DNA of 64,000 nucleotides from the NCBI GenBank assembly GCA_019239825.1, contig JAFAZK010000221.1:1-64000 (forward strand). Direction: 5' to 3'. The translations under genes were made by a program, and so were the position numbers. Under the pieces are notes generated by a model, which saw only the letters and a program-made list of their open reading frames with translations, did not search any database and was not told the origin of the DNA. Shown piece by piece: positions 1 to 64,000 of the stretch; the first letter of the stretch is position 1, and each line of letters starts with the position of its first letter. This stretch comes from Verrucomicrobiota bacterium (GTDB lineage: Bacteria > Verrucomicrobiota > Verrucomicrobiia > Chthoniobacterales > JAFAMB01).

Positions 1-578
1 TCCAGCTCCTTAAAGACGTAAGACAATATCTGGACGGGAAATTGCTGATCTCGGTGGCTGCCGGGGTCAACAACGACAAATTACAGGAAGCCGCCGGTCA
101 TCGGACCCGGGTGATCAGAGCGATGCCGAATACGCCTTCGCTGATCGGCAAGGGTGCAACTGCCTACGCCTTAGGCGATCACGCCACCATGGCAGACGCC
201 GAAATTGCCGAAAAAATATTTTCCGCGGTTGGGATCGCCTATCGCGTTCGCGAATCCGCCCTGGACGCTGTGACCGGCCTGAGCGGCAGCGGACCAGCTT
301 ATGTGTTCACTTTCGTGGAGGCTTTGGCCGATGGCGGCGTAATGATGGGGCTACCTCGCGAGGTCGCCCTGGAGCTGGCGGTGCAAACCGTGTTTGGATC
401 CGCTCTGATGATCCGAGAAACGGGTAAGCACCCAGCCGAACTCCGGGAGATGGTGGCGAGCCCAGGCGGAACAACCATGGCAGCGATCGAGGTCTTAGAG
501 GCCCGGGGTCTCCGCCACACGATTATGTCTGCGGTCCGCGCAGCGTCCGAACGCGCCCGGGAGCTGGGACGGGATTAG
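1..578 (+). CDS. proC: Pyrroline-5-carboxylate reductase, 3' part
   Basis: Carboxy-terminal part of pyrroline-5-carboxylate reductase, which reduces 1-pyrroline-5-carboxylate to L-proline with NAD(P)H, the last step of proline synthesis in the cytoplasm. The frame is already open at base 3 (Q-L-L-K-D-V), so the gene begins left of the window and roughly the first 75 residues, with the Rossmann GxGxM loop, are missing. What is visible fits the family throughout: RVIRAMPNTP, the signature around LDAVTGLSGSGPAYVF, and the dimerisation helices with MVASPGGTTMAAIE. The C terminus lies where the family normally ends. A repeat block begins about 50 bases after the stop. Confidence 0.95.
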   Translation, partial: QLLKDVRQYLDGKLLISVAAGVNNDKLQEAAGHRTRVIRAMPNTPSLIGKGATAYALGDHATMADAEIAEKIFSAVGIAYRVRESALDAVTGLSGSGPAYVFTFVEALADGGVMMGLPREVALELAVQTVFGSALMIRETGKHPAELREMVASPGGTTMAAIEVLEARGLRHTIMSAVRAASERARELGRD

Positions 579-630
579 AACGCCGTCAACGCCGGGAACG
601 GAATTTACGCGTCGCAACGCCGCGCGCCCC

Positions 631-915
631 CTGGAGGGGAGCCGCTTTGGCACGTGACCCAAGGGCCCGCGGAATTCGTCCCAGAGCGTATGCCGTCCGC
701 ACAACGTGTTAAACAAGCGGCTCCCGCGAACGGCTCAGCGCCTGGCAGGTCTATCGCGTAACGGCAAGCGATGACCGCTAACCACAGAGACGCCGGGCGG
801 AAACATACGCCGTGGTCAGTCGCGGGAGCCGCCTGTTTAACATTTGTTGTGACGGCAATCGCATTGTGAGAAAAATCGCGAGCTCCTTATACCACGCGCC
901 AAAGCGGCTCCCCAC
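631..915. repeat. Family A nested palindromic repeat (copy 1)
   Basis: Two inverted repeats, one inside the other. The outer arms are GGAGGGGAGCCGCTTTGG near 633 and its complement CCAAAGCGGCTCCCC at 899-913. The inner arms are GTTAAACAAGCGGCTCCCGC from 708 and its complement ending at 841. The same layout with similar arms returns at 9647, 36821, 38506 and 51716. No coding potential is apparent. The right half is the founder of the tandem array that follows. Confidence 0.8.
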
Positions 916-1311
916 AACGGCCCAGCGCGTGGCAGGTCTATCGCGTAACGGCAAGCGATGACTGCTAACCACAGAGACGCCGGGCGGAAACATACGCCGT
1001 GGTCAGTCGCGGGAGCCGCCCGTTTAACAGGGTGTGGGAGCGGCAATCGCACTGTGAGAAAAATCGCGAGCTCCTTATACCACGCGCCAAAGCGGCTCCC
1101 CTCCACAACGACCCAGCGCGTGGCAGGTCTATAGCGTAACGGCAAGCGATGACCGCTAACCACAGAGACGCCGGGCGGAAACATACGCCGTGGTCAGTCG
1201 CGGGAGCCGCCTGTTTAACATTTGTTGTGGCGGCAATCGCACTGTGAGAAAAATTGCAGGGTGCTTGTACCAAGCGTCAAACCGCCTCCCATCCAGGCCC
1301 GCCACCTGGAT
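744..1311. repeat. Tandem array of about three ~190-bp family A units
   Basis: The word GGCAGGTCTAT.GCGTAACGG recurs at 744, 931 and 1122, giving periods of 187 and 191 bases. Each unit holds an inner family A arm (GCGGGAGCCGCCTGTTTAAC or close variants) followed by an outer arm (AAAGCGGCTCCC). The third unit is the most diverged at its right end. Neighbouring units look nearly identical by eye, which points to recent duplication or gene conversion. Open frames on the minus strand here are only repeat sequence. Confidence 0.85.
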
Positions 1312-1367
1312 GAACGACTTTGCGAGGCGGCTGTCAAACTAGGCGCTAACTGCTATCCCTCCCCTTA

Positions 1368-2075
1368 ATGAAGAAAGAAGAGCCTGGCTCCCCTACAAAA
1401 AAGCGCTCCAGTTTCCTGTTCTCACCGATCTCAGCTGTCATCGCGTTCATTATTCTCTGGCCGGTGAGCGTCCGATGCGAGCAGCCCAATGCTCCGGTAA
1501 TGGAGCCCGAAGCGCGCCAGGCTTTTGAAAAGGGGTTAGCTAAATTTCAGGACGGGGAATTTGAGGACGCTAAAGAGGCGTTTGCCCGAGTGACCCAGCT
1601 TCTGCCTAACTATTCGTTAGGCTGGCTTAACCTCGGCTCTGCGGAGTATCGTCTCGACAAGCTCGACGACGCAGAAAAACATTTGCGCAAAGCCGTCCAT
1701 CTGGATCCGGACGTTACCCAGGCATGGCTTACCCTCGGGATCATCGCTTTCCGAAAAGACGAATTGGAAGCTAGCCTGGCGGCGCTCAGCCAAGCTGTCT
1801 ATCTCGAACCGGATAACGCGCATGCTCACATGTATCTCGGGGTGTTAGCGCGAAAGCGCGGTTGGTTAGATGCAGCTGAGGAGGAGCTTCGCAAGGCCGT
1901 TGAACTGGACGAGAGTTATGCCGAAGCTCACTTCAATCTGGCGATGGTTTACACCGAGCGCCAACCTCCTGCTATTGAATTGGCTCGCCGACATTACTAT
2001 CGAGCCCGAGCACTCGGCGCAGCCGCCGACCCGGATATGGAACGCATCTTGAAGCAAGCTCCGGTGACACCGTAA
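1368..2075 (+). CDS. Exported tetratricopeptide-repeat protein
   Basis: A 235-residue protein. Residues 1-37 form a long, lysine-rich signal sequence with a hydrophobic core (SAVIAFIILWPVSV) and a likely cleavage near C37. From about residue 48 to 215 it is a run of about five TPR units, with the usual W-LG-A-Y and LDP spacing (GWLNLGSAEYRLDKLDDAEK, then YLEPDNAHAHMYLGVLARK). TPR arrays are protein-interaction scaffolds; the partner is not evident. The ATG follows a pyrimidine-rich stretch without a Shine-Dalgarno sequence. It stands alone between repeat blocks. Calling it a periplasmic adaptor is inference. Confidence 0.8.
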   Translation: MKKEEPGSPTKKRSSFLFSPISAVIAFIILWPVSVRCEQPNAPVMEPEARQAFEKGLAKFQDGEFEDAKEAFARVTQLLPNYSLGWLNLGSAEYRLDKLDDAEKHLRKAVHLDPDVTQAWLTLGIIAFRKDELEASLAALSQAVYLEPDNAHAHMYLGVLARKRGWLDAAEEELRKAVELDESYAEAHFNLAMVYTERQPPAIELARRHYYRARALGAAADPDMERILKQAPVTP

Positions 2076-2080
2076 GAAAA

Positions 2081-2285
2081 AGGATTCAGGAGTTCAGGAT
2101 AGGAACCGGGAGGCGCTGGCGCGCAGACACTTCGAGCGTGTATCAGTTGCCAGTAACCACCGATCGATGTTTTCGTAGGCAGTCTTAAAACTGGCTCATG
2201 ATGACGCGACTAATCTACCACCTCCTAACTCCTGAATTCCGGCTCCTATCCTGAACTCCTGCAATTTCTCGAACTCCTTGAACTC
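2081..2285. repeat. Paired short-word array, word AGGAGTTC
   Basis: The left arm at 2081-2109 is built of AGGATTCAGGAGTTCAGGAT and returns inverted at 2239-2261 (GGCTCCTATCCTGAACTCCT), about 130 bases away. More copies of the complementary word (GAACTCCT) run up to 2285. The right arm overlaps the start codon of bioF. Confidence 0.75.
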
Positions 2286-3450
2286 CTCCTCTTTTCCCGA
2301 AGAACTCATCACCGAGCTGAAGCAACGGTCACTGTATCGGCAGTTGCGGACGATCGAGGCGGTGAATGGAACGAGCGTTAGTCGCACAGGCAAGCCGCTG
2401 GTCAACTTCGCCTCTAACGATTATCTCGGCCTTACTCAACATCCGAAACTAAAGATAGCGGCGGCAGACGCTGCCCAAAGGTTCGGTGCCGGCTCCGGCG
2501 CCTCGCGTTTGATTACCGGTACCCTGGCAATCCATTCGGAACTAGAAGCAAGGTTAGCCGCTTTCAAACAGACTCCGGCCGCCCTTACCTTTGAAAGCGG
2601 CTATGCAGCCGCCCTCGGCACCATCCCCGCTCTTTTTGGTCAAGGGGACGTGATCATTTTAGACAAGCTCGCACATGCCTCTTTGATCGACGGCGCCAGG
2701 CTCAGTGGCGCAGAAATTCGGGTCTATCCACACAACCGCTTGGAACGCTTAGCGGAATTATTGGACTGGGTTCGTGAGAAAAGAAGAGGCGCGAAAATTC
2801 TCATCATCACAGAGTCCGTATTTAGCATGGATGGCGATTCTTGCCCTCTGGCTGAGATTGTCGAACTGAAGGATAAATTCGGAGCGGCACTCCTTCTCGA
2901 TGAGGCACACGCGATCGGAGTTCTGGGTCCGAACGGGGCCGGCTTAGCCGCCGAGTGCGGCTTGATCGATCGAGTTGAAATTCATCTGGGCACGCTCAGT
3001 AAAGCGATCGGATCCAGCGGAGGATTCATCGCCGGTCCCTCCTCCCTAATCGATCTCCTTATCAACCGCGCCCGCACTTTTATATATTCGACCGCGCCTC
3101 CGCCAGCCGCGATTGCGGCCGCCATTGAGGGCTTAGGTGTCATTGCTTCAGCGGCAGGTGATCAGTTACGCGACGCCCTCTGGCGCAATCATGAAGTGTT
3201 AACGGTAACATCGAAGAGCCCCAAACGAGAAGAAGTACGATCCGCAATTGTTCCGGTCATTGTCGGCTCGGAAGAGGAGGCGCTTTCTCTTTCAGAAGAG
3301 TTGGTAGAACACGGCTTTCTGGTTCCAGCCGTACGGTTTCCGACTGTGCCCCGCGGTTCCGCCCGACTTCGTGTGACGCTGTCAGCGGCTCATCAACTCC
3401 AAGACGTCGTCAACCTCCGAGAAGCAATCAACACGTTGCACGCTGGGTAG
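2278..3450 (+). CDS. bioF: 8-amino-7-oxononanoate synthase
   Basis: PLP enzyme of the alpha-oxoamine synthase family, condensing pimeloyl-ACP (or CoA) with L-alanine, the first committed step of biotin ring assembly. The 390-residue length is normal. Visible features are LVNFASNDYLGL at the amino end, the stacking histidine near H133 (LDKLAHASLIDGA), D208/H211 in LLLDEAHAIG, and the PLP lysine K242 in GTLSKAIGSSGG. No ATG is available in the conserved amino end, so the start is probably the TTG at 2278, which lies inside a short-word repeat. No other bio genes are adjacent. Kbl at 8409 is a paralogue of the same fold, but this one lacks the Kbl-type insertions. Confidence 0.88.
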   Translation: MNSSSFPEELITELKQRSLYRQLRTIEAVNGTSVSRTGKPLVNFASNDYLGLTQHPKLKIAAADAAQRFGAGSGASRLITGTLAIHSELEARLAAFKQTPAALTFESGYAAALGTIPALFGQGDVIILDKLAHASLIDGARLSGAEIRVYPHNRLERLAELLDWVREKRRGAKILIITESVFSMDGDSCPLAEIVELKDKFGAALLLDEAHAIGVLGPNGAGLAAECGLIDRVEIHLGTLSKAIGSSGGFIAGPSSLIDLLINRARTFIYSTAPPPAAIAAAIEGLGVIASAAGDQLRDALWRNHEVLTVTSKSPKREEVRSAIVPVIVGSEEEALSLSEELVEHGFLVPAVRFPTVPRGSARLRVTLSAAHQLQDVVNLREAINTLHAG

Positions 3451-3945
3451 GCTGTGGCCCGATTTCCGCTGATGAAAAAGGCGCCAACCGCCCGAGCAAA
3501 AAAAAGAAACACATCTGACCCCAGCCACGCGTATGAGCTGGACACGCATCAACAGTTCCGAGAGAAACAGCTTAAGTGGACACACACTCGCTGGTCCCGG
3601 CTTGCGATCTTGGACACTACCGACTGAGGTGACCCGGTGTATTGCTTCCGCTAAACACCACGAAAGCAAACACCTTGAAAGTAAGAAACTCTTTACTTAG
3701 TCAGCCTAACCGAAGACCAAAAGTGCCTGCGGCGTTCTCTTTTTCGGCGACGTACTTCTGATCGTCGCAGAAGTTCGCCGATTAAGAGCGGATAATCCGA
3801 TAACGTTTTAGTTTTCATAACCTCCCTGAGGATGAGCAAATTTAATTCGGTTTGACCGAATTTCCAACGGCTAACTGATCCAGCTTTTCGATTATGACAA
3901 GTATAAATTATTCCAGAAAATATAGTCCGTATATCCCCGGTTCCC
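3451..3945. other. Intergenic region with one possible tiny ORF and an operator-like palindrome
   Basis: About 495 bases without a recognisable gene. A minus-strand ATG at 3818 is preceded by AGGGAGG only two bases away and opens a 41-residue, arginine-rich frame ending at 3693 (MKTKTLSDYPLLIGELLRRS at its start). I do not recognise it, and the spacing is too short for a good ribosome site. AT content rises from about 3780 to 3945, consistent with a promoter for the kefF-like gene. Confidence 0.4.
3844..3862. promoter_or_regulatory. Operator-like palindrome upstream of the kefF-like gene
   Basis: AATTCGGT and ACCGAATT form perfect 8-base arms around TTG, about 85 bases before the start at 3946. 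No T-run follows and the stretch is AT-rich, so it looks more like a protein-binding site than a terminator. No candidate regulator is adjacent. Confidence 0.35.
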
Positions 3946-4563
3946 ATGTCTAAGACAGCACGCCGTCTCCTGCTTCTCTTCGCTCATCCCGCTCTTCATA
4001 AGTCGCGCGTGAACCACCTCTTATTGTCCCACGTTCAATCTCTCCCAGGAGTAACCGTCAACGACCTTTATGAGGCGTACCCAAGATTTCTTATCAATGT
4101 CGCGCGTGAACAAGCGCTGCTCCTTGAGCACGACGTCATTATCTTTCAGCACCCGTTTTATTGGTATAGTTCGCCGGCAATTCTAAAGCAGTGGCAGGAC
4201 TTGGTACTCGAATTTGGATTCGCTTATGGGAAAGACGGCACCCGACTTCATGGGAAGCTATTCCTCACCGCAATTTCAACCGGCGGTCCGAGTTCGGCCT
4301 ATCAGCGTAGTGGTTCCAACTATTTCACGATACGCGAACTACTAGCGCCATTCGAACAAACTGCTCGGCTCTGCGGGATGACCTACCTTCCACCCTTTAT
4401 TGTTCCCGGTGTTCTTTGGATGGACGACGAGCAAGAACTTGCCAGCTACGCCTCAACCTACCGTCGAGCGCTAGAGGCTCTGCGCGACAACACATTAAAC
4501 GTATCTGAGATTATGAAATTAGATACGCTGAACCAAGCCATGGCTCTTTTACCGGCATCCTGA
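3946..4563 (+). CDS. KefF-like NAD(P)H:quinone oxidoreductase family protein
   Basis: A 205-residue flavodoxin-fold protein of the NAD(P)H dehydrogenase (quinone)/KefF family. Signatures are the FMN-phosphate loop at the amino end (LLLLFAHPALHKSRVNHLLL), the FQHPFYWYSSPAILKQWQD segment that shapes the active site, and STGGPSSAYQRSGSN. In Escherichia coli, KefF is a soluble subunit that activates the glutathione-gated K+ efflux channel KefC. Here the gene lies 3 bases before a KefC-like antiporter, which strongly suggests the same partnership. The start lacks a Shine-Dalgarno site, and the amino end is complete at this ATG. Confidence 0.85.
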   Translation: MSKTARRLLLLFAHPALHKSRVNHLLLSHVQSLPGVTVNDLYEAYPRFLINVAREQALLLEHDVIIFQHPFYWYSSPAILKQWQDLVLEFGFAYGKDGTRLHGKLFLTAISTGGPSSAYQRSGSNYFTIRELLAPFEQTARLCGMTYLPPFIVPGVLWMDDEQELASYASTYRRALEALRDNTLNVSEIMKLDTLNQAMALLPAS

Positions 4564-4566
4564 TTA

Positions 4567-6435
4567 ATGGAGTCTTCAGATTATCTTTTCCAAACGTTCA
4601 TTTACTTAGCAGCCGCGGTTGTCTCCGTTCCGATTGCTAAAAGGCTAGGCCTGGGGTCGGTGCTGGGATATCTCCTGGCTGGCGTCATCATTGGACCCCA
4701 CGTTTTTGGCTTTATCGGAGCAGCGCGCGGCGACGTCATGAACGTGGCCCAATTCGGGGTCGTAATGATGCTGTTCCTGGTCGGATTGGAACTACGACCT
4801 AATGTTTTGTGGCGCCTCCGCGGACCGATTTTCGGGTCGGGAACGTTGCAAGTTGCTCTGACCGCCCTGGTCTGTGCCGTCGTCGCGCTCTGTTTTCACC
4901 TTGCCATCGGCCCGGCCATTGCCGTCGGGCTAATTCTTTCCGGTTCGTCAACCGCGATTGCTGTGCAATCGCTTACCGAGAAGGGCTGGCTGATCACCAA
5001 AGGCGGGCAGACCTCGGTTGCGGTTCTGCTGTTCCAAGACCTCGCGGTGATACCTATTTTAGCGGTACTACCATTGCTGGGCACCGCCCATCCTGCAACC
5101 ACCTCGGCGTCCCACACGGCCACTTGGTTGCAAGCTTTGTTGGTTCTGGGTACAGTCAGCGCTATCATTATCGGGGGCCGTTTCTTGGTCAGCCCGATAT
5201 TTCATTTGTTAGCACTCACCCGGCTCCACGAGATCATCACGGCAGCCGCTCTGTTGTTAGTGGTTGGTATCGCTCTGGCCATGCAACAGATAGGACTCTC
5301 GCCCGCGCTCGGCACCTTTCTCGCAGGCGTGGTGTTGGCTGAGAGCGAGTACCGTCATGAGCTCGAAGCCGATATTGAGCCGTTTAAAGGGTTACTACTC
5401 GGACTGTTTTTCGTATCGGTTGGCGCCAGCATCGATCTCTCATTGATCCAATCCCAGCCGATTTTGATGTTTAGCCTGGTTATCGGGCTTTTGTTGATCA
5501 AGGCCGCCGTGTTGTACGGCATCGGCAAAATCTCACGTTTGGAGAATAGCCAAAACTTCACCTTCTCATTAGCCTTAGCCCAAGGTGGCGAATTCGCTTT
5601 CGTTTTAGTTGCGTTCGCCGTCCACAACCAAGTGTTCGATCAAGACCTCGGTGATCGGTTGATCGCCCTAGTTGCTTTGTCAATGGTGGCCGCCCCATTT
5701 CTTTTCACCATTAACGAAGTCTGGATTCAACCTCGGTTCTCTAGCCGGTTACGTCAGCGTCAAGCAGACGAGATCGACGAAGTCAATCCGGTGATTGTGG
5801 CTGGAGTTGGCCGGTACGGCGCGGTCGTTGCTCGATTACTGAACTCTCAGAACATCAAAACAACGGTGTTAGATTTTGACCCCGAACAAGTTGATCTGAT
5901 TCGAAAGATAGGCTTCAAAGTATTCTACGGCGACGCGACCAGACATGAAATGCTGGCTGCCGCCGGGGCAGCTCAAGCCAAGCTATTGTTGATCGCGATT
6001 AATGACGTAGAGGCTTCACTCCGTTTGGTGCAACTGGCTCAAAAACATTTTCCAAATCTGAACTTGTTCGTGCGGGCAAGGGACCGTGAACATGCCTACC
6101 GGTTAATCAAGATGGGTGTGAGGAATATCTTTCGAGAGACCCTGGAATCCTCACTTGAGATGAGTGTGGAAGCGCTTCGCCTCCTCGGCTTTGGCGCCTA
6201 CCGGGCCTATCGTGCCGCCCACACTTTCAAAGAGTACGATGAAGAGACGGTCCGAGTACTGGCCGAGTATTATGGTACCGACGAAAAAGATTTTCTCGGT
6301 CAGATACGAAAGAGAGTACAAACCCTCGACGAACTGTTCGAATCCGAACGAGCGGTTTCGCCCGGACCCGACTCCGCCTGGGAACGACCGAAGGCTGCGG
6401 AGAAGCCGGAGGGAAAGGTTAAAGGTGATAAGTGA
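4567..6435 (+). CDS. KefB/KefC-like monovalent cation:proton antiporter (CPA2)
   Basis: A 622-residue inner-membrane protein, almost the length of E. coli KefC. The first ~390 residues carry about 12 membrane helices of the CPA2 fold, including the gating-region GEFAFVL motif near residue 341. Residues ~400-525 are a TrkA-N/RCK nucleotide-binding domain (AGVGRYGAVVARLL, then LDFDPEQVDLIRKIG and YGDATRHEMLAAAGA). It would expel K+ or another monovalent cation in exchange for H+, probably in electrophile stress. It is coupled to the preceding oxidoreductase gene by a 3-base gap. The final codons (K-V-K-G-D-K) and the stop lie inside a GTGATAG word repeat. Confidence 0.9.
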   Translation: MESSDYLFQTFIYLAAAVVSVPIAKRLGLGSVLGYLLAGVIIGPHVFGFIGAARGDVMNVAQFGVVMMLFLVGLELRPNVLWRLRGPIFGSGTLQVALTALVCAVVALCFHLAIGPAIAVGLILSGSSTAIAVQSLTEKGWLITKGGQTSVAVLLFQDLAVIPILAVLPLLGTAHPATTSASHTATWLQALLVLGTVSAIIIGGRFLVSPIFHLLALTRLHEIITAAALLLVVGIALAMQQIGLSPALGTFLAGVVLAESEYRHELEADIEPFKGLLLGLFFVSVGASIDLSLIQSQPILMFSLVIGLLLIKAAVLYGIGKISRLENSQNFTFSLALAQGGEFAFVLVAFAVHNQVFDQDLGDRLIALVALSMVAAPFLFTINEVWIQPRFSSRLRQRQADEIDEVNPVIVAGVGRYGAVVARLLNSQNIKTTVLDFDPEQVDLIRKIGFKVFYGDATRHEMLAAAGAAQAKLLLIAINDVEASLRLVQLAQKHFPNLNLFVRARDREHAYRLIKMGVRNIFRETLESSLEMSVEALRLLGFGAYRAYRAAHTFKEYDEETVRVLAEYYGTDEKDFLGQIRKRVQTLDELFESERAVSPGPDSAWERPKAAEKPEGKVKGDK

Positions 6436-6620
6436 TAGGTGATAGGTGAAGTGCGATGCTGCGTAAGTCGCGCATAGCGAAGCGGATGCTCCGCCTACTG
6501 GCCAACCTGGAGAGAAAGACCAAATGGCGAGCGCCTCTTAGCGCACACTAAATCGAAGGTCCTTTCGATGGTGCTGAGGGAGGCCTTTTTATCTTTCACG
6601 TTTTGCTTTCACCTTTCACA
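6422..6620. repeat. Paired short-word array, word GTGATAG
   Basis: The left arm reads AAGTGATAGGTGATAGGTGA from about 6431, with the antiporter stop codon inside it. Loose complements (CTTTCACCTTTCAC) lie at 6604-6620. The match between arms is weaker than at other loci. Between them is an imperfect hairpin around ATCGAAGGTCCTTTCGAT (6551-6568), followed by a T-run near 6585 that could act as a terminator. Confidence 0.55.
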
Positions 6621-6692
6621 GTTCCCTAGCTCCTTGAAAGCGCCGGTTGGCCAGGGCAGTTTGAGCGGCACCGAAGTCCCCCAATCTTTCAC

Positions 6693-8129
6693 ATGAAAAT
6701 TCGACTGCTCTATTGTTCGCTCGTCTTCGCAGCCGCTCTTGCGCATTCCGAAGAGCAAAAGCCAGTCTCCTCGGTACAAATTAAAGGCCAAGGGAACGCT
6801 GCCGGAACCGAGATCGTGCTGAATCAGGTCGCCATGGACCAGTTCCCATCGGTTCAGGTCTTTGTAACCGTCTTAAAGGACGGTAAACCGCAATCCGGAT
6901 TAACCGCGGCTGATTTTCGAGTCCGTGAAGATGAGGTGGACCAGCAACCTTTGACTGTGGAATCTCAGTTGCCACCGCTCTCCGTCGTAATCGCGATTGA
7001 TAACAGCGGATCGATGCGGCCGAGATTGACCGAGACTCGGCAAGCCGCGAAAAGCTTCCTGGAATTGCTAGCGCCGGCTGACAGCGTCCAGGTCGTCGGT
7101 TTCGCACAACAAGTCAAAGTGCTCGGCCCGATGTCTTCCAATCGGAGTGCTGCCGGCAAAGCGATTGAACTTACCACCGCACGTGGGAACACTGCGCTCT
7201 ATGACGCGCTATTTACTTCGGTCGACCTGTTGAAAGATCGGCCCGGACGCAAAGCCGTCGTGCTTTTAAGCGACGGCGTTGATGATAACGGTGTTGGCAA
7301 GCAGTTGAGCAAACACTCACTACAAGACGTCTTACAGTTTGCAAAGCATGTGAATGTGCCGATCTATGCCATCGGGATCGGCACCGAGATTGATGAAGCC
7401 TTGCTGTCCGGCTTCGCCCAATCAACCGGAGGACGCTATTTCCTAACCCCAAACCCGTCCGAGTTAAAGAATCTTTACGACCAGATCGGACTCCAACTCG
7501 CCGGTCAATACCTGATTTCTTATACCTCCAACCTTCCTGCAGACGGCACCACTCGCGAAGTCCAGGTACGATACCAGGACTCGATGAGCGCGAAATCCTA
7601 TCAAGCGCCGTCGAACAAAGAAGTAGCCGAGGAGACGCCGGCTCCGCAGAACTCTCCGGAAAAGAAACAGTCGCAAAATTCTGTTCAAGGAGGTCTGGGC
7701 GCGATCTTTGGGCCAAATGGGATTTCAATCCACAGCAATGGCAAACAGATAACCGTGAACGGCAACGACGTATCGTTTGGCCAAGACTCGAAATCGAAAT
7801 CTGAGGCCACTTCACAGGCGACCCCCGAGACCAAAAAGAAGTCAGTGAAAGCGGCTGATTGGTTGCCAATTCCGGACGGAGCAAAAGAACTCAGCACTGC
7901 CACCGTGGGCACTCGAAAACAATTAATCCTTACCGTTGATCAGCCGGTTGGTGATGTCGCCGACTTCTATCAGCAACACCTGAAAGAACAAGGGTTTCAT
8001 GTCGTCACGGCAACCAGTGGTGACGCACAGACTCTTTTGGTCACCGGCTCCGGCAAAAATGCGGACATCGAGATCGCGTCCCAAGGCGAGAACCAAACGC
8101 TGGTGCGGATCGCGACAGATACGGAGTGA
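6693..8129 (+). CDS. Secreted von Willebrand factor A domain protein
   Basis: A 478-residue exported protein. Residues 1-18 form a signal peptide (LLYCSLVFAAALA). Residues ~52-92 resemble the beta-rich region that precedes VWA domains in acidobacterial and verrucomicrobial proteins (FVTVLKDGKPQSGLTAADFR). The VWA domain spans ~97-285 with an intact metal-ion-dependent adhesion site, DNSGS at 103-107. Residues 295-390 are low-complexity and rich in S, K, Q and E. A C-terminal module (~390-478) has conserved hydrophobic spacing but no family I recognise. It probably binds a protein ligand at the cell surface. It sits alone between repeats, and the ATG has no Shine-Dalgarno site. Confidence 0.8.
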   Translation: MKIRLLYCSLVFAAALAHSEEQKPVSSVQIKGQGNAAGTEIVLNQVAMDQFPSVQVFVTVLKDGKPQSGLTAADFRVREDEVDQQPLTVESQLPPLSVVIAIDNSGSMRPRLTETRQAAKSFLELLAPADSVQVVGFAQQVKVLGPMSSNRSAAGKAIELTTARGNTALYDALFTSVDLLKDRPGRKAVVLLSDGVDDNGVGKQLSKHSLQDVLQFAKHVNVPIYAIGIGTEIDEALLSGFAQSTGGRYFLTPNPSELKNLYDQIGLQLAGQYLISYTSNLPADGTTREVQVRYQDSMSAKSYQAPSNKEVAEETPAPQNSPEKKQSQNSVQGGLGAIFGPNGISIHSNGKQITVNGNDVSFGQDSKSKSEATSQATPETKKKSVKAADWLPIPDGAKELSTATVGTRKQLILTVDQPVGDVADFYQQHLKEQGFHVVTATSGDAQTLLVTGSGKNADIEIASQGENQTLVRIATDTE

Positions 8130-8134
8130 CGGTT

Positions 8135-8295
8135 AGCTCCGTAGGAGCGAAATCTTTATAGCAACCGTAACATAAAAAGGCGAACAGCTCCGCTAGGAGC
8201 GGCATAGCATTGTGGTTCCCGATCAGATGCCGCTCCTACGGAGCTGGTCTCGTTTCTTTCGGTTCGAGCTATAAAGATGTGACTCCTACGGAGCC
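8135..8295. repeat. Family C nested palindromic repeat
   Basis: The outer arm GCTCCGTAGGAGCGAAATCT starts at 8136 and is complemented by GCTATAAAGATGTGACTCCT from 8268. The inner arm AGCTCCGCTAGGAGCGGCAT (8186-8205) is complemented by ATGCCGCTCCTACGGAGCT (8227-8245). The element begins 5 bases after the VWA stop codon. Single arms of this family occur at 30585, 42696 and, inside a gene, at 48533. Confidence 0.8.
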
Positions 8296-8408
8296 GCTTT
8301 TCAACCGTCCTAGGCTATTCTGAGGCGCCGCTTCGCGGCTCAGTCCTTTAATCCCTTCGGGATTTTATCCCAGCGCCCAGATGCCCAGGAGCTCATACCA
8401 ACCGCCTC

Positions 8409-9593
8409 CTACAGTCCGAATTCCTGTTTCGCTTTGGCGAAACAATCGACCGCGAAATGGAGATCATCCATCGTGTGAGCAGCCGAGACCTGAGTCCGAA
8501 TTCGAGCCGTACCTTGCGGTACGACCGGATAAAAGAATCCGATCACATAAAGACCAAGCTCGAGCAATCGATCCGCAACCTTCTGAGCGAGCGCCGCATC
8601 GCCGATCATGACAGGTACAATCGGATGTTGACCCGGGCGAATTGTTAGCCCGCGCTCGGTCAATGCTTTCCGGAAAAACTGGGTGCTACTCTCCAAACGA
8701 TCACGCAGCTCGGTTGAGCGCGTAACGATCTCGATCGCTTTCACCGAGGCCGCGACGATGCTGGGCGTTATACTGTTGGAAAACAGGTACGGCCTCGAAC
8801 GCTGGCGCAACAATTCGACGATGGCTTTACGCCCGGTCGTATAACCACCGCTACCACCACCCAAAGCTTTTCCCAAAGTTCCCGTAATGACATCAATTCG
8901 GCCCTCTACTCCGCAGTGTTCGGGCGTTCCTCTGCCGGTTTTACCGAGAAAGCCGGCGGCATGACATTCATCGACCATCACTAGCGCCTGGTATTTCTCC
9001 GCTAGATCGCAAATGCCGGCGAGATTCGCGATCGTGCCATCCATTGAAAAAACGCCGTCTGTCGCGATCAACCGAAAACGGGCCGTCTTGGCCTCAACCA
9101 GCTTGGCTTCAAGATCGGCCATGTCATTGTGCTGATAACGGAACCGCTGTGCTTTGCACAATCGGACGCCGTCGATAATTGAAGCATGATTTAAGGCGTC
9201 GCTGATTACCGCGTCCTCAGCCCCAAGCAGCGTCTCAAACAGACCTCCGTTGGCGTCAAAGCAGCTCCCGTACAGGATCGTATCATCCGTACCGTGAAAT
9301 CGAGTGAGCGCCGCCTCGAGTTCCTTATGGATCTCCTGCGTTCCACAAATAAACCGAACAGAAGCCAGACCGAATCCCCAACGGTCCAACGCCTCTTTGG
9401 CGGCCTGAATCACTTCTGGATGATCCGCCAACCCAAGATAATTGTTCGCACAAAGATTCAGAACCTCTCGTCCATCGCTCGTCGCGATATGAGCGCGTTG
9501 CGGAGTACTCAGAAACCGTTCTCTCTTATAAAGCCCTTGGGAGCGAATTGAGCTGATTTGCTCATTCAGATGGGATTCGAAGCCATTCAGCAT
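8409..9593 (-). CDS. kbl: Glycine C-acetyltransferase (2-amino-3-ketobutyrate CoA ligase)
   Basis: PLP-dependent alpha-oxoamine synthase that cleaves 2-amino-3-oxobutyrate with CoA to glycine and acetyl-CoA in threonine breakdown. From the ATG at 9593 it has 394 residues, the normal length. Visible features are [14 protein letters not shown], the Kbl-type [13 protein letters not shown], the stacking His in [24 protein letters not shown], and the PLP lysine K242 in [13 protein letters not shown]. An in-frame TTG at 9611 would add six residues, but I prefer the ATG. Threonine dehydrogenase (tdh), its usual partner, is not adjacent. Its relative bioF lies at 2278; the FICGTQ and GTLGKALGG motifs separate the two. 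Confidence 0.92.
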
Positions 9594-9616
9594 GGCGTAT
9601 TGATAGCGCAATACGC

Positions 9617-9910
9617 AAAGGAGTTCGAGGAGTTCAAGAAAGGGTTCTGGAGGGGAGCCGCTTTAAAACATGCTCAACCGCTAACGGCATTCTGCACTAT
9701 CGCGGGTTCGTCCGGGAAATGTGAAAGCAGGCGGCTCCCGCGAATTACCCAGCGTGCGTTTCTGCCTAACATGTTCTTTTTTTTGGCATCAAGCAGGATG
9801 CAAGCGATAGAACTGCTATACGTCGAGACGTTCCGGGGAGCCCCCTCCTGCTGATGCGTAGAGCTGCCAAATTGTGAAGCGGTTCCCCTCCAGGCGGCCC
9901 TTGAACTCCT
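9617..9910. repeat. Paired short-word array flanking a family A element
   Basis: AGGAGTTCGAGGAGTTCAAG at about 9620-9639 is matched by CTTGAACTCCT at 9900-9910. The two arms enclose the family A copy at 9647-9893 as an outermost inverted pair. Confidence 0.6.
9647..9893. repeat. Family A nested palindromic repeat (copy 2)
   Basis: The outer arms are CTGGAGGGGAGCCGCTTT (9647-9664) and AAGCGGTTCCCCTCCAG (9877-9893). The inner left arm is GCAGGCGGCTCCCGCGA (9727-9743), with a degraded partner around 9829-9850. It fills most of the space between kbl and the OPT transporter, which diverge from it. A plus-strand open frame of about 98 codons here is repeat sequence. Confidence 0.75.
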
Positions 9911-9944
9911 TTTTTCCTTTACTTCCCCATTACCTTTTCGGCAG

Positions 9945-11939
9945 TTGTGCCAGATGGGCCAAATACCCGCTCAGAACGGCCGGCCGGTCGAGCTCACAAT
10001 CCGCGGACTAATTTTAGGGGCTGCGATCACGCTGGTGTTCACGGCGGCGAATGTTTACCTGGGCCTTAAAGTAGGGCTTACCTTTGCCTCTTCCATCCCT
10101 GCAGCAGTGATCTCGATGGCAGTACTGCGGTTCTTCAAGAACTCTACCATCGAAGAAAACAACATCGTCCAGACCGTTGCATCCGCGGCGGGCACGCTTT
10201 CGTCCATCATCTTCGTGCTGCCCGGTCTCGTCATGGTTGGTTGGTGGACCGGTTTCCCGTTCTGGACTTCCTTCGGCATCTGCGCAGTCGGCGGGATTCT
10301 CGGCGTGATGTATACCGTGCCGCTCCGCCGGGCGATGGTTGTCGACTCTCCGCTGCCCTATCCCGAAGGGGTCGCCGCTGCCGAAGTACTTAAAGTGGGC
10401 GCCGGAGGCAGTAGCGGAACCAGAAAAGAAACCCAAGCCGGACTGATTTCCGTTATCAGTGGTTCGCTGCTTTCTTTTGGTTTCTCACTGGTCGTCGCAA
10501 TGCGGCTCTTTGCGGACCAATTGGTCGCGTTTTTTCGGATGGGAGCTGCGGTGACCGGCTGCGGGAGCTCTCTATCCCTGGCTTTATTCGGCGTAGGGCA
10601 TTTAGTGGGTCTCTCTGTCGGACTCGCCATTCTCGTGGGTTTAGTAATTGCCTGGGGAATTGCTACTCCGATTCTCACCGCCCTCCATCCAGCGGACGGC
10701 TCGGCTGCACAAGTTGGTCTCGCCGTCTGGAAGAGTCAGGTCCGCTTAATTGGCGCCGGCACAATCGGAGTCGCCGCTATCTGGACGTTAGCAAAAATGG
10801 TAGAACCGATCTGGCTCGGTTTGTTATCAGCCTTTAAACAAGCGTTACATTCCCGCGCCGCTACCGGCCCACTTTCGCGAACTGATCAAGACATCCCGAT
10901 TACGATCGTCGCGGCGATTTGTCTCATTGCGGTAGTGCCGATCGCTTTCCTACTCATCTCCTTTCTCTCAGGAACCCCGCTCCAGGATAAATTGATCCCG
11001 CTTACGGTTACCGGCGTGATTTACGTCGTGATTGCTGGATTCCTGGTGGCAGCCATCTGTGGTTACATGGCGGGCCTTATCGGTTCCTCGAACAGTCCGC
11101 TCTCCGGAGTAGGTATCTTGGCGGTCATTGGCGCCTCTTTCCTGATGATGTTGGTCGCTCAGATTGGGCGGGGATCCGAAGGTTCGTCGGCTCTGGTCGC
11201 TTTTTCTTTGTTCGTGACGGCTATCGTTTTCTCTGTCGCCACCATATCAAACGACAACCTGCAAGACCTGAAAACAGGCCAACTCGTGAATGCCACACCC
11301 TGGCGGCAACAAGCTTCCTTAGTTGTCGGCGTTTTAGCAGGCGCAGGCGTGATTCCCCCGATCCTCGATCTACTTAACCGAGCCTATGGATTCGCCGGGG
11401 CGCCACACGTAGCCGCCGTAAGCTCACAACCGTTGCCCGCCCCTCAAGCCACGCTAATCTCGACCCTGGCAAAAGGAGTTTTGGATGGGCGATTAGAATG
11501 GGGGCTCATCGGAATCGGCGCGGCGGTTGGTGTAGTCTTGGTCGTTGTCGACGAAATGTTAGGCCTAGCCGGCAAGTTGCGTCTACCTCCTCTTTCTATC
11601 GGGATCGGCATTTATCTACCACTCACGACCACGACGCCGATTATTCTCGGAGCGATCATCGGCTGGATTTACGAGCGTGGGGTCTCCGGCAAGCCTTACG
11701 AACCCATCGCCAAACGCCTCGGTGTGTTGCTGGCATCCGGATTGATCGTAGGAGAAAGCTTGTTCGGAGTTCTTCTGGCGGCCCTAATTGTCGGCACTAG
11801 CCGCGAGACCCCACTTGCCGTAGTCGGCGATGATTTCTCGTTCGCGTCCGTGATCCTAGGCGGCCTTGCCTTCGTGATCGTGATCGTTGCGATGTATTCG
11901 GCAATCCGCCGGACCGCTGCCAAGATAGCCGAAGGCTAA
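9945..11939 (+). CDS. Oligopeptide transporter, OPT family
   Basis: A 664-residue polytopic membrane protein of the OPT superfamily, whose members take up peptides or metal-siderophore conjugates by proton symport. It begins with the family opening ELTIRGLILGAAITLVFTAA-NVYLGLKVGLTFASSIPAAV and has about 15 hydrophobic segments to the end. The SSNSPLSGVGILAV and YPEGVAAAEVLK segments are typical of the bacterial group. The frame can start at TTG 9945 or ATG 9954; only three residues differ. It is a single gene, and a family B repeat begins two bases after its stop. The substrate cannot be told from sequence. Confidence 0.88.
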   Translation: MCQMGQIPAQNGRPVELTIRGLILGAAITLVFTAANVYLGLKVGLTFASSIPAAVISMAVLRFFKNSTIEENNIVQTVASAAGTLSSIIFVLPGLVMVGWWTGFPFWTSFGICAVGGILGVMYTVPLRRAMVVDSPLPYPEGVAAAEVLKVGAGGSSGTRKETQAGLISVISGSLLSFGFSLVVAMRLFADQLVAFFRMGAAVTGCGSSLSLALFGVGHLVGLSVGLAILVGLVIAWGIATPILTALHPADGSAAQVGLAVWKSQVRLIGAGTIGVAAIWTLAKMVEPIWLGLLSAFKQALHSRAATGPLSRTDQDIPITIVAAICLIAVVPIAFLLISFLSGTPLQDKLIPLTVTGVIYVVIAGFLVAAICGYMAGLIGSSNSPLSGVGILAVIGASFLMMLVAQIGRGSEGSSALVAFSLFVTAIVFSVATISNDNLQDLKTGQLVNATPWRQQASLVVGVLAGAGVIPPILDLLNRAYGFAGAPHVAAVSSQPLPAPQATLISTLAKGVLDGRLEWGLIGIGAAVGVVLVVVDEMLGLAGKLRLPPLSIGIGIYLPLTTTTPIILGAIIGWIYERGVSGKPYEPIAKRLGVLLASGLIVGESLFGVLLAALIVGTSRETPLAVVGDDFSFASVILGGLAFVIVIVAMYSAIRRTAAKIAEG

Positions 11940-11941
11940 AT

Positions 11942-12156
11942 TGGTAGGGCGAGGCTCCCGAAAAATGTTGCCCCTTTTTAACGGAGTTACCGGAGTTTCG
12001 CCGTCAAACCGTTCGCTTGGCCCATTGGTGCGCCGAGCCGTGCCCAGCGCTAGACCACGGCTCCGCGCGCTTAACGTCCTAGCGACGCTTATTCTCGGGT
12101 CGAATATCACAAGCTTCGTTAAAGCTAGCGCTCTTTCCGCAGCCTCGCCCTACCAA
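11942..12156. repeat. Family B palindromic repeat (copy 1)
   Basis: The left end TGGTAGGGCGAGGCTCCCGA is mirrored at the right by AGCCTCGCCCTACCA. A central hairpin has arms CGCCGAGCCGTG and CACGGCTCCGCG separated by an AGCGCT-containing loop near 12040-12070. It lies between the OPT stop and the DUF72 gene and has no coding signal. Confidence 0.85.
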
Positions 12157-12194
12157 AACTTGAACTCCCCTCACTCCTTCCCGATTATCCCCAC

Positions 12195-12899
12195 ATGGAC
12201 CCATTCGTCGGCACGTCCGGTTATCAATACCCCGCCTGGCGAGGTACCTTTTATCCCGAGAAATTGGCGACCGCGAAAATGCTAAGCTTTTATGCGGAGC
12301 AATTCCGGACCACCGAGGTTAACTATTCTTTCCATCGGATCCCGAGTCCGAAGACGATTGAGGGCTGGTATCAGGCAACCACCGACGGTTTTAAGTTTGG
12401 CTTAAAGGCTCCGCAGAAAATCACGCATTGGTCAAAACTCAAAGATTGCGCGGACACCCTGAATTACTTCTTTGGGGTCATAGGAGATCTAAGCAGCAAG
12501 CTTGGCCCGATTCTGTTTCAACTGCCTCCGACCTTCAAGATGGACCTCGCGCTTTTTACTGACTTCTTGGGGCCGTTCCCCGAGAGCATTCAAGCCGCCT
12601 TCGAGTTTCGCCATGAGAGCTGGTTTGATGACTCAATTTTCGCTCTTCTGCGAAAACACAACGCCGCCCTCTGCATCGCGGAAAGCAGCGACTTTGCCGC
12701 GCCTCAGATTGCCACCGCTAATTTCGGTTACCTCAGGCTAAGACGCGAAGATTACCAATCGGCCGATATCGACCGCTGGGCAAAATTCGCCCAAGCACAA
12801 CAGGGTCAATGGAAGGAAACATTTATTTACTTCAAGCACGAAGAAAGCGGCATCGGACCGAAGCTGGCAAAACAGATGATTGAGCGCCTTGGAAAATGA
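12195..12899 (+). CDS. DUF72 (YecE-like) family protein
   Basis: A 234-residue protein of the DUF72 family, a TIM-barrel-like fold of unknown biochemical role in many bacteria and archaea. Conserved features are the opening FVGTSGYQYPAWRGTFYPEK, the FRTTEVNYSFHRIPSPKTIE segment, then FGLKAPQKITHW, GPILFQLPPTFKMD and AFEFRHESWFD. The carboxy end carries the usual FIYFKHEESG and ends in a short basic helix. The ATG follows GATTATCCCCAC with no Shine-Dalgarno site. No functional partner lies next to it. Confidence 0.88.
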   Translation: MDPFVGTSGYQYPAWRGTFYPEKLATAKMLSFYAEQFRTTEVNYSFHRIPSPKTIEGWYQATTDGFKFGLKAPQKITHWSKLKDCADTLNYFFGVIGDLSSKLGPILFQLPPTFKMDLALFTDFLGPFPESIQAAFEFRHESWFDDSIFALLRKHNAALCIAESSDFAAPQIATANFGYLRLRREDYQSADIDRWAKFAQAQQGQWKETFIYFKHEESGIGPKLAKQMIERLGK

Positions 12900-12970
12900 G
12901 GGCGGGCGGGACGGGGCGTGCCGGTGTATGGGCGTTTTAGCAGGGGGCCCGTCCGTGGACTCTGCGTCAG

Positions 12971-13045
12971 CATAGGACTTATACGACCTATATGACATAT
13001 AGGTCGTGCTCGTATACGTCCCATAGGTCATATAGGTCCTATCGG
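12971..13045. repeat. Paired short-word array, word GACCTATAT
   Basis: CATAGGACTTATACGACCTA at 12971-12990 and the following ATGACATATAGG are mirrored by CCCATAGGTCATATAGGTCC (13020-13039). The arms are close together between two convergent genes, so a transcript from either side could fold here. Confidence 0.7.
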
Positions 13046-13093
13046 TTTGTCCGCCCATGGCAGGCTCCCCTCCAGGATTTCCCGCTTCACGGC

Positions 13094-13621
13094 TTACGAT
13101 GGCTTCGAGAGAACCTTCAGCACATCTGCTGCCTGTGCATCCGTGCTCGCCTTCGTATCGAACCAGATCAATTTCCCATCTTTAAATAGATAGGCTTGCC
13201 GGGTAGCATACGCGTTCTTGAAAAGTGGCACGCCAAAGGCGCCTATCACTTTCTTATCTGTATCAGACAACAGCTCGAAAGGCAGATGGTCCTTCTCCGC
13301 AAACTCTTTTTGGGCATCGACGGTATCGACGCTAACGCCAAAAATCTTAACACCTTTCTGCTGCAGCTCGGTGTAGGAATCGCGCAGACTGCAGGCTTGG
13401 GCGGTACAACCCTCAGTCATCGCTTTTGGATAGAAATAAACCAAGGTGTACCCGGTCTTGTTTTCGCCGAGATTCACATCCTGCCCATTCTGATCTTTGG
13501 CGGCAACCGCAGGGATCGGATCCCCTAATTTCAGTTTGCCATTGCTTTGCTCGTCGGACGCTCCCAGGGCGCCGAATCCCAAACCCGCCGACAACAGAGA
13601 CGTAATGAAGAGAGATTTCAT
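13094..13621 (-). CDS. Exported Bcp-type peroxiredoxin
   Basis: A 175-residue thioredoxin-fold thiol peroxidase that reduces hydrogen peroxide or organic peroxides. The start at 13621 is supported by GGAGG six bases upstream (13628-13632), one of the few good Shine-Dalgarno sites in the window; starting there also places the signal peptide (residues 1-21, FITSLLSAGLGFGALG) at the very amino end. The peroxidatic cysteine is C72 in TEGCTAQAC and the resolving cysteine is C77, the five-residue spacing of Bcp/PrxQ. The usual proline before the first Cys motif is E70 here. Export is unusual, because most Bcp proteins are cytoplasmic. No reductant gene is adjacent. Confidence 0.88.
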   Translation of the reverse strand: MKSLFITSLLSAGLGFGALGASDEQSNGKLKLGDPIPAVAAKDQNGQDVNLGENKTGYTLVYFYPKAMTEGCTAQACSLRDSYTELQQKGVKIFGVSVDTVDAQKEFAEKDHLPFELLSDTDKKVIGAFGVPLFKNAYATRQAYLFKDGKLIWFDTKASTDAQAADVLKVLSKPS

Positions 13622-13627
13622 GAATGA

Positions 13628-13632
13628 CCTCC
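13628..13632 (-). promoter_or_regulatory. Shine-Dalgarno site fixing the peroxiredoxin start
   Basis: GGAGG on the minus strand, six bases before the ATG at 13621. It favours this start over an in-frame one nine codons upstream at 13648. Confidence 0.65.
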
Positions 13633-13693
13633 GTGAATGGACATTCAATCCGCGCTGGTCGTGGTAAAGTCAAGACGCACGCCGGCCACTTAA

Positions 13694-13792
13694 GCAAGTA
13701 AGCAGTAAGCAGTGAGCAGAGGAGAAACGTGGACGATCGTAATTGATCAGTGGTCACCGAATTCCTGCTTACCGCTCACTGCTTACTATTGC
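13694..13792. repeat. Paired short-word array, word AGTAAGC
   Basis: AGTAAGCAGTAAGCAGTGAG (from 13698) is mirrored by TGCTTACCGCTCACTGCTTA (13766-13785), with about 40 bases between arms. It lies between the peroxiredoxin and GH1 genes, which face the same way. Confidence 0.75.
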
Positions 13793-13813
13793 AATTCGGT
13801 GCGCTTCTTGGAA

Positions 13814-15871
13814 CTAAGGCTGACTTGGTGCTGGCGCCTCGTCGGCAGACTCCTCCCGAATCACCTGTTTATACATTTCCGAACTGGCGGTCGGCACCCG
13901 CTTGAGCGCAGGATCATTGTCCAAATCGATGTGATATAGCCCAAAATCGCTAGCCGGCCCAAACTGTAGGCCCCATTCCCGATTTGAAGTGATACTCCAA
14001 CAAATGTAGCCAGCCACCGGGATGCCGATTGCTCGAGCGCGGGTCACTTCTCGGATGTGAGACCGCAAGTATTGCTCACGGGTGTGATTGTCGGCCTCTT
14101 CGATACATCCGTTCTCAATAATTAAGATTTCTTTGTCGGGAAACCAGCGATGTAAACGCGATAATGCTCTTAACAACCCAGGAGAATCTACCGGCGCGTC
14201 ATCGAACCGGCTCATGGACGCATCGATTAACTGGTGGACACGATGTAATTCGAAGCTGTCGATTCCCCAATAGTAATCGAGCCCAACAAAATCCTGCTGA
14301 CCGGCGCATTCCTTGGGACAGAACAATTCCGGCAATCTTCCGGCCATCCCCAAATGCCACCAGTTACTATTCAAAATGGTGCCTAACACGCTGCAGACCT
14401 TAAGTACCGGTTCAAAAAAATGAAGCCACGAGCGAAGCGAGTTCACCCGTTCGTCCATCCGTAGAAGTTCGAATTCTACGCAGCCGGCCCGGCCAAAGAT
14501 TCGTTCTCCTACCTGTTCGGCCAGCTCGAGTTCTTTCTTCAATCGTTCCGGCAACGAATCCGCATTTGGATCGAAAGTGACACCTACTCGGAGATGGCCC
14601 CGACTCCGAATGGCGTCAATCGATCGGCCATGAACAGGCGTTCCTGCCGGTAAGTTCCCAGCCACCACCGCGTTGACCAGGTTCAACAGATCCGGGTTAC
14701 CCCGGGCGACAGCAACGGCGCAGTCTCTTTGATCCAAAGGATCATCCAACATCTCGAGGGAATCAGAAAGTCCGACGTGCGTAATCCTTACCTCGTCAGC
14801 AAGGAAGCCATCAATCCACCCCGCCTCCAAAGCCTCCAAACCGTTATGATGAGTCTCAAACGGTCGGGGCAAGCAGCCAGGCGCTAGCCGGGCCAGCGTA
14901 CGATTGGCAACGGAACCGCGTACGTAACCAACTCGGTGACCGTTCAGATCAGCCAACTTCGTGACGCCGCTTCGCTTTCTTACCACCAAACGCTCGATGC
15001 TCTCATCGTATGACTTCGAAAATGCCACCTTCGCTGCTCGTTCCCGAGTCGGTGCGAATTGGGCAATCACCAGATCGACCGAGGTTGGCGGCGGTACCGG
15101 TGGTTCAGCCACGATCTTTGATCGTCGTTCGAATTGTTTCTTGGAACGAGTACGTGTCGCTACAAAATCAATACACCATTGCAACGCTGTCGGCAGCCCG
15201 AGCACGAAGGGATTTGCCCCGACTTTAGCCGCTGGATTTTTCCGGTGAATGGTTTCCCTGGCCAATCGGTGCCCCACAAAGATGTTACGAACTAACTGCG
15301 CCGCTCGGTCCAACTGCATCGAAAGCGTGAGCTCAGGTCCGCCACCCGGCGGAACCAGATACGTCTCCTGCCACCACGGCTTTACATAACCGTAAACCAA
15401 TAGATTCGGCTCATTAAAACTGATCCAATAAGGAACCAAATCGCCGATCGCCTCTACCACCTGAGCGACATAAGCCTGGTACCAGATAGGAAAGTTCTTT
15501 GAAATCATTCCCCCTCGCTCTTGCACATGTACCGGCCAGGTAAAATGATGGAGCGTCACCAGCGGCAACATCCCGGCATCGCAGATCGCGGAAGCAATCT
15601 GCCGGTAGTGCTCCAGCGCAGAAGTATCGTATCGACTCGGCGCGGGTTCCACCCGCGACCAGGCAATCGAAAATCGGAAAATTTTGCATCCGAGGTCGCG
15701 CGCAAGACCGATATCCTCAGGGTAGCGATTCCAAAAATCGGTCGCTTTTCCCCGTAAAGTTTGGCCCGCTAGCCGTTCCCATTCGTCTCGGAAATCCGGG
15801 AGGGTCGAATCAAAGGCCTCGGCCTGATGATCTGCCGTCGCCACGCCAAATAGAAGCTTCGGTAAGTTCAA
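13814..15871 (-). CDS. GH1 glycosidase with an inserted solute-binding-protein-like domain
   Basis: 685 residues, against about 450 for ordinary GH1 beta-glycosidases. Residues 1-225 are the first part of the (beta/alpha)8 barrel (LLFGVATADHQAEAF, TLHHFTWPVHVQERGG) with acid/base E154 in FNEPN. Residues ~490-670 are the rest, with DFVGLDYYWG, the nucleophile E586 in LIIENGC, and CWSITSNREWG. Between them, ~262-480 resembles SBP_bac_3 amino-acid-binding proteins, but in permuted order. Its C-terminal two thirds come first (TRERAAKVAFSKSYDES, LADLNGHRVGYVRGS, LEAGWIDGFLADE); its amino third follows (GHLRVGVTFDPNAD, CVEFELLRMDERVNSL). No signal peptide is visible, so it is probably cytoplasmic. 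The TTG start at 15871 abuts a short-word repeat. All catalytic residues appear intact. Ligand-regulated hydrolysis is inference. Confidence 0.82.
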   Translation of the reverse strand: MNLPKLLFGVATADHQAEAFDSTLPDFRDEWERLAGQTLRGKATDFWNRYPEDIGLARDLGCKIFRFSIAWSRVEPAPSRYDTSALEHYRQIASAICDAGMLPLVTLHHFTWPVHVQERGGMISKNFPIWYQAYVAQVVEAIGDLVPYWISFNEPNLLVYGYVKPWWQETYLVPPGGGPELTLSMQLDRAAQLVRNIFVGHRLARETIHRKNPAAKVGANPFVLGLPTALQWCIDFVATRTRSKKQFERRSKIVAEPPVPPPTSVDLVIAQFAPTRERAAKVAFSKSYDESIERLVVRKRSGVTKLADLNGHRVGYVRGSVANRTLARLAPGCLPRPFETHHNGLEALEAGWIDGFLADEVRITHVGLSDSLEMLDDPLDQRDCAVAVARGNPDLLNLVNAVVAGNLPAGTPVHGRSIDAIRSRGHLRVGVTFDPNADSLPERLKKELELAEQVGERIFGRAGCVEFELLRMDERVNSLRSWLHFFEPVLKVCSVLGTILNSNWWHLGMAGRLPELFCPKECAGQQDFVGLDYYWGIDSFELHRVHQLIDASMSRFDDAPVDSPGLLRALSRLHRWFPDKEILIIENGCIEEADNHTREQYLRSHIREVTRARAIGIPVAGYICWSITSNREWGLQFGPASDFGLYHIDLDNDPALKRVPTASSEMYKQVIREESADEAPAPSQP

Positions 15872-16009
15872 TGGAGTTCAAGGAGTTACAGGAGTTCAGG
15901 AGATCATTATCGAAAGCGCTGGGCAACTCTTACGTGCGGCCATCAATAAGCTTGTTTATTCTTCCTATTCCGCCGGGCGCGCCACCCTCGAACTCCTCGA
16001 ACTCCTCAA
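15868..16009. repeat. Paired short-word array, word GGAGTTCA
   Basis: ATGGAGTTCAAGGAGTTACA (15871-15890) and GGAGTTCAGGAG are mirrored by CTCGAACTCCTCGAACTCCT (15987-16006). The array spans the region between the divergent GH1 and monooxygenase-fold genes and touches the GH1 start codon. Confidence 0.7.
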
Positions 16010-16038
16010 TCTGCGATTGCTATTCTGTCCGCTATGGC

Positions 16039-16048
16039 GGAGGAGAAG
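16039..16048 (+). promoter_or_regulatory. Shine-Dalgarno site fixing the ABM-domain gene start
   Basis: GGAGGAGAAG lies just before the ATG at 16051. It rules out a longer in-frame start at 15871, which would translate the short-word repeat. Confidence 0.7.
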
Positions 16049-16050
16049 AC

Positions 16051-16386
16051 ATGAATCCTCTGTTGTCACAGATTCGTGGACAACTACCAAATGAGACCGT
16101 TCCATTTGGATTGTTGTTTCGAGCCAAGATTATCGAAGGCAAAAGAGTGGCGTTTATCGACGCCGCGCGAGTGGCTCAAGAAGCGACGCAGAAAGAACCT
16201 GGCAATATTTTCTATCGATTCTTCTGGGATGCGCAGGACCCTTTGCAATACGTTTTACTTGAGGCTTGGCAAGACTTTGGGGCCCTAGCATCGCATTTTG
16301 AAAGCAGTCATTTCAGTCGATTCGGCGAAGAAGTCCAATCGTTAAGGGAAGGATCCCCGACGATTGAAGTGTTGTTGGATCTTTGA
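16051..16386 (+). CDS. Antibiotic biosynthesis monooxygenase (ABM) fold protein
   Basis: A 111-residue protein of the dimeric alpha/beta-barrel ABM family (YgiN-like quinol monooxygenases and related proteins). It opens FGLLFRAKIIEGKRVAFIDA, continues with a helix carrying EATQKEPGNIFYRFFWDAQD, and ends with LLEAWQDFGALASHFESSHF, the typical EXW..xxAxxxHxxxxHF pattern. Members oxidise quinols or act on polyketide-like substrates without cofactors, and some are only ligand-binding, so a specific reaction cannot be assigned. The GGAGGAG ribosome site decides the start. Upstream is the divergent GH1 gene; downstream is a family B repeat. Confidence 0.78.
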   Translation: MNPLLSQIRGQLPNETVPFGLLFRAKIIEGKRVAFIDAARVAQEATQKEPGNIFYRFFWDAQDPLQYVLLEAWQDFGALASHFESSHFSRFGEEVQSLREGSPTIEVLLDL

Positions 16387-16387
16387 A

Positions 16388-16706
16388 GACGAGCGCCTGC
16401 CAAACTTGGTAGGACGAGGCTCCCGTATAACCCAAGGCTGTCCTCAGGGGCATAAAACTTTTGCCGCCCACCGTGAGCTGCGCCAATACCCGTGCCGAGC
16501 CGTTGGTTCCACCACGTGTCAGGATTCCAAAACGCAATCACGAATCACCCAAGATAGCCGTGATGAGCGAGGCATAACGCTGGGTCCAACGGCTCGGCGA
16601 CGCAGTGTTCTGTCAAACGTTGAGTTTTACAGCCCGATTTTCCGCTGCTAAACCGCCAGGCCGTTCGGGAGCCTCGCCCTACCAAGTTTCGCAGGCGCTC
16701 GTCTCA
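16388..16706. repeat. Family B palindromic repeat (copy 2) with extended arms
   Basis: The core runs from TTGGTAGGACGAGGCTCCCG (16406-16425) to CGGGAGCCTCGCCCTACCAA (16666-16685). The inverted symmetry extends outward: GACGAGCGCCTGC at 16388-16400 pairs with GCAGGCGCTCGTC near 16691-16703. Inner hairpin arms are GCCGAGCCGTTGG and CCAACGGCTCGGC. It is the longest copy and its right end reaches the MFS stop codon region. Confidence 0.85.
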
Positions 16707-17981
16707 AGCCGCTTCGCCTACCACCACTTCCTGTTGTCCGCCTCCTAGCGCCGTCCGCACTCGGGCGCCAAACCACAGCCCAATGACAGCCCAGCCGAGG
16801 TAAATCCAGCCGACCAGACCGAATCCCACTAACTGATGGTTAGAGCCATCACGGATGATCAACCCGGCCCCCGCCGCGGCAACTGCACTGCTGAACTGAG
16901 CCACAGACGAGTTGATGCTCATAAACCCGCCGCGATGCGCCGGGGTGACACTGCTGGTGATCATCGTGATCGCCGGCACAAACCGGCCCGTCATACAAAC
17001 CATGAAGAGCGTTGAAACCGCAACCGCAACGGCTGCCGGGACCACCGGCAAATGGGTGATGAGAAGTGCCGCTACCATTGAACACACCATCATGATGCCA
17101 AACAATCTCATCCGGCCAAAACGATCGGCTAACCTGCCGACCCCGTTCATAGTGAACAGAGTGGCAAAACCACCAACAAGATAAACCCATCGGAGTTCCG
17201 CGGCGCTAAGCCCTACGTTGTTCACCAGGTAATTTGCAAGATCGGGAATGATCATGAAACCACCGATGGTGATGACTGCCATCAAAGCCAGAGCCCGTAG
17301 ATGATCACCGTTAAACAAAATAGCGGCAAACCGGTGAACGGCTGTTTCGGAGCGGCTTAGCGCCAGATGTGCGCGAACTTTTGGCAACTGGATGAACGCG
17401 CAAACCCAAACCACTGCGCTCAGCACAGCCAAGGCGACAAATGGAACATGCCAACTCAGCGTATCCGCGAGATAAAGCCCCAAAGGGATACCGGCCACTT
17501 GAGCAACAGAGAAGGCCGACATAACGGTCCCCATGGCTGAAGCTCGGCGGGCTTCTGGAACCAGGTCTCCGACTATCGCCAGGCTGATTCCCCCAACAAT
17601 CCCTCCAAAACATCCAGCCAATGCCCGCGCAAAGACTAAAGTTCCGTAAGTGGGTGCTAGCCCACAAAACAATGTGCCGATTGTGAACCCGCCGTAGATC
17701 GTCAAAAGAGCCATTTTCCGATCGAATCGGTCCAGGAAAAGCGCAGCGCAGATCCCTGCCACTCCCGCGGCGCCGGCATAAGCCGCAACCGCTAGATTAA
17801 ATGCCGGAGTATTGATGTCGAAGATCCGCATCAGCTGCGGACCGAGCGGCATCATGATGACAAAATCGACCGCAACCGTGAATTGGAGCGCCGCTAGCAT
17901 CAGTAGCAGGAACCATTCTGAGAGCGGCCTGCGCAGGACATCCTCCTGCGATCGAAGTTCTGGAGCCTTAATCAAGATCAT
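16704..17981 (-). CDS. MFS transporter
   Basis: From the ATG at 17981 this is a 425-residue major facilitator protein with about 12 membrane helices. Helix 1 is preceded by LRRPLSEWFLLLMLAALQFT; the loop 2-3 signature is LDRFDRKMALL and its second-half counterpart is GRLADRFGRMRLFG. The arrangement resembles AraJ/YdhP-type sugar or drug efflux pumps, but the substrate cannot be inferred. A longer frame reaches 18098 but would translate family B repeat sequence, so the internal ATG is preferred. The gene lies between two family B copies. Confidence 0.85.
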   Translation of the reverse strand: MILIKAPELRSQEDVLRRPLSEWFLLLMLAALQFTVAVDFVIMMPLGPQLMRIFDINTPAFNLAVAAYAGAAGVAGICAALFLDRFDRKMALLTIYGGFTIGTLFCGLAPTYGTLVFARALAGCFGGIVGGISLAIVGDLVPEARRASAMGTVMSAFSVAQVAGIPLGLYLADTLSWHVPFVALAVLSAVVWVCAFIQLPKVRAHLALSRSETAVHRFAAILFNGDHLRALALMAVITIGGFMIIPDLANYLVNNVGLSAAELRWVYLVGGFATLFTMNGVGRLADRFGRMRLFGIMMVCSMVAALLITHLPVVPAAVAVAVSTLFMVCMTGRFVPAITMITSSVTPAHRGGFMSINSSVAQFSSAVAAAGAGLIIRDGSNHQLVGFGLVGWIYLGWAVIGLWFGARVRTALGGGQQEVVVGEAA

Positions 17982-18021
17982 GATTGTCGATGAAACGGCG
18001 CGTTCTGTCAAAAGAGCCAGA

Positions 18022-18222
18022 CTTGGTAGGGAGAGGCTCCTAGAACGGCCTTCGAAGTTTAGCAGCGGACAGGGTGCTGCTAAACCCAACGTGTGCAACG
18101 ACTACAAGCTGCCGAGCCGTGGTGCACGCTCGGCAGCTCTGTAGTACTCACAAACCTAGCGACATCGGGAGAGCACGCCCCTTCGGTCAAACCATCCGAT
18201 CGTTCGGGAGCCTCGCCTACCG
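18022..18222. repeat. Family B palindromic repeat (copy 3)
   Basis: CTTGGTAGGGAGAGGCTCC (18022-18040) is mirrored by GTTCGGGAGCCTCGCCTACC (18202-18221). The central hairpin has arms CTGCCGAGCCGTG and CGCTCGGCAG around 18110-18140. It lies upstream of the MFS gene and downstream of the aldo/keto reductase. Confidence 0.8.
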
Positions 18223-18234
18223 TTCGCTAAAGGC

Positions 18235-19287
18235 TCACTGCAAATACGGCTTCAACAACGCCAGATCAGCTGCGCTTAGCCGCTCTTTAGCGGTCTTTGC
18301 CTGATGCCAGTATGGGTATAGCAATCTCGGCTGGCTGGCTTTATCTAAACGCGCGCGTTCCTCAGCGGTCAGCTTGACGTCGGCAGCGCCTAAGTTGTCT
18401 TTGAGCTGTTCCTCACTTCGGGCTCCGATGATCAGCGACGTGACTCCGGGGCGGCCGAGCATATAGGCCAACGCAATTTGTGCTGCTGAAACCTTATGGT
18501 TAGCCGCGGTCTCAACCAGCACATCGATGATATTATAGAGCTGATCCTCGTCATGAATCGGCGGTTCACCCCAATCATTGAGATGGCGCGATCCTTCTGG
18601 ACCTGATTGCCCGCGACGGTATTTGCCGGAAAGCAACCCACCCGCTAACGGGCTCCAGACCAGAATGCCAAGCCCTTGATCTAAGCTGATCGGCACGAGC
18701 TCGTATTCCGCGTCTCGAGCTTGCAACGAATAATAGATCTGCTGACTGACATACCGCACGTAATTGCGCCGGTCAGAAATCGCCAGCGCTTTCATCAGGT
18801 GCCAGCCAGAGTAATTCGAACAGCCAATGTAACGGACCTTGCCCGAACGAACCAAGGTATCGAATGCCTCTAGAGTCTCGTCCAATGGGGTTTCTCCATC
18901 CCATTCATGGATCTGATAAAGGTCGATATAATCCGTGCGCAACCGCCGCAGGCTGTCCTCGCACTCTCGAATGATGTGAAACCGGGAAGCGCCTCCTTCG
19001 TTGGGACCATCTCGCATCACCATCCTGAATTTCGTTGCAACCAACACTTGATCGCGCCGGCCTTCCAGGACTTGGCCGAGAATCTCTTCCGATAAGCCGT
19101 GGGAATAGATATTTGCGGTGTCGAAAAGATTAACCCCCGCTTCAATGCAAAGGTCTACCTGACGGCGGGCTCCCTTCACATCTGTGGCGCCGACCTTGCT
19201 AAAGACGCTTTCGCCTCCAAAGGTCATCGTGCCTAGACTAAGCACTGAGACGCGGAGGCCCGACTGTCCGAGCTGACGATATTCCAT
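18235..19287 (-). CDS. Aldo/keto reductase
   Basis: A 350-residue (alpha/beta)8 NADPH-dependent oxidoreductase. Family marks are YRQLGQSGLRVSVLSLGTMT at the start, the catalytic Asp and Tyr in NLFDTANIYSHGLSEEILG, the lysine in VLVATKF, the histidine region YIDLYQIHEWD, and the NADPH-binding GARSEEQLKDNLGAADV near the C terminus. The closest group by eye is the AKR11/YajO-like bacterial enzymes with unknown natural substrates. The gene stands alone; its upstream region (19288-19349) is short and shows no clear promoter. Confidence 0.9.
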   Translation of the reverse strand: MEYRQLGQSGLRVSVLSLGTMTFGGESVFSKVGATDVKGARRQVDLCIEAGVNLFDTANIYSHGLSEEILGQVLEGRRDQVLVATKFRMVMRDGPNEGGASRFHIIRECEDSLRRLRTDYIDLYQIHEWDGETPLDETLEAFDTLVRSGKVRYIGCSNYSGWHLMKALAISDRRNYVRYVSQQIYYSLQARDAEYELVPISLDQGLGILVWSPLAGGLLSGKYRRGQSGPEGSRHLNDWGEPPIHDEDQLYNIIDVLVETAANHKVSAAQIALAYMLGRPGVTSLIIGARSEEQLKDNLGAADVKLTAEERARLDKASQPRLLYPYWHQAKTAKERLSAADLALLKPYLQ

Positions 19288-19349
19288 AAGACTATAACGT
19301 TACAGGCTTAGAAACGAGAATCCACAGCCTTCATGCCTATCCTTGAGAG

Positions 19350-19970
19350 CTATCCCGCGTGGGTTTGAAAGTAGGTAACCCGCCACTTCCCGTCGGGTGA
19401 GGAAACCACCCGGACCTCTACCGGTGAGCCGGCTTCAAACTCCAGGCCCATGCTATCGGGATCAACCTTCCTGCCGCCCAGCCAACGTCGAAGGCGGTTC
19501 CCATAAGTCTGGAATCCGCCTTTTACCCCTCGCCACTCCACTTTTGAGGTCAACGCATCAACGGCAAGCCGGCGGTGCACATTCGACTCGAATTGCTCCA
19601 GCGTACGCCCCGGTAATGCGTCCTGAGTCGTAAGGGAATACGCTTCCTCGAAATTCCCGGCTTTGATGAGAGAGAGAAAACGTTCGGCCGAAGCGATAGC
19701 TTCTGGAGGCACATATTGCCGGTGAAGTGCCCAAAATCCTGCGCCCGCCAGGCCGCACAAGATAAGCAGAGCAATCACGATCAGGGGCACCGCAAACTTG
19801 GACCGAGACCGAGGTTGAGTTTTCTGTTCTGTTTGCACAGTCTCCAAATTGCCCGGAGTCCCCAATTTCCGGCTTCTAGGTCGTAAGCTAAGGAGGATCG
19901 TGCTGTCGTCAAAGCCCTGGCACGCCGTGAACATTCCGGCCTCCAGTAGGACAAAAACCTCGGCGCGCAT
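19350..19970 (-). CDS. Unknown single-pass membrane protein
   Basis: Up to 206 residues; I do not recognise the family. There is one membrane helix (FAVPLIVIALLILCGLAGAG, residues ~60-80) preceded by a basic stretch, then an extracytoplasmic domain of about 120 residues that starts with a helix (IASAERFLSLIKAGNFEEAY) typical of DUF4878- or NTF2-like secreted domains. The conserved-looking end (KWRVTYFQTHAG) supports a cystatin/NTF2-type fold, but this is a guess. The true start is uncertain: the first ~45 residues look poorly structured, and a GTG nearer the helix could serve. It points away from its nucleotidyltransferase neighbour's 3' end. Confidence 0.55.
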   Translation of the reverse strand: MRAEVFVLLEAGMFTACQGFDDSTILLSLRPRSRKLGTPGNLETVQTEQKTQPRSRSKFAVPLIVIALLILCGLAGAGFWALHRQYVPPEAIASAERFLSLIKAGNFEEAYSLTTQDALPGRTLEQFESNVHRRLAVDALTSKVEWRGVKGGFQTYGNRLRRWLGGRKVDPDSMGLEFEAGSPVEVRVVSSPDGKWRVTYFQTHAG

Positions 19971-19998
19971 GGAATCCCGTCACGCCATGGCGGTTGAT

Positions 19999-20121
19999 CG
20001 CGCCGGGTTTGAGCCGCACACTAAGGCTATGGGTTCATTCGTGGTGTTGCGACACCCAAGCGTAGGTTTGAGACAATCTGGACAGAAGGGTAAACGCAAG
20101 GTCCGGCTCAAATCCGGCGCG
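19999..20121. repeat. Family D palindromic repeat
   Basis: CGCGCCGGGTTTGAGCCG (19999-20016) and CGGCTCAAATCCGGCGCG (20104-20121) are near-perfect inverted arms 87 bases apart. A family B-like end, TTTCGCCCTACCAGA, follows at about 20161-20175. Only this copy is seen in the window. Confidence 0.6.
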
Positions 20122-20179
20122 GACACGTTTTGTAGTTGGTTCGTCATGGGCGCGCCGAAATTTTCGCCCTACCAGACAC

Positions 20180-21061
20180 TTACGTTCCAAACCGCAACCC
20201 TTCTTTCTCAACCAGAGCTTTCACTTCGTCATTGAGCCCGCGAATCATCGTCAACGCGGAAGTTAAAGAGTCCGAATCGTTGACCACAGACCGCCAAATC
20301 GTCTCAACTCGCTCAGAAAACCCCGGCGGCACGATTGGGAATCGGGCAGCCAGGCGTAGCGCCCCTTTCTCGTTCAGCCAATGCTCCCGGTTGAGAGCGA
20401 AGAGCACAACCAAAACACAAGACACTGCCCGGAAAACGCAGCCCGCTACGTAATTGACATCCGCGCGCCGAACCGGCTTCTCGGCGATTAATAGGCAGAA
20501 CCCTGCCTCGAACCCGAATCTTCTCACAAGCTCTCGCCGAAGTGCCTCTGGGTAATCGATCAAATATTTCTTACTGCTCGCCACCCATCCTGTGGGGTCC
20601 CAAAGAGCCTGGCAGACCGCAACCTCCGCAGTGTAAATCGACGAGAAAAATCCAAGCGGATGACCGGGTTGATAAGCCACCTCGATATTTCCACCGATAC
20701 AATTGTCAATCACTGATCCCACCCGCGACATGTCTCGATACAAAAGATCGACCGCAGATCCGTCGACTCGAAGCCAACCTCCCCCATTGATCCATGGTCC
20801 CCACCCTCCAATCGAAGTCACCAGCCCGGGTTCCTTCCTATCGTCGCGCCTAGAGGCAACCAGATTCAGTGCGGTCGTATCCAGCGGACTCTCCGGATCG
20901 TAATAGATCCCAAGATCGGTATCCGATGACGCATCCCCGCTGCCGCGAGCCCGAGAACCGCCCAACACGATCGCCCGAACGCCCGGCACCGTCTTCAGGT
21001 CCTCAATGAGAGGGAGTAGAGAGTTGGAGAGCATGGGATTTAGGCGAGCGCCTGCTCGCAT
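20180..21061 (-). CDS. Nucleotidyltransferase-domain protein
   Basis: A 293-residue protein. The amino domain carries the NTP_transf_2 pattern: IVLGGSRARGSGDASSDTD (GGS plus the paired acidic residues of the metal site), with a further acidic strand at GSAVDLLYRD. The rest is helical and matches no domain I can name. Members with a stand-alone domain of this sort include aminoglycoside-modifying adenylyltransferases and toxin-antitoxin MNT proteins; the size and the extra helical half make an adenylyltransferase-like enzyme more likely, but the target is unknown. Starts at 21061 and 21034 are both ATG. The 5' end abuts a short-word array and a family B repeat. Confidence 0.65.
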   Translation of the reverse strand: MRAGARLNPMLSNSLLPLIEDLKTVPGVRAIVLGGSRARGSGDASSDTDLGIYYDPESPLDTTALNLVASRRDDRKEPGLVTSIGGWGPWINGGGWLRVDGSAVDLLYRDMSRVGSVIDNCIGGNIEVAYQPGHPLGFFSSIYTAEVAVCQALWDPTGWVASSKKYLIDYPEALRRELVRRFGFEAGFCLLIAEKPVRRADVNYVAGCVFRAVSCVLVVLFALNREHWLNEKGALRLAARFPIVPPGFSERVETIWRSVVNDSDSLTSALTMIRGLNDEVKALVEKEGLRFGT

Positions 21062-21062
21062 A

Positions 21063-21326
21063 AAGGAGCTAGGAGTTCTTGGTAGGGCGAGGCTCCCGAA
21101 CGGCTGAGGGTATGAACAGGAAAAATCAAGGCTGTTTCACCGGGCAGCGCCAATAGGCCTGAACACCTGCCGAGCCGTGATGCAGCGCTGGGTTACGGCT
21201 CGGCGCACACATTGTCCTAACAGCAGCTTTACAAAACCTAGTCACCAGTTGCTCCGATAGAGTCTGCTTGTCGTTCGGGAGCCTCGCGCCACCAAAAACT
21301 CCTAGCCCCAAGCTCCTAGCTCCTTC
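21063..21326. repeat. Short-word array (word GGAGCTA) enclosing a family B element
   Basis: GGAGCTAGGAGTTCTTGG (21065-21082) is mirrored by CTCCTAGCCCCAAGCTCCTA in 21299-21318 and more words up to 21326. The pair encloses the family B copy at 21079-21295, giving three nested levels of inverted repeat. Confidence 0.65.
21079..21295. repeat. Family B palindromic repeat (copy 4)
   Basis: TTGGTAGGGCGAGGCTCCCG (21079-21098) is mirrored by CGGGAGCCTCGCGCCACCAA (21276-21295). The central hairpin is CTGCCGAGCCGTG and TTACGGCTCGGCG near 21168-21205. Confidence 0.85.
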
Positions 21327-21346
21327 GAAAATCAGGCCCTTTTCCC

Positions 21347-21877
21347 TCAGAATGACACCAGCGTCTCGACCCGCACATCGCCTAAATGCTTTCGTCCATC
21401 GAGATCGGCTAGCTCAATAAAAAAGAGGGCCGCCTCGACTTTCGCCCCTAACTCCTGGACTAAATGAGCCGCGGCTGCTGCGGTGCCGCCGGTTGCTAAC
21501 AAATCGTCTACCAGAACAATCTTCTCCCCCGGGCGTACAGCGTCGACATGAATCTCCATGTCGGCCTTGCCGTACTCCAAGGCGTAGGAATAGCGAATCG
21601 TCTGGAATGGCAGCTTTCCTCTTTTTCGAATCGGAACAAATCCGAGACCGAGTTTGTAAGCCACCGCTGCCCCAAAAAGAAAACCGCGCGCGTCGATGCC
21701 CACCACTTTCTCGGCCCCAAAATTGATGGTTTTCTCCGCCAAAAGGTCAATTACCTGCCGAAACAAATCCGCGTCAGCCAAGACCGGAGTAATATCTCTG
21801 AACAGGATCCCTGGCTGAGGGAAGTCAGGAATCGTACGAATCGCCGACTGAATTTGTTCGAGATTGACTCCATTCAT
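21347..21877 (-). CDS. apt: Adenine phosphoribosyltransferase
   Basis: A 176-residue type I phosphoribosyltransferase that salvages adenine to AMP with PRPP. Family features are the opening RTIPDFPQPGILFRDITPVL, the GIDARGFLFGAAVA substrate loop, the RKRGKLP flexible loop, and the PRPP-binding motif VLVDDLLATGGT. Length and ends match the family. The start ATG at 21877 is only a few bases from possible starts of the divergent ccsA-like gene, so both must share a very compact promoter region. Confidence 0.96.
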   Translation of the reverse strand: MNGVNLEQIQSAIRTIPDFPQPGILFRDITPVLADADLFRQVIDLLAEKTINFGAEKVVGIDARGFLFGAAVAYKLGLGFVPIRKRGKLPFQTIRYSYALEYGKADMEIHVDAVRPGEKIVLVDDLLATGGTAAAAAHLVQELGAKVEAALFFIELADLDGRKHLGDVRVETLVSF

Positions 21878-21909
21878 GAATGATCGAGCGTAGCAGGTCG
21901 GTTTTATCG

Positions 21910-22740
21910 ATGCATCTGGATTTTACTGCCTCGTTCATTTTCGTTGCGGACCGGAGTTGGATCTGGCTGGCAGCCTATTGCTTCGTGCTTGCATCAGCCT
22001 ATTCGGGTTACACTTTGTTTGCCGGAAAGTTCATGGCGCCGCGCCTAACCTTTGGGTTGGTGGCGGCAGGCTTCGTTTGCCAGACGATTTTCTTGGGCGT
22101 TCGCGGTCACGAGGTTGGCCGCTGCCCTATCACCAATTTTTTCGAGCTGCTGACGTTTCTGAGCTGGTCGATGATCCTGATCTACCTCGTAATCGGTTCT
22201 TCCTACCGGCTGTCGCTGCTTGGTGTGTTCACCACGCCTTTCGCCGCTGTACTGAGCGTTTGGGCGTTACTCCAGCCCGAATCGGAGGCTGCTCCCGTTA
22301 AGCATCCGGTCAATCCCTGGCTAGAAGCTCACACGTCGTTTTCGATCGTTGCTTGCGGCGCATTCGCTCTCGCGGGTCTGGCCGGCCTGATGTATCTCAT
22401 CCAGGAACGCCAGCTGAAGACCCGGCGACCATCATCGGTGTTCTTCCGTTTGCCCCCCATCCGAACTTTGGTTGTGGCTAATTCCCGCCTGCTTTGGCTC
22501 GGTTTTGGCCTTTTCACCATTGGCTTAGCTACCGGGTTCATGATCGGCCAAGATGTCGATTGGCGGAAAGTCGCCTGGTCGTTGGTGGTCTGGGCGCTTT
22601 ACGGCGGCATCTTGCTGGCCCGGATTCGTCGATCAATGGCAACCAGATGGGTGGCTACTCTCTCCATCATCGTTTTTGGCCTCTTGTTAAGTATGTTCTG
22701 GGGTATCCGCTTTATCTCAGAAGTGTCTCCGGTAAGATGA
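21910..22740 (+). CDS. CcsA/HemX-type cytochrome c assembly membrane protein
   Basis: From the ATG at 21910 it is about 276 residues with eight predicted membrane helices (IWLAAYCFVLASAYSGYTLF first, IIVFGLLLSMFWGIRFI last). It belongs to the CcsA/HemX/ResC family that handles haem for cytochrome c maturation or stabilises glutamyl-tRNA reductase. The EAHTSFSIVACGAFALAGLA segment keeps the conserved histidine of this fold. The stop overlaps the hemA start as ATGA, the arrangement of hemX-hemA in Bacillus and relatives, which favours the HemX role. An earlier in-frame ATG at 21880 lies only 2 bases from the apt start and is less likely. Confidence 0.82.
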   Translation: MHLDFTASFIFVADRSWIWLAAYCFVLASAYSGYTLFAGKFMAPRLTFGLVAAGFVCQTIFLGVRGHEVGRCPITNFFELLTFLSWSMILIYLVIGSSYRLSLLGVFTTPFAAVLSVWALLQPESEAAPVKHPVNPWLEAHTSFSIVACGAFALAGLAGLMYLIQERQLKTRRPSSVFFRLPPIRTLVVANSRLLWLGFGLFTIGLATGFMIGQDVDWRKVAWSLVVWALYGGILLARIRRSMATRWVATLSIIVFGLLLSMFWGIRFISEVSPVR

Positions 22741-23792
22741 ACATCTCCTGCTTCGGGTTAAGCCATCAAACCGCGAGCGTCGAAATTCGAGAACGGTTCG
22801 CGGTGGCGGATTCCGCTCTCCCGGAGGCCCTGCGACGCCTCACGGCGATCGAGGGCGTCGAAGAAGGGCTGATCGTATCGACCTGCAACCGAACCGAGTT
22901 TTATGTGGCTGGCGGAGTTGCTCAGCTGCCTCCTGCCCGCTTCTTTCAGGAGTTCTATAAGGGGCTGCGATCAGATGATGAACCCTACTTTTTCGGACTC
23001 TGGGCTGAAGGCTGTGTGCATCACCTTTTTCGGGTAGTCTCAGGAATGGAGTCCATGGTGGTGGGTGAGACCGAAATTTTTGGCCAGGTAAAGCGCGCTT
23101 ACGAAGTGGCGGTCCGCGAAAAGGCAACCGGCCGCCGGTTGAACAAGCTTTTCCAGAAATCTTTTCACGTCGGTAAACAGGTTCGATCGTCTACGGCGGT
23201 CGGCAAGGGCAGCATTTCCGTGGGATCGGTTGCTGTCGATCTTGCCGAACAAATCTTCGGTAAGCTGGAAGGATGTAAGATCATGGTGTTGGGCGCCGGT
23301 GATACCAGCGAGAAGATGGCCCGCAGCTTCAAGGCCCGAGGCGCTCGTCAGATCTTCGTTTCGAACCGGTCATTTGACCGAGCTCAAGTGCTGGCGCAGG
23401 AAACTGGTGGCCGGGCGATCCGTTTTGAGGATTGGGAAAAAGAATTTGCTGATCTGGACATTCTGGTGACGTCGACCTCGGCGCCCCACGCAATTGTCAC
23501 CGTGGAAAAAATTGCTCCGGTCTTGAGGCACCGCGGCGATCGCCCACTGTTCATGATTGACGTCGCTGTCCCTCGCGATATCGACCCCGATGTGCACCGG
23601 TTAGAAGGCGTGTACGTGTATGATCTAGACGCTTTGCAATCTATGGCGGAACGCTCGATGGAAGCACGAAAGCAAGAGGTCGCCGGTGGCGATCGCTTGA
23701 TTGCAAAGCACGTAATTGAATTCCAAAGCTGGTTAGAGAAGTCGGCCAAACCGATGATCGGCCAGGTAGCGCTCGAGCTCCCCCCTTCTTGA
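22737..23792 (+). CDS. hemA: Glutamyl-tRNA reductase, short form
   Basis: Converts glutamyl-tRNA to glutamate-1-semialdehyde, the first step of C5 tetrapyrrole synthesis. 351 residues from the ATG overlapping the ccsA stop. The catalytic domain opens NISCFGLSHQTASVEIRERF, with catalytic C50 in VSTCNRTEFY; the SGMESMVVGETEIFGQVKRA segment and NADPH domain (IMVLGAGDTSEKMARSF) are intact. The usual enzyme is about 420 residues: here the C-terminal dimerisation domain stops soon after IEFQSWLEKSAKP, so roughly 70 residues are missing. The following gene begins 4 bases later, so no frameshift-separated tail is visible. The short form may be normal for this lineage. Confidence 0.92.
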   Translation: MNISCFGLSHQTASVEIRERFAVADSALPEALRRLTAIEGVEEGLIVSTCNRTEFYVAGGVAQLPPARFFQEFYKGLRSDDEPYFFGLWAEGCVHHLFRVVSGMESMVVGETEIFGQVKRAYEVAVREKATGRRLNKLFQKSFHVGKQVRSSTAVGKGSISVGSVAVDLAEQIFGKLEGCKIMVLGAGDTSEKMARSFKARGARQIFVSNRSFDRAQVLAQETGGRAIRFEDWEKEFADLDILVTSTSAPHAIVTVEKIAPVLRHRGDRPLFMIDVAVPRDIDPDVHRLEGVYVYDLDALQSMAERSMEARKQEVAGGDRLIAKHVIEFQSWLEKSAKPMIGQVALELPPS

Positions 23793-23796
23793 TTCG

Positions 23797-24723
23797 GTGA
23801 AGATCGTCGTTGGAACCAGAGGGAGCCGGCTGGCGCTGGCTCAAGCCGAGATCGCTAAGGATGCCCTACTAAGATCGGGCGCCACGGAAGTAGTCGACAT
23901 CCGCGTCATTAAAACTATCGGTGATCAACGCCTGGACCTGGCTCTAAAAGATTCCGGCAAAAGCTTCGACAAGGGCTTGTTTACAAAGGAATTGGAACAG
24001 GCACTTCTCAGCAGGGAGATCGATCTAGCAGTTCATTCTCTCAAAGATCTACCCACTGAGCCCGTGAAGCACCTCATCATCGACGCAGTGTTGCCGCGAG
24101 AAGACCCGGTGGACGTCCTCGTTTCAAAGATACCCGGCGGATTGAACGCTTTACCGAACGGAGCGTTGGTCGCAACCGGTAGCCCGCGCCGAGCCCAACA
24201 AATCCGGCATCGCCGGCCTGATATCCGGGTTTGTGAGCTGCGCGGAAATGTTCCGACCCGGCTGGAGAAGCTCGTTCGCAACCAGGAATGGTCTGGGCTG
24301 ATTCTTGCGCGGGCCGGACTGCGACGGCTGCAGTTGGCGCCGGAACAGGAACATTTGAGCTTCCTCGACACCAGCTTGTTTGTCACCAACCTTACCGGGT
24401 TACTGCCTGCCGCCGGTCAGGGCGCTATCGCCCTCCAATGCCGGGCAGACGATTCGGCGATTCGCTCCGTTTTGAGCCGGATTAATGATCCCGTTTCCTG
24501 GGATTGCGTCACCGCTGAACGAGAATTTCTTCGTTTGGTCGGCGGCGGCTGCAGTGTGCCGATCGGCGTCTATGCTACAGTAGAGGCCGATACGATGACA
24601 TTGGCTGCCATCGTTTTCGAAGATGCGGGGAAATTGCGCCAGGGCTCAGTTACCAGGCCTGCTAAGGCGCCCTTGGATGCCGCTGAAGCTTTGTATCGGG
24701 AGATTTATGGCGAAGATAGGTAA
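23797..24723 (+). CDS. hemC: Hydroxymethylbilane synthase (porphobilinogen deaminase)
   Basis: Polymerises four porphobilinogens into hydroxymethylbilane. 308 residues from a GTG start. The opening KIVVGTRGSRLALAQAE, the catalytic Asp region KDLPTE, the arginine-rich ATGSPRRAQQIRHRRP, and the dipyrromethane-cofactor cysteine C252 in LVGGGCSVPIG are all present. It begins 4 bases after hemA and overlaps the next gene by 17 bases, so translation of the operon is probably coupled. Confidence 0.96.
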   Translation: MKIVVGTRGSRLALAQAEIAKDALLRSGATEVVDIRVIKTIGDQRLDLALKDSGKSFDKGLFTKELEQALLSREIDLAVHSLKDLPTEPVKHLIIDAVLPREDPVDVLVSKIPGGLNALPNGALVATGSPRRAQQIRHRRPDIRVCELRGNVPTRLEKLVRNQEWSGLILARAGLRRLQLAPEQEHLSFLDTSLFVTNLTGLLPAAGQGAIALQCRADDSAIRSVLSRINDPVSWDCVTAEREFLRLVGGGCSVPIGVYATVEADTMTLAAIVFEDAGKLRQGSVTRPAKAPLDAAEALYREIYGEDR

Positions 24724-26212
24724 ATGCATTTTAGCGGGCGCTGGACCCGGAGATATCGGGTTGGTCACGCTCAAAACCAAAGAAACCGTCGAACAGGCCG
24801 ACGTCATCGTTTACGACTACCTCTCCAACCCGGAAATCTTGAGCTGGTCGCGTCCGGATGCGGAGATTATTTACGCAGGCAAAAAGGCCGGTGCCCATAC
24901 CCTTTCTCAGACCGAAATCAATGACCTGATTCTGCAGAGAGCCAAAGAGGGCAAACTGGTGGTCCGTCTAAAAGGGGGAGATCCGTTTGTATTTGGACGC
25001 GGTGCTGAAGAAGCTGAAATCCTCGCCCAAGCCGGGATTCCGTTCGAGGTCGTTCCCGGAATTACTTCTGCCATCGCAGTGCCAGCCTACGCCGGGATTC
25101 CGGTCACCCAACGTGGAGTTACTTCATCGTTTACAGTGTTCACCGGCCACGAAGATCCGAGCAAAGAACAGCCGGCGATCGACTATACCGCTTTGGTCCA
25201 AAGCCGCGGTACCCTGGTGATGCTGATGGGCGCTGGGCGGCTCTCTAAGGTGGTGGGAGAGCTCCGTTCGAACGGGGCAAGTCCCAGCATGCCGGTCGCA
25301 CTTGTGCGTTGGGGAACCACAGGACGCCAGGAGACACTTGTTGGGCAACTGCAAAACATTGAGGAGCTTACGCTGGATATTGAGCCACCCGTAGTCGCCG
25401 TATTCGGCGATGTCGTCACATATCGCCAGCGCCTCAAATGGTTCGAAGACCGGCCTTTGTTTGGGCGCCGGATTGTTGTGACCCGAACCAGGCAGCAAGC
25501 CGGCGCTTTGAGCGCTCGACTACGTTCGCTCGGAGCTGATGTGACCGAACTGCCGACCATCAAAATCGCTCCACCCGAAAACTTGATGGAGTTCGGGGAA
25601 TTGGTCCGCGACTCGTTCCAGTACGATTGGGTGGTCTTCACTAGCCCAAATGGCGTGACGGCGTTTTTCGATCTCTTTTTCAAGCTTTATGATGACGCCC
25701 GGGCATTGGGGAACGCCCGAATCGCGGCAATCGGACCAGGTACTGCCAAGCGAGTGAAAGACTTTCATTTGGCAGTCGATTTGCAGCCAGAGGAGGCAGT
25801 GGCGGAACGCCTGGTTGAAGCATTCCAACAGCATGAGAGCGTCGAGAACCTGAAGTTTCTCCTGGTTAGAGCAGCGAACGCACGGGATGTACTGCCAAAA
25901 CGTCTCACCCAAATGGGCGCTATCGTCGACGAAGCGATCGCCTATCGAACCGTCCCGGAAACCGATGACATTACCGGGGCAAAGAAGCGTTTCATCGACG
26001 AAGGAGCGGACCTCATTACGTTTACCAGCTCATCCACGGTAGAAAACTTCGTGGCAATGAAACTTCCGTGGCCACAAGGAATCAAAACGGCCAGTATCGG
26101 CCCGGTTACGTCGGCCACCATGAAGCAAGCTGGTCTGAACATAGACGTGGAAGCAACCCAGCACGACATCGACGGTCTGGTGGACGCCATCTTAGGGCTG
26201 CTGGGGCGATAG
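24707..26212 (+). CDS. cobA-hemD: Fused uroporphyrinogen-III methyltransferase / uroporphyrinogen-III synthase
   Basis: 501 residues from the ATG at 24707. Residues 1-~245 are a SAM-dependent uroporphyrinogen-III C-methyltransferase (ILAGAGPGDIGLVTLKTKET, LVVRLKGGDPFVFGRGAEE, ITSAIAVPAYAGIPVTQRG). Residues ~255-501 are uroporphyrinogen-III synthase (RRIVVTRTRQQAGALSARLR, VVFTSPNGVTAFFD, LITFTSSSTVENFVAM). The fusion makes uroporphyrinogen III and methylates it to precorrin-2, feeding sirohaem or cobalamin as well as haem. It closes the ccsA-hemA-hemC operon. There is no CysG-type dehydrogenase domain. A family B repeat begins 5 bases past the stop. Confidence 0.94.
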   Translation: MAKIGKCILAGAGPGDIGLVTLKTKETVEQADVIVYDYLSNPEILSWSRPDAEIIYAGKKAGAHTLSQTEINDLILQRAKEGKLVVRLKGGDPFVFGRGAEEAEILAQAGIPFEVVPGITSAIAVPAYAGIPVTQRGVTSSFTVFTGHEDPSKEQPAIDYTALVQSRGTLVMLMGAGRLSKVVGELRSNGASPSMPVALVRWGTTGRQETLVGQLQNIEELTLDIEPPVVAVFGDVVTYRQRLKWFEDRPLFGRRIVVTRTRQQAGALSARLRSLGADVTELPTIKIAPPENLMEFGELVRDSFQYDWVVFTSPNGVTAFFDLFFKLYDDARALGNARIAAIGPGTAKRVKDFHLAVDLQPEEAVAERLVEAFQQHESVENLKFLLVRAANARDVLPKRLTQMGAIVDEAIAYRTVPETDDITGAKKRFIDEGADLITFTSSSTVENFVAMKLPWPQGIKTASIGPVTSATMKQAGLNIDVEATQHDIDGLVDAILGLLGR

Positions 26213-26217
26213 AACGC

Positions 26218-26434
26218 CTGGTAGAGCGAGGCTCCCGAAAAACTGACGGCAAGCAGCGAAGCCCGCCGGTATTTAGTCGCTCAAACAACGTTGTTACACC
26301 GTTAGACGCGCCGAGCCGTGATCTAGCGCTGGGTCACGGCTCGGCGCGCGCTTAGGACCAACACGCTTTTAGGAGAGGGAAAGATCTGTCGCCTTGGTAA
26401 AGCCCGATGTCGTTCGGGAGCCTCGCCCCACCAA
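26218..26434. repeat. Family B palindromic repeat (copy 5)
   Basis: CTGGTAGAGCGAGGCTCCCG (26218-26237) is mirrored by CGGGAGCCTCGCCCCACCAA (26415-26434). This copy has the strongest central hairpin: GCGCCGAGCCGTGAT against GTCACGGCTCGGCGC, with a short CTAGCGCTGG loop. It lies between the convergent cobA-hemD and rpsU genes. Confidence 0.87.
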
Positions 26435-26452
26435 AGACCCCCTAAAAACAAA

Positions 26453-26476
26453 AAACTCCGCTCAAGGGCGGAGTTT
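26453..26476 (-). terminator. Rho-independent terminator of rpsU
   Basis: Read on the minus strand, AAACTCCGC and GCGGAGTTT form a 9-base stem around a 6-base loop, followed by a T-rich tract (TTTTGTTTTTAG). It sits 26 bases after the rpsU stop. It is the clearest intrinsic terminator in the window. Confidence 0.85.
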
Positions 26477-26501
26477 CGGACCAAGAAGCTGGAGTGTTCT
26501 A

Positions 26502-26696
26502 TTAAGGATTGAAACGAAACTTCAACTTGCCGCGTTTGGCGGCTAATTTTGCCTTACGACGCAATTTTTGAGACGGTGTTTCGAATGCCCGAAGGCGACG
26601 CACCTCTTCCATGATTCCTTCGGCATCAAGCTTGTTCTTCAAACGCTTGAGAGCGCGATCAATGGGCTCTCCCTTGCGGACTATAACTTCAGGCAT
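26502..26696 (-). CDS. rpsU: Small ribosomal subunit protein bS21
   Basis: A 64-residue, strongly basic protein. It opens MPEVIVRKGEPIDRALKRLK and ends in the typical lysine/arginine-rich helix (SQKLRRKAKLAAKRGKLKFR). bS21 binds the platform of the 30S subunit near the anti-Shine-Dalgarno end of 16S rRNA. It is transcribed alone, with its own promoter (26732-26760) and terminator (26453-26476). Only a weak AAGAGA precedes the ATG. In a genome where Shine-Dalgarno sites are rare, the control of bS21 dose is interesting. Confidence 0.97.
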   Translation of the reverse strand: MPEVIVRKGEPIDRALKRLKNKLDAEGIMEEVRRLRAFETPSQKLRRKAKLAAKRGKLKFRFNP

Positions 26697-26709
26697 AAAA
26701 ATCTCTTTC

Positions 26710-26742
26710 GCGGGTAGTTTGTGAGGCCGTGATACTACCCGC
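26710..26742. promoter_or_regulatory. Inverted repeat overlapping the rpsU promoter -10 box
   Basis: GCGGGTAGT (26710-26718) and ACTACCCGC (26734-26742) are perfect 9-base arms 15 bases apart. The right arm overlaps the -10 box and the left arm lies about 15 bases into the predicted transcript, so the pair is better placed as an operator than as an RNA hairpin. Confidence 0.45.
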
Positions 26743-26760
26743 TGTTAATGGCACCGTCAA
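26732..26760 (-). promoter_or_regulatory. Sigma-70 type promoter of rpsU
   Basis: On the minus strand TTGACG (26760-26755) and TAGTAT (26737-26732) are separated by exactly 17 bases, about 36 bases before the rpsU start codon. Confidence 0.7.
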
Positions 26761-27197
26761 TTGATCAAAGGAATAAAATCTTAGCCGATTCCGTAAAATC
26801 GGCATGCCCCCTGGGGAGGCTCCTGATCTGGCAGAACGCGGTCGAGTGAACGCCTCAAGACGAGCATGATAGGACGACACTTGTTGATTACACGTCATCT
26901 TATTTCGCTGTTAATTTACCTGCGGATGGGATCCGCCTTCCCCGCAGCCGCGGGACTGCGGAGCGACTGTCTTTTTGGGACGCATGGGACTTAATAAGCA
27001 ATGGTACGCACAGGCCAGATTTGTCATCGTACCCCAGGGGGTACCCGAACGCCGATACGCCGATGCCCGGCACGCCCATACGCTTCTTCCTCTAGTGTCG
27101 CCCCCGAATTTTTTGTACCAATTTGCGCGGATACGAAACTTGGCCGCGTGGTTTCGGGTAATAGTGGTACTATGAAAGTCCGTTCCTGATTGAATCT
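26761..27197. other. Intergenic region between divergent rpsU and lemA
   Basis: About 440 bases without a gene. It holds a small hairpin GCCGATT/AATCGGC at 26784-26803 and a hairpin GTACCCC/GGGGTAC at 27029-27044. The latter overlaps an alternative pairing of GGTACG (27003) with CGTACC (27028). A short stretch of word-like sequence, GGGACGCATGGGACTTA, lies near 26976. No tRNA fold and no convincing promoter for lemA are seen. Confidence 0.4.
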
Positions 27198-27833
27198 ATG
27201 AACAGAACTGTAGCGATAGGATGCGGCTGTTTGGCCGCGCTTGCGGTGGTCGGTGGCGTCATCGCGTTGTTTCTAGGCAGTGGCTATAACTCACTAGTGC
27301 GTGGGTCGGCAGGGGTCGACACCGCCTGGGCGCAGGTTCAGACGCAATATCAGCGTCGGGCCGATTTAATCCCGAACCTTGTGCATACCGTGGAAGGCGC
27401 GGCGAACTTTGAAAAATCCACTCTTACCGACGTGGTCAATGCTCGGGCAAACGCCACCAAAATCACCATCGACCCGTCCAAAGCGCCGAGCGATCCTCAA
27501 CAGCTGGCGCAATTCCAGAAACTTCAGGATAGTCTATCCAGCAGCCTCAGCCGGCTGCTCGCGGTGAGCGAGCGTTACCCTGAATTGAAGGCCAACAACA
27601 ATTTCCGAGACCTCCAGGTACAGATCGAAGGGACAGAGAACCGGATTGCAGTAGCTCGCCAGGATTTCAATAAAGCGGCGCAAACGTACAACGTTCAGGT
27701 TAAAAGCTTACCCACTGCCTTGTATGCGGGCATTTTCGGCTTCAAAGAAAAACCCTTCTTCCAGGCCGCAGCCGGGGCGGAGGCGGCACCGAGTGTGTCG
27801 TTCCCATCCTTCAGCCCTTCCCCGACCAAGTGA
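27198..27833 (+). CDS. lemA: LemA family protein
   Basis: A 211-residue membrane-anchored protein. One amino-terminal helix (LAALAVVGGVIALFLGSGYN) is followed by the helical LemA domain: YNSLVRGSAGVDTAWAQVQT, then QYQRRADLIPNLVHTVEGAA, a long helical coil, and RIAVARQDFNKAAQTYNVQV before the FGFKEKPFF end. The domain faces the periplasm. The biochemical role is not settled. The TPM-domain gene 100 bases downstream is its very common genomic partner, so the two probably form one operon. Confidence 0.93.
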   Translation: MNRTVAIGCGCLAALAVVGGVIALFLGSGYNSLVRGSAGVDTAWAQVQTQYQRRADLIPNLVHTVEGAANFEKSTLTDVVNARANATKITIDPSKAPSDPQQLAQFQKLQDSLSSSLSRLLAVSERYPELKANNNFRDLQVQIEGTENRIAVARQDFNKAAQTYNVQVKSLPTALYAGIFGFKEKPFFQAAAGAEAAPSVSFPSFSPSPTK

Positions 27834-28027
27834 CCAATTCACCCAATTTTAGTTCGACGGGGAAAAAGCCTTGGGAAGGGGTATGGTTGGGGGTAGTGTA
27901 GCCACGACGGTGGAACCTGCGAAGGACTCTCATGCATCACCGGTCAACACCTTGCGAGATGTCGAGTCTTTGGATAAGGACCTCTGGCCTGACCTCTAAA
28001 ATACCCGACGGATTTTGCCAGGGCACC

Positions 28028-28831
28028 GTGCATTTCTCACTGCTCACCTCGCAGATATCACGTCTCACGTTAGCGTTCCTGGCCCTGGTCCTATTGCCGA
28101 TCGCATCTGCCTTAGCGGTCACTCCCCAGGAGTTGCTGACCAACCCACCTAAGCGTTACTTCAATGACTACGCGCAAATGGTGACACCGGCGACCGCCGC
28201 TTTCCTGGAATCCGAACTGGAAAACTTCGAGCGTGAGACCTCGAACCAAATTTTGGTCGTCATCTTCCCCACTTGGCCAGACGACCTGGTTTTTGATGAT
28301 TATGCTCAAAGTCTCTACCGCGCTGCCAAGATCGGACAAGCAGGCAAAGACAACGGTGTTCTCTTACTTTTGACTAAAGGCGGTAAAATTCGGATTCACA
28401 CCGGACGCGGCTTGGAAGGTGCCCTCCCGGATGCTCTCTGTATCCGCATCATCAGGGATGATTTCGCACCGCAGTTCCGCGCGGGAAACTACGACGAGAG
28501 CTTGAAGCAGGGCTTGGCCGCCATCATAGCGGCTGCCAAGGGGGAATATAAAGGCAACGGGAAAACCGTCGCTGAACAGAATTCTAAAAAGCATTCCGAC
28601 GATGAGGGTTGGCTCCCCATCGTGGTCTTCATTCTTATCTTCCTCTTCTTCATGTTTATTTCGATGCGACGCCGCGGTGTGTTCTTTGGAGGAGGTCCTG
28701 GCGGCGGCTTCTTCATGGGCGGCGGAGGAGGTGACCGCGGCGGTGGAGGCGGTGGCGATGGTGGCGGCGACGACGGTTTTTCCGGCGGAGGCGGAGATTC
28801 CGGCGGCGGGGGCGCTAGTGACCAGATGTAA
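28028..28831 (+). CDS. TPM-domain (YgcG-like) membrane protein
   Basis: About 268 residues if started at the GTG at 28028; an ATG at 27932 would add 32 residues of unlikely sequence before the signal peptide (LTLAFLALVLLPIASALA). The TPM domain follows: RYFNDYAQMVTPATAAFLES, TSNQILVVIFP, DNGVLLLLTKGGKIRIHTGR. Then come one membrane helix (WLPIVVFILIFLFFMFI) and a glycine-rich tail with few other residues than G, D and S. This order is normal for the family, known in plants as a thylakoid factor. It is paired with lemA. A fragment of a family A arm overlaps the stop. Confidence 0.86.
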   Translation: MHFSLLTSQISRLTLAFLALVLLPIASALAVTPQELLTNPPKRYFNDYAQMVTPATAAFLESELENFERETSNQILVVIFPTWPDDLVFDDYAQSLYRAAKIGQAGKDNGVLLLLTKGGKIRIHTGRGLEGALPDALCIRIIRDDFAPQFRAGNYDESLKQGLAAIIAAAKGEYKGNGKTVAEQNSKKHSDDEGWLPIVVFILIFLFFMFISMRRRGVFFGGGPGGGFFMGGGGGDRGGGGGGDGGGDDGFSGGGGDSGGGGASDQM

Positions 28832-29021
28832 GCGGCTCCCGCAAAACTACCTGATTCGTCGCAAGCGAGGACTTTAGCAGACCTCGTTACTTTGGTTGCC
28901 TGCTGCGAAAAGATTCGTCTTCTTTGGCTGAATATTTGCGTCTTTGCGCGAGATTTTATTCTTTCGCTCAATCGCGTCGTAGCATTGCAACTGAGCCCGG
29001 TTTGCCCACACTCTTTCTTTC

Positions 29022-30584
29022 GTGGAGGCGGAACCCGGCCGAGAAAAACTCGCACGTCCTAAGCCAACCTACTGGCTGACTCGCTTCGTTTTATTGCGGC
29101 TTCTCGGAATCGTTTACGCCGTCGCCTTCCTGGTAGCAGCACAGCAGTTGCTGCCATTGATCGGATCCCACGGCTTGTTGCCTTTAGAAAATTTTCTGCC
29201 ACGCGTCCAAACCTACTATGGTTCATCCTGGGCAGGTTTTCTCAAGCTGCCCTCACTGTTCTGGCTCAACGATTCGGACACGATGCTGGTTGTCTTGCCA
29301 TGGATCGGGTTTGGCTTGTCCTGCGTGGTCATAGCCGGCTTCGCCAATTCGATCATGATGATCGTGCTGTGGGCACTCTACATGTCGATCGTCCATGTGG
29401 GCCAGGATTGGTACGGATTCGGGTGGGAAACCCAAATGCTCGAGACCGGGTTCTTGGCCATCTTTCTCGTACCGTTGCTTGATCCGCGGCCATTCCCAAA
29501 GGTTCCCCCACCCGTCCTCGTCATCTGGCTGTTTCGGTGGCTGATTTTCAGGATCATGATCGGGTCCGCACTGATCAAGCTGCGCGGCGATCCCTGTTGG
29601 AAAGATCTGACCGCTCTTTTCTATTATTTCGAAACCCAGCCTATCCCCAACCCGTTGAGTCGCTGGTTCCACTTCTTGCCGCACGAGGTCCTCCAAGGCG
29701 GTGTGTTGTGGAATTTTCTGGCCGAATTAATCGCACCCTGGTTTGTGTTTTGGCCGCGAATCGCCCGTCACATCGCCGGTTCGATTATCATTCTCTTCCT
29801 GCTGAGCATTGCCGTCAGTGGAAACCTATCTTTTCTTAACTGGTTAACGATCATCCCGGCGCTTGCCTGTTTCGACGATTCCTTCTGGTGGCGCCTCTGC
29901 CCAAAGTTTTTGAAAGCCAGGGAAACGCCAATGAAAGCGGAAGCGAATAAGCGAAAGAGTATCGCCGTTCAAGTTGCCGCGATCGGTATCACTTGCCTCG
30001 TTGCCGTTCTCAGTATCCAGCCCGTGATGAACCTGTTCAATCCTCACCAGATGATGAACACGTCGTTCGATCCCTTTGATTTGGTCAACACTTACGGAGC
30101 GTTTGGGACGATCGGTCGAGAGCGATTGAACGTGGTGTTTCAAGGTACCGACTCCGATACCGCGGTCGGTGCAGTGGATTGGAAGGATTACAACTATCAG
30201 GCGCTACCGGTCGATGTTCACGAAATGCCGATCCAGGTTGCTCCTTATCAACCGCATCTTGATTGGCAGATGTGGTTCGCGGCGATGGGAACATACCAGC
30301 AATATCCATGGACCTTGCACTTGGTCTGGAAGCTTCTCCACAACGATCCCGTCGCTCTTTCGTTCTTCCGGAAAAACCCGTTCCCGGATCATCCACCCCG
30401 CTACATCCGAGCCGTTCTTTACAAATACTCGTTTGCGCCACCCGGGAACGCCGACGGCGCATGGTGGACAAGGGACTTTCAAGAAGACTGGCTTCCGCCG
30501 CTCGCCGTCGACAATCCCCACTGGGTACCCATCCTTAAGTCATTTGGTTGGACCGATAACCAACCGGAACAAAAGACGGAGTAG
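29022..30584 (+). CDS. Lipase maturation factor 1 (LMF1) family membrane protein
   Basis: A 520-residue polytopic protein from a GTG start. It matches the LMF1/DUF1222 family: YWLTRFVLLRLLGIVYAVAF, the conserved WYGFGWETQMLETGFLAIFL, FRIMIGSALIKLRGDPCWKD, and the C-terminal periplasmic or lumenal domain with NTYGAFGTIGRER and RYIRAVLYKYSF followed by WWTRDF. In animals LMF1 helps lipoprotein lipase to fold in the endoplasmic reticulum; the role in bacteria is unknown. About eight membrane helices precede the soluble domain. No lipase gene lies nearby. The previous 190 bases hold a family A fragment. Confidence 0.88.
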   Translation: MEAEPGREKLARPKPTYWLTRFVLLRLLGIVYAVAFLVAAQQLLPLIGSHGLLPLENFLPRVQTYYGSSWAGFLKLPSLFWLNDSDTMLVVLPWIGFGLSCVVIAGFANSIMMIVLWALYMSIVHVGQDWYGFGWETQMLETGFLAIFLVPLLDPRPFPKVPPPVLVIWLFRWLIFRIMIGSALIKLRGDPCWKDLTALFYYFETQPIPNPLSRWFHFLPHEVLQGGVLWNFLAELIAPWFVFWPRIARHIAGSIIILFLLSIAVSGNLSFLNWLTIIPALACFDDSFWWRLCPKFLKARETPMKAEANKRKSIAVQVAAIGITCLVAVLSIQPVMNLFNPHQMMNTSFDPFDLVNTYGAFGTIGRERLNVVFQGTDSDTAVGAVDWKDYNYQALPVDVHEMPIQVAPYQPHLDWQMWFAAMGTYQQYPWTLHLVWKLLHNDPVALSFFRKNPFPDHPPRYIRAVLYKYSFAPPGNADGAWWTRDFQEDWLPPLAVDNPHWVPILKSFGWTDNQPEQKTE

Positions 30585-30606
30585 ACAGCTCCCTAGGAGC
30601 GAAATC
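30585..30606. repeat. Single family C repeat arm
   Basis: ACAGCTCCCTAGGAGCGAAA starts at the first base after the LMF1-like stop codon. No complementary arm is seen nearby. Confidence 0.55.
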
Positions 30607-30611
30607 GTTCA

Positions 30612-30662
30612 CGACATAGACACCGGCGGAAAGAAGGATCAGCCCGTCCGCCAGTGCCTAAG
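30612..30662 (-). pseudogene. Remnant of a gene related to the CcdC-like protein at 31522
   Basis: Read on the minus strand this stretch gives A-L-A-D-G-L-I-L-L-S-A-G-V-Y-V-V. The intact gene at 31522-32040 has A-L-T-D-G-L-I-L-F-P-P-A-S-Y-V-V in the corresponding place, and the DNA matches closely over about 45 bases. No frame extends on either side. It is probably the decayed end of a former tandem paralogue, or a small segment copied from the intact gene. Confidence 0.5.
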
Positions 30663-30908
30663 TTCCTCTGCCTTTTTCAAACGGCTGAAACAGTTGCCTT
30701 GCGCCCGTTCAGCGCCTCTCAAAATAACAACAATTATGTTAGTTAATAGAAATTATGCTTGTCACAACAACACCTCGCCACTATTAACGACGTCCGACTT
30801 CACTCGATGGCGGTCGGCGCATCCTAGTCTGTGATGCTTCCTCCGATGTCGGGCCGAAAACAACCACCTGTTACGAATCGTTAGTTCCGCATCCGCCCTG
30901 AAAATACA
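30663..30908. other. Intergenic region without recognised features
   Basis: About 245 bases before the next gene. An AT-rich stretch near 30720-30760 (ATAACAACAATTATGTTAGT and following) may hold a promoter, but no clear pair of boxes can be assigned. Confidence 0.35.
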
Positions 30909-31445
30909 ATGAGACCAATCCGTCTGCTTTACGCAACAAAGCAAGTCGTTCCCGCCGCGTTCACCCTGTCCCTGCTGTTCACCGCCTTCGCCTCGGCAGG
31001 TGCGTTGACGTTGAGTATCCCCGCCGACAAACCAGCCGTGTCGCTGGAAGTTCCGGATTCCTGGAAACCGGAGGACACGGATAAAGGCATTGCATGTGAA
31101 TCGCCCGACAAAGTAGCAACAATCTTTCTTGAAGTTACCTCATCTGAAGGAGTAGACGCCCTTATAGACGAGAACGTCGATTGGTTGACCAAAGATCAAG
31201 GAGTCGAGATTGATAAATCCTCGGAGCAAAAAAAGGACTTCGAAACGACTGGCATGCAATGGAAGCGCGTTTCCTGGGACGCGACGAGCAAAGAATGGGG
31301 ACCGGCCACAGTCGGTTTTGTCTTCGCCGACGTCGGGAACGGCAAACTGCTCACCGTGACCTATTGGATCACCAAGAAGGATGCGGAAAAGCATTTCCCG
31401 GCAATAGAAAAGATTTTCGAGAGCGTGAAACGAGTCGGTAGCTGA
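30909..31445 (+). CDS. Unknown exported protein with a PsbP/DUF1795-like look
   Basis: 178 residues with a signal peptide to about residue 30 (FTLSLLFTAFASAGA). The mature part has the strand pattern LEVPDSWKPEDTDKGIACES, IFLEVTSSEGVDALIDENVD, and a final helix HFPAIEKIFESVKRVGS, which by shape recalls PsbP/Mog1/DUF1795-fold proteins in which a final helix follows a beta sheet. I cannot assign a function. The ATG has no Shine-Dalgarno site. It is convergent with the CcdC-like gene downstream. Confidence 0.65.
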   Translation: MRPIRLLYATKQVVPAAFTLSLLFTAFASAGALTLSIPADKPAVSLEVPDSWKPEDTDKGIACESPDKVATIFLEVTSSEGVDALIDENVDWLTKDQGVEIDKSSEQKKDFETTGMQWKRVSWDATSKEWGPATVGFVFADVGNGKLLTVTYWITKKDAEKHFPAIEKIFESVKRVGS

Positions 31446-31521
31446 GAAAGGGATCTCTTAGGGACAGGTCATTTATTATTCAATCAGCCGGAAGAAAAAA
31501 CTGAAGTAATAGCTCCCTTAG

Positions 31522-32040
31522 TTACCGATCCCCAATCTCGGGAGCCGTGCCCTCATTCGTCGCCAGCGCACCCTTCAACCGTTGGTACTTGCGGTGAATC
31601 ATCCAATACATCACGACGTAAGATGCCGGTGGAAAAAGAATCAGCCCGTCCGTCAGTGCCATCAGGATTGGTAATTGGTGCGCGCTCATTCGCACCCAAT
31701 AACGCAGGGCAAACGCAACCACCCACAGCAGAGATGCGGCCAATGATGGCCCAACGTAGATCGTGTCGGGCAGTTCGCCGGTCCGAATCGGTGTTACTTT
31801 TCCGCGAAAAAAGCCGAACATACCACCCAGAACCACCCCGATCAGCGCGGCAAACGTTCGCAACCAAATCGGCGTCGGATCCGGCACAACTGCCAATATG
31901 TAGATACTGAGCAGAGAGATCACAGTCGGTGAAATCCAAAGCGAACTAACCTTGATCCGGCGCGGCCGAAGATTCCGCACAACGATCAATACTGCTATCA
32001 GCAGGATGTAAAGGAACCCAACAGGCGAGTAGTGAGTCAC
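31522..32040 (-). CDS. CcdC-like (DUF1453) membrane protein
   Basis: A 172-residue protein with about five membrane helices (VGFLYILLIAVLIVV, VISLLSIYILAVV, FAALIGVVLGGMFGFF, LAASLLWVVAFALRYW, LILFPPASYVVMYWMI). The RNLRPRRIKVSSLWISP stretch after helix 1 and the FRGKVTPIR segment resemble the DUF1453/CcdC family. CcdC of Bacillus sits in a cytochrome c biogenesis locus, but the family's function is not settled, and nothing nearby points to cytochromes here. A short paralogous remnant lies at 30612-30662. Confidence 0.6.
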   Translation of the reverse strand: MTHYSPVGFLYILLIAVLIVVRNLRPRRIKVSSLWISPTVISLLSIYILAVVPDPTPIWLRTFAALIGVVLGGMFGFFRGKVTPIRTGELPDTIYVGPSLAASLLWVVAFALRYWVRMSAHQLPILMALTDGLILFPPASYVVMYWMIHRKYQRLKGALATNEGTAPEIGDR

Positions 32041-32043
32041 GTT

Positions 32044-32175
32044 ACAAGTTCTAGGTTTATAGGCTTTACATTCCGGGTTGTAGGCCGTTGCTCGAACGGC
32101 CTACACGCGTTTCCGATCTATCAGCTCGGTTTCCCAACTTAAAACCTAAAACTCAAAACATTTAACCTATAACCC
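32044..32175. repeat. Paired short-word array (AGGTTTATAG type) around a perfect hairpin
   Basis: ACAAGTTCTAGGTTTATAGG (32044-32063) is loosely mirrored by AACCTAAAACTC and TTTAACCTATAACCC (32143-32175). Between them is a perfect 11-base hairpin: TGTAGGCCGTT (32079-32089), loop GCTCG, AACGGCCTACA (32095-32105). Confidence 0.65.
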
Positions 32176-32176
32176 T

Positions 32177-32866
32177 TTAGTCCGACGGGGATTTGTAGAG
32201 CGCTTTCAATTCTTCCTTGGTGCGTTCCAGGATAGCCGCAACCTTTCCTTCGCGTTCATGGTCGCCATCGGCCCACCGGGCCGCTCGGAAAGTTGCTTTG
32301 ATCAGCGACCCCAGAGGTCGGAAAAACGCGAAAGCTTCGGGCCCCATCCATTGACCCCAATCTCCCCAGCTATCAGCACGCGTCCAAATCCGATCCACCG
32401 TTTCTTTCTCACGTTCAAGCTCCTCCGCGCCTTGAGGAGTCAACCGATAGACTTTCCGACCCTCTTGGGCCTCGGAGACGACCATCCCCTCATCTTCCAA
32501 TTGCTGAAGGGTTGGGTAAACGGTACCAGCGCTGGCCTTGTACAAACCTCCGGAACGTTCGGTCAGTTCTTTGATGAGCTGATAGCCATGTTTGGGAGCA
32601 TCCTTGAGCAACGAAAGGATCGCTAGCCGCACTTCACCGGATTCAAAGAAACGAGCACGTGGACCACCGGGCATTCCGGACCACGGATGATCTTCCCAGC
32701 CCCGCCAGCCGTGCCAATGTTTCCAATGGCCTCGATTGTGGTCCCGAGGGTCATCTTCTCGAGACGGCCGGCAATGGCGCCGTTCGTAGTAGTGGTGACG
32801 TGATGGATCACCGGCAAAAGCAGCCCTGAAAGGCCCGTACATTAAGAAGTCGCGTAAATTTCTCAT
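32177..32866 (-). CDS. PadR family transcriptional regulator
   Basis: 229 residues from the ATG at 32866; a longer frame would read through the operator. An amino extension (~20-65) is rich in His, Trp and Arg (RRHCRPSRE, HWKHWHGWRGWEDHPW). The PadR winged helix follows: GEVRLAILSLLKDAPKHGYQ, SAGTVYPTLQQLEDEGMVVS, GRKVYRLTPQGAEELE, then a C-terminal dimerisation helix. PadR proteins usually repress an efflux or stress gene and themselves. The palindromes just upstream (32873-32917) suggest autoregulation. The histidine-rich stretch could bind metal, but extensions of this kind are common in the family. Confidence 0.88.
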   Translation of the reverse strand: MRNLRDFLMYGPFRAAFAGDPSRHHYYERRHCRPSREDDPRDHNRGHWKHWHGWRGWEDHPWSGMPGGPRARFFESGEVRLAILSLLKDAPKHGYQLIKELTERSGGLYKASAGTVYPTLQQLEDEGMVVSEAQEGRKVYRLTPQGAEELEREKETVDRIWTRADSWGDWGQWMGPEAFAFFRPLGSLIKATFRAARWADGDHEREGKVAAILERTKEELKALYKSPSD

Positions 32867-32872
32867 ACTTGT

Positions 32873-32917
32873 GATATAGCTTGCTGTATATCGTACGATA
32901 TATAGCGCGCTGTATCG
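32873..32917. promoter_or_regulatory. Overlapping palindromes, probable PadR operator
   Basis: Three overlapping palindromes lie 7-50 bases before the PadR start: GATATAGCTTGCTGTATATC (32873-32892, imperfect), TATATCGTACGATATA (32887-32902, perfect) and GATATATAGCGCGCTGTATC (32897-32916, imperfect). The repeated ATATAGC and GCTGTAT half sites match the sort of dyads PadR dimers bind. Confidence 0.6.
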
Positions 32918-32947
32918 AGTTGTCAAATGCACGATGAAAAAGCGTCG

Positions 32948-33050
32948 CATGGGTAGCTATGGACTTATGCGACCAATGGGACTAATGGGATGGGAACCGT
33001 CGACATGGTGGTACGGCGTGCTCATAAGTGCGATGAGTCCCATTTCCCTG
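32948..33050. repeat. Paired short-word array, word AATGGGACT
   Basis: CTATGGACTTATGCGACCAA and TGGGACTAATGGGATGGGA (32955-32995) are partly mirrored by ATAAGTGCGATGAGTCCCAT (33025-33044). The array lies between the PadR gene and the end of the MDR dehydrogenase gene. Confidence 0.5.
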
Positions 33051-33090
33051 ACCCTGGAAAGGTACCCTCTCAGAAAGGCTCGCCGCACCC

Positions 33091-34101
33091 CTAGATGCTG
33101 ATCACGACTTTCCCGAAGTGCGCGCCGCTTTCCAGATGCCGGAAGGCATCCGGTGACTCGGCAAACGGGAACACGCAATCGATCACCGGCTTGACCTGGT
33201 TCTGCAACAGCGCGCGATTCATCTCTTCGAACATCTCGCGGCTGCCTACGTATACCCCAAACACGTTCAAAATCTTCGGCACGATGGAAAAGATCTCCGT
33301 CGTGGCATCTCTGCCGGATAAGATGCCGATTAGTCCGATGTTCCCACCGAAACGGCAGGCGCGCACGGATTGCTGGAATGTTCCGGCTCCACCCACCTCG
33401 ATCACGTGATCAACTCCATCAACACCAGATAAGCGTACGGCTTCCTTACCCCACTCCGGTGTCGAACGATAATTGATCACCTCATCGGCTCCGAGCTGGC
33501 GAGCCCGTTTCAGTTTTTCGTCACTACTGGAAGTCACGATCGCTTTGGCGCCAGCTGCTTTGGCGAGTTGCAGACCGAAGATGGAGACGCCGCCGGTCCC
33601 GAGAAGCAAAACGCTTTCGCCTGCGGTCAATCGGCCACGTACAACGAGCGACTGCCAGGCAGTGAGAGCGGCACAAGGTAAAGTTGCCCCTTCTTCGAAA
33701 GAATAGAGCTCCGGCAAAGGCAGCAGGCCCTCTTGATCGAACAAAACCTCCTCCGCCAACACACCGTCAATGGCGCCTCCCAGCGCGCTGCGATGGTATT
33801 CCGCTTTAAACCGTCCGCCCAGCCAGCCTTGGAAAAAACAGCCGACGACACGATCACCTGGCTTGAATCGAGAAACTCCGGCGCCAACCGCCAGAACTTC
33901 ACCCGCTCCGTCGGAACATGGGATTCGGCCTACCTGCGGTTTTCGGTCGTACTGTCCTCTCACCACAACCAAATCACGATAGTTGAGAGAGACAGCCCGA
34001 ATCCGCACTAGGACCTGTCCAGCTCCAGGATTCGGACTCGATCGGTCCACCAGACTCAGTCCATTGGGATCGCCGTATGTTTTGATTTCAAATGATTTCA
34101 T
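33091..34101 (-). CDS. MDR-family zinc-free alcohol dehydrogenase/quinone reductase
   Basis: 336 residues from the ATG at 34101, which overlaps the stop of the preceding GNAT gene as ATGA. A longer frame only runs over that gene. It is a medium-chain dehydrogenase/reductase: GAGQVLVRIRAVSLNYRDLV, CSDGAGEVLAVGAGVSRFKP-GDRV, and the Rossmann stretch VLLLGTGGVSIFGLQLAKAA. The cysteine cluster of the structural zinc site is absent, so it belongs with the zinc-free quinone-reductase-like branch. The substrate is unknown. Coupling to GNAT, SDR and Ohr genes suggests a detoxification or stress setting. Confidence 0.87.
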   Translation of the reverse strand: MKSFEIKTYGDPNGLSLVDRSSPNPGAGQVLVRIRAVSLNYRDLVVVRGQYDRKPQVGRIPCSDGAGEVLAVGAGVSRFKPGDRVVGCFFQGWLGGRFKAEYHRSALGGAIDGVLAEEVLFDQEGLLPLPELYSFEEGATLPCAALTAWQSLVVRGRLTAGESVLLLGTGGVSIFGLQLAKAAGAKAIVTSSSDEKLKRARQLGADEVINYRSTPEWGKEAVRLSGVDGVDHVIEVGGAGTFQQSVRACRFGGNIGLIGILSGRDATTEIFSIVPKILNVFGVYVGSREMFEEMNRALLQNQVKPVIDCVFPFAESPDAFRHLESGAHFGKVVISI

Positions 34102-34625
34102 TGGTTGAAAATCAGATCGAACTTGAGCTCTCTGCTTTCGCGACCCCAAACGAGCTGCGTCTTCTCGCCCGTCTGTTCGAATCCTAGCGACCGATAAATC
34201 GCGATGGCACGCTCGAGCCCATCCACCGTCCAAAGGAATATTTTCTTGAAGCCGGCTTCGCGGCAGTATCGGACTGAATCCTCTGTCAGCCACCGGCCAA
34301 GACCGGATCCTCGGACCGATCTGTCTGCGAAGAGAAGCCTGAGCTGAGCGACATCATCCGGCAACTCGCAGATAAAAACCGATCCCACGACAACTCCATC
34401 TTTTTTAGCGAGCCAAGCCTTTGAACGCCCCGGGTTCGGGTTGAGTATAAAGTCGCCCGCGATCTGAGCGCAGTAAGCCTCATGAACCGGACTGAAGCCA
34501 TAATCATGGAAATTTTGGATCCCGTGAATTTCGATCAACCGGCCGAGATCACCAGGTTCAAAGTCGTGGCTAATGGAAATACCAGCATCCAGAAGCTTTT
34601 GAGGTATGGAGGGGGTCATATTCAA
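34098..34625 (-). CDS. GNAT family N-acetyltransferase
   Basis: A 175-residue acetyltransferase of the GNAT fold. The acetyl-CoA-binding motif A is well kept (RLLFADRSVRGSGLGRWLTE, then SVRYCREAGFKKIFLWTVDG), followed by AIAIYRSLGFEQTGEKTQL. It resembles MarR-associated or YpeA-like acetyltransferases with small-molecule substrates. Translation of the MDR dehydrogenase downstream starts in its stop codon, so both are expressed together. Confidence 0.86.
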   Translation of the reverse strand: MNMTPSIPQKLLDAGISISHDFEPGDLGRLIEIHGIQNFHDYGFSPVHEAYCAQIAGDFILNPNPGRSKAWLAKKDGVVVGSVFICELPDDVAQLRLLFADRSVRGSGLGRWLTEDSVRYCREAGFKKIFLWTVDGLERAIAIYRSLGFEQTGEKTQLVWGRESRELKFDLIFNQ

Positions 34626-34626
34626 A

Positions 34627-34729
34627 AGTAATCAGTAATCAGTGTGTCAGTAATCAGAGTCCTGCTTACCCGCACTCGCTCGTCGCCAGCAGATCGCTAC
34701 TGATTACTGAATACTGCTTACTGATTACT
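34627..34729. repeat. Paired short-word array, word AGTAATC
   Basis: AGTAATCAGTAATCAGTGTG (34627-34646), followed by TCAGTAATCAG, is mirrored by CTACTGATTACTGAATACTG and CTTACTGATTACT (34697-34729). This is the clearest 7-base word array of the window; the left arm starts at the GNAT start codon. Confidence 0.8.
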
Positions 34730-34774
34730 CACCTTTGCAGCCCGCTGACTTTCCACACACCAAAGCGCTCGAGC

Positions 34775-35569
34775 CTAGACAATGGCCCGCACCACTCCTC
34801 CATCCACTCGCAAGGCTGACCCATTCGTGCCGGAGGCCAAGGGACTACACACGTAGAGGACCATATTGGCGATTTCCTCAGTTGACTCGAACCGCTTTAA
34901 AAGGCTAGTTGGCCGAACCTTCTCGAAGAACATCTGTTCAAATTCCTCAACGGATTGGTTATGCTGTTTAGCCAGGCTAGTCACAAATTCGGTGACTCCC
35001 TCAGACGCGGTCGGTCCGGGAAGAACGCTATTAACGGTCACACCGGTACCCACGGTCAATTCCGCCAAACCGCGAGCAATCGCCAGTTGGGCCGTCTTGG
35101 TCATGCCATAGTGGATCATTTCCGCGGGAATCTGCAGACCCGATTCGCTCGAGATAAAAACTATGCGACCCCAGTCACTCTTGAGCATCCTCGGTAAGTA
35201 ACCCCGAGATAAACGAACCCCGCTCAGGATATTCACTTCAAAGAAGCGTCTCCAATCATCATCCGTAATTGCAGTGAACTCTTTAGGTTCGAAGATCGAG
35301 AGGTTATTAACTAAGATCTGAATTTCCGGATAAAGCTTCAGCAGTTCATCGGCCACCGACGCTTGTCCCAGATCGCCGGCGAAGCCTTCTACTTGGGCAT
35401 CCGGAAACTTCTTTTTGATTGTATTGACGGCGATGTCGACGCGTTCTTGGGTTCGCCCGTTGAGTAGGACTTGCGCGCCTTCACGCGCAAGTCCTTGGGC
35501 AATAGCGAAACCTATGCCCGCTGTAGAGCCCGTAACCAGAGCCGATTTCCCGGCAAGGTGGAGATCCAT
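34775..35569 (-). CDS. Short-chain dehydrogenase/reductase
   Basis: A 264-residue classical SDR. Cofactor motif SALVTGSTAGIGFAIAQGLA, NNLSIFEP in the NNAG position, a serine in VFISSESGLQIP, and the catalytic YxxxK in HYGMTKTAQLAI are all present. The terminal segment PLASGTNGSALRVDGGVV is standard. It is probably NADP-dependent, since NGRTQERV lacks the acidic residue of NAD enzymes. It begins 22 bases after the ohr stop and so belongs to the same transcription unit. The substrate is not known. Confidence 0.9.
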   Translation of the reverse strand: MDLHLAGKSALVTGSTAGIGFAIAQGLAREGAQVLLNGRTQERVDIAVNTIKKKFPDAQVEGFAGDLGQASVADELLKLYPEIQILVNNLSIFEPKEFTAITDDDWRRFFEVNILSGVRLSRGYLPRMLKSDWGRIVFISSESGLQIPAEMIHYGMTKTAQLAIARGLAELTVGTGVTVNSVLPGPTASEGVTEFVTSLAKQHNQSVEEFEQMFFEKVRPTSLLKRFESTEEIANMVLYVCSPLASGTNGSALRVDGGVVRAIV

Positions 35570-35591
35570 AGTGGTGGTTCCTATGACTCTC

Positions 35592-36017
35592 TTATTCGAC
35601 CACCAGTTTTACTTCGATGTTACCACGCGTCGCGTTCGAGTAAGGACAAATCTGATGCGCTGCTTCTATCAGTTTTTCGGCGGCCGCCGGATCAACGCCC
35701 GGCAAATGGCAATGCAGCTCGGCGTTTAAAGCAAACCCGCCGGCGTCGGTTTTCCCAATCGTAACATGGGAAGTTACTTTTACTTCGCCCACCTTTACTT
35801 GCTCCTTCGCCGTGATCACTCGGAGTGCTTGACCGAAACAAGACGCGTAGCCCAAGGCAAATAATTGTTCCGGATTCGTGGTGCCCGGTTTACCCGGCCC
35901 TCCCATTTCTTTCGGCAGAGCGAAATTTACCTGTACGTTCCCGTCCGACGTTTCTCCAAATCCTTCACGACCTGAAACGACGGTTGCCACTGCGGTATAT
36001 AATGGTTGGAATGACAT
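35592..36017 (-). CDS. ohr: Organic hydroperoxide resistance protein (Ohr/OsmC family)
   Basis: A 141-residue thiol peroxidase reducing organic hydroperoxides. The catalytic pair is C60 (LFALGYASCFGQAL) and C124 (AHQICPYSNATRGN), with the supporting arginine R17 and E50 in their usual places. The length is typical of Ohr. It sits between a TetR-type regulator upstream and an SDR downstream on the same strand, which suggests peroxide- or electrophile-responsive control. Ohr is commonly regulated by OhrR (MarR type); no MarR gene is adjacent. Confidence 0.94.
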   Translation of the reverse strand: MSFQPLYTAVATVVSGREGFGETSDGNVQVNFALPKEMGGPGKPGTTNPEQLFALGYASCFGQALRVITAKEQVKVGEVKVTSHVTIGKTDAGGFALNAELHCHLPGVDPAAAEKLIEAAHQICPYSNATRGNIEVKLVVE

Positions 36018-36115
36018 GATAGCTGATTCCTGTTGGTAGTTATTTGCTACGGTCTGGTTGGGAAAGAGATTCCCGACAAGAATCAGGCTAGCGCACTTGT
36101 GGTGGGGAACAACCC

Positions 36116-36724
36116 CTAAACTGCCGCCGGAGCGATATGTAGGCCGAGCAAACGATAGGCGCCAGACTTCAGACGATCCAAGACCCGAATATCGTTGGCG
36201 ATCTTAGCCTCTTGAACCAAGCCGACGATATAGGTGTGCAATTCGTCAGCCAAAGCTCTGGGATCAGCGGCGGAAACATCTCCGCGCTCGATGGCTTCGC
36301 GGACCGTATTTTCTAAGTAGACGCGTTTCCCTTCGCTGATCTTTTGTGCCATCAAGCGAATGCTCTCGTCTTGGGTGCTCAGCTCGCAACCCAGCGATAC
36401 GAAAGGGCAGCCCAACAAGCGGCCATATCTCTGAAGTCGATCAGTTTGGGTCTGACGCACGTGGTTGAAATAGTCATCCAACCGATCGAGCGGCGGCTTC
36501 TCCGCAGAGAAAATTCGCTCCAATGTCTCCCGCAGACTTGCCCAATGATATTCATAGGCAGCAACTGTCAGCTCCGATTTAGAACGGAAAAAATGGTAAA
36601 AACTCCCCTTCTTTACGCCAGACTGCTCGCAAATTTGATCAACTCCCACCGAACCATAGCTTTGCTGAGAGATTAATTCGTGAGCGGTCCGCAAGAGCTT
36701 TAGCTTGGATTCGCACTGCCTCAT
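36116..36724 (-). CDS. TetR/AcrR family regulator
   Basis: 202 residues. The amino-terminal helix-turn-helix is clear: LLRTAHELISQQSYGSVGVD, then ICEQSGVKKGSFYHFFRSKS. The C-terminal half has the TetR_C-type helices with LGCPFVSLGCELSTQDESI, typical of the group that regulates oxidative or electrophile-responsive reductases. It precedes ohr and the SDR on the same strand. The palindrome at 36740-36757, 16 bases before the start, is probably its own operator. Confidence 0.9.
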   Translation of the reverse strand: MRQCESKLKLLRTAHELISQQSYGSVGVDQICEQSGVKKGSFYHFFRSKSELTVAAYEYHWASLRETLERIFSAEKPPLDRLDDYFNHVRQTQTDRLQRYGRLLGCPFVSLGCELSTQDESIRLMAQKISEGKRVYLENTVREAIERGDVSAADPRALADELHTYIVGLVQEAKIANDIRVLDRLKSGAYRLLGLHIAPAAV

Positions 36725-36739
36725 GAATTGAACAAGGTA

Positions 36740-36757
36740 CTTAACCGATCAGTCAAG
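36740..36757. promoter_or_regulatory. Probable TetR operator
   Basis: CTTAACCGATCAGTCAAG is an imperfect 18-base palindrome just upstream of the TetR gene. ATCAGTCAG also occurs just before the protease gene at 37180, which may be chance. Confidence 0.5.
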
Positions 36758-36786
36758 ATCAAGCGCTTTGTGAGAAGACAAATAAG

Positions 36787-36820
36787 CCTCGCGCAGAGGA
36801 CGCAAACGACGCAACGACAT
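36787..36820. repeat. Single short-word array, word GACGCA
   Basis: CCTCGCGCAGAGGACGCAAA continues with CGACGCAACGACAT and runs straight into a family A element. It is the same word as the paired array at 53521-53815, but no complementary arm is seen here. Confidence 0.5.
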
Positions 36821-37100
36821 GGAGCGGAGCTGCTTTTGACCGTGCCCAGAATCTCGCATATTTCTTTCGGGCGCGACGAAGGCCAAATTGCGTGCTAAAC
36901 AGGCAGCTCCCGGGAATTACTGCACGCGATGTTTTGTCGGATCGTGCTGCTCAGGGATTCTTGGTCCGCTCAACGCCGACAAACGTATCACGCGTAGAAA
37001 CGTTCCCGGGAGCCGCCTGCTGCGAAGGTTCGCGGCCATGCAACGACCCGAGAGGAACATTGCAGGGTTGTTGAGGCACGCTCCAAAGCGGCTCCCCTCC
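36821..37100. repeat. Family A nested palindromic repeat (copy 3)
   Basis: The outer arms are GGAGCGGAGCTGCTTTTG (36821-36838) and CCAAAGCGGCTCCCCTCC (37083-37100). The inner arms are GCTAAACAGGCAGCTCCCGG (from 36894) and TTCCCGGGAGCCGCCTGC (37003-37020). It fills the space between the divergent TetR and protease genes. Confidence 0.75.
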
Positions 37101-37191
37101 ATTCCCGGCATGCCCGCCCGTTCTCGGCGCTCCGCTCGTTTTACGTGGATTCTCGCTACTTCGTAAACTATAGAGGATAGATCAGTCAGTC

Positions 37192-38436
37192 ATGATCGCC
37201 GGCTTTATTATCTGTGTTCTCGTCGGGTACCAACTGCTCGATACAATCGCCCTCCTCCTGAATCTCCGCTCACTAAAGGAGGAAGTGCCGGCCGAATTCG
37301 CGGGAATCTACGACAAGTCGGAGTACCGGCGTTCACAGCAGTATAGCCGCGCCAAGGCCCATCTGGAGATGATCAGCTCGACCGTGATGTTAGCCGCTCT
37401 CCTCCTGTTTTGGGGACTCAACGGATTTGAGCGGCTGGATGTCTGGCTTCGCGGACTGGGCTGGCATCCTTTTTGGACCGGAATCCTTTACGTGGCCGTT
37501 TTGGCCGCTGCCCGCGAACTGCTTGAACTACCTATCGAATTGTATCGGACATTTGTGGTTGAAACCCGCTTCGGATTCAACCGCACCAGTTGGCAGACAT
37601 TCCTTCTGGATCACCTCAAGAATTGGGCGATCGCGGGCGTAATCCTTTTCGGATTTTTAGCACTCGTGCTCGGTCTGTTGCAAACCTTCGGCATACAGAT
37701 TTGGCCCGTCGCCTGGCTGGTCACCGCGGCGATTTCAATTTTGTTAACCTATCTCGCGCCCACTGTCATTTTACCGCTTTTCTTCAAATTCCAACCCTTG
37801 CCACCCGGTGAACTCAGGGATGCGGTAACTGGCTATTGTCAGCGGCTGAATTTTCCGCTCCGGGACCTGTTGGTCATTGATGGCTCGCGGCGCAGCAGCA
37901 AAGCAAACGCCTTTTTCACCGGTTTCGGTAAAAACAAGCGGGTGGCCTTATACGACACGCTCATCAACCATCATCCCGTCCCGGAACTGGTCGCTGTGTT
38001 GGCGCACGAGGTCGGCCATTACAAAAAACAGCACGTTCTCCAGCAGTTTATCCTCGCCCAAGTGAGTTTGTTTCTAGCGTTTTTGCTGGCGTCCTTTTGT
38101 ATAACTTGGCCCGCTCTATTTGCGGCGTTCGGCGTAACCCATATTTCTTATTACGCCGGGTTAGTCCTTTTTTCCCTTTTGATTCAGCCACTGGGGATCT
38201 TGTTCGGAATCGCTACCTACGCGTGGAGCCGTCACCACGAATATGAAGCCGACCGTTTCGCAGCGGAAACGACCGGCGATTCTTCACCGCTAGAGGAGGC
38301 CCTGATCCGGCTCAGCAAGGACACCCTGCATAATCTCACTCCTCACCCGCTGCTGGTTGGCCTACGTTTCACCCATCCTCCTGTTCCCGATCGTGTCCGG
38401 GCCCTTAGGGCGCTAAGTCTCCCGGCGCCCCACTGA
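37192..38436 (+). CDS. M48 (Ste24/CAAX prenyl protease 1 type) metallopeptidase
   Basis: A 414-residue integral-membrane zinc protease. The zinc site is H272-E273-x2-H276 in VLAHEVGHYKKQH, with E352 in YEADRFA as third ligand. The amino domain is the peptidase_M48_N type (DKSEYRRSQQYSRAKAHLEM and ETRFGFNRTSWQTF), and about seven membrane helices surround the site, which is the Ste24 rather than the HtpX pattern. Bacterial members are thought to remove misfolded or membrane proteins. The gene is isolated between two family A repeats, and the ATG lacks a Shine-Dalgarno site. Confidence 0.92.
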   Translation: MIAGFIICVLVGYQLLDTIALLLNLRSLKEEVPAEFAGIYDKSEYRRSQQYSRAKAHLEMISSTVMLAALLLFWGLNGFERLDVWLRGLGWHPFWTGILYVAVLAAARELLELPIELYRTFVVETRFGFNRTSWQTFLLDHLKNWAIAGVILFGFLALVLGLLQTFGIQIWPVAWLVTAAISILLTYLAPTVILPLFFKFQPLPPGELRDAVTGYCQRLNFPLRDLLVIDGSRRSSKANAFFTGFGKNKRVALYDTLINHHPVPELVAVLAHEVGHYKKQHVLQQFILAQVSLFLAFLLASFCITWPALFAAFGVTHISYYAGLVLFSLLIQPLGILFGIATYAWSRHHEYEADRFAAETTGDSSPLEEALIRLSKDTLHNLTPHPLLVGLRFTHPPVPDRVRALRALSLPAPH

Positions 38437-38505
38437 TAAGGCTTCTCTAATCGTACTCGTCCTCGAAAAGGTGGCACGTTGCCAGCGCGTGTTTGTTCTC
38501 ACCGC

Positions 38506-38790
38506 TTGGAGGGGAGCCGCTTTGGATCGTATCCCGCTACCCTAGAAAATTTCGTCTCAAAGCGAACCCGCCCAAATGCCAAAAAACAAGCGGCTCCACG
38601 AACCACCGCACGCGGTGTTTTGTCCCATCTCAGCGCTCGGGATTCTTAAACCGATCAGCGCTCCGATAGACCTAACACCCGTCGAAACGTTCCCGGGAGC
38701 CGCTCGTTTAACAAGGTACTTCGGCCTACCTCGCACCGAAAAGAATATCGCGAGATCTTCAGGCGCACGCCAAAGCGGCTCGCCTCCAAG
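38506..38790. repeat. Family A nested palindromic repeat (copy 4)
   Basis: TTGGAGGGGAGCCGCTTTGG (38506-38525) is mirrored by CCAAAGCGGCTCGCCTCCAA (38770-38789). The inner arms are AAACAAGCGGCTCC around 38583 and GGGAGCCGCTCGTTTAAC at 38695-38712. It lies 70 bases downstream of the protease gene. Confidence 0.78.
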
Positions 38791-38907
38791 GCGTTCGGCG
38801 ATCGCTCATTACATGAACCCGCCGCGCTCTTCGAGGACGATAACGCAGCTCGTGGAGACAATCCGGGTAGCTCTACGTCCTGAAGGAAAGGAGCGTCGTG
38901 GGATATG

Positions 38908-38979
38908 TGCCAGGGGGGAGAGTTGAACTCCCGACCAAGGGCTTATGAGTCCCCTGCTCTACCACTGAGCTACCCTGGC
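38908..38979 (-). tRNA. tRNA with CAU anticodon (Met elongator or lysidine-type Ile2)
   Basis: A 72-base cloverleaf. Acceptor GCCAGGG pairs with CCCTGGC, followed by discriminator A; T8-A9; D arm GCTC/GAGC; anticodon loop CTCATAA; T arm GGGAG/CTCCC with loop TTCAACT. CCA is not encoded. The anticodon stem (GGGGA/GCCCT) has a mismatch next to the loop. The AGCAGG.GACTCATAA and TTGGTCG context resembles tRNA-Ile2 (read AUA after lysidine modification) as much as elongator Met; the identity cannot be settled by eye. Confidence 0.88.
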
Positions 38980-39153
38980 AAACGCCGCGATTGCGGAGGA
39001 GGCGAAAATTAAAACAGTTAGCCCCGGATTCAAGTCTCTTTGTTACGGCTCTAGCCAAGTTGTCCCAGCCGCAGAATGTCTCGGCGTAGCCGAACATTTT
39101 CTGCTGCCAAGTTTCGTTGGCGCCGCCACAGCTTCGTTGGCGCCGCCACAACC

Positions 39154-39192
39154 TGCCTAGCTCAAAAATGCCTGCGCATTTTTGAGCCAGGC
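39154..39192. repeat. Strong hairpin upstream of the GT4 gene
   Basis: CTCAAAAATGC (39161-39171) and GCATTTTTGAG (39176-39186) form a perfect 11-base stem around a four-base loop, extended by TGCCTAG/CCAGGCA. It ends about 18 bases before the start codon at 39210. Just upstream are a hairpin with TCGGCGTAGCCGA near 39080 and a direct repeat of CTTCGTTGGCGCCGCCACA (about 39111 and 39132). Its role may be termination of upstream transcripts or control of translation. Confidence 0.6.
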
Positions 39193-39209
39193 AGGCTAGA
39201 AAGGGTTGC

Positions 39210-40403
39210 ATGCAAATCGGGCTAATCCACTATACGTCGTGGCCAACGGTCGGTGGGGTTGAGGTCATTCTTCGCCAACAAGCAGGGTTAATGGCGAAGG
39301 CGGGACACGAGGTATCCGTTATCTGCGGGAGCGGCCGCCAATTTAGCCCAAACATCAAGACGGTCGTTCTCGAGGACCTAAACATTGCCAGTCCATCGGT
39401 CACGGCCGCCCAAGCCGAAATCTGGAACGGCTATCCGGCGGCAGGGTATTTCGCCCTGGTAGAGAAACTTCGAAAGCAACTCACCCGCCTCTTGAAAAGG
39501 ATGGATTGCATCATCGTGCATAATCTGATGACCATGCCGTTTCATCTGGCGGCGACTCAGGTTTTAATCGAGCTGGCCGAGTCCGGAACAAAAATGCTTG
39601 CCTGGACCCATGACCTAGCCGCAAGCAACCAAGATTATTCGCTGCCACGAAACAGTACCGTGGACATGATCCGCGAAAAACACTCGAGCATCCGCTATAT
39701 TGCGGTTTCCCAAACCCGTGCTAACGAATTTGAGGAATTATCCGGTCACAGGGTGGACGCGATCATTCCCAACGGGATGGATCAGGTCACCGTCCTGGGA
39801 TTGACCCCGGAGGTCGAAGGCTTGGTCAACCAACTCGATAGTCAGGCAACCATTTTCCTTTATCCAACGCGAATTTTGCCCCGTAAAAACCTGGGCTTTT
39901 CGATGCAGATTCTCAAAGCACTAAACGAGCTAGGACACGCTGCCTACCTCCTGATCACGGGGGCTGCCAACCAATACAATGCGGGAGCACAGGCCCATTT
40001 GTCCGGTTTGAAGCAGCAAGCCACCGATCTGGCCATGACGGATCGCGTTATCTGGGTAAATGAGCGATTCCAGGTGGATGAACAACAGCTTCGAAGCCTG
40101 TACCTGGCAGCTGACGCCCTTTTGTTCTCTACCCGGCAAGAAGGGTTCGGTTTGCCCCTCTTAGAGGCAGCCGCCTTTCGTTTACCCATATTTTGTTCGG
40201 ATATTGAACCGTTACGCTCGAACTTAGCTGACAACGTTGTAAAGTTTGACCTGAGGGCATCCCCTAGAAATATTGGGGAAACAATTTCCCTGGCCTTAAA
40301 AACGGATCTGGCTTTTTCCAGTAGGAAACGGCTGCTTATGAACCATTCGGCGCAGACCCTTTACCGCGAAAAAATTGAGCCTTTGCTCCGCAGCTTATCA
40401 TGA
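39210..40403 (+). CDS. GT4 family glycosyltransferase
   Basis: A 397-residue GT-B fold glycosyltransferase of family 4. The acceptor domain has a glycine-rich loop after a [20 protein letters not shown] opening; the donor domain has [20 protein letters not shown] and the nucleotide-sugar motif [20 protein letters not shown] (the E-x7-E element). Its stop overlaps the glgB start as ATGA, so it is likely made together with branching enzyme. That pairing suggests a role in glycogen, maltose or trehalose metabolism, but the amino domain does not look like a GlgA glycogen synthase. Confidence 0.85.
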
Positions 40404-42628
40404 ACGCTACGCTCTCTCCCCACGACTTAGACTTACTACTTCGAGCCGATCACGCCGACCCATTTGGTGTCCTTGGTCTCCACTCGATCAATGGCAACCA
40501 GGTGGTCCGAGCTTTCCGACCGGACGCAAAAACGCTGACGGTGATAGACCGGGGCAATCCGAAGAGCAGGTATGTTGCTCAGAAGATCGCCGACGAGGGT
40601 ATCTTCGAAGCGACGGCCGACGGTCGAACCGATCGTTTTGATTATCTGCTCGAGGTAACGAACTGGGCTGGGGAGACAACTCAGCTCGCTGACCCCTACT
40701 CCTTCGGACCGCTCCTGGGCGAGCTCGACATGCACCTCTATTGCGAGGGCACCCACTACGAGATATACCGAAAACTTGGCGCCCACCTCATGGAAGTAAA
40801 CGGTCATGCTGGCGTGCTTTTCTCAGTCTGGGCTCCGAACGCACAACGCGTGTCGGTCGTCGGCGACTTTAATGACTGGGATGGGCGGCTCCATCCTATG
40901 CGCAAACGGGTCGAGTCGGGAATTTGGGAGATCTTCATACCCGGCGTCGGTGAGCAAGCTCATTACAAGTTCGAGCTCCGAAATTGTTTCGGTCAGATCG
41001 TCCTCAAAGGTGATCCCTACGCTTTCTACAGCCAGCATGGCCTGCAGACCGCTTCTTTGGTCTTTAACCTCGACCGGTTCACCTGGTCGGACCGCGAGTG
41101 GATGGAGGCCCGCCGGACCCGGCAATGGCATAAAGAAGCGGTGAGTGTCTATGAGGTGCACCTTGGTTCTTGGGCCCGAGTTCCGGAAGAGAACGACCGT
41201 TACCTGAGTTACCGCGAATTCTCGGATCGGCTGATCAAGTACGTGAAAGAGATGGGCTTCACTCATATCGAGTTGATGCCGGTCGCCGAACACCCATTCG
41301 ATGGGTCCTGGGGATACCAGATTACCGGGTACTATTCTCCGACTAGTCGCTACGGAAACCCGGACGAATTTCGTCAATTCGTTGATCTGTGCCATCAAGC
41401 CGGTATCGGAGTCATCCTTGACTGGGTACCAGGCCATTTCCCCAAGGATGCCTACGGACTTGCTCAGTTTGATGGGACCCATCTCTACGAGCACGCCGAT
41501 CCACGCCAGGGAGAACATCAGGATTGGGGAACGTTGATCTTCAATTACGGCCGGAATGAGGTCCGAAACTTTCTAATCGGCAACGCCTTGTTCTGGTTGG
41601 ACGAATATCACATCGACGGGCTTCGCGTAGATGCAGTCGCGTCGATGCTTTATTTGGACTACTCCCGACAGCCTGGCGCCTGGATTCCCAACGTACACGG
41701 CGGCCGCGAGAACTTAGAGGCAATCTATTTCCTCAAACGTTTTAACGAGGTTTCCTACGAGCGATTCCCTGGCATTATGACCATCGCCGAAGAATCAACG
41801 GCGTGGCCGGGAGTTTCTCGGCCAACCTTCCTCGGCGGCCTCGGGTTTGGGTTCAAATGGAATATGGGTTGGATGCACGATTTCCTGGTCTACATGGGCC
41901 GGGAACCGGTTTACCGGAAGTATCACCAGGGCGATATCACCTTTTCATTGCTCTATGCCTTTCAGGAACACTTCATCTTAGTGCTCAGCCATGACGAAGT
42001 GGTTCACGGCAAAGGCGCGCTCCTCAACAAGATGCCAGGTGATCCATGGCAGAAGTTCGCTAATCTGAGGATGTTCTACGCCTGGATGTATTCTTATCCC
42101 GGGAAGAAGCTGCTTTTCATGGGTGGCGAATTCGGGCAGTGGCAGGAATGGAATCATGACCGCAGCCTTGATTGGCATCTCCTGCAACTCCCCGGACATG
42201 CGGGGCTGAAGCGTCTCGTCCAACACCTGAATTATCTTTACAAGAACGAGCCGGCGTTATGGCAGCTGGATGATTCCTACGAAGGTTTTGACTGGATCGA
42301 TTTCCACGACGCCGAGAGTAGCATCGTCGCTTATTTCCGTAAGGCCCAGGATGGCCCGATCCTCATTTTCGCCGTCAACGCGACCCCGGTCCCGCGGCAC
42401 GCTTATCGGATCGGAGCCGCCGGTGAAGGTTGGTACGAAGAAATCCTGAATACGGACGCGGAAACTTACGGGGGTAGTAACGTCGGGAACTTTGGCGGCG
42501 TCCACGCGGATGCCATCCCGTGGCAAGGCCAAAGCCATTCGATCAGCATCAATCTGCCGCCACTCGGCGTGGTTGCCTTTAAAAAGCACCCGTATGGCCC
42601 CCCGGCCGGTGGCGATGAGAAACGGTAG
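40400..42628 (+). CDS. glgB: 1,4-alpha-glucan branching enzyme
   Basis: 742 residues, close to E. coli GlgB. It has two amino-terminal beta domains, including the CBM48 (VLFSVWAPNAQRVSVVGDFN). The GH13 barrel follows, with the catalytic nucleophile D411 (DGLRVDAVASM), acid/base E464 (TIAEESTAWPGV) and transition-state residue in LSHDEVVHGKG. The C-terminal all-beta domain ends normally. It transfers alpha-1,4 segments to form alpha-1,6 branches in glycogen. It is coupled to the upstream glycosyltransferase by a 4-base overlap. No other glg gene is in the window. Confidence 0.96.
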   Translation: MNATLSPHDLDLLLRADHADPFGVLGLHSINGNQVVRAFRPDAKTLTVIDRGNPKSRYVAQKIADEGIFEATADGRTDRFDYLLEVTNWAGETTQLADPYSFGPLLGELDMHLYCEGTHYEIYRKLGAHLMEVNGHAGVLFSVWAPNAQRVSVVGDFNDWDGRLHPMRKRVESGIWEIFIPGVGEQAHYKFELRNCFGQIVLKGDPYAFYSQHGLQTASLVFNLDRFTWSDREWMEARRTRQWHKEAVSVYEVHLGSWARVPEENDRYLSYREFSDRLIKYVKEMGFTHIELMPVAEHPFDGSWGYQITGYYSPTSRYGNPDEFRQFVDLCHQAGIGVILDWVPGHFPKDAYGLAQFDGTHLYEHADPRQGEHQDWGTLIFNYGRNEVRNFLIGNALFWLDEYHIDGLRVDAVASMLYLDYSRQPGAWIPNVHGGRENLEAIYFLKRFNEVSYERFPGIMTIAEESTAWPGVSRPTFLGGLGFGFKWNMGWMHDFLVYMGREPVYRKYHQGDITFSLLYAFQEHFILVLSHDEVVHGKGALLNKMPGDPWQKFANLRMFYAWMYSYPGKKLLFMGGEFGQWQEWNHDRSLDWHLLQLPGHAGLKRLVQHLNYLYKNEPALWQLDDSYEGFDWIDFHDAESSIVAYFRKAQDGPILIFAVNATPVPRHAYRIGAAGEGWYEEILNTDAETYGGSNVGNFGGVHADAIPWQGQSHSISINLPPLGVVAFKKHPYGPPAGGDEKR

Positions 42629-42674
42629 GGACCAGCCCGCCTCATTTGTAGCCGCGACGTGTCAGTAGCTACGA

Positions 42675-42724
42675 AGTTAGCTCCTCGGAGCTGCCAAGCT
42701 CCGTAGGAGCGGCATCTTTATAGC
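42675..42724. repeat. Family C repeat arms
   Basis: AGCTCCTCGGAGCT (42679-42692) is a small palindrome, followed by AAGCTCCGTAGGAGCGGCAT and CTTTATAGC (42696-42724), the canonical family C arm. It lies between the convergent glgB and rbsD genes. Confidence 0.6.
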
Positions 42725-42808
42725 ATATCCGCGCCTCGAAGGATCCTATTTTCCGGAGCCTAACCCACATTGGACAAGCGCTGGGCGGGACTGGTTCATC
42801 TCGCTTTC

Positions 42809-43267
42809 CTATTTCATCCGAGACTGATAGTAGTCGGGCACAACTGTCCCCGGCTTTTTGAACCACTGCTTCACGTCCACTCCCGAGTATAAGAGGATGT
42901 TCCCCCAAGGATCGAATGCTCCGGTCCGCACAATGAACTTAGCCTTATGAGACAGCGATCCAAGAATATCCGCGTGCGGAACCGTACTGATTTCCGCAGC
43001 TGCAAAAATGCGATCCACTTTTTCTTTCAAGCGCGGATTGTTATGCGCCATCTCTGCAGCATAGGCCACCTTCTCCGCAATAAACTCGGCGCTAATTGCG
43101 GCTAACACGGTCTCGATATCGGGGAGGTCGGGAACCACTGCCAAGTCAATCCGTTCAACTTCACTTGGTATGGGAAAACCCGCATCGCAGACGATGAGAA
43201 AATCTCCGTGTCCCATGGCCGCTATTGCATGGTTTAGGCCTAGATTCAGGATGCCGCTACGTTTCAT
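42809..43267 (-). CDS. rbsD: D-ribose pyranase
   Basis: 152 residues. RbsD converts beta-pyranose ribose to the furanose form used by ribokinase. Family marks are ILNLGLNHAIAAMGHGDFLI with the catalytic histidine, CDAGFPIPSEVERIDLAVVP, and the carboxy end YSGVDVKQWFKKPG, slightly longer than E. coli RbsD (139). It overlaps the rbsK stop by four bases and is the last gene of the operon. Confidence 0.93.
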   Translation of the reverse strand: MKRSGILNLGLNHAIAAMGHGDFLIVCDAGFPIPSEVERIDLAVVPDLPDIETVLAAISAEFIAEKVAYAAEMAHNNPRLKEKVDRIFAAAEISTVPHADILGSLSHKAKFIVRTGAFDPWGNILLYSGVDVKQWFKKPGTVVPDYYQSRMK

Positions 43268-44208
43268 TTCGGTGTTTTAGGGGTAAATTGTTGATGAAAA
43301 AGTTTGTCGACCTCTAACCGCTGTCCGAGAGAAGGAATCACGCCCAGCCGAGTGCAAGCCAGAGACCCATTACAACTCGCAAATCGGATGGCGGTTTGCA
43401 TATCTTTACCTTCGGCCAGCGCCACCGCCAGTGCCGCGGTAAAAGCGTCACCCGCGCCTGTGGTGTCAACGACATCGGCCGAAACCGCGGGAAAGGTTTG
43501 CGGTTCCCCCTGGCCTAGCAACAAGCTGCCTTTCTCTCCAAGAGTAACAACCACGGTTGTGCCATACTCCTTCTGCAATCGCGATGCTAACTCCACGGTT
43601 GACGTTGCGTCGTCCGGGTCCAGTCCCAACAAAATCCGTAACTCGGTTTCGTTCGGAGTTAATACATCGATCGAACGAAATGCTGACTTAGGGATCGGCG
43701 CTGCCGGCGCAGGATTCAGCACGGTCCTCACCCGATGTTTTCGGCCCAGCTCCATCGCGGCGCAGGCCGCCTCTACTGGAATCTCCAAAACGGAAAGCAC
43801 AACATCACTTTCCGCAATCAGTGGTTCGGCGCGTTCCACAAAAGCTCGATCGATCCATTTGTTAGCCCCCATATCCAGCAGGATTCCGTTCTTCCCCTCA
43901 GGATTGACGATAATAAACCCTACTCCGGTTGGATGCTCCTTCGACACCACTAGATGGCTCGTGTCCACTCCCTCAGCGGCATAGAGGTCGGTCGCAATCC
44001 GGCCGAGTGCGTCCTCCCCAATCAGACCGACAAACCGAGCTTTCGCGCCCAGTCGAGCGGCGGCAACAGCCTGATTGGAGCCCTTGCCGCCGGGCCCTAA
44101 ATCAAAATCCGAGGCAATCAGCGTTTCTCCAAAAACTGGCATTCGTTGAGTCCGCAACGTCATACCAACGGCAAAACTGCCCACCACAGTTATTAACGGT
44201 GATTTCAC
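43264..44208 (-). CDS. rbsK: Ribokinase
   Basis: A 314-residue PfkB-family sugar kinase that phosphorylates ribose to ribose-5-phosphate with ATP. It has the substrate motif FDLGPGGKGSNQAVAAARLG, the ATP region VVTLGEKGSLLL, and the catalytic base in DVVDTTGAGDAFTAALAVAL. It overlaps both neighbours by four bases (rbsA upstream, rbsD downstream), so the three are translationally coupled. Its position with rbsD and a ribose-type ABC transporter makes ribose the best substrate guess. Confidence 0.93.
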   Translation of the reverse strand: MKSPLITVVGSFAVGMTLRTQRMPVFGETLIASDFDLGPGGKGSNQAVAAARLGAKARFVGLIGEDALGRIATDLYAAEGVDTSHLVVSKEHPTGVGFIIVNPEGKNGILLDMGANKWIDRAFVERAEPLIAESDVVLSVLEIPVEAACAAMELGRKHRVRTVLNPAPAAPIPKSAFRSIDVLTPNETELRILLGLDPDDATSTVELASRLQKEYGTTVVVTLGEKGSLLLGQGEPQTFPAVSADVVDTTGAGDAFTAALAVALAEGKDMQTAIRFASCNGSLACTRLGVIPSLGQRLEVDKLFHQQFTPKTPK

Positions 44209-45737
44209 GGTGATAGACTGGCGTTTTCCATTCCGCTCTGTCCGAGTGCTGCTGCGAGCAGTCGATGTTCGTCGAATTCCGATTTGTTGAAGAACCCCGA
44301 TACCTGTCCGCGGCAGAGAGTCAGTATGCGATCACACTGGCCCATCAGCTCTGGCAACTCCGAAGATGCGATCAAAACAGCGAGTCCACGCCCTGCCAGC
44401 TCATTAATGATATGGTAAATCTCCGCTTTCGCACCAACATCGATCCCCCGGGTGGGCTCATGCATTAGTAACACCTGAGGATCAGTCGCCAGGTTCCGCC
44501 CGAGAATCACCTTCTGCTGATTGCCACCGCTGAGGGTACCAACTTTTTGCGCGAGCGACGCTGCTTTGATTCGAAAACGCCGCACGTACCGACCGGCCAA
44601 ATTACGCATCGAGTTTCGCTGAAGTATCCCGAACCGGCTCACCTTACCCAGACTGGCTGACGCCAGGTTATCCATCACACTGAGAACCTGAATAGCACCT
44701 GCGTTCCGGCGATCTGCCGGTACGATTGCTACCCCATTTTGCAATAACTCGTGCGGCGATCGAATCACCCGGTACCTACCATTGATAATGATCCGGCCGG
44801 TGTACGCCCGGAGCCCCGTAAGGCAATCAATGAGTTCATCTTTTCCTGAGCCAGGCAGACCCGCCACCCCCAAGATCTCTCCTTCTCTTACAGAAAAGGT
44901 GACATCCTTAAGCAGTTTGCGGTCGGCCAACCCGCTTACGACAAAGACCTCCCGATTGCCGAGCGAACCAGCAGGTTCACGATGGAACAAATAGTCTATC
45001 TCCCGGCCCACCATCTTGCGGATCAACCCCTCAATCGAGTAAGCGCTTTTCGCACCGCTATCCACGACTACACCATCTCTCAACACCGTGATACGGTCCG
45101 CCAGTGCCAGCACCTCTTCTAACCGATGCGACACATAGAGAATGCCGACACCTCGGTCGCGCAATTCCTGCACTACCTTGAACAAGCGGGCTGAATCATC
45201 TGTGGTGAGGGCCGAATTGGGCTCATCCAGAACCAAGACTCGGATATTGGTGGTCAGTGCTTTCGCAATATCGACTAACTGCCGGCGCCCTAGCGAAAGC
45301 CGGTGAACTGGTTTATCCAGGTCGTCGCTGGGAAACCCGAAACTGCTCAGTAACAAATTCGCATCTTCTCGCATCCGTCCGCGATCAACTAACTGCCATG
45401 CCCGGCTATTGGCTGCTCGGGCCAACCCAATGTTCTCCAAGACCGTCAAATTCAGGCAGAGCGACAACTCCTGGTGAACAACGCTGATACCGTTGGTCGC
45501 GGCATGATGCGGATCACGCCAGCTTACCTGCTTTCCGCCCACCAAGATTTCACCGGCATCAGGATGGAGTTCACCACCAAGAATATTGATCAGCGTACTC
45601 TTACCCGCTCCATTTTCTCCCACCAGCGCGTGGATCTCTCCTGATTGAATATCCAAAGAGACCCCGCTCAACGCCTGGTTTGACCCAAAGCGCTTTGAAA
45701 CCTCTCGCAAGGTTACGGCTGGTTCTCGCTGTTCCAC
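44205..45737 (-). CDS. rbsA: Ribose-type ABC transporter, duplicated ATPase
   Basis: A 510-residue protein with two ABC ATPase domains, as in RbsA/MglA. Domain 1 (~8-240) has Walker A GENGAGKSTLINIL, signature LSLGRRQLVDIAKAL and Walker B VLVLDEPNSAL. Domain 2 (~265-500) has a modified Walker A GLPGSGKDELIDCL and signature SGGNQQKVILGRNLA, with MHEPTRGIDVGAKAEIY. Many family members have one degenerate site, and here domain 2 has an aspartate after the GK. It energises uptake together with RbsB and RbsC encoded upstream. Confidence 0.93.
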   Translation of the reverse strand: MEQREPAVTLREVSKRFGSNQALSGVSLDIQSGEIHALVGENGAGKSTLINILGGELHPDAGEILVGGKQVSWRDPHHAATNGISVVHQELSLCLNLTVLENIGLARAANSRAWQLVDRGRMREDANLLLSSFGFPSDDLDKPVHRLSLGRRQLVDIAKALTTNIRVLVLDEPNSALTTDDSARLFKVVQELRDRGVGILYVSHRLEEVLALADRITVLRDGVVVDSGAKSAYSIEGLIRKMVGREIDYLFHREPAGSLGNREVFVVSGLADRKLLKDVTFSVREGEILGVAGLPGSGKDELIDCLTGLRAYTGRIIINGRYRVIRSPHELLQNGVAIVPADRRNAGAIQVLSVMDNLASASLGKVSRFGILQRNSMRNLAGRYVRRFRIKAASLAQKVGTLSGGNQQKVILGRNLATDPQVLLMHEPTRGIDVGAKAEIYHIINELAGRGLAVLIASSELPELMGQCDRILTLCRGQVSGFFNKSEFDEHRLLAAALGQSGMENASLSP

Positions 45738-45766
45738 GGACCTTTCAGGTTCGATCAGTAAGGCGA

Positions 45767-46768
45767 CTACTCTTTTTTCTGTTTGGAGGCTACGACGTAG
45801 TCGCCAATATTCTTGTTATCATAGACGACGGCGCCCGTGTCTACGGTCTGCGCGGGCTTTCCTTTCAACGTATCGAGCAGCAAACGGACTGCTTCATAAC
45901 TCTGTTTCTCGGGCGCTTGATCGATCGTAGCGGAGATCACATTGCCTTGTACCAGCTTGATCGTCTCTGGTAGCATGTCGAACCCCACAATCTTCACTTT
46001 CCCAACCAGATTATTTCGCTGAGCATATTGTCCGGCAGCAGGGGTAGAACAGCACTCCAAAGACAAAATGCCGTCAACATTCGGATGCGCCTGCATCGCG
46101 TTCTCGACGGAGCCGTAGATTTGCTGAGGCTCTGTGCCGGTCGTAACCGTTGCAAGGATCTTAATGCCTGGAAATTGGCCTAAGGCTTCTCGCGCGCCCT
46201 TTTCACGATCAATCGACCATTGAGCCGCCCCATCCAAAGTCGTGATGATAACATTTCCTTTCCCGCCCAGCGTGTCCCCCAACAGTTTGCCTGCGATACG
46301 ACCGGATTGAACCAGATCCTGGCCAACAAACGCGAGCCGTTTACTATTTGGATTGTCGGTGTTGAATGTTACCACCGGAATTCCCTGAGCCAAGGCCCGA
46401 TCAATAATTGGAGCCAACGCATCGGTGCTTACCGACGAGATAGCCAGGCCATCGACGCCTTTTTGGATCAGGCTCTCGATCTCGGCCACCTGTTTTTCGG
46501 CGTCGGCTCCCACCGGCCCGACCATCTTGGCATCAACGTTGAATTCTTTGTCCGCCTTTTCCACCCCCGCTTTAATAAAAGGCGCGAACTCATTCGAAAC
46601 GTCGTGGTAGGACACATAAATTACCGGTTTGTCGCCCTTGGCTACTCTATCCTGAATGCTTTTTGAAAGCGTAAAGCTAGAGTTGCTTTGACCAAGTAAA
46701 ACAGCGGGTAACAACGCAAAAGCGGCGATGACAGCCGCTTGAAGACGAGCATGGCTTTGGTGGATCAT
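45767..46768 (-). CDS. rbsB: Ribose-type ABC transporter, periplasmic binding protein
   Basis: 333 residues from the ATG at 46768, with a signal peptide (LQAAVIAAFALLPAVLLGQS). The type I periplasmic fold (Peripla_BP_4) is seen in VIYVSYHDVSNEFAPFIKAG, AEIESLIQKGVDGLAISSVS, IPVVTFNTDNPNSKRLAFVG and YGSVENAMQAHPNVDGILSL. It captures the sugar for the membrane complex. A longer frame to 46837 overlaps rbsC and is not preferred. The order permease, binding protein, ATPase differs from E. coli. Confidence 0.92.
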   Translation of the reverse strand: MIHQSHARLQAAVIAAFALLPAVLLGQSNSSFTLSKSIQDRVAKGDKPVIYVSYHDVSNEFAPFIKAGVEKADKEFNVDAKMVGPVGADAEKQVAEIESLIQKGVDGLAISSVSTDALAPIIDRALAQGIPVVTFNTDNPNSKRLAFVGQDLVQSGRIAGKLLGDTLGGKGNVIITTLDGAAQWSIDREKGAREALGQFPGIKILATVTTGTEPQQIYGSVENAMQAHPNVDGILSLECCSTPAAGQYAQRNNLVGKVKIVGFDMLPETIKLVQGNVISATIDQAPEKQSYEAVRLLLDTLKGKPAQTVDTGAVVYDNKNIGDYVVASKQKKE

Positions 46769-46809
46769 AGTTCGATGGGGGGATGACTGACTGCAATACA
46801 AACTGAAAG

Positions 46810-47838
46810 TTAGTCGCTGCGGCGTTGCGCTGTCCATTTATCCAGCCCGACGGCTAGCACAATTACCAAACCAATCACGGTGGTTTGCCAAAATGGAGAG
46901 ATGCTCAAAAGGACCAAACCGTTCCGCAATACTCCGACGATGAGCACACCTAGTATCGTGCCAAGCACTGTCCCCTCACCTCCGGACAGCGAAGCGCCAC
47001 CCACGATCGTCGCTGCAATGACATCAAGCTCGAGACCGACCCCAGTGCGGCCAGCCTGACCGCTGGGCAGGAAAGCGAGACTGAGGATCCCAGCTAAACC
47101 GCTTAACAACCCCATTAATACGAAGGCGAGGATCTTGGTATTGAAGATGTTAATCCCGGAGAGACGGGCGGCTTTGTCACTTCCGCCGACCGCATAAACT
47201 CGAAACCCAAAAGTGGTTTTCGATAGAACAAACCACCCCAGGATCGCAATCACAATAAAACTGACTAGCAACATGGGGATCAAATTGAAGAGCTGCCCCT
47301 GGCCGAGGTAGTAGAATTGCGCGATTACGTCAGGTCTTGCTCCTTTGTCGACGTCAACAGTCACCGGCTGGCCATCCGTTAATAGCAAAGCAGCGCCGCG
47401 GATGACACTCAGCATCCCTAATGTCGCAATGAACGATGGCAGCTTGCCGTAAGTCGAAAGCAGGCCGTTCACAAGCCCAATGGCGCTACCTGCCATTAGT
47501 CCAACAATTAGGGCGGGAATCAAAAGCCACCCTTTCACAATCAAAAGCCCGGTGACTAAGCTGGCAAAAGCATAGGTTGATCCAACGGAGAGGTCGACCT
47601 CGCGGGAGACCAGGACAAAGGTCATGCCCACCGCCATAATGCCGAGTACAGACACTTGCCGACCGACGTTCAACAGATTCCGCACCGACAGGAAACTATC
47701 AGTGGTCAAAGACAGAAATACGCACATCACCAGCAGCGCTAGCAAAACACCTGTCTCGCGCGCCACCAGCAATCCTCGCAGGTTCGCTCGAATGTTAATT
47801 GCTTTAGGACGCTCTTCGGGAATTGCTTGGGGCATCAT
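46810..47838 (-). CDS. rbsC: Ribose-type ABC transporter, permease
   Basis: A 342-residue inner-membrane permease of the BPD_transp_2 family, with about nine helices. Typical stretches are LNVGRQVSVLGIMAVGMTFV-LVSREVDLSVGS, which matches the RbsC/XylH core, and GVGLELDVIAATIVGGASLS-GGEGTVLGTILG, the cytoplasmic coupling loop. It lies 13 bases downstream of the ferritin-like gene and 41 upstream of rbsB. Confidence 0.94.
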   Translation of the reverse strand: MMPQAIPEERPKAINIRANLRGLLVARETGVLLALLVMCVFLSLTTDSFLSVRNLLNVGRQVSVLGIMAVGMTFVLVSREVDLSVGSTYAFASLVTGLLIVKGWLLIPALIVGLMAGSAIGLVNGLLSTYGKLPSFIATLGMLSVIRGAALLLTDGQPVTVDVDKGARPDVIAQFYYLGQGQLFNLIPMLLVSFIVIAILGWFVLSKTTFGFRVYAVGGSDKAARLSGINIFNTKILAFVLMGLLSGLAGILSLAFLPSGQAGRTGVGLELDVIAATIVGGASLSGGEGTVLGTILGVLIVGVLRNGLVLLSISPFWQTTVIGLVIVLAVGLDKWTAQRRSD

Positions 47839-47851
47839 ATTCGCCCGACGA

Positions 47852-49171
47852 CTAGTTGGAGTTCGTTAGTTGCATCGCCCGAGCAATCAGGTGTTCCGCT
47901 TGGCTGGTTATCGCCTTTCGCTCATCTTCCGAGGCCTGGGCGATCATTTCCGATACCATACGTTCGCAGCGTTGCCGCACTTCGTCCGCTGCCGGAAAAC
48001 GTTGGCCGTCCAGCTCGTGTAAGACCCGCAGCCAACGATTCCCGTAACTGGCATGGATCGTTTCGTCCGCCCAATCGAAATCCATGTCGTGCTCGCTAAC
48101 GGCGTCACCAATCTCCTTAAATGCAGCGGCGCGTTCCGGCTTACGCCCAATATTTTTCGTCTCGAAAAAGTACAGCATACCTAGCCGATCGATCGGTGCG
48201 CCGCCTTTGGCGCTTTCATAGATATACGTACCCAGGGGGATCTCTTGAGCTGAGAACCCCCACTCTTCCAAACGCATTTTCCCCATGAGACAGTGACGAG
48301 ACTCATCATAGGTCCAACGAGCAGCGTCATAGACCCATTCCCACGGAAGGACGTCCGCAAATTCGCTGAGGATGATACCACCGTGTTCCACGGCCCAGAT
48401 CTCGTTCAGATGACTAACGGCCGAACGAAGCTGTAACCGGAGACCGGTTCCGTACGGAAAGTCCGCACAAATGATGTCGGGCCAGTAGAAACGGCATGCC
48501 CAATACCGTGTGTCGCGCACAGGTTTATCTGGCACCTCCCTAGGAGCGGAGCTTGGCGGTGGTGTCACCGCGTGCGGATCAGGTGCGCGATCGGTCGGGA
48601 TACCACCCAGTTCTTTCAGTTGTTGATTGAAACTATCGACCCAGGCTCGATCGACTCCCTCTGCTTTTTCCTGATCCATCTCGGCCAGGAATTTTCGCAG
48701 GGTTGCTATCTGCTGCCTTTTCTCCCGCACGGAAAGCTCCAAAAACCGGTAGGTGGGCGCGTCCGCTAATGGATCCGAAAAGGCCAAGAACTCGCTGTAA
48801 GCGTCATGAATCGCGGGCAATGCTACATCTGCCAGGGCTCCAATGAAGGCGCGTTCGGAAGGCGCCATACCCAGAAGGCTCAATGCATCAGCCAATGGTT
48901 TGTCGGCTCCCTCGTGTTCCATGAGCCGGCTGGGAAAGCGCAGCTCAAAAACCCGCTGCCGCAACGCGTTTGCCGTTTCGGCATTCTGCCAACAGAGCAA
49001 CGGAATCGCGACTTTCACCTCAATCCGAGCTAGATGCGGTATCCAACGCGACGCGTTCACAATGACGGCGCGTTCACAAAAGAAAAAACGTTTCAGAATC
49101 TGCGCTGTATCCAGCCGCTTCCAGCGAGCTCGCGGCTGATCGCCACTAAGGTATGCGGTTGCTGCGTCCAT
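47852..49171 (-). CDS. Ferritin-like (DUF455-like) protein heading the ribose operon
   Basis: 439 residues, family recognised only in part. The C-terminal half (~220-425) resembles DUF455 ferritin-like proteins: AVEHGGIILSEFADVLPWEW, WTYDESRHCLMGKMRLEEWG and WADETIHASYGNRWLRVL. The acidic/histidine sets near E262, E290-x2-H293 and E370-x2-H373 would form a di-iron centre. The amino half (~25-185) is helical with no recognised domain. A proline-rich linker (~201-218) joins the halves; S207-V213 of it are encoded by a family C repeat arm. It is the first gene of the rbs operon, 13 bases before rbsC. No link between a di-iron protein and ribose uptake is known to me. It could be an oxygenase acting on a nucleoside-type substrate. 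Confidence 0.7.
   Translation of the reverse strand: MDAATAYLSGDQPRARWKRLDTAQILKRFFFCERAVIVNASRWIPHLARIEVKVAIPLLCWQNAETANALRQRVFELRFPSRLMEHEGADKPLADALSLLGMAPSERAFIGALADVALPAIHDAYSEFLAFSDPLADAPTYRFLELSVREKRQQIATLRKFLAEMDQEKAEGVDRAWVDSFNQQLKELGGIPTDRAPDPHAVTPPPSSAPREVPDKPVRDTRYWACRFYWPDIICADFPYGTGLRLQLRSAVSHLNEIWAVEHGGIILSEFADVLPWEWVYDAARWTYDESRHCLMGKMRLEEWGFSAQEIPLGTYIYESAKGGAPIDRLGMLYFFETKNIGRKPERAAAFKEIGDAVSEHDMDFDWADETIHASYGNRWLRVLHELDGQRFPAADEVRQRCERMVSEMIAQASEDERKAITSQAEHLIARAMQLTNSN
48533..48554. repeat. Family C repeat arm within a coding region
   Basis: CACCTCCCTAGGAGCGGAGC, nearly the arm seen at 30585, lies inside the ferritin-like gene and encodes S-S-A-P-R-E-V of its interdomain linker. 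The reading frame is kept. Confidence 0.6.
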
Positions 49172-49284
49172 TTAGATAAAGGGGAAGACCAGCCGGTTTC
49201 TCGAGAGCATATCGCGCTATTCTGAAAAGAGAATGCACGATCATCTTGCAGAGATGAAGGATCCTATCATAGGGTTCAAGACCC
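49172..49284. promoter_or_regulatory. Divergent control region of the rbs operon and araC-type gene
   Basis: 113 bases between the divergent start codons. It must hold both promoters and any operator of the AraC-type protein. No clear -35/-10 pair or direct-repeat operator could be picked out by eye. Confidence 0.4.
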
Positions 49285-50142
49285 ATGCGAACCGAGTTCG
49301 TGGCCTCCTATTATCACACCCCATCGGATACGGTCCGGCGGCTATTCTACAACGTGGTACGAGCAGGTCATTTGCGAGCCGCCCCGGATTACCATATCGA
49401 GCGCAACCATCTTCCTGGTCACGATCTTCTTCTATGCTTAGATGGCGCGGGTTTTGTCATGTCCCGCAATCGTAGATTCCGAGTTGAAGCCGGCGAGTTT
49501 GCTTGGATCTCCGGATATCAGCCACACGCTCACTGGGCAGATCCGCGTTCCCCCTGGGAACTCTATTGGATCCGGATCGATGGCCATCAGATTGAAGAGA
49601 CCTGTAACATACTATCCGTCTACCGAACCCCTGTATTCTCTCGAATACCACTGCCTGAAGTTCGGGCGCAATACGAAAGAATCCTGCAGATAATGCGCGA
49701 TCGACCGGCTGCTCTGGATGCGCTTTTGAACGCTGCGGTGAGTGAGCTTCTGGCTATTCTGTTTGAAAACCGGCAAGCCGAAGTCGCTCAAAGTTTGACT
49801 GCCGGTAAAGCCTTCAGTCCCGATATCCAAAATTCGATCACCAAGATGACGCTCTATCCCGATCGGCATTGGCGAGTTAAGGATTTGGCCAGATTGAGTG
49901 GCCTGAGCGAGCCTCATTTCTTTCGGCGTTTCCGACAAGTAACCGGCTCGTCTCCGATCGATTGGCTGCGACGCGAACGAATTAACCATGCAAGACGGCG
50001 CCTCGTGCAAAGCAACGACCCCATTAAACAGGTCGCCGAACAGGTAGGTTACAATGACGCGTTCTTTTTTAGCCGCGATTTCAAGCGCTACACCGGCCTA
50101 GCCCCTTCCCAGTATCGCCTCCAGCATGTCCGCGAAGAGTAG
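49285..50142 (+). CDS. AraC-family transcriptional regulator
   Basis: 285 residues. The amino part (~1-160) is an AraC-type cupin sensor (FVMSRNRRFRVEAGEFAWIS, with HAHWADPRSPWELYWIRIDG). The C-terminal part (~185-283) has two helix-turn-helix motifs: WRVKDLARLSGLSEPHFFRR, then IKQVAEQVGYNDAFFFSRDF with the family signature to YRLQHV. It is transcribed divergently from the rbs operon, so it probably senses ribose or a related sugar and controls that operon. Confidence 0.92.
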   Translation: MRTEFVASYYHTPSDTVRRLFYNVVRAGHLRAAPDYHIERNHLPGHDLLLCLDGAGFVMSRNRRFRVEAGEFAWISGYQPHAHWADPRSPWELYWIRIDGHQIEETCNILSVYRTPVFSRIPLPEVRAQYERILQIMRDRPAALDALLNAAVSELLAILFENRQAEVAQSLTAGKAFSPDIQNSITKMTLYPDRHWRVKDLARLSGLSEPHFFRRFRQVTGSSPIDWLRRERINHARRRLVQSNDPIKQVAEQVGYNDAFFFSRDFKRYTGLAPSQYRLQHVREE

Positions 50143-50217
50143 GTGGAGCGCTGCGCCAGACGTGGAGCGCTGCCTCGCTTGCGAGGCCGACGATCGGTAG
50201 GGCGAAAAACTCGGCGC

Positions 50218-51561
50218 TCACGCTCGATCTCGTTCGCTGACCTTGGATTTCACTTCCCCATCCGCCAGCCGGGTTAGAATCTCCTCCCCTACTTCTACGT
50301 CTTCACTCCGTTGCAAGATTTCTCCGCTGGTCTTACGACTGATCGAATAGCCACGTTCCAACGTTTGTTGCGGACCCAGTAAGGCAATCGTTCGTTCTAA
50401 AGAGAGCAATCGTTGCTCCGCGCGTTCGAGTTGATTCTTCGAGGCGTTCTCCAATCTCGTTTGTACCCCGGCTACCTCAGCTCTCCGGCGAACCACTACC
50501 TGCGCCGGTCGATACGCCTGTAGCAATGAAGTCAGACGGTTCGTGTGAGTCCGGTGATGTTCGACTGTCCAGCGCAGCAGTTGGAGAAGACGACCCTCGG
50601 TCTGATCGACCTTCTGTTGCCGATCTCGGATCAGCGTTCTTGGGTCGCGTAATCCTCTAGCCTCTTTTAGCCGATTCAGGCGTAAAACACCGACTTCAAT
50701 GGACTGTTTAGCCAAACGAACCAGAGCGGTCTGTTTAGCGACCAATGAATTCCGCAGAAACTCTTGTGCAGGAGCTACCAGCTCTGCTGCCGCGCTAGGA
50801 GTAGGCGCTCTGAGATCCGCCACAAAATCGGCAATCGTAAAATCGATCTCGTGACCCACGGCTGAAATAATCGGAAGATCGCACCCATAAATAGTCCGAG
50901 CTAACACCTCCTCATTGAACTCCCAGATATCCTCCAGGCTGCCACCACCGCGAGCCAAGACGATCACATCGATCGCCAGGGAAAGCCGCTGTCGGTCAAG
51001 ATATCGAATCATCTCAGCAATCTCGCCGGCAGCCCCCTCGCCTTGGACCCGGACGGGACAGATCAAAATTCGCAGCCATGGACTCCGGCGTTCGAGAATG
51101 TTGAGCATGTCTTGCAGGGCAGCCCCGGACCGCGATGTCACCAAGGCCACGCGTCGGGGAAACGAGGGCAAGGCCTTCTTGTGTTCCGGATCAAATAAGC
51201 CTTCGGCCTGAAGCTTGCGTTTCAAGGCCTCGAACTTGGCCTGAAGCAGGCCTTGCCCTCGGGTTTGGACCAACTCGACCACCAATTGATATTGGCCACG
51301 GGCTTCGTACACCGTCAGGCGCCCAAAGGTCTGTACCTGCAACCCATCCTTCAAGATGAGGCCGGATCGGGCCGAATACGCTCGTGCGAACATGACGCAC
51401 GCCAACTGCGCCCGGTCATCTTTCAACGTGAAGTAATGGTGCCCGGATGACTGTTTCCGATAATTAGAGATCTCTCCTTCCACCCAAACCTCGCCGAGGC
51501 GGCTCTCCAAAATATCCCGCACGTGACGCGTAAGCTCGGTGACCGAGAGAATCGTGGCCAT
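50218..51561 (-). CDS. xseA: Exodeoxyribonuclease VII large subunit
   Basis: 447 residues. XseA forms a nuclease with several XseB subunits and degrades single-stranded DNA to oligonucleotides. It has the amino OB-fold (VTELTRHVRDILESRLGEVW, EISNYRKQSSGHHYFTLKDD), the catalytic core with VALVTSRSGAALQDML and VIVLARGGGSLEDIWEFNEE, the helical region, and a C-terminal segment with LERGYSISRK. xseB, often adjacent, is not next to it. A family B remnant lies just upstream. Confidence 0.96.
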   Translation of the reverse strand: MATILSVTELTRHVRDILESRLGEVWVEGEISNYRKQSSGHHYFTLKDDRAQLACVMFARAYSARSGLILKDGLQVQTFGRLTVYEARGQYQLVVELVQTRGQGLLQAKFEALKRKLQAEGLFDPEHKKALPSFPRRVALVTSRSGAALQDMLNILERRSPWLRILICPVRVQGEGAAGEIAEMIRYLDRQRLSLAIDVIVLARGGGSLEDIWEFNEEVLARTIYGCDLPIISAVGHEIDFTIADFVADLRAPTPSAAAELVAPAQEFLRNSLVAKQTALVRLAKQSIEVGVLRLNRLKEARGLRDPRTLIRDRQQKVDQTEGRLLQLLRWTVEHHRTHTNRLTSLLQAYRPAQVVVRRRAEVAGVQTRLENASKNQLERAEQRLLSLERTIALLGPQQTLERGYSISRKTSGEILQRSEDVEVGEEILTRLADGEVKSKVSERDRA

Positions 51562-51583
51562 TCTCGTAACTTAGCGGATTTTG

Positions 51584-51714
51584 CTGGTAGGGCGAGGCTC
51601 CCGAATGACCTAACGGTTCGAGCAGAGGAAATCAATCGTCCGCTTTCCAATGCGTGTACTACGCCTAGAAACGCGCCGAGCCGTACGGTAGGGATGAAGT
51701 CACCTCGCCCAACG
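51584..51714. repeat. Family B palindromic repeat (copy 6, internally deleted)
   Basis: It starts with CTGGTAGGGCGAGGCTCCCG (51584-51603) and keeps one arm of the central hairpin (CGCGCCGAGCCGT, 51672-51684), then a damaged right end CACCTCGCCCAACG (51701-51714). About 85 bases, including the second hairpin arm, are missing relative to other copies. A family A element begins directly after it. Confidence 0.7.
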
Positions 51715-51715
51715 C

Positions 51716-51990
51716 CTGGAGGGGAGCCGTTGCCAGACCCATCGCATGATCGCGCGGAGAAATCTTCGCGCTACCCCACGTCGTGCGGCAGGCGGCTCCC
51801 GGGAACGTCTCAATGCTTGATTATCCGACCGGCGCTCTGACGTTCGGGTCAAACAAAGACACTACAGATTGTGGTGGCATCAGGAGACGTACGCGGGAGC
51901 CGCCTGCCAACACACGCTGAGTCTGGCCAACCCAATGTTCCAAATAAGACGCGTTCAACTTAGGACAGTCAAAAGCGGCTCCCCTCCAGG
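51716..51990. repeat. Family A nested palindromic repeat (copy 5)
   Basis: CTGGAGGGGAGCCG (51716-51729) is mirrored by CGGCTCCCCTCCAG near 51976-51989. The inner arms are GGCAGGCGGCTCCCGGGAAC (from 51788) and CGCGGGAGCCGCCTGCC (51892-51908). It follows the truncated family B copy without a gap. Confidence 0.8.
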
Positions 51991-52028
51991 CGCTGGGTGA
52001 GCAGGAACTCGTCCCCACCGCATATTTG

Positions 52029-52931
52029 CTATTGCCGCGTAGCGGCCAACTCCCTCAGAACCTCTTCTCGCAGTGTCGCCGAAAGGGGAACTAATGGTGG
52101 TCGGACAGTTTCCCATCCTGGATCCTGACGCCATTCCGCCAAAATCGTTTTCAACGCAGGTATAACCGGATACTTCCGAAGAGCGCGTCCCTGGCGCTGA
52201 ACTTCTTCCTGCAGGCTTTCTGCTTCCGGCCTCTGCCAGGTTTGAAATACTTTCTGTAACAGCGTCGGATTGATATTAGCAAAAGCCGAGATACATCCTT
52301 TGCCGCCAGCCCGAAGAGCCGGCAAAAGATGCATCTCACTTCCGGGGAACACGCGGAAACCGGTGGGAGCAAAGCGCTCAATCACTTGCCGGGTGTGTTC
52401 CCAGTCACCCGAACTGTCTTTGATCCCGATAACCACGCCGGGAAACTCGGTCGTTAGTCTTTCTATCAGGTCAAAACTGATCGCAACCTGAGAAATCGGG
52501 GGGATATGGTACAGGTAGATTCGCAACCGGTCATCGCTCACCCGTTCGATCAGAGTAGCGAAATAACGGAACAACCCTTCAGCCGAAACCGCCTTGTAAT
52601 AGAAAGGCGGCAACATCAAAACTCCAGGGCAACCCAAGCCGATCGCATGTTTTGTCAGCGCAACCGAATCCGGCAATGAACAGCAACCGGTCCCCGACAA
52701 TAGCTTTCTCGGATCAATTCCATTGGAGACGGCATATTCGAGAAAGTGCGTTCGTTCCGTGACCGAAAGAGAGTTTGCTTCCGAAGTTGTGCCAAAAACG
52801 ACGAGAGCATCGCAGCCCTGTTTAAGTAACCATTGAAAATGAGCGACGGTCCGCTCAGCATCGATCTCAAGTTTTTCGGTAAAAGCGGTTACCGCTGGCG
52901 ATAATATTCCTGAAGGTTGCGTTGTCTCCAT
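52029..52931 (-). CDS. DapA/N-acetylneuraminate lyase superfamily aldolase
   Basis: A 300-residue class I aldolase of the DHDPS superfamily. The Schiff-base lysine is K171 in GVVIGIKDSSGD, the catalytic tyrosine is Y141 in IYLYHIPP, and the pyruvate-binding motif is GTTSEANSLS (the usual GTTGE with serine in place of glycine). The superfamily includes dihydrodipicolinate synthase, neuraminate lyase and keto-deoxy sugar aldolases; the altered motif and the lack of lysine genes nearby make a sugar-acid lyase more likely than DapA itself. The gene is followed by an FMN reductase six bases upstream of its start on the same strand. Confidence 0.87.
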   Translation of the reverse strand: METTQPSGILSPAVTAFTEKLEIDAERTVAHFQWLLKQGCDALVVFGTTSEANSLSVTERTHFLEYAVSNGIDPRKLLSGTGCCSLPDSVALTKHAIGLGCPGVLMLPPFYYKAVSAEGLFRYFATLIERVSDDRLRIYLYHIPPISQVAISFDLIERLTTEFPGVVIGIKDSSGDWEHTRQVIERFAPTGFRVFPGSEMHLLPALRAGGKGCISAFANINPTLLQKVFQTWQRPEAESLQEEVQRQGRALRKYPVIPALKTILAEWRQDPGWETVRPPLVPLSATLREEVLRELAATRQ

Positions 52932-52937
52932 GTTCTC

Positions 52938-53468
52938 TCACACAGCATTTTTTATAGCCAGGCTGGCTTGGGCAAGTCTGGCGATCCGTCCCTTGACCTC
53001 TTCGGTTGGGACCTTAGCGTCGCTAAAGTCGTTACGCGTTGCATACACAAAGCGCGGAATAATCAGGCAACGAAAATCGAGCATCAAACTGTCGGCCAGG
53101 CTCATTACGGACATATAGCTCGAGGCCCCGCCCGCCGCGCAAAGAAAGCCGACCACTTTGTCCTCCCAGCTGTCGCCGGTTAGTTCGACCAAGTTCTTTA
53201 AGGCAGCGCAGACATCGTAGTTATAGACGGGCGTCGCCGCGATAATCACACGAGCCTCCGTGATCAGCTTAGCGCACTTGGCCACATCAGGATGTTCGTA
53301 GGCGGTTTCACCGTCGCACAATGGGAGAATAAACGCTCGCAGATCGAGGAACGCACAGCTCACATGCTGGCTCTCATAATACTCGCGCAAATATTCGGCC
53401 AAGATCCGGCTTCGGCTCGATGATCGCAAGGAACTCGATATAACCAGGTATTCTTTGGGTCCTGACAT
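52938..53468 (-). CDS. NADPH-dependent FMN reductase
   Basis: A 176-residue flavodoxin-like reductase if started at the ATG at 53468 (53477 is another). The FMN-phosphate loop is VISSSLRSSSRSRILAEYLR and the flavin-ring segment is ATPVYNYDVCAALKNLVELT; FLCAAGGASSYMSVMSLADS completes the family pattern of SsuE/YieF-type proteins. It supplies reduced flavin or reduces quinones or azo compounds. Its stop is close to the aldolase start, and the two may be one transcription unit. Confidence 0.86.
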   Translation of the reverse strand: MSGPKEYLVISSSLRSSSRSRILAEYLREYYESQHVSCAFLDLRAFILPLCDGETAYEHPDVAKCAKLITEARVIIAATPVYNYDVCAALKNLVELTGDSWEDKVVGFLCAAGGASSYMSVMSLADSLMLDFRCLIIPRFVYATRNDFSDAKVPTEEVKGRIARLAQASLAIKNAV

Positions 53469-53520
53469 TCTTGGCAATCAAGCTGAGAAGCCAGCCACGC
53501 GCCAACAAAAATCCAACACG

Positions 53521-53815
53521 CCTCGCGCAACGGACGCAGAGGACGCAACGACAGCGGTCGAAGCAAAGCCCAGCAGCATTTCGGAGGGGGCGTTGCATTC
53601 CGCTCTATTAGCTCGCCGGGGCTTCGACGCCGACAAAACATTGTAGATATCTCGTTCGAATAGACGCGACGCCCTGGAACCCCGCACACCTGCGGCACGT
53701 TGGTTTTGAAAAGCGTAACGGTTTGCTACACCTCGCCCCTACGAATGGCCGGGAAAAACGAGTCCAGTTTTCACCCCTTGCCTTTCGTTGCGTCCTCCGC
53801 GTCCTCTGCGCGAGG
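53521..53815. repeat. Paired word array, word GACGCA, long-range hairpin
   Basis: CCTCGCGCAACGGACGCAGA followed by GGACGCAACGA (53521-53551) is mirrored by TCGTTGCGTCCTCCGCGTCC and TCTGCGCGAGG (53785-53815), about 230 bases apart. The left arm lies 50 bases upstream of the FMN reductase start and the right arm 7 bases after the TetR stop. Between the arms I see no gene, only degraded repeat-like sequence. Confidence 0.75.
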
Positions 53816-53821
53816 CCCTTT

Positions 53822-54448
53822 CTAACGCTTTGCGCTCTTGATCAGTGACCAGGCTGCTTCCCTGGCCTGCACCGCCGGCATGGGCGAGCCGGTTGCGTGC
53901 GAGTACACAATCGCGCCTTCCATCAGAACCGTGAGTTGGTCCGCTAACGCTTTCGAGTTTAGTAACCCTGACTCCACGACCAGCCGGCGAATCTCTCCGT
54001 GGAAAGCAGCTTTATGCGCCAAAGCGGCTTGATGAATTGGATCGTGCAGGTCCTGATACTCCGCCATGGCTTTCTGAAAAAAACAGCCACGAAACTCCTT
54101 ACTGCTAACCCAGGTAATCAGCCAATCAAACGCGGCCAGTAACTGTCGCTCAGGAGCTCGCTTCTTGGCCCGGATAAACCGGGAAAACGATTCGCAGAAT
54201 TGTTGGCTGCGTTTGTCCAGGACTGCTAAAATGAGCTCTTCTTTCGATCGAAAGTGTTTATAAAGGGTCATCTTAGCGACGCCGGCATCGGCGAGTATCC
54301 GGTCAATCCCGGTGGCATGATAGCCGTCTCGATAAAACAACTCCCAGGCGGTCTCGAGTAGTTGATCCCGCTTGGTTAACCCCTGGCGTGGCCTTCGGGT
54401 GGAGGCCGAGCTCTCTTTAGCTGACGATAATGAAGACACTCCGGTCAA
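53822..54448 (-). CDS. TetR/AcrR family regulator
   Basis: 208 residues. The helix-turn-helix domain is RDQLLETAWELFYRDGYHAT then ILADAGVAKMTLYKHFRSKE, followed by a C-terminal ligand-binding domain with FRGCFFQKAMAEYQDLHDPI, close to the TetR_C_33-like group. It is divergent from the flavin-binding protein gene at 54609. The perfect palindrome at 54513-54526 lies inside the promoter of that gene, so this protein probably represses the divergent genes and perhaps itself. Confidence 0.92.
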   Translation of the reverse strand: MTGVSSLSSAKESSASTRRPRQGLTKRDQLLETAWELFYRDGYHATGIDRILADAGVAKMTLYKHFRSKEELILAVLDKRSQQFCESFSRFIRAKKRAPERQLLAAFDWLITWVSSKEFRGCFFQKAMAEYQDLHDPIHQAALAHKAAFHGEIRRLVVESGLLNSKALADQLTVLMEGAIVYSHATGSPMPAVQAREAAWSLIKSAKR

Positions 54449-54504
54449 CGGATGAAAAGACGAAAACGGCCAAAAGTCAAAGGTAACATGTTAGTAAAAG
54501 ATTC

Positions 54505-54533
54505 TTGCAAATAGACAGATCTGTCTGTATACT
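54505..54533 (+). promoter_or_regulatory. Promoter of the flavin-binding protein gene with TetR operator in its spacer
   Basis: TTGCAA (54505-54510) and TATACT (54528-54533) are separated by exactly 17 bases. The spacer holds AGACAGATCTGTCT (54513-54526), a perfect 14-base palindrome. A bound TetR dimer would block RNA polymerase directly. The layout points to tight, ligand-relieved repression of 54609 and probably 55377. Confidence 0.75.
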
Positions 54534-54608
54534 GGTCCCATGGAGGTACCAGTGAGAGCGTCCCCGGGTTCGCTAGAGACAGCTGCTTCTCACCTCTCAC
54601 TCTAGAGT

Positions 54609-55223
54609 ATGACCGATCGTTACTTAGAAATTGCTACCAGTGACGCCGTTAAGGATTTGCAGGAACGCTGGGGCAGTCGCTCCGCCTATTCCCGTCTCGA
54701 ATCCGGTCCTCTGACCAGTAATCAGCTCGGACCCGAGGAAATCGCTTTCATCGAAGCTCAAGATTCGTTCTTTCTGGCTTCCCTTAACCAGAGTGGTTGG
54801 CCCTACATTCAGCATCGAGGAGGTCCACCCGGATTCTTGAGGGTACTCGGGAATAACCAGTTGGGGTTCCCCGATTTTAAGGGAAATCGTCAATATCTTT
54901 CGTTCGGTAATATCCAGAAAAACCCTCGAGTCTCTCTATTCTTGATCGACTATCCGGCCCGAGCACGACTCAAGATTTTTGGTAACGCGAAACTTGTTGA
55001 AGGAGATAGTGTACCCTACGCGTTACGTGAAATAGGAAATGAGCCCGGCGCTACCACCATTGAGCGCGGAGTCATCATCCAGGTCGAAGCATTTCATTGG
55101 AATTGCCCCAAATACATCGTCCCCAGATTCACAGAGGCTCAAGTGCGCACGGTAATCGACCCCCTGGTAAAAAGGATCAAAGACCTCGAAGTACAACTTG
55201 CGCGGCTCACAACCAAGCCATAG
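54609..55223 (+). CDS. Pyridoxamine 5'-phosphate oxidase-like flavin-binding protein
   Basis: A 204-residue protein of the split-barrel PNPOx-like superfamily. Residues ~45-160 hold FIEAQDSFFLASLNQSGWPY, HRGGPPGFLRVLGNNQLGFP, FGNIQKNPRVSLFLIDYPAR and the strand RLKIFGNAKLVEGD. Members bind FMN, F420 or haem and reduce varied substrates, so no exact reaction is assigned. The C terminus is a long amphipathic helix (RTVIDPLVKRIKDLEVQLAR) that could dimerise. It is controlled by the TetR operator promoter at 54505. SDR 55377 lies 150 bases downstream. Confidence 0.84.
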   Translation: MTDRYLEIATSDAVKDLQERWGSRSAYSRLESGPLTSNQLGPEEIAFIEAQDSFFLASLNQSGWPYIQHRGGPPGFLRVLGNNQLGFPDFKGNRQYLSFGNIQKNPRVSLFLIDYPARARLKIFGNAKLVEGDSVPYALREIGNEPGATTIERGVIIQVEAFHWNCPKYIVPRFTEAQVRTVIDPLVKRIKDLEVQLARLTTKP

Positions 55224-55376
55224 GGGATAGTCTCTTAGAGGGAGTAACGCAGAAAACCGAGAGAGTGAAGCCGTTGATGTCGGAACACGACCAGACATTG
55301 GCTGCTTGTTTTTTCCTAGCTTCGGTCGGAGAAATCTCTGTGACCTACGTTATCTCCTGTTCAAATTCTTGAGGTT

Positions 55377-56099
55377 ATGAGCACGTTTCGTCCCAAGGCA
55401 GCGGTTATTGCCGGAGTCGGCCCAGGATCGGGAGCAGCGATTGCCCGCAAATTAGCCAAAGAAAGATGCGCAGTCGGATTAATAGCAAGATCCACGGACT
55501 ATCTGGGTCAACTCTCAGCCGAGTTACAGGCGACCAAATCACCGGTAGCTTGGGCAAAGGCGGATGTGAGTGATCCAAAAGAGATAAAATCCGCCTTTGA
55601 GCAACTCCGCCAAGCTCTAGGACCGATCGATCTGCTGGTCTTTCACGCCAGCGCTGCAGGCCCTTTTGGCCAGCGGTTACTATCGATTGATCCCAAGGAC
55701 TTCACACGGAGCTGGGCCATCGGTACGCTTGGAGGCTTACTTTGTGCGCAGGCGGTGGTTCCAGAAATGCTGGAAAAAAGGGCGGGAGCGATTCTGTTTA
55801 CGGGAGCGACATCGTCCGTGCGCGGCGCCTCCATTTCCTTCAGTAGTTCGAAATTCGCGTTGCGAGGCCTAGCCCAGAGTCTTGCCCGCGAGCTTTGGCC
55901 GCAAGGGATTCATGTCGCGCACATCGTGATCGACGCGGTCATTGGCGACGCCGGCACAGCAGATGCGCCGCCAGGACCCGAGGCCTTGCTTGATCCCGAC
56001 GCGATGGCCGAAGCCTATTGGCAACTTGCCATTCAAGACCGTTCAGCTTGGACCCTGGAATTGGATCTCAGGCCATTCGGCGAAAAATTCTTCGAGTAG
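55377..56099 (+). CDS. SDR-family oxidoreductase with altered catalytic tyrosine
   Basis: 240 residues of the short-chain dehydrogenase fold. The nucleotide loop is AAVIAGVGPGSGAAIARKLA and the fold continues normally to VIDAVIGDAG. In the YxxxK position it reads F-S-S-S-K (ISFSSSKFALRGLAQSLARE), so the catalytic tyrosine is replaced by phenylalanine while lysine and the upstream serine (GATSSVRG) remain. Several SDR subfamilies share this feature; some are inactive or use a different mechanism. It lies downstream of the TetR-controlled flavin-binding gene and may be co-regulated. Confidence 0.85.
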   Translation: MSTFRPKAAVIAGVGPGSGAAIARKLAKERCAVGLIARSTDYLGQLSAELQATKSPVAWAKADVSDPKEIKSAFEQLRQALGPIDLLVFHASAAGPFGQRLLSIDPKDFTRSWAIGTLGGLLCAQAVVPEMLEKRAGAILFTGATSSVRGASISFSSSKFALRGLAQSLARELWPQGIHVAHIVIDAVIGDAGTADAPPGPEALLDPDAMAEAYWQLAIQDRSAWTLELDLRPFGEKFFE

Positions 56100-56559
56100 T
56101 CGAGAAGTCGAAACGCACGCAAGAACAAGGCCTTCGGTTGCCACGAGGCAAAGCTGCAGTGCTGTTGTTGCCGCCGCCTCCGGCTTTGCGTCTAGCGCAT
56201 CGATCTGGAAACCGCCAAGAGGGAGTTCGATAGTTGTCGCTCTTACTTGCCAAGAAGCTGCGCAACACAAGAATGCGACAGCGCTAATTATCTTAACTGT
56301 GTTTTTTCATGGATGGGAAGTTTGCTCAATATTAGGTTAGGCGGGCGGCGTGACGACGACTAACTGCAGCCTCTGCTCCACGCTTCTCTGGTTTTTGCCA
56401 TTTCCGGGGGATATATAGTAGAACCGGGCGTAATACCGTTTGGCATCGTCTCTCTAACCTCTTACGAACGTCTCTACAATGGGACGCTTAGGTCCCGATT
56501 TTGAAATCCTTGCGGTTCTGATCCCATGTCACTGCCAGTCCACCTATCTTTATCCCACA
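56100..56559. other. Intergenic region without recognised features
   Basis: About 460 bases. Right after the SDR stop are short direct repeats of GTCGA (GTAGTCGAGAAGTCGAAACG). Short open frames on both strands show no protein character. From about 56280 base composition shifts toward AT and stays so through 57600, across the next gene. Confidence 0.4.
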
Positions 56560-57207
56560 TCAAGGATTAGCCTGTGGTGTCTCGCCCGCAGATAATGTCT
56601 TCTTTTCCGGATGTTTGTTAGCAAGGTACCATCTCCATTTACCATCGACCTTATGCCAAATGCGCTTACCATTATCGTCGTCCTGAGGAGCGTCGCTCTC
56701 ATGTTGCCGTTGATAATGTTTGGAAGTTGCTGTTGGAGATTCAGTAGGTTCTGGCGCTGACTCAAGTTTAGGTGTTGCCGTAGGCAAGGGGGTCGCGGCT
56801 GCTATAGGCCCAGGTGTCGGCTTTGAGACGGCAATAGGCTTACTTAAATTCGCGACATTTTTTGTCAGGGTCCAATACGTTGTCGGGCCGTCCAAAAAAC
56901 GAAATTCTACTGGCTCTTCCGGTGTCGTCCCACTAAGCAGCACTACAATATCCATGTCAGTTGCTATTTGAGGCCTGATATGTCCATTTTCAGCTAATTT
57001 AGCGAGACCGTCATTGTCATGTTGTGCTGATAGTTTGTTGACCTCACTTAAAGTCTGTAATGAATCAAAGTACACCGCGCCCCCTAAGAGTGTATCAGCA
57101 AAAACAGGTTCTGATGTGATGAATGACGCAATAAATAAGAATGTCGCGACCATGCCTGGCATTGCCGCATTAAGTGGATATTTCATTCGTCTATTTGAGC
57201 AATGCAT
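56560..57207 (-). CDS. Unknown exported protein with Pro/Thr-rich linker
   Basis: 215 residues, not recognised. A signal peptide (MVATFLFIASFITSEPVFAD) ends near residue 38. It is followed by about 90 residues of mixed structure (GAVYFDSLQTLSEVNKLSAQ to LDGPTTYWTLTKNVANLSKP), a linker of P/A/T/E composition (~128-160), and a short basic and aromatic end (KRIWHKVDGKWRWYLANKHP). AGGAG eight bases before the ATG (57216-57220) supports the start, an uncommon feature in this window. Base composition is lower in GC than neighbours, which hints at acquisition. The linker suggests a surface or periplasmic protein. Confidence 0.6.
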   Translation of the reverse strand: MHCSNRRMKYPLNAAMPGMVATFLFIASFITSEPVFADTLLGGAVYFDSLQTLSEVNKLSAQHDNDGLAKLAENGHIRPQIATDMDIVVLLSGTTPEEPVEFRFLDGPTTYWTLTKNVANLSKPIAVSKPTPGPIAAATPLPTATPKLESAPEPTESPTATSKHYQRQHESDAPQDDDNGKRIWHKVDGKWRWYLANKHPEKKTLSAGETPQANP

Positions 57208-57618
57208 AGGAACAACTCCTCTCGGTACTCAGCTACTTTCGTCGACGTAAAAATACCGGTACTACAAAACCAGCAAAGACGGCAGTCCTTTTTCTTCTAA
57301 CTCATATAGTAAACCTGCCTATTATTATGAGTGTCCAAAAATGCTGAATTGTTTTTTGGTTCTGCCCAGGGGTTTGAGCTTTTTGGACAAGCTCTTGTCG
57401 CTTTCAAAAAAGTCGAGCGACGTAGTCGCGGCCTGGTACTGCATTGCTGCACTCTCCCCGACAATCCAAACCACACTTGGTGCTTGCTAAAAGACGTGAC
57501 CCTAAGCCCAGTGCGCCCCACCGCTTCACTACTCCATCACTCCGTTGCCTAGCGAATTTTGCCCCCCATAGCGCCACCTACGTCCAGATAAAGATGGTTT
57601 CAATCTAGGTTCAACGTC
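57208..57618. other. AT-richer divergent intergenic region without recognised features
   Basis: About 410 bases between two divergent unrecognised genes. It contains a ribosome site for the minus-strand gene and an AT-rich stretch near 57295-57330 that could hold a promoter. No repeat family, tRNA or hairpin of note is visible. Confidence 0.35.
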
Positions 57619-59103
57619 TTGACAGGAGAATGTTGCTTTCAAGGTTCAGGATTGGTTAGTCTCAGGTTAGCGGTGGCCCTCTCGAAAGAAGCAATCAAGA
57701 ACCTGCTGGACGCGATGCAAAAGGTCAGTCTGGGCATCATCGCTGTAGCCGTCGGATTACTTTCCAATGTGCTGATTTCCCAGGACAGCGTGGAAAAGAA
57801 AGCTCAGCCGGAGCTTGAAGCCCTGCTCAAAATCCGCGACAACGTGGCCCGATATACTGTGGCTTCTTTTCTCGCTGCAGAACAACGAGCAGCGCTGGGC
57901 AAGAGCGGTCAGCCAGTCGAGCGTCGACGCCGCCAACTGCAAGGTAAAATGAAAACCAACAGCGGTCTTCTGTTATCTAACGACGTCAGTTTTTCCATGC
58001 CAACCGACTTCAGGGTGATGTCGCACATTGACCGTCAAGTCGCAGAGAGAAAATTTAGCGACATCCAAACCTTAGAGGAGATGCGGGCAGCTTGGAATGC
58101 GATCGCGTCGACCAAAAAGTTTTGGAAGTTGGACACTCGACCGAGCCAGGCCTTTATCCAGCTAGAAAAAGATCCTACTAATACGTTAGATGTCGAATGG
58201 GTCGATCTCAAAGAGATCGACGAAGGGACATCATCGACCTCCGACACTGGTGTTTTGCAACTGACCAGAAACGAGAGCGGTCACGTAAAACCGAACCGTG
58301 ACGGCGGCACCGTCTGGTTAGACTATGAATTTTTGCCGGCATTGGCCGGCGCAGTTGATTCAGACAAGCTGATGAAAAGTTTTGGACTCAAGGACGAGCA
58401 GCGGGATTCCCTCAAACTTGCTTACCTCTCAGTCGGTGTGGATGCTAAGCCGGTGAGTTTTTCGCCAGCCCTGGCACTCGACCCCGTGCTGGGGGCGAAA
58501 ACGGATTTTGCTGAAGCCTTTCCTAACCTGGAAAAGCTTCCCGACCTTTATCAGAGCCAGAAGCTCCGCTCTCTCGGCACCTCATTAGCCGAGACCGTGG
58601 CTCAACAGCCAAAAGCAGAGCTCGAAATTTTCGGTGCCAAGCTGCCCAGCGATTTGATCGCGCTTCTCGGTTTACCAGTTCTCGCTATCCTACTATTTCA
58701 ATTTTCAGCGATCGGATTTTACTTCGCATCTCGCGCGAAGCGACTCGATGACGAGGACGCATCGCACTGGTCGTTCACGCTAAGCAGTTGGCCTTTCGCC
58801 GTAGTCAGTTGCGGAACCCTCTTCGTTCTGCCAACGACCGCTGCTGCCTTCAGCCTATGGAAGCTTCTACGGGTTCACGAAGAAATGCTTTTGCCAAAGC
58901 CGGTCTACGTGGTGCTTGCGATCATTGTCTCCACGGGCAGCCTGATTGCCTACTTCTCTCTTGCACGAATTCGGTCGCTTGTCCGCTCCGAGTCTGATGA
59001 CTTTGCAGGCGCCGTGGCATCCATTGATTCGGGCCCACCCCTACCACCGAGGCCGGCAAACTCGCTGTCGTCGGACCACAACCAAAAGCGCTCACCAAAC
59101 TAG
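57619..59103 (+). CDS. Unknown membrane protein
   Basis: Up to 494 residues; the family is not recognised. One membrane helix lies near the amino end (VSLGIIAVAVGLLSNVLISQ, ~36-55). A large extracytoplasmic region (~60-345) follows, with lysine- and glutamate-rich helices. Then come about three more helices (LIALLGLPVLAILLFQFSAI, FAVVSCGTLFVLPTTAAAFS, VYVVLAIIVSTGSLIAYFSL), so both ends are probably cytoplasmic. The start is uncertain: TTG 57619, GTG 57673 or ATG 57715 are possible. Like its divergent neighbour it has no clear relatives by eye. It could be a sensor or envelope protein, but nothing in the sequence decides this. Confidence 0.55.
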   Translation: MTGECCFQGSGLVSLRLAVALSKEAIKNLLDAMQKVSLGIIAVAVGLLSNVLISQDSVEKKAQPELEALLKIRDNVARYTVASFLAAEQRAALGKSGQPVERRRRQLQGKMKTNSGLLLSNDVSFSMPTDFRVMSHIDRQVAERKFSDIQTLEEMRAAWNAIASTKKFWKLDTRPSQAFIQLEKDPTNTLDVEWVDLKEIDEGTSSTSDTGVLQLTRNESGHVKPNRDGGTVWLDYEFLPALAGAVDSDKLMKSFGLKDEQRDSLKLAYLSVGVDAKPVSFSPALALDPVLGAKTDFAEAFPNLEKLPDLYQSQKLRSLGTSLAETVAQQPKAELEIFGAKLPSDLIALLGLPVLAILLFQFSAIGFYFASRAKRLDDEDASHWSFTLSSWPFAVVSCGTLFVLPTTAAAFSLWKLLRVHEEMLLPKPVYVVLAIIVSTGSLIAYFSLARIRSLVRSESDDFAGAVASIDSGPPLPPRPANSLSSDHNQKRSPN

Positions 59104-59281
59104 AGCAACTGCCGCAATCACCAACGGACAGCGTCAGACGGACAGACCACGCCGGGATTCGATCACTTTCAAGAGCAGGCCAGCCACCGCCAAGTCGATT
59201 GATTTGCTCGACCAAGTTCAAGGGATGCGCCTCCACCGGATGACGTCCTGCTGTGCCAAATCTCCGGCCTTAGTCTTGGCT

Positions 59282-59353
59282 TGCGCGATGCAGGGTTCGA
59301 ACCTGCGACTTCTTGCGTGTGAAGCAAGCGCTCTACCACTGAGCTAATCGCGC
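59282..59353 (-). tRNA. tRNA-Val (CAC anticodon)
   Basis: A 72-base cloverleaf. Acceptor GCGCGAT pairs with ATCGCGC, discriminator A; T8-A9; D arm GCTC/GAGC; anticodon stem CTTGC/GCAAG around loop TTCACAC (anticodon CAC, reading GUG); T arm GCAGG/CCTGC with loop TTCGAAC. CCA is not encoded. All stems are perfectly paired. Confidence 0.96.
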
Positions 59354-59545
59354 GCGATGCGGTGAAGCCGGAAAATAGTACAAGCGAGAGGGGTTGCAAT
59401 GAATAAACGCCGGGAACGCACGGGACCGCCGCGAGCGCCGGGAACGATTGAGCAATCCACTGCTGCGTCACTTGCGAAAACGCCAGCGGCCTCGCGACTC
59501 GTCGCGCGGTAGGCTTTGCGGAGGCGGAAAGCAAGGCAACGCTCC

Positions 59546-59583
59546 ACCTCTCACTTCTCACCAATCACTTCTCACTTCTCACG
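59546..59583. repeat. Single short-word array, word GAGAAGT (minus strand)
   Basis: CTCTCACTTCTCACCAATCA and CTTCTCACTTCTCAC run up to 59583. The stop codon of the CoaB-like gene (59572) lies inside it. No mirrored arm is seen nearby. Confidence 0.55.
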
Positions 59584-60213
59584 ATTGAGTCGTTCCGTCC
59601 ATTGCACCAGAAACGACGCAAGCTCGGGTTTGGACGAAAACTCCCCCTTTAAACCCTCAGAAGTGCAGAACCCGAAACCGTCGCCGAATGCTCGGCCGTT
59701 GATCACACAGGCATCGGTACGATTCTTTTTGACCTGTTGAGTTGCTTCCCGAACAACATCCTCGCGGGAGCCTTCAAGCTCCAATTTCCATCCCACGATC
59801 AGGGCATTCGGGAAAAGATCGCGCAGACCCGCGATGAGTTTCGGTTTCGGAGCGAGCTCAACCGACAATGTCTCGTGCTCGCTGTCGATCTTTTTTAATC
59901 CGACGTCAATGTTGCCGGCCCGGACCGCCACTACTTGGAAATCCGCCAGTGCGGCGGCATGCAGCACAACGTTCACGTACTTGCTTTCATTCATCTCCCG
60001 AAGCATCCGCTGAAGGTCTTCGTTGCGATCGAAGTATGCGGATTGCGGGATCCGAAACTGCGAGAGTCGCCCTAAGAAAAGACTGACATCATGACCGCTT
60101 TGCGAGAAAGCTTGGGCCAAGATTACGCCCAGTTCTCCTGTGGAACGATTCGTGATCAAGCGAACGTCATCAATCGGCTCGCTGCTTGGTCCCCCAGTGA
60201 TAACCACTCTCAT
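59572..60213 (-). CDS. Stand-alone CoaB-type (phosphopantothenate-cysteine ligase) domain protein
   Basis: 213 residues from the ATG at 60213 (a longer frame begins at 60255). It corresponds to the DFP/CoaB half of the bifunctional CoaBC protein: VVITGGPSSEPIDDVRLITN-RSTGELG matches the nucleotide-binding loop, and NVVLHAAALADFQV, APKPKLIAGLR and VGWKLELEG correspond to conserved CoaB motifs. CoaB joins phosphopantothenate and cysteine in CoA synthesis. The CoaC (decarboxylase) domain is absent and no such gene adjoins it. The stop overlaps a short-word repeat. Confidence 0.85.
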   Translation of the reverse strand: MRVVITGGPSSEPIDDVRLITNRSTGELGVILAQAFSQSGHDVSLFLGRLSQFRIPQSAYFDRNEDLQRMLREMNESKYVNVVLHAAALADFQVVAVRAGNIDVGLKKIDSEHETLSVELAPKPKLIAGLRDLFPNALIVGWKLELEGSREDVVREATQQVKKNRTDACVINGRAFGDGFGFCTSEGLKGEFSSKPELASFLVQWTERLNREK

Positions 60214-60395
60214 TATTGTACAGCCAAAAAATAAAAAGATACCGGGCGGTAGCAAATATTCCTGCGGATGGAGATATTTGTCGTCGTAACCTGTGCTGGC
60301 GGAAATTGCCTAATCATTTCCTGGCAGCGGAGGCTAAAAAAGTGGACACGTAGCATTAGGAGGTTTTGAATCTCGTATACGGCTTTTGTAGATTG

Positions 60396-61568
60396 ATGCA
60401 AATGACTGTCAAAGCGGCTTCCTTTCTCTATGCCGGAGCTTATTCCGAGGACCAGGTGGTTTCCTTGGCCGAGAAGCTCCGGAACGAACTCGGGGCCAAC
60501 GCCGCCTTGGGGTTTGTTTTTGTCACCCCAGACTGGCAACCTCACTTGGAAGACACGCTGGAGTTGATTCGCCTCCATGCCCACGTGCCCCGACTAGTCG
60601 GCTGCTCCGGGACCGCTGTCATCGGGTTCGAATCCGAATTGGAAGGACAGTCCGGGCTAAGCCTGATGTTACTGGTGCTGCCAGAGGATAGCTTCGATGT
60701 ATTCAGCATTTCGGAAGAAGACATTGATTCGAACGCACCAGAGTCTTGGCATGAGCTCACCAATATTCGGCCGGAGGTTAGCCGCGGTTGGATCGTGCTA
60801 GCCAACCCAGCCTTGCACGAGTTGGAAGAGTGGTTGGCCAGCTGGAACCAAGCCTATCCTGAGATTCCTATCATCGGTGGCTTGGCCGCCGGTAAACAAT
60901 CCGATTACTTTCTTTTCCGTGACGGAGAGTTGACCAGCGCCTCAATTTTGCTGGTTGGCTTCAAGTCGCCCATCCAGCTTCGTCCACTCATCAGCCAAGG
61001 GTGCCGGCCAATCGGCGACCCATCACCGATTACGAAAGCGGAAGACAATTTTATTCTCGAGATCGGTAACGTCTCCGCTTACCAAACTCTCGAGTCGGCT
61101 TTCATGACGATTCCAGCTGACGAGCGCAACGCCGTCCGCAATAACTTGTTTCTCGGACTAGCCGCTTCTGAATATATCGATGAGTTCAAACGCGGCGATT
61201 TCCTCATTCGCAACATTCTCGGCGCCGACCCTCAAATGGGAGCACTGGCTGTCGCTGCTTATCCGCGCGTCGGACAAACGGTTCAATTCCAGGTTCGTGA
61301 CCCCAAATCCGCCCACCAAGACATGTTAGATGCCGCTCGCTCGACCGCAGCTAATATCCGGGAATCGTTAGGTATTCTCTTGTTTGTCTGTAATGGTCGT
61401 GGTCGTGCTCTATTTGGCGTCTCTAATCACGATGCGGGCATCGTCGCCCAAGCGTTCGGCCCCTGTCCGACCGCCGGACTCTTTTGCAACGGCGAAATCG
61501 GCCCCGTAGGAAACCGAAGTTTTCTGCACGGGTACACGGCGGCTGCTGCGATTCTGACCACTGAGTAG
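60396..61568 (+). CDS. FIST-domain signal protein
   Basis: 390 residues from the ATG at 60396 (M-Q-M-T-V-K). FIST (F-box and intracellular signal transduction) domains are ligand sensors, usually for small molecules such as amino acids. The FIST_N part (~30-215) shows ALGFVFVTPDWQPHLEDTLE and VGCSGTAVIGFESELEGQSG; the FIST_C part (~225-375) shows ESAFMTIPADERNAVRNNLF, GILLFVCNGRGRALFGVSNH and PTAGLFCNGEIGPVGNRSFL. No output domain or kinase is attached. It is divergent from the CoaB-like gene. The partner is unknown. Confidence 0.87.
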   Translation: MQMTVKAASFLYAGAYSEDQVVSLAEKLRNELGANAALGFVFVTPDWQPHLEDTLELIRLHAHVPRLVGCSGTAVIGFESELEGQSGLSLMLLVLPEDSFDVFSISEEDIDSNAPESWHELTNIRPEVSRGWIVLANPALHELEEWLASWNQAYPEIPIIGGLAAGKQSDYFLFRDGELTSASILLVGFKSPIQLRPLISQGCRPIGDPSPITKAEDNFILEIGNVSAYQTLESAFMTIPADERNAVRNNLFLGLAASEYIDEFKRGDFLIRNILGADPQMGALAVAAYPRVGQTVQFQVRDPKSAHQDMLDAARSTAANIRESLGILLFVCNGRGRALFGVSNHDAGIVAQAFGPCPTAGLFCNGEIGPVGNRSFLHGYTAAAAILTTE

Positions 61569-61664
61569 GATTAGCGGTTCGACGGTCTATCAGACAAATT
61601 GCCATCGCGCGCTAAAAAGTTTTAAATAGGCGCTCTCATAACCTGTTTAAAGCTCAAAAGCTTA

Positions 61665-62375
61665 ATGCCACGTCGCTCCAATTCTAAGAAAAGTAGCAGA
61701 ACGGACCGACGTGAGCGGGCGATTGTGGTGCCACAATCCGAGGTGCTCGCAAATGCATTTGGGAACAACTTGGGCTTGCTGAGCTGGCTGGCTCCGAAGG
61801 GGCCTTTTAAATCAGAGCTCAACTCGCCGACTCAAATTGTTCTTCAGGCGTTTCGTTACGCGGCCCTTAAACATCGCCAACAAACATTGGCCGACGGTGT
61901 GACTCCCTATTTCGTTCATGTAGTCCGCGTCTGCTGGATTTTGCGAGATGTTTTCCAGATCAAAGATACGGCGACCATTGTGGCGAGCATTCTCCACGAC
62001 GTCGTCGAGGACACGGCGACCGGCATCGAGGAAATCGAGGAACTGTTTGGCAAGACGATTGCTCAGTACGTTGACCTGTTAACCAAAGATCCGGCACTCC
62101 CCAAGCGCCAACGAGAACGCGAATACGATGAGAAGATGCTTAATGCACCAGAGACCGTGCAGATCGCAAAACTTGCGGATCTGTACGACAATCTTTCTCG
62201 GCGCATTGGCACCACCAGATTGCCGTCGACAATTAAGAATGCGCGCCGGCTGGCCGCGAAGTTCGAGCTACTTCTCACCAGCAGACGCGGACGCGCGGCC
62301 CTGGGGCGGCTGCACCAACTCATTTCGGAAGTCGATTCGAGCGATCTCGGGCGGCAGCCGAGGAAAAGGACCTAA
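61665..62375 (+). CDS. RelA/SpoT-like HD-domain phosphohydrolase
   Basis: 236 residues. After a basic amino end (~1-20), an HD domain carries the metal ligands: AALKHRQQTLADGVTPYFVH, then VASILHDVVEDTATGIEEIE, and KLADLYDNLSRR further on. This pattern is that of the hydrolase half of RelA/SpoT and of the small ppGpp hydrolases (SAH/MESH1). There is no synthetase or TGS domain, so it probably degrades (p)ppGpp or a related nucleotide. The carboxy end is basic. It precedes the RND transporter gene but the 150-base gap makes an operon unsure. Confidence 0.84.
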   Translation: MPRRSNSKKSSRTDRRERAIVVPQSEVLANAFGNNLGLLSWLAPKGPFKSELNSPTQIVLQAFRYAALKHRQQTLADGVTPYFVHVVRVCWILRDVFQIKDTATIVASILHDVVEDTATGIEEIEELFGKTIAQYVDLLTKDPALPKRQREREYDEKMLNAPETVQIAKLADLYDNLSRRIGTTRLPSTIKNARRLAAKFELLLTSRRGRAALGRLHQLISEVDSSDLGRQPRKRT

Positions 62376-62524
62376 GCCGATTCGGGACGCCGAAACGCGT
62401 CGGACGCGGCGGGAGCAACTCCGGGCTTCGCTCTTGACCAATCTGTCGGTTTACTCGCGCTCTACGCAATAATACTGTGCTCCCCGTCCGGATGCCGAAC
62501 CTACCCCGAACCTGAACAACACCC

Positions 62525-64000
62525 ATGTGGATCGTAGCTTTAGCCCTTAGGCGTCCTTATACATTCACCGTCTTTGCGATCCTGATTCTGATCGCCGGCG
62601 TTGTGGCCATCGTGCGGAGCCCAAAAGACATCTTTCCTGCCATTAATATTCCCGTCGTTTCGGTCCTCTGGAATTACGCCGGGATGTCTCCGGAAGGGAT
62701 GGAGAGCCACATTACAACGCTCTTCGAACGCGGTTTAACGACTACCGTAGACAATATTGAGCACATTGAGTCCCAGTCGCTCTATGGCGTCGCGGTGGTA
62801 AAGGTGTTTCTCCAGCCGGGCACCAGCCTCGCTGCAGGAGTTGCCCAGGTGACTTCAATTTCCCAAGCTGCCCTTCGGCAAATGCCTCCTGGGATGACTC
62901 CTCCGCTGGTCATTGCCTATACGGCAACTAATGTTCCGGTGCTTCGCGTCGGCATGTCTGGTCAAGGCCTCTCCGAGCAGCAACTCAATGACTTGGCCCT
63001 GCAGTTCGTACGTACTCAAATAATCACAGTCCCCGGAGCCGCCGTCCCCTACCCGTATGGCGGAAAACAACGATACGTCTCGGTAGACCTCAACTACCAG
63101 AAACTGCAAGCCCTCAACATGACGCCAAGCGAGGTCGTAAACGCGATGGGCGTCCAAAACATCATCCTGCCTTCCGGGACGATGAAAATCGGCCCATTCG
63201 AGTATCAGGTTGATCTAAATTCCAGTCCTCAAACGATTGAAGAACTCAACGCTCTTCCGATTAAATCACTACCCAACGGCACTACGATTTATGTGCGGGA
63301 CGTCGCCAACGTCCGTAACGGTTTCATACCGCAAACCAACGTAGTCCGCTTTGATGGTTCTCGAGCGGCCATGCTGGACGTTCAGAAAATCGGCGCCGCT
63401 TCAACTTTGGACATTGTCGACGGCGTAAAAAAGATACTGCCTCAAATCAAGCAAACGCTGCCGCCGGGTGCAGATAACCTGAATCTGACGTTACTAACAG
63501 ATCAATCGATATTTGTTAGCGCGGCCATTGAAAACGTGCTCCACGAAGCTGGAATTGCTGCTGCTCTAACCGCGTTGATGATTCTTTTGTTTCTGAGCAG
63601 CTGGCGCAGCACGTTGATCATCTGCGTTTCCATTCCGCTCTCTATTCTCTGTTCCATCGTAGTACTGAGCATGCTCGGCGAAACGATCAATATCATGACG
63701 CTGGGCGGAATGGCACTGGCCGTCGGTATTCTTGTCGACGACGCTACGGTCGAAATCGAGAACATCCATCGAAACATGGCCGAGGGCGGTGATATGCATC
63801 ACTGTATCTTGCAGGGAGCCGCTCAGATTGCGGTCCCGGCTCTGGTCTCGACTCTTTGCATCTGTATTGTCTTCGTGCCGATCTTCTTCCTAGCTGGCAC
63901 GGCCAAATTCCTCTTCGTCCCTCTAGCGGAAGCCGTCGTGTTCGCAATGCTGGCTTCGTATCTTCTGTCGCGAACGGTCGTTCCCACGTTCGCTAAATTC
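62525..64000 (+). CDS. RND-family efflux transporter permease, 5' part
   Basis: The first 492 codons of an inner-membrane resistance-nodulation-division pump, open to the window edge; full members have about 1,020-1,050 residues. It begins MWIVALALRRPYTFTVFAIL with helix 1 and has the porter domains (NIPVVSVLWNYAGMSPEGME, YVSVDLNYQKLQALNMTPSE). The helices 2-5 follow, including the proton-relay region GGMALAVGILVDDATVEIEN with its paired aspartates. It is nearer the HAE/hydrophobe pumps than metal CzcA. An adaptor gene is not visible to the left, so it would have to lie to the right or elsewhere. The start is the first ATG after the hydrolase gene, without a Shine-Dalgarno site. Confidence 0.9.
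   Translation, partial: MWIVALALRRPYTFTVFAILILIAGVVAIVRSPKDIFPAINIPVVSVLWNYAGMSPEGMESHITTLFERGLTTTVDNIEHIESQSLYGVAVVKVFLQPGTSLAAGVAQVTSISQAALRQMPPGMTPPLVIAYTATNVPVLRVGMSGQGLSEQQLNDLALQFVRTQIITVPGAAVPYPYGGKQRYVSVDLNYQKLQALNMTPSEVVNAMGVQNIILPSGTMKIGPFEYQVDLNSSPQTIEELNALPIKSLPNGTTIYVRDVANVRNGFIPQTNVVRFDGSRAAMLDVQKIGAASTLDIVDGVKKILPQIKQTLPPGADNLNLTLLTDQSIFVSAAIENVLHEAGIAAALTALMILLFLSSWRSTLIICVSIPLSILCSIVVLSMLGETINIMTLGGMALAVGILVDDATVEIENIHRNMAEGGDMHHCILQGAAQIAVPALVSTLCICIVFVPIFFLAGTAKFLFVPLAEAVVFAMLASYLLSRTVVPTFAKF

Follow-up and report, generated by a model that had tools for sequence, protein, structure and literature searches.

How a GH1 glycosidase came to carry an amino-acid-receptor-type domain inside its catalytic barrel, and what that domain might do there, is the question raised by one gene in the Verrucomicrobiota DNA analyzed here (the window, a stretch of 64,000 nucleotides). 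A preliminary description had claimed that 432 residues, more than in ordinary GH1 enzymes, separate the catalytic glutamates E154 and E586, that an insert of about 220 residues of the SBP_bac_3 type separates the barrel parts, and that its lobes occur in exchanged order. The features concerned are the following.

13814..15871, (-) strand: whole gene, 685 aa from a TTG start; GH1 glycosidase whose barrel carries a permuted SBP_bac_3 domain
15089..15871, (-) strand: GH1 barrel part one, residues 1-261, strands 1-5 (Pfam PF00232 at residues 6-219; secondary structure)
15410..15412, (-) strand: E154, acid/base glutamate in FNEPN (NEP motif); E in all examined members but one
14429..15088, (-) strand: insert, permuted SBP_bac_3 domain, residues 262-481, between barrel strand 5 and helix 5 (Pfam, phmmer, AlphaFold, Foldseek)
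15002..15088, (-) strand: lobe 1 segment a, holding R278; residues 262-290 (VDLVIA...TRER), aligned to the GlnH R169 region
15038..15040, (-) strand: R278, equivalent to GlnH R169 and LAO R77, a backbone triad position in GlnH (alignment; PMC6069109)
14717..15001, (-) strand: lobe 2, residues 291-385; missing in nine Eremiobacterota homologues
14795..14797, (-) strand: D359, equivalent to GlnH D250, a backbone triad position in GlnH (alignment; PMC6069109)
14627..14716, (-) strand: receptor C-terminal helix and linker joining the old C- and N-termini, residues 386-415 (alignment, model)
14429..14626, (-) strand: lobe 1 segment b, holding R475; residues 416-481, which correspond to the N-terminal part of an unpermuted receptor (phmmer, model)
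13817..14428, (-) strand: GH1 barrel part two, residues 482-685, helix 5 to helix 8 (Pfam; secondary structure)
14114..14116, (-) strand: E586, nucleophile glutamate in IIENG (ENG motif) (alignment with the family)

The open frame reached only two codons upstream of the TTG start. In the encoded protein, the PF00232 match (2.8e-47) was divided into two stretches by an SBP_bac_3 match, and the sugar-site residues of GH1 enzymes were present (Q16, H109, Y534, W625, E632, and W633). The claimed spacing of the catalytic glutamates was borne out: 432 residues, versus 182 to 193 in ordinary GH1 enzymes from related genomes and 214 to 224 in subfamily members that lack the insert. An AlphaFold2 model of the whole protein, built from a 21-sequence family alignment, had a pLDDT of 84.9 and a pTM of 0.83 and contained a (beta/alpha)8 barrel; in a Foldseek search with this model, GH1 enzymes made up the best 50 PDB matches listed. 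By all features tested (profile, both glutamates, and barrel model), the protein is a GH1 member, and retaining beta-glycosidase activity is predicted. The top PDB sequence match of the full protein, 8IN1, was considered as a case of the same fusion and rejected, being an enzyme of the mollusc Aplysia in which two GH1 domains stand in tandem and a receptor is absent.

The insert scored 34.0 bits against the SBP_bac_3 profile PF00497 (curated cut-off, 26.4), and a cyanobacterial member scored 90.5 bits. Its boundaries, at about residues 262 to 480, agreed with the alignment to insert-less relatives. An NCBIfam search placed residues 264 to 404 on amino-acid receptors, covering the two thirds toward their C-terminus. 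In a phmmer search against the PDB, insert positions 3 to 142 aligned with residues 113 to 253 of GlnH from Mycobacterium tuberculosis (6H1U) and positions 157 to 219 with residues 43 to 110, i.e., in exchanged order. For the window protein alone, the old N-terminal third of the receptor matched weakly, at 11 bits, which falls short of significance when taken separately; in a Nostoc homologue both permuted parts were significant (1.6e-36 for 5EYF, the glutamate-bound receptor of Enterococcus faecium, and 6e-33 for GlnH), which upheld the claim of exchanged lobes. GlnH residues 110 and 113 are neighboring chain positions, confirming the proposal that permutation brings the ends of the insert together; the new ends are adjacent residues in a normal receptor chain and thus fit what insertion into a loop requires. 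The linker between the old termini spanned about 12 to 20 residues in the window protein and was longer in other members, and no DNA repeats left by duplication were found at the insert ends.

Modeled alone, the insert had a pLDDT of 91.1 and a pTM of 0.84, and its closest solved structures in Foldseek were the two-lobed amino-acid receptors Peb1A, 5EYF, GlnH, and similar proteins. The two-lobed binding fold for which the preliminary description had proposed a structural check was therefore recovered. The sequential match covered about 145 of 227 residues at approximately 2 A, a partial coverage expected for a permuted chain. In the whole-protein model, strand 5 comprised residues 216 to 220, helix 5 residues 482 to 502 (aligned with ordinary GH1), and strand 6 residues 528 to 532. 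The beta5-alpha5 connection of a (beta/alpha)8 barrel belongs to its catalytic face, and the topology therefore puts the insert on that face. The pTM of 0.83, reached over two large domains, suggests some confidence in how the domains are predicted to lie relative to each other.

No signal peptide was detected in the window protein or its homologues (83 homologous frames), so that a cytosolic location of the receptor domain is most likely. An exported enzyme with a periplasmic sensor was considered and rejected, as the hydrophobic stretches seen in 7 of the 83 frames fell upstream of the likely start codon. The normal N-to-C order of the lobes was likewise absent, and the insert is a descendant of SBP_bac_3 receptors that departs from two of their usual features, chain order and export.

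The arrangement was not limited to one genome. The full architecture was found in at least four phyla: Verrucomicrobiota (the genus of the window, a second genus of its family, and another family), cyanobacteria (mostly Nostocales, plus one other cyanobacterium), Chloroflexi, and Eremiobacterota. The subfamily as a whole was present in 5 of 289 sampled genomes of Verrucomicrobiota, 2 of 339 of cyanobacteria, 4 of 149 of the order of the Nostoc genome, 8 of 400 of Chloroflexi (some insert-less), 1 of 111 of Deinococcota (insert-less), and 52 of 148 of Eremiobacterota, about a third, with the insert in most. One Chloroflexi genome (G345) carried two copies, one inserted and one insert-less. Two homologues were split by frameshifts, either sequencing errors or real: L010 in lobe 2 (ORFs 2606-3697 and 3541-4671) and L028, from Westiellopsis, in the linker of the receptor's old termini (5947-7404 and 7326-8168).

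In a tree of the barrel only, the subfamily was separated from ordinary GH1 enzymes with 99% support and held inserted, insert-less, and one-lobed members. Constraining all inserted members to one clade was compatible with the data (AU test, p 0.68, likelihood slightly above that of the free tree); a single insertion is thus sufficient. Nine Eremiobacterota members (L104 to L110, L114, and L115) lacked lobe 2 and kept lobe 1, and they amount to a natural series of deletions within the insert. A single loss of lobe 2 was rejected (AU p 4.9e-5), so that the lobe was lost at least twice; as the enzyme was retained after these losses, any gating must be dispensable in some lineages. Within the genus of the window, comparison with L008 indicated purifying selection, with omega values of 0.105 for the insert and 0.071 for the N-terminal barrel half.

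Whether the insert could still bind a ligand was judged against GlnH, in which S164, R169, and D250 hold the backbone groups of the amino acid and R147, T162, and W232 hold the side-chain carboxylate (PMC6069109). In cyanobacteria and Chloroflexi, the equivalents of these residues were largely kept: T or S at position 164 and R at 169 in 22 of 22 members, D at 250 in 21 of 22 (one E), R at 147 in all 21 where it was readable, T at 121 in 22 of 22, mostly T or N at 162, and an aromatic residue or His (one E) at 232. The window protein kept R278, D359, and R475 (GlnH R147 in the alignment); A273, Q271, and V321 replaced polar S/T residues, and H341 occupied the W232 position. Its triad thus reads A-R-D plus R, and the pocket loop of lobe 1 was shortened. 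Among 39 representative members, R475, D359, and R278 ranked 12th, 21st, and 24th in conservation over the 217 insert columns, unlike the polar pocket positions, which varied.

The conservation of the two arginines calls for a cautious reading, since among the nine one-lobed Eremiobacterota the R278 equivalent was kept in eight and the R475 equivalent in all nine. Both may therefore be structural, and binding is better judged from the polar positions and from D359, which lies on lobe 2. This stronger evidence, the D250 equivalent together with the polar pocket, was best kept in cyanobacteria and Chloroflexi. Conservation of the ligand residues among homologues, on which the preliminary description had made its claim depend, accordingly held for these two phyla and only in part for the window protein and Eremiobacterota; it was poor in the second Verrucomicrobiota family (L133 to L136), which had lost the R278 equivalent and a few other pocket residues. 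The pocket of the cyanobacterial and Chloroflexi proteins is of the glutamate/aspartate type, and their ligand would most likely be one of these two amino acids. Given the changed pocket, the lineage of the window may bind a different ligand or may have lost sensing.

The neighboring genes bear on what the enzyme does. In Nostocales, the gene came after either a GMC oxidoreductase/alpha-beta hydrolase/patatin group or a second group consisting of P450, RoxA-like cytochrome c, and metallo-beta-lactamase-fold genes. The insert-less Chloroflexi gene L030 also adjoined GMC and patatin-like genes; one GMC gene of this locus shared 47 to 49% identity with those that come after the enzyme gene in two Eremiobacterota. 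The patatin-like gene was 31 to 32% identical to the Nostocales patatin over nearly its full length. That similar neighbors stand beside inserted and insert-less members suggests that the role of the enzyme is older than the insert, which makes a regulatory or accessory role for the insert more likely than a changed substrate. The window gene had different neighbors: downstream a peroxiredoxin-like gene, as read from the sequence, and upstream a divergent antibiotic-biosynthesis-monooxygenase-type gene.

Several further observations were made at these loci. The GMC oxidoreductase and patatin-like neighborhood recurred in three phyla (L019, L030, L117, and L126), and a DyP-type peroxidase gene lay nearby in L126. 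The Nostocales GMC proteins (L019, 3-1505 and 4128-5669) and the patatin-like proteins (e.g., L030, 3021-4562) had in common a C-terminal region of about 230 residues at about 30% identity, which in the patatin protein is without a Pfam name. In the second Verrucomicrobiota family, the gene after the enzyme in L133 encodes a sulfatase; L134 has a related gene nearby.

We propose, with a probability of roughly 0.5, that these proteins form a cytosolic GH1 subfamily whose ancestor gained a permuted receptor for acidic amino acids that tunes enzyme activity. The narrower form of the proposal, in which glutamate or aspartate directly gates a soluble intracellular glycosidase by way of the permuted insert, with relatives that preserve the pre-insertion, inserted, and partial-loss states, is put forward more tentatively, somewhat short of even odds. 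For both, we infer the ligand, the gating, the direction of the effect, and the substrate alike. The ancestor would have taken a receptor of the GlnH/5EYF type, circularly permuted, into the beta5-alpha5 loop of an enzyme already working in its pathway. The two chain ends that connect lobe 1 to the barrel would lie side by side on the catalytic face, with lobe 2 hanging off lobe 1. An acidic amino acid bound between the two lobes would close the receptor, and closure, with lobe 1 anchored on the catalytic face, would alter the shape of the active site or how it is reached. Turnover of the glycoside would thereby be tuned to the amino-acid state of the cell.

The repeated loss of lobe 2 with retention of lobe 1 is also what would be expected if the insert were a structural lid or an oligomerization element that shapes the entrance to the active site, with no sensing left, at least in Verrucomicrobiota and Eremiobacterota. 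The changed pocket positions in the lineage of the window and the missing R278 equivalent in the second Verrucomicrobiota family point the same way; most members, however, are still two-lobed, and cyanobacteria and Chloroflexi keep the polar pocket, including the D250 equivalent on lobe 2, which makes this explanation possible but doubtful. It is unlikely that the insert serves as a substrate recruiter that binds the amino-acid part of a glycoconjugate and presents the sugar to the barrel. An amino-acid-type pocket on the catalytic face would suit such a function, as would the lipid- or terpenoid-type neighbors (GMC oxidoreductase, patatin, alpha/beta hydrolase, and P450), but insert-less relatives adjoin similar genes, so that the substrate probably needs no insert, lobe 2 is dispensable in some lineages, and receptors of this type usually bury the whole ligand. 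An accidental fusion or assembly artifact was ruled out by the occurrence in at least four phyla and by purifying selection on the insert; with the confident fold added, these and a decaying gene are scarcely credible as explanations, the frameshifts in L010 and L028 being the observations that would speak for them.

If the tuning proposal is true, a periplasmic-type amino-acid receptor has come to be used as a soluble domain in the cytosol for the control of carbohydrate chemistry. As the enzyme survives with no insert, with two lobes, and with one lobe, comparison of living proteins could serve as a direct test of how a binding domain becomes coupled to catalysis. Full-text searches of the open-access literature on this architecture and its analogues yielded no account of a GH1 enzyme with an SBP domain, and mentions elsewhere are possible; the main text of a survey of domain insertions (PMC13114784) does not mention the architecture.

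The barrel fold, both catalytic glutamates, and the sugar-site residues are common to the window protein and the GH1 beta-glucosidases TmGH1 (1OD0), the Thermus enzyme (1UG6), and Cba3 (8ZNW). The window protein differs from these enzymes by the receptor domain of about 220 residues between strand 5 and helix 5, by F in place of W after the conserved H, and by D in place of N before YY. With the receptors 5EYF (Glu), GlnH (Asp/Glu/Asn), and Peb1A (2V25; Asp/Glu), the insert has the two-lobed fold in common, and the cyanobacterial and Chloroflexi inserts also have the backbone triad and the R147-type arginine; in contrast to these receptors, the insert is permuted, intracellular, and inside an enzyme, and the pocket of the window protein is partly changed.

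To build switches, protein engineers place enzymes inside permuted binding proteins or binding proteins inside enzymes. The N-terminal domain of the natural enzyme MltF resembles SBP_bac_3. MltF combines, like the window protein, an SBP_bac_3-type regulatory domain and a sugar-cleaving domain in one chain, and the insert weakly matched MltF models (NCBIfam and phmmer). In MltF, the two domains are in tandem, unpermuted, and located in the envelope, and the catalytic SLT domain has an unrelated fold, whereas in the window protein the receptor is inserted into a GH1 barrel. Binding of muropeptides to the regulatory domain of MltF activates the enzyme allosterically and opens its active site (PMC10746161), and MltF is the nearest natural counterpart in function. 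The nearest engineered counterpart, among similar domain-insertion switches, is a chimera in which the xylanase XynA was inserted into a xylose-binding protein, giving a xylose-stimulated enzyme (PMC4536891). There, too, a binding protein and a glycosidase were joined by domain insertion, but the chimera is man-made, has other folds and another ligand, and holds the enzyme inside the receptor, whereas the window protein holds the receptor inside the enzyme. Both systems may be counted, by analogy, as precedents for gating, and it looks as if evolution made a natural version of the engineered domain-insertion switch.
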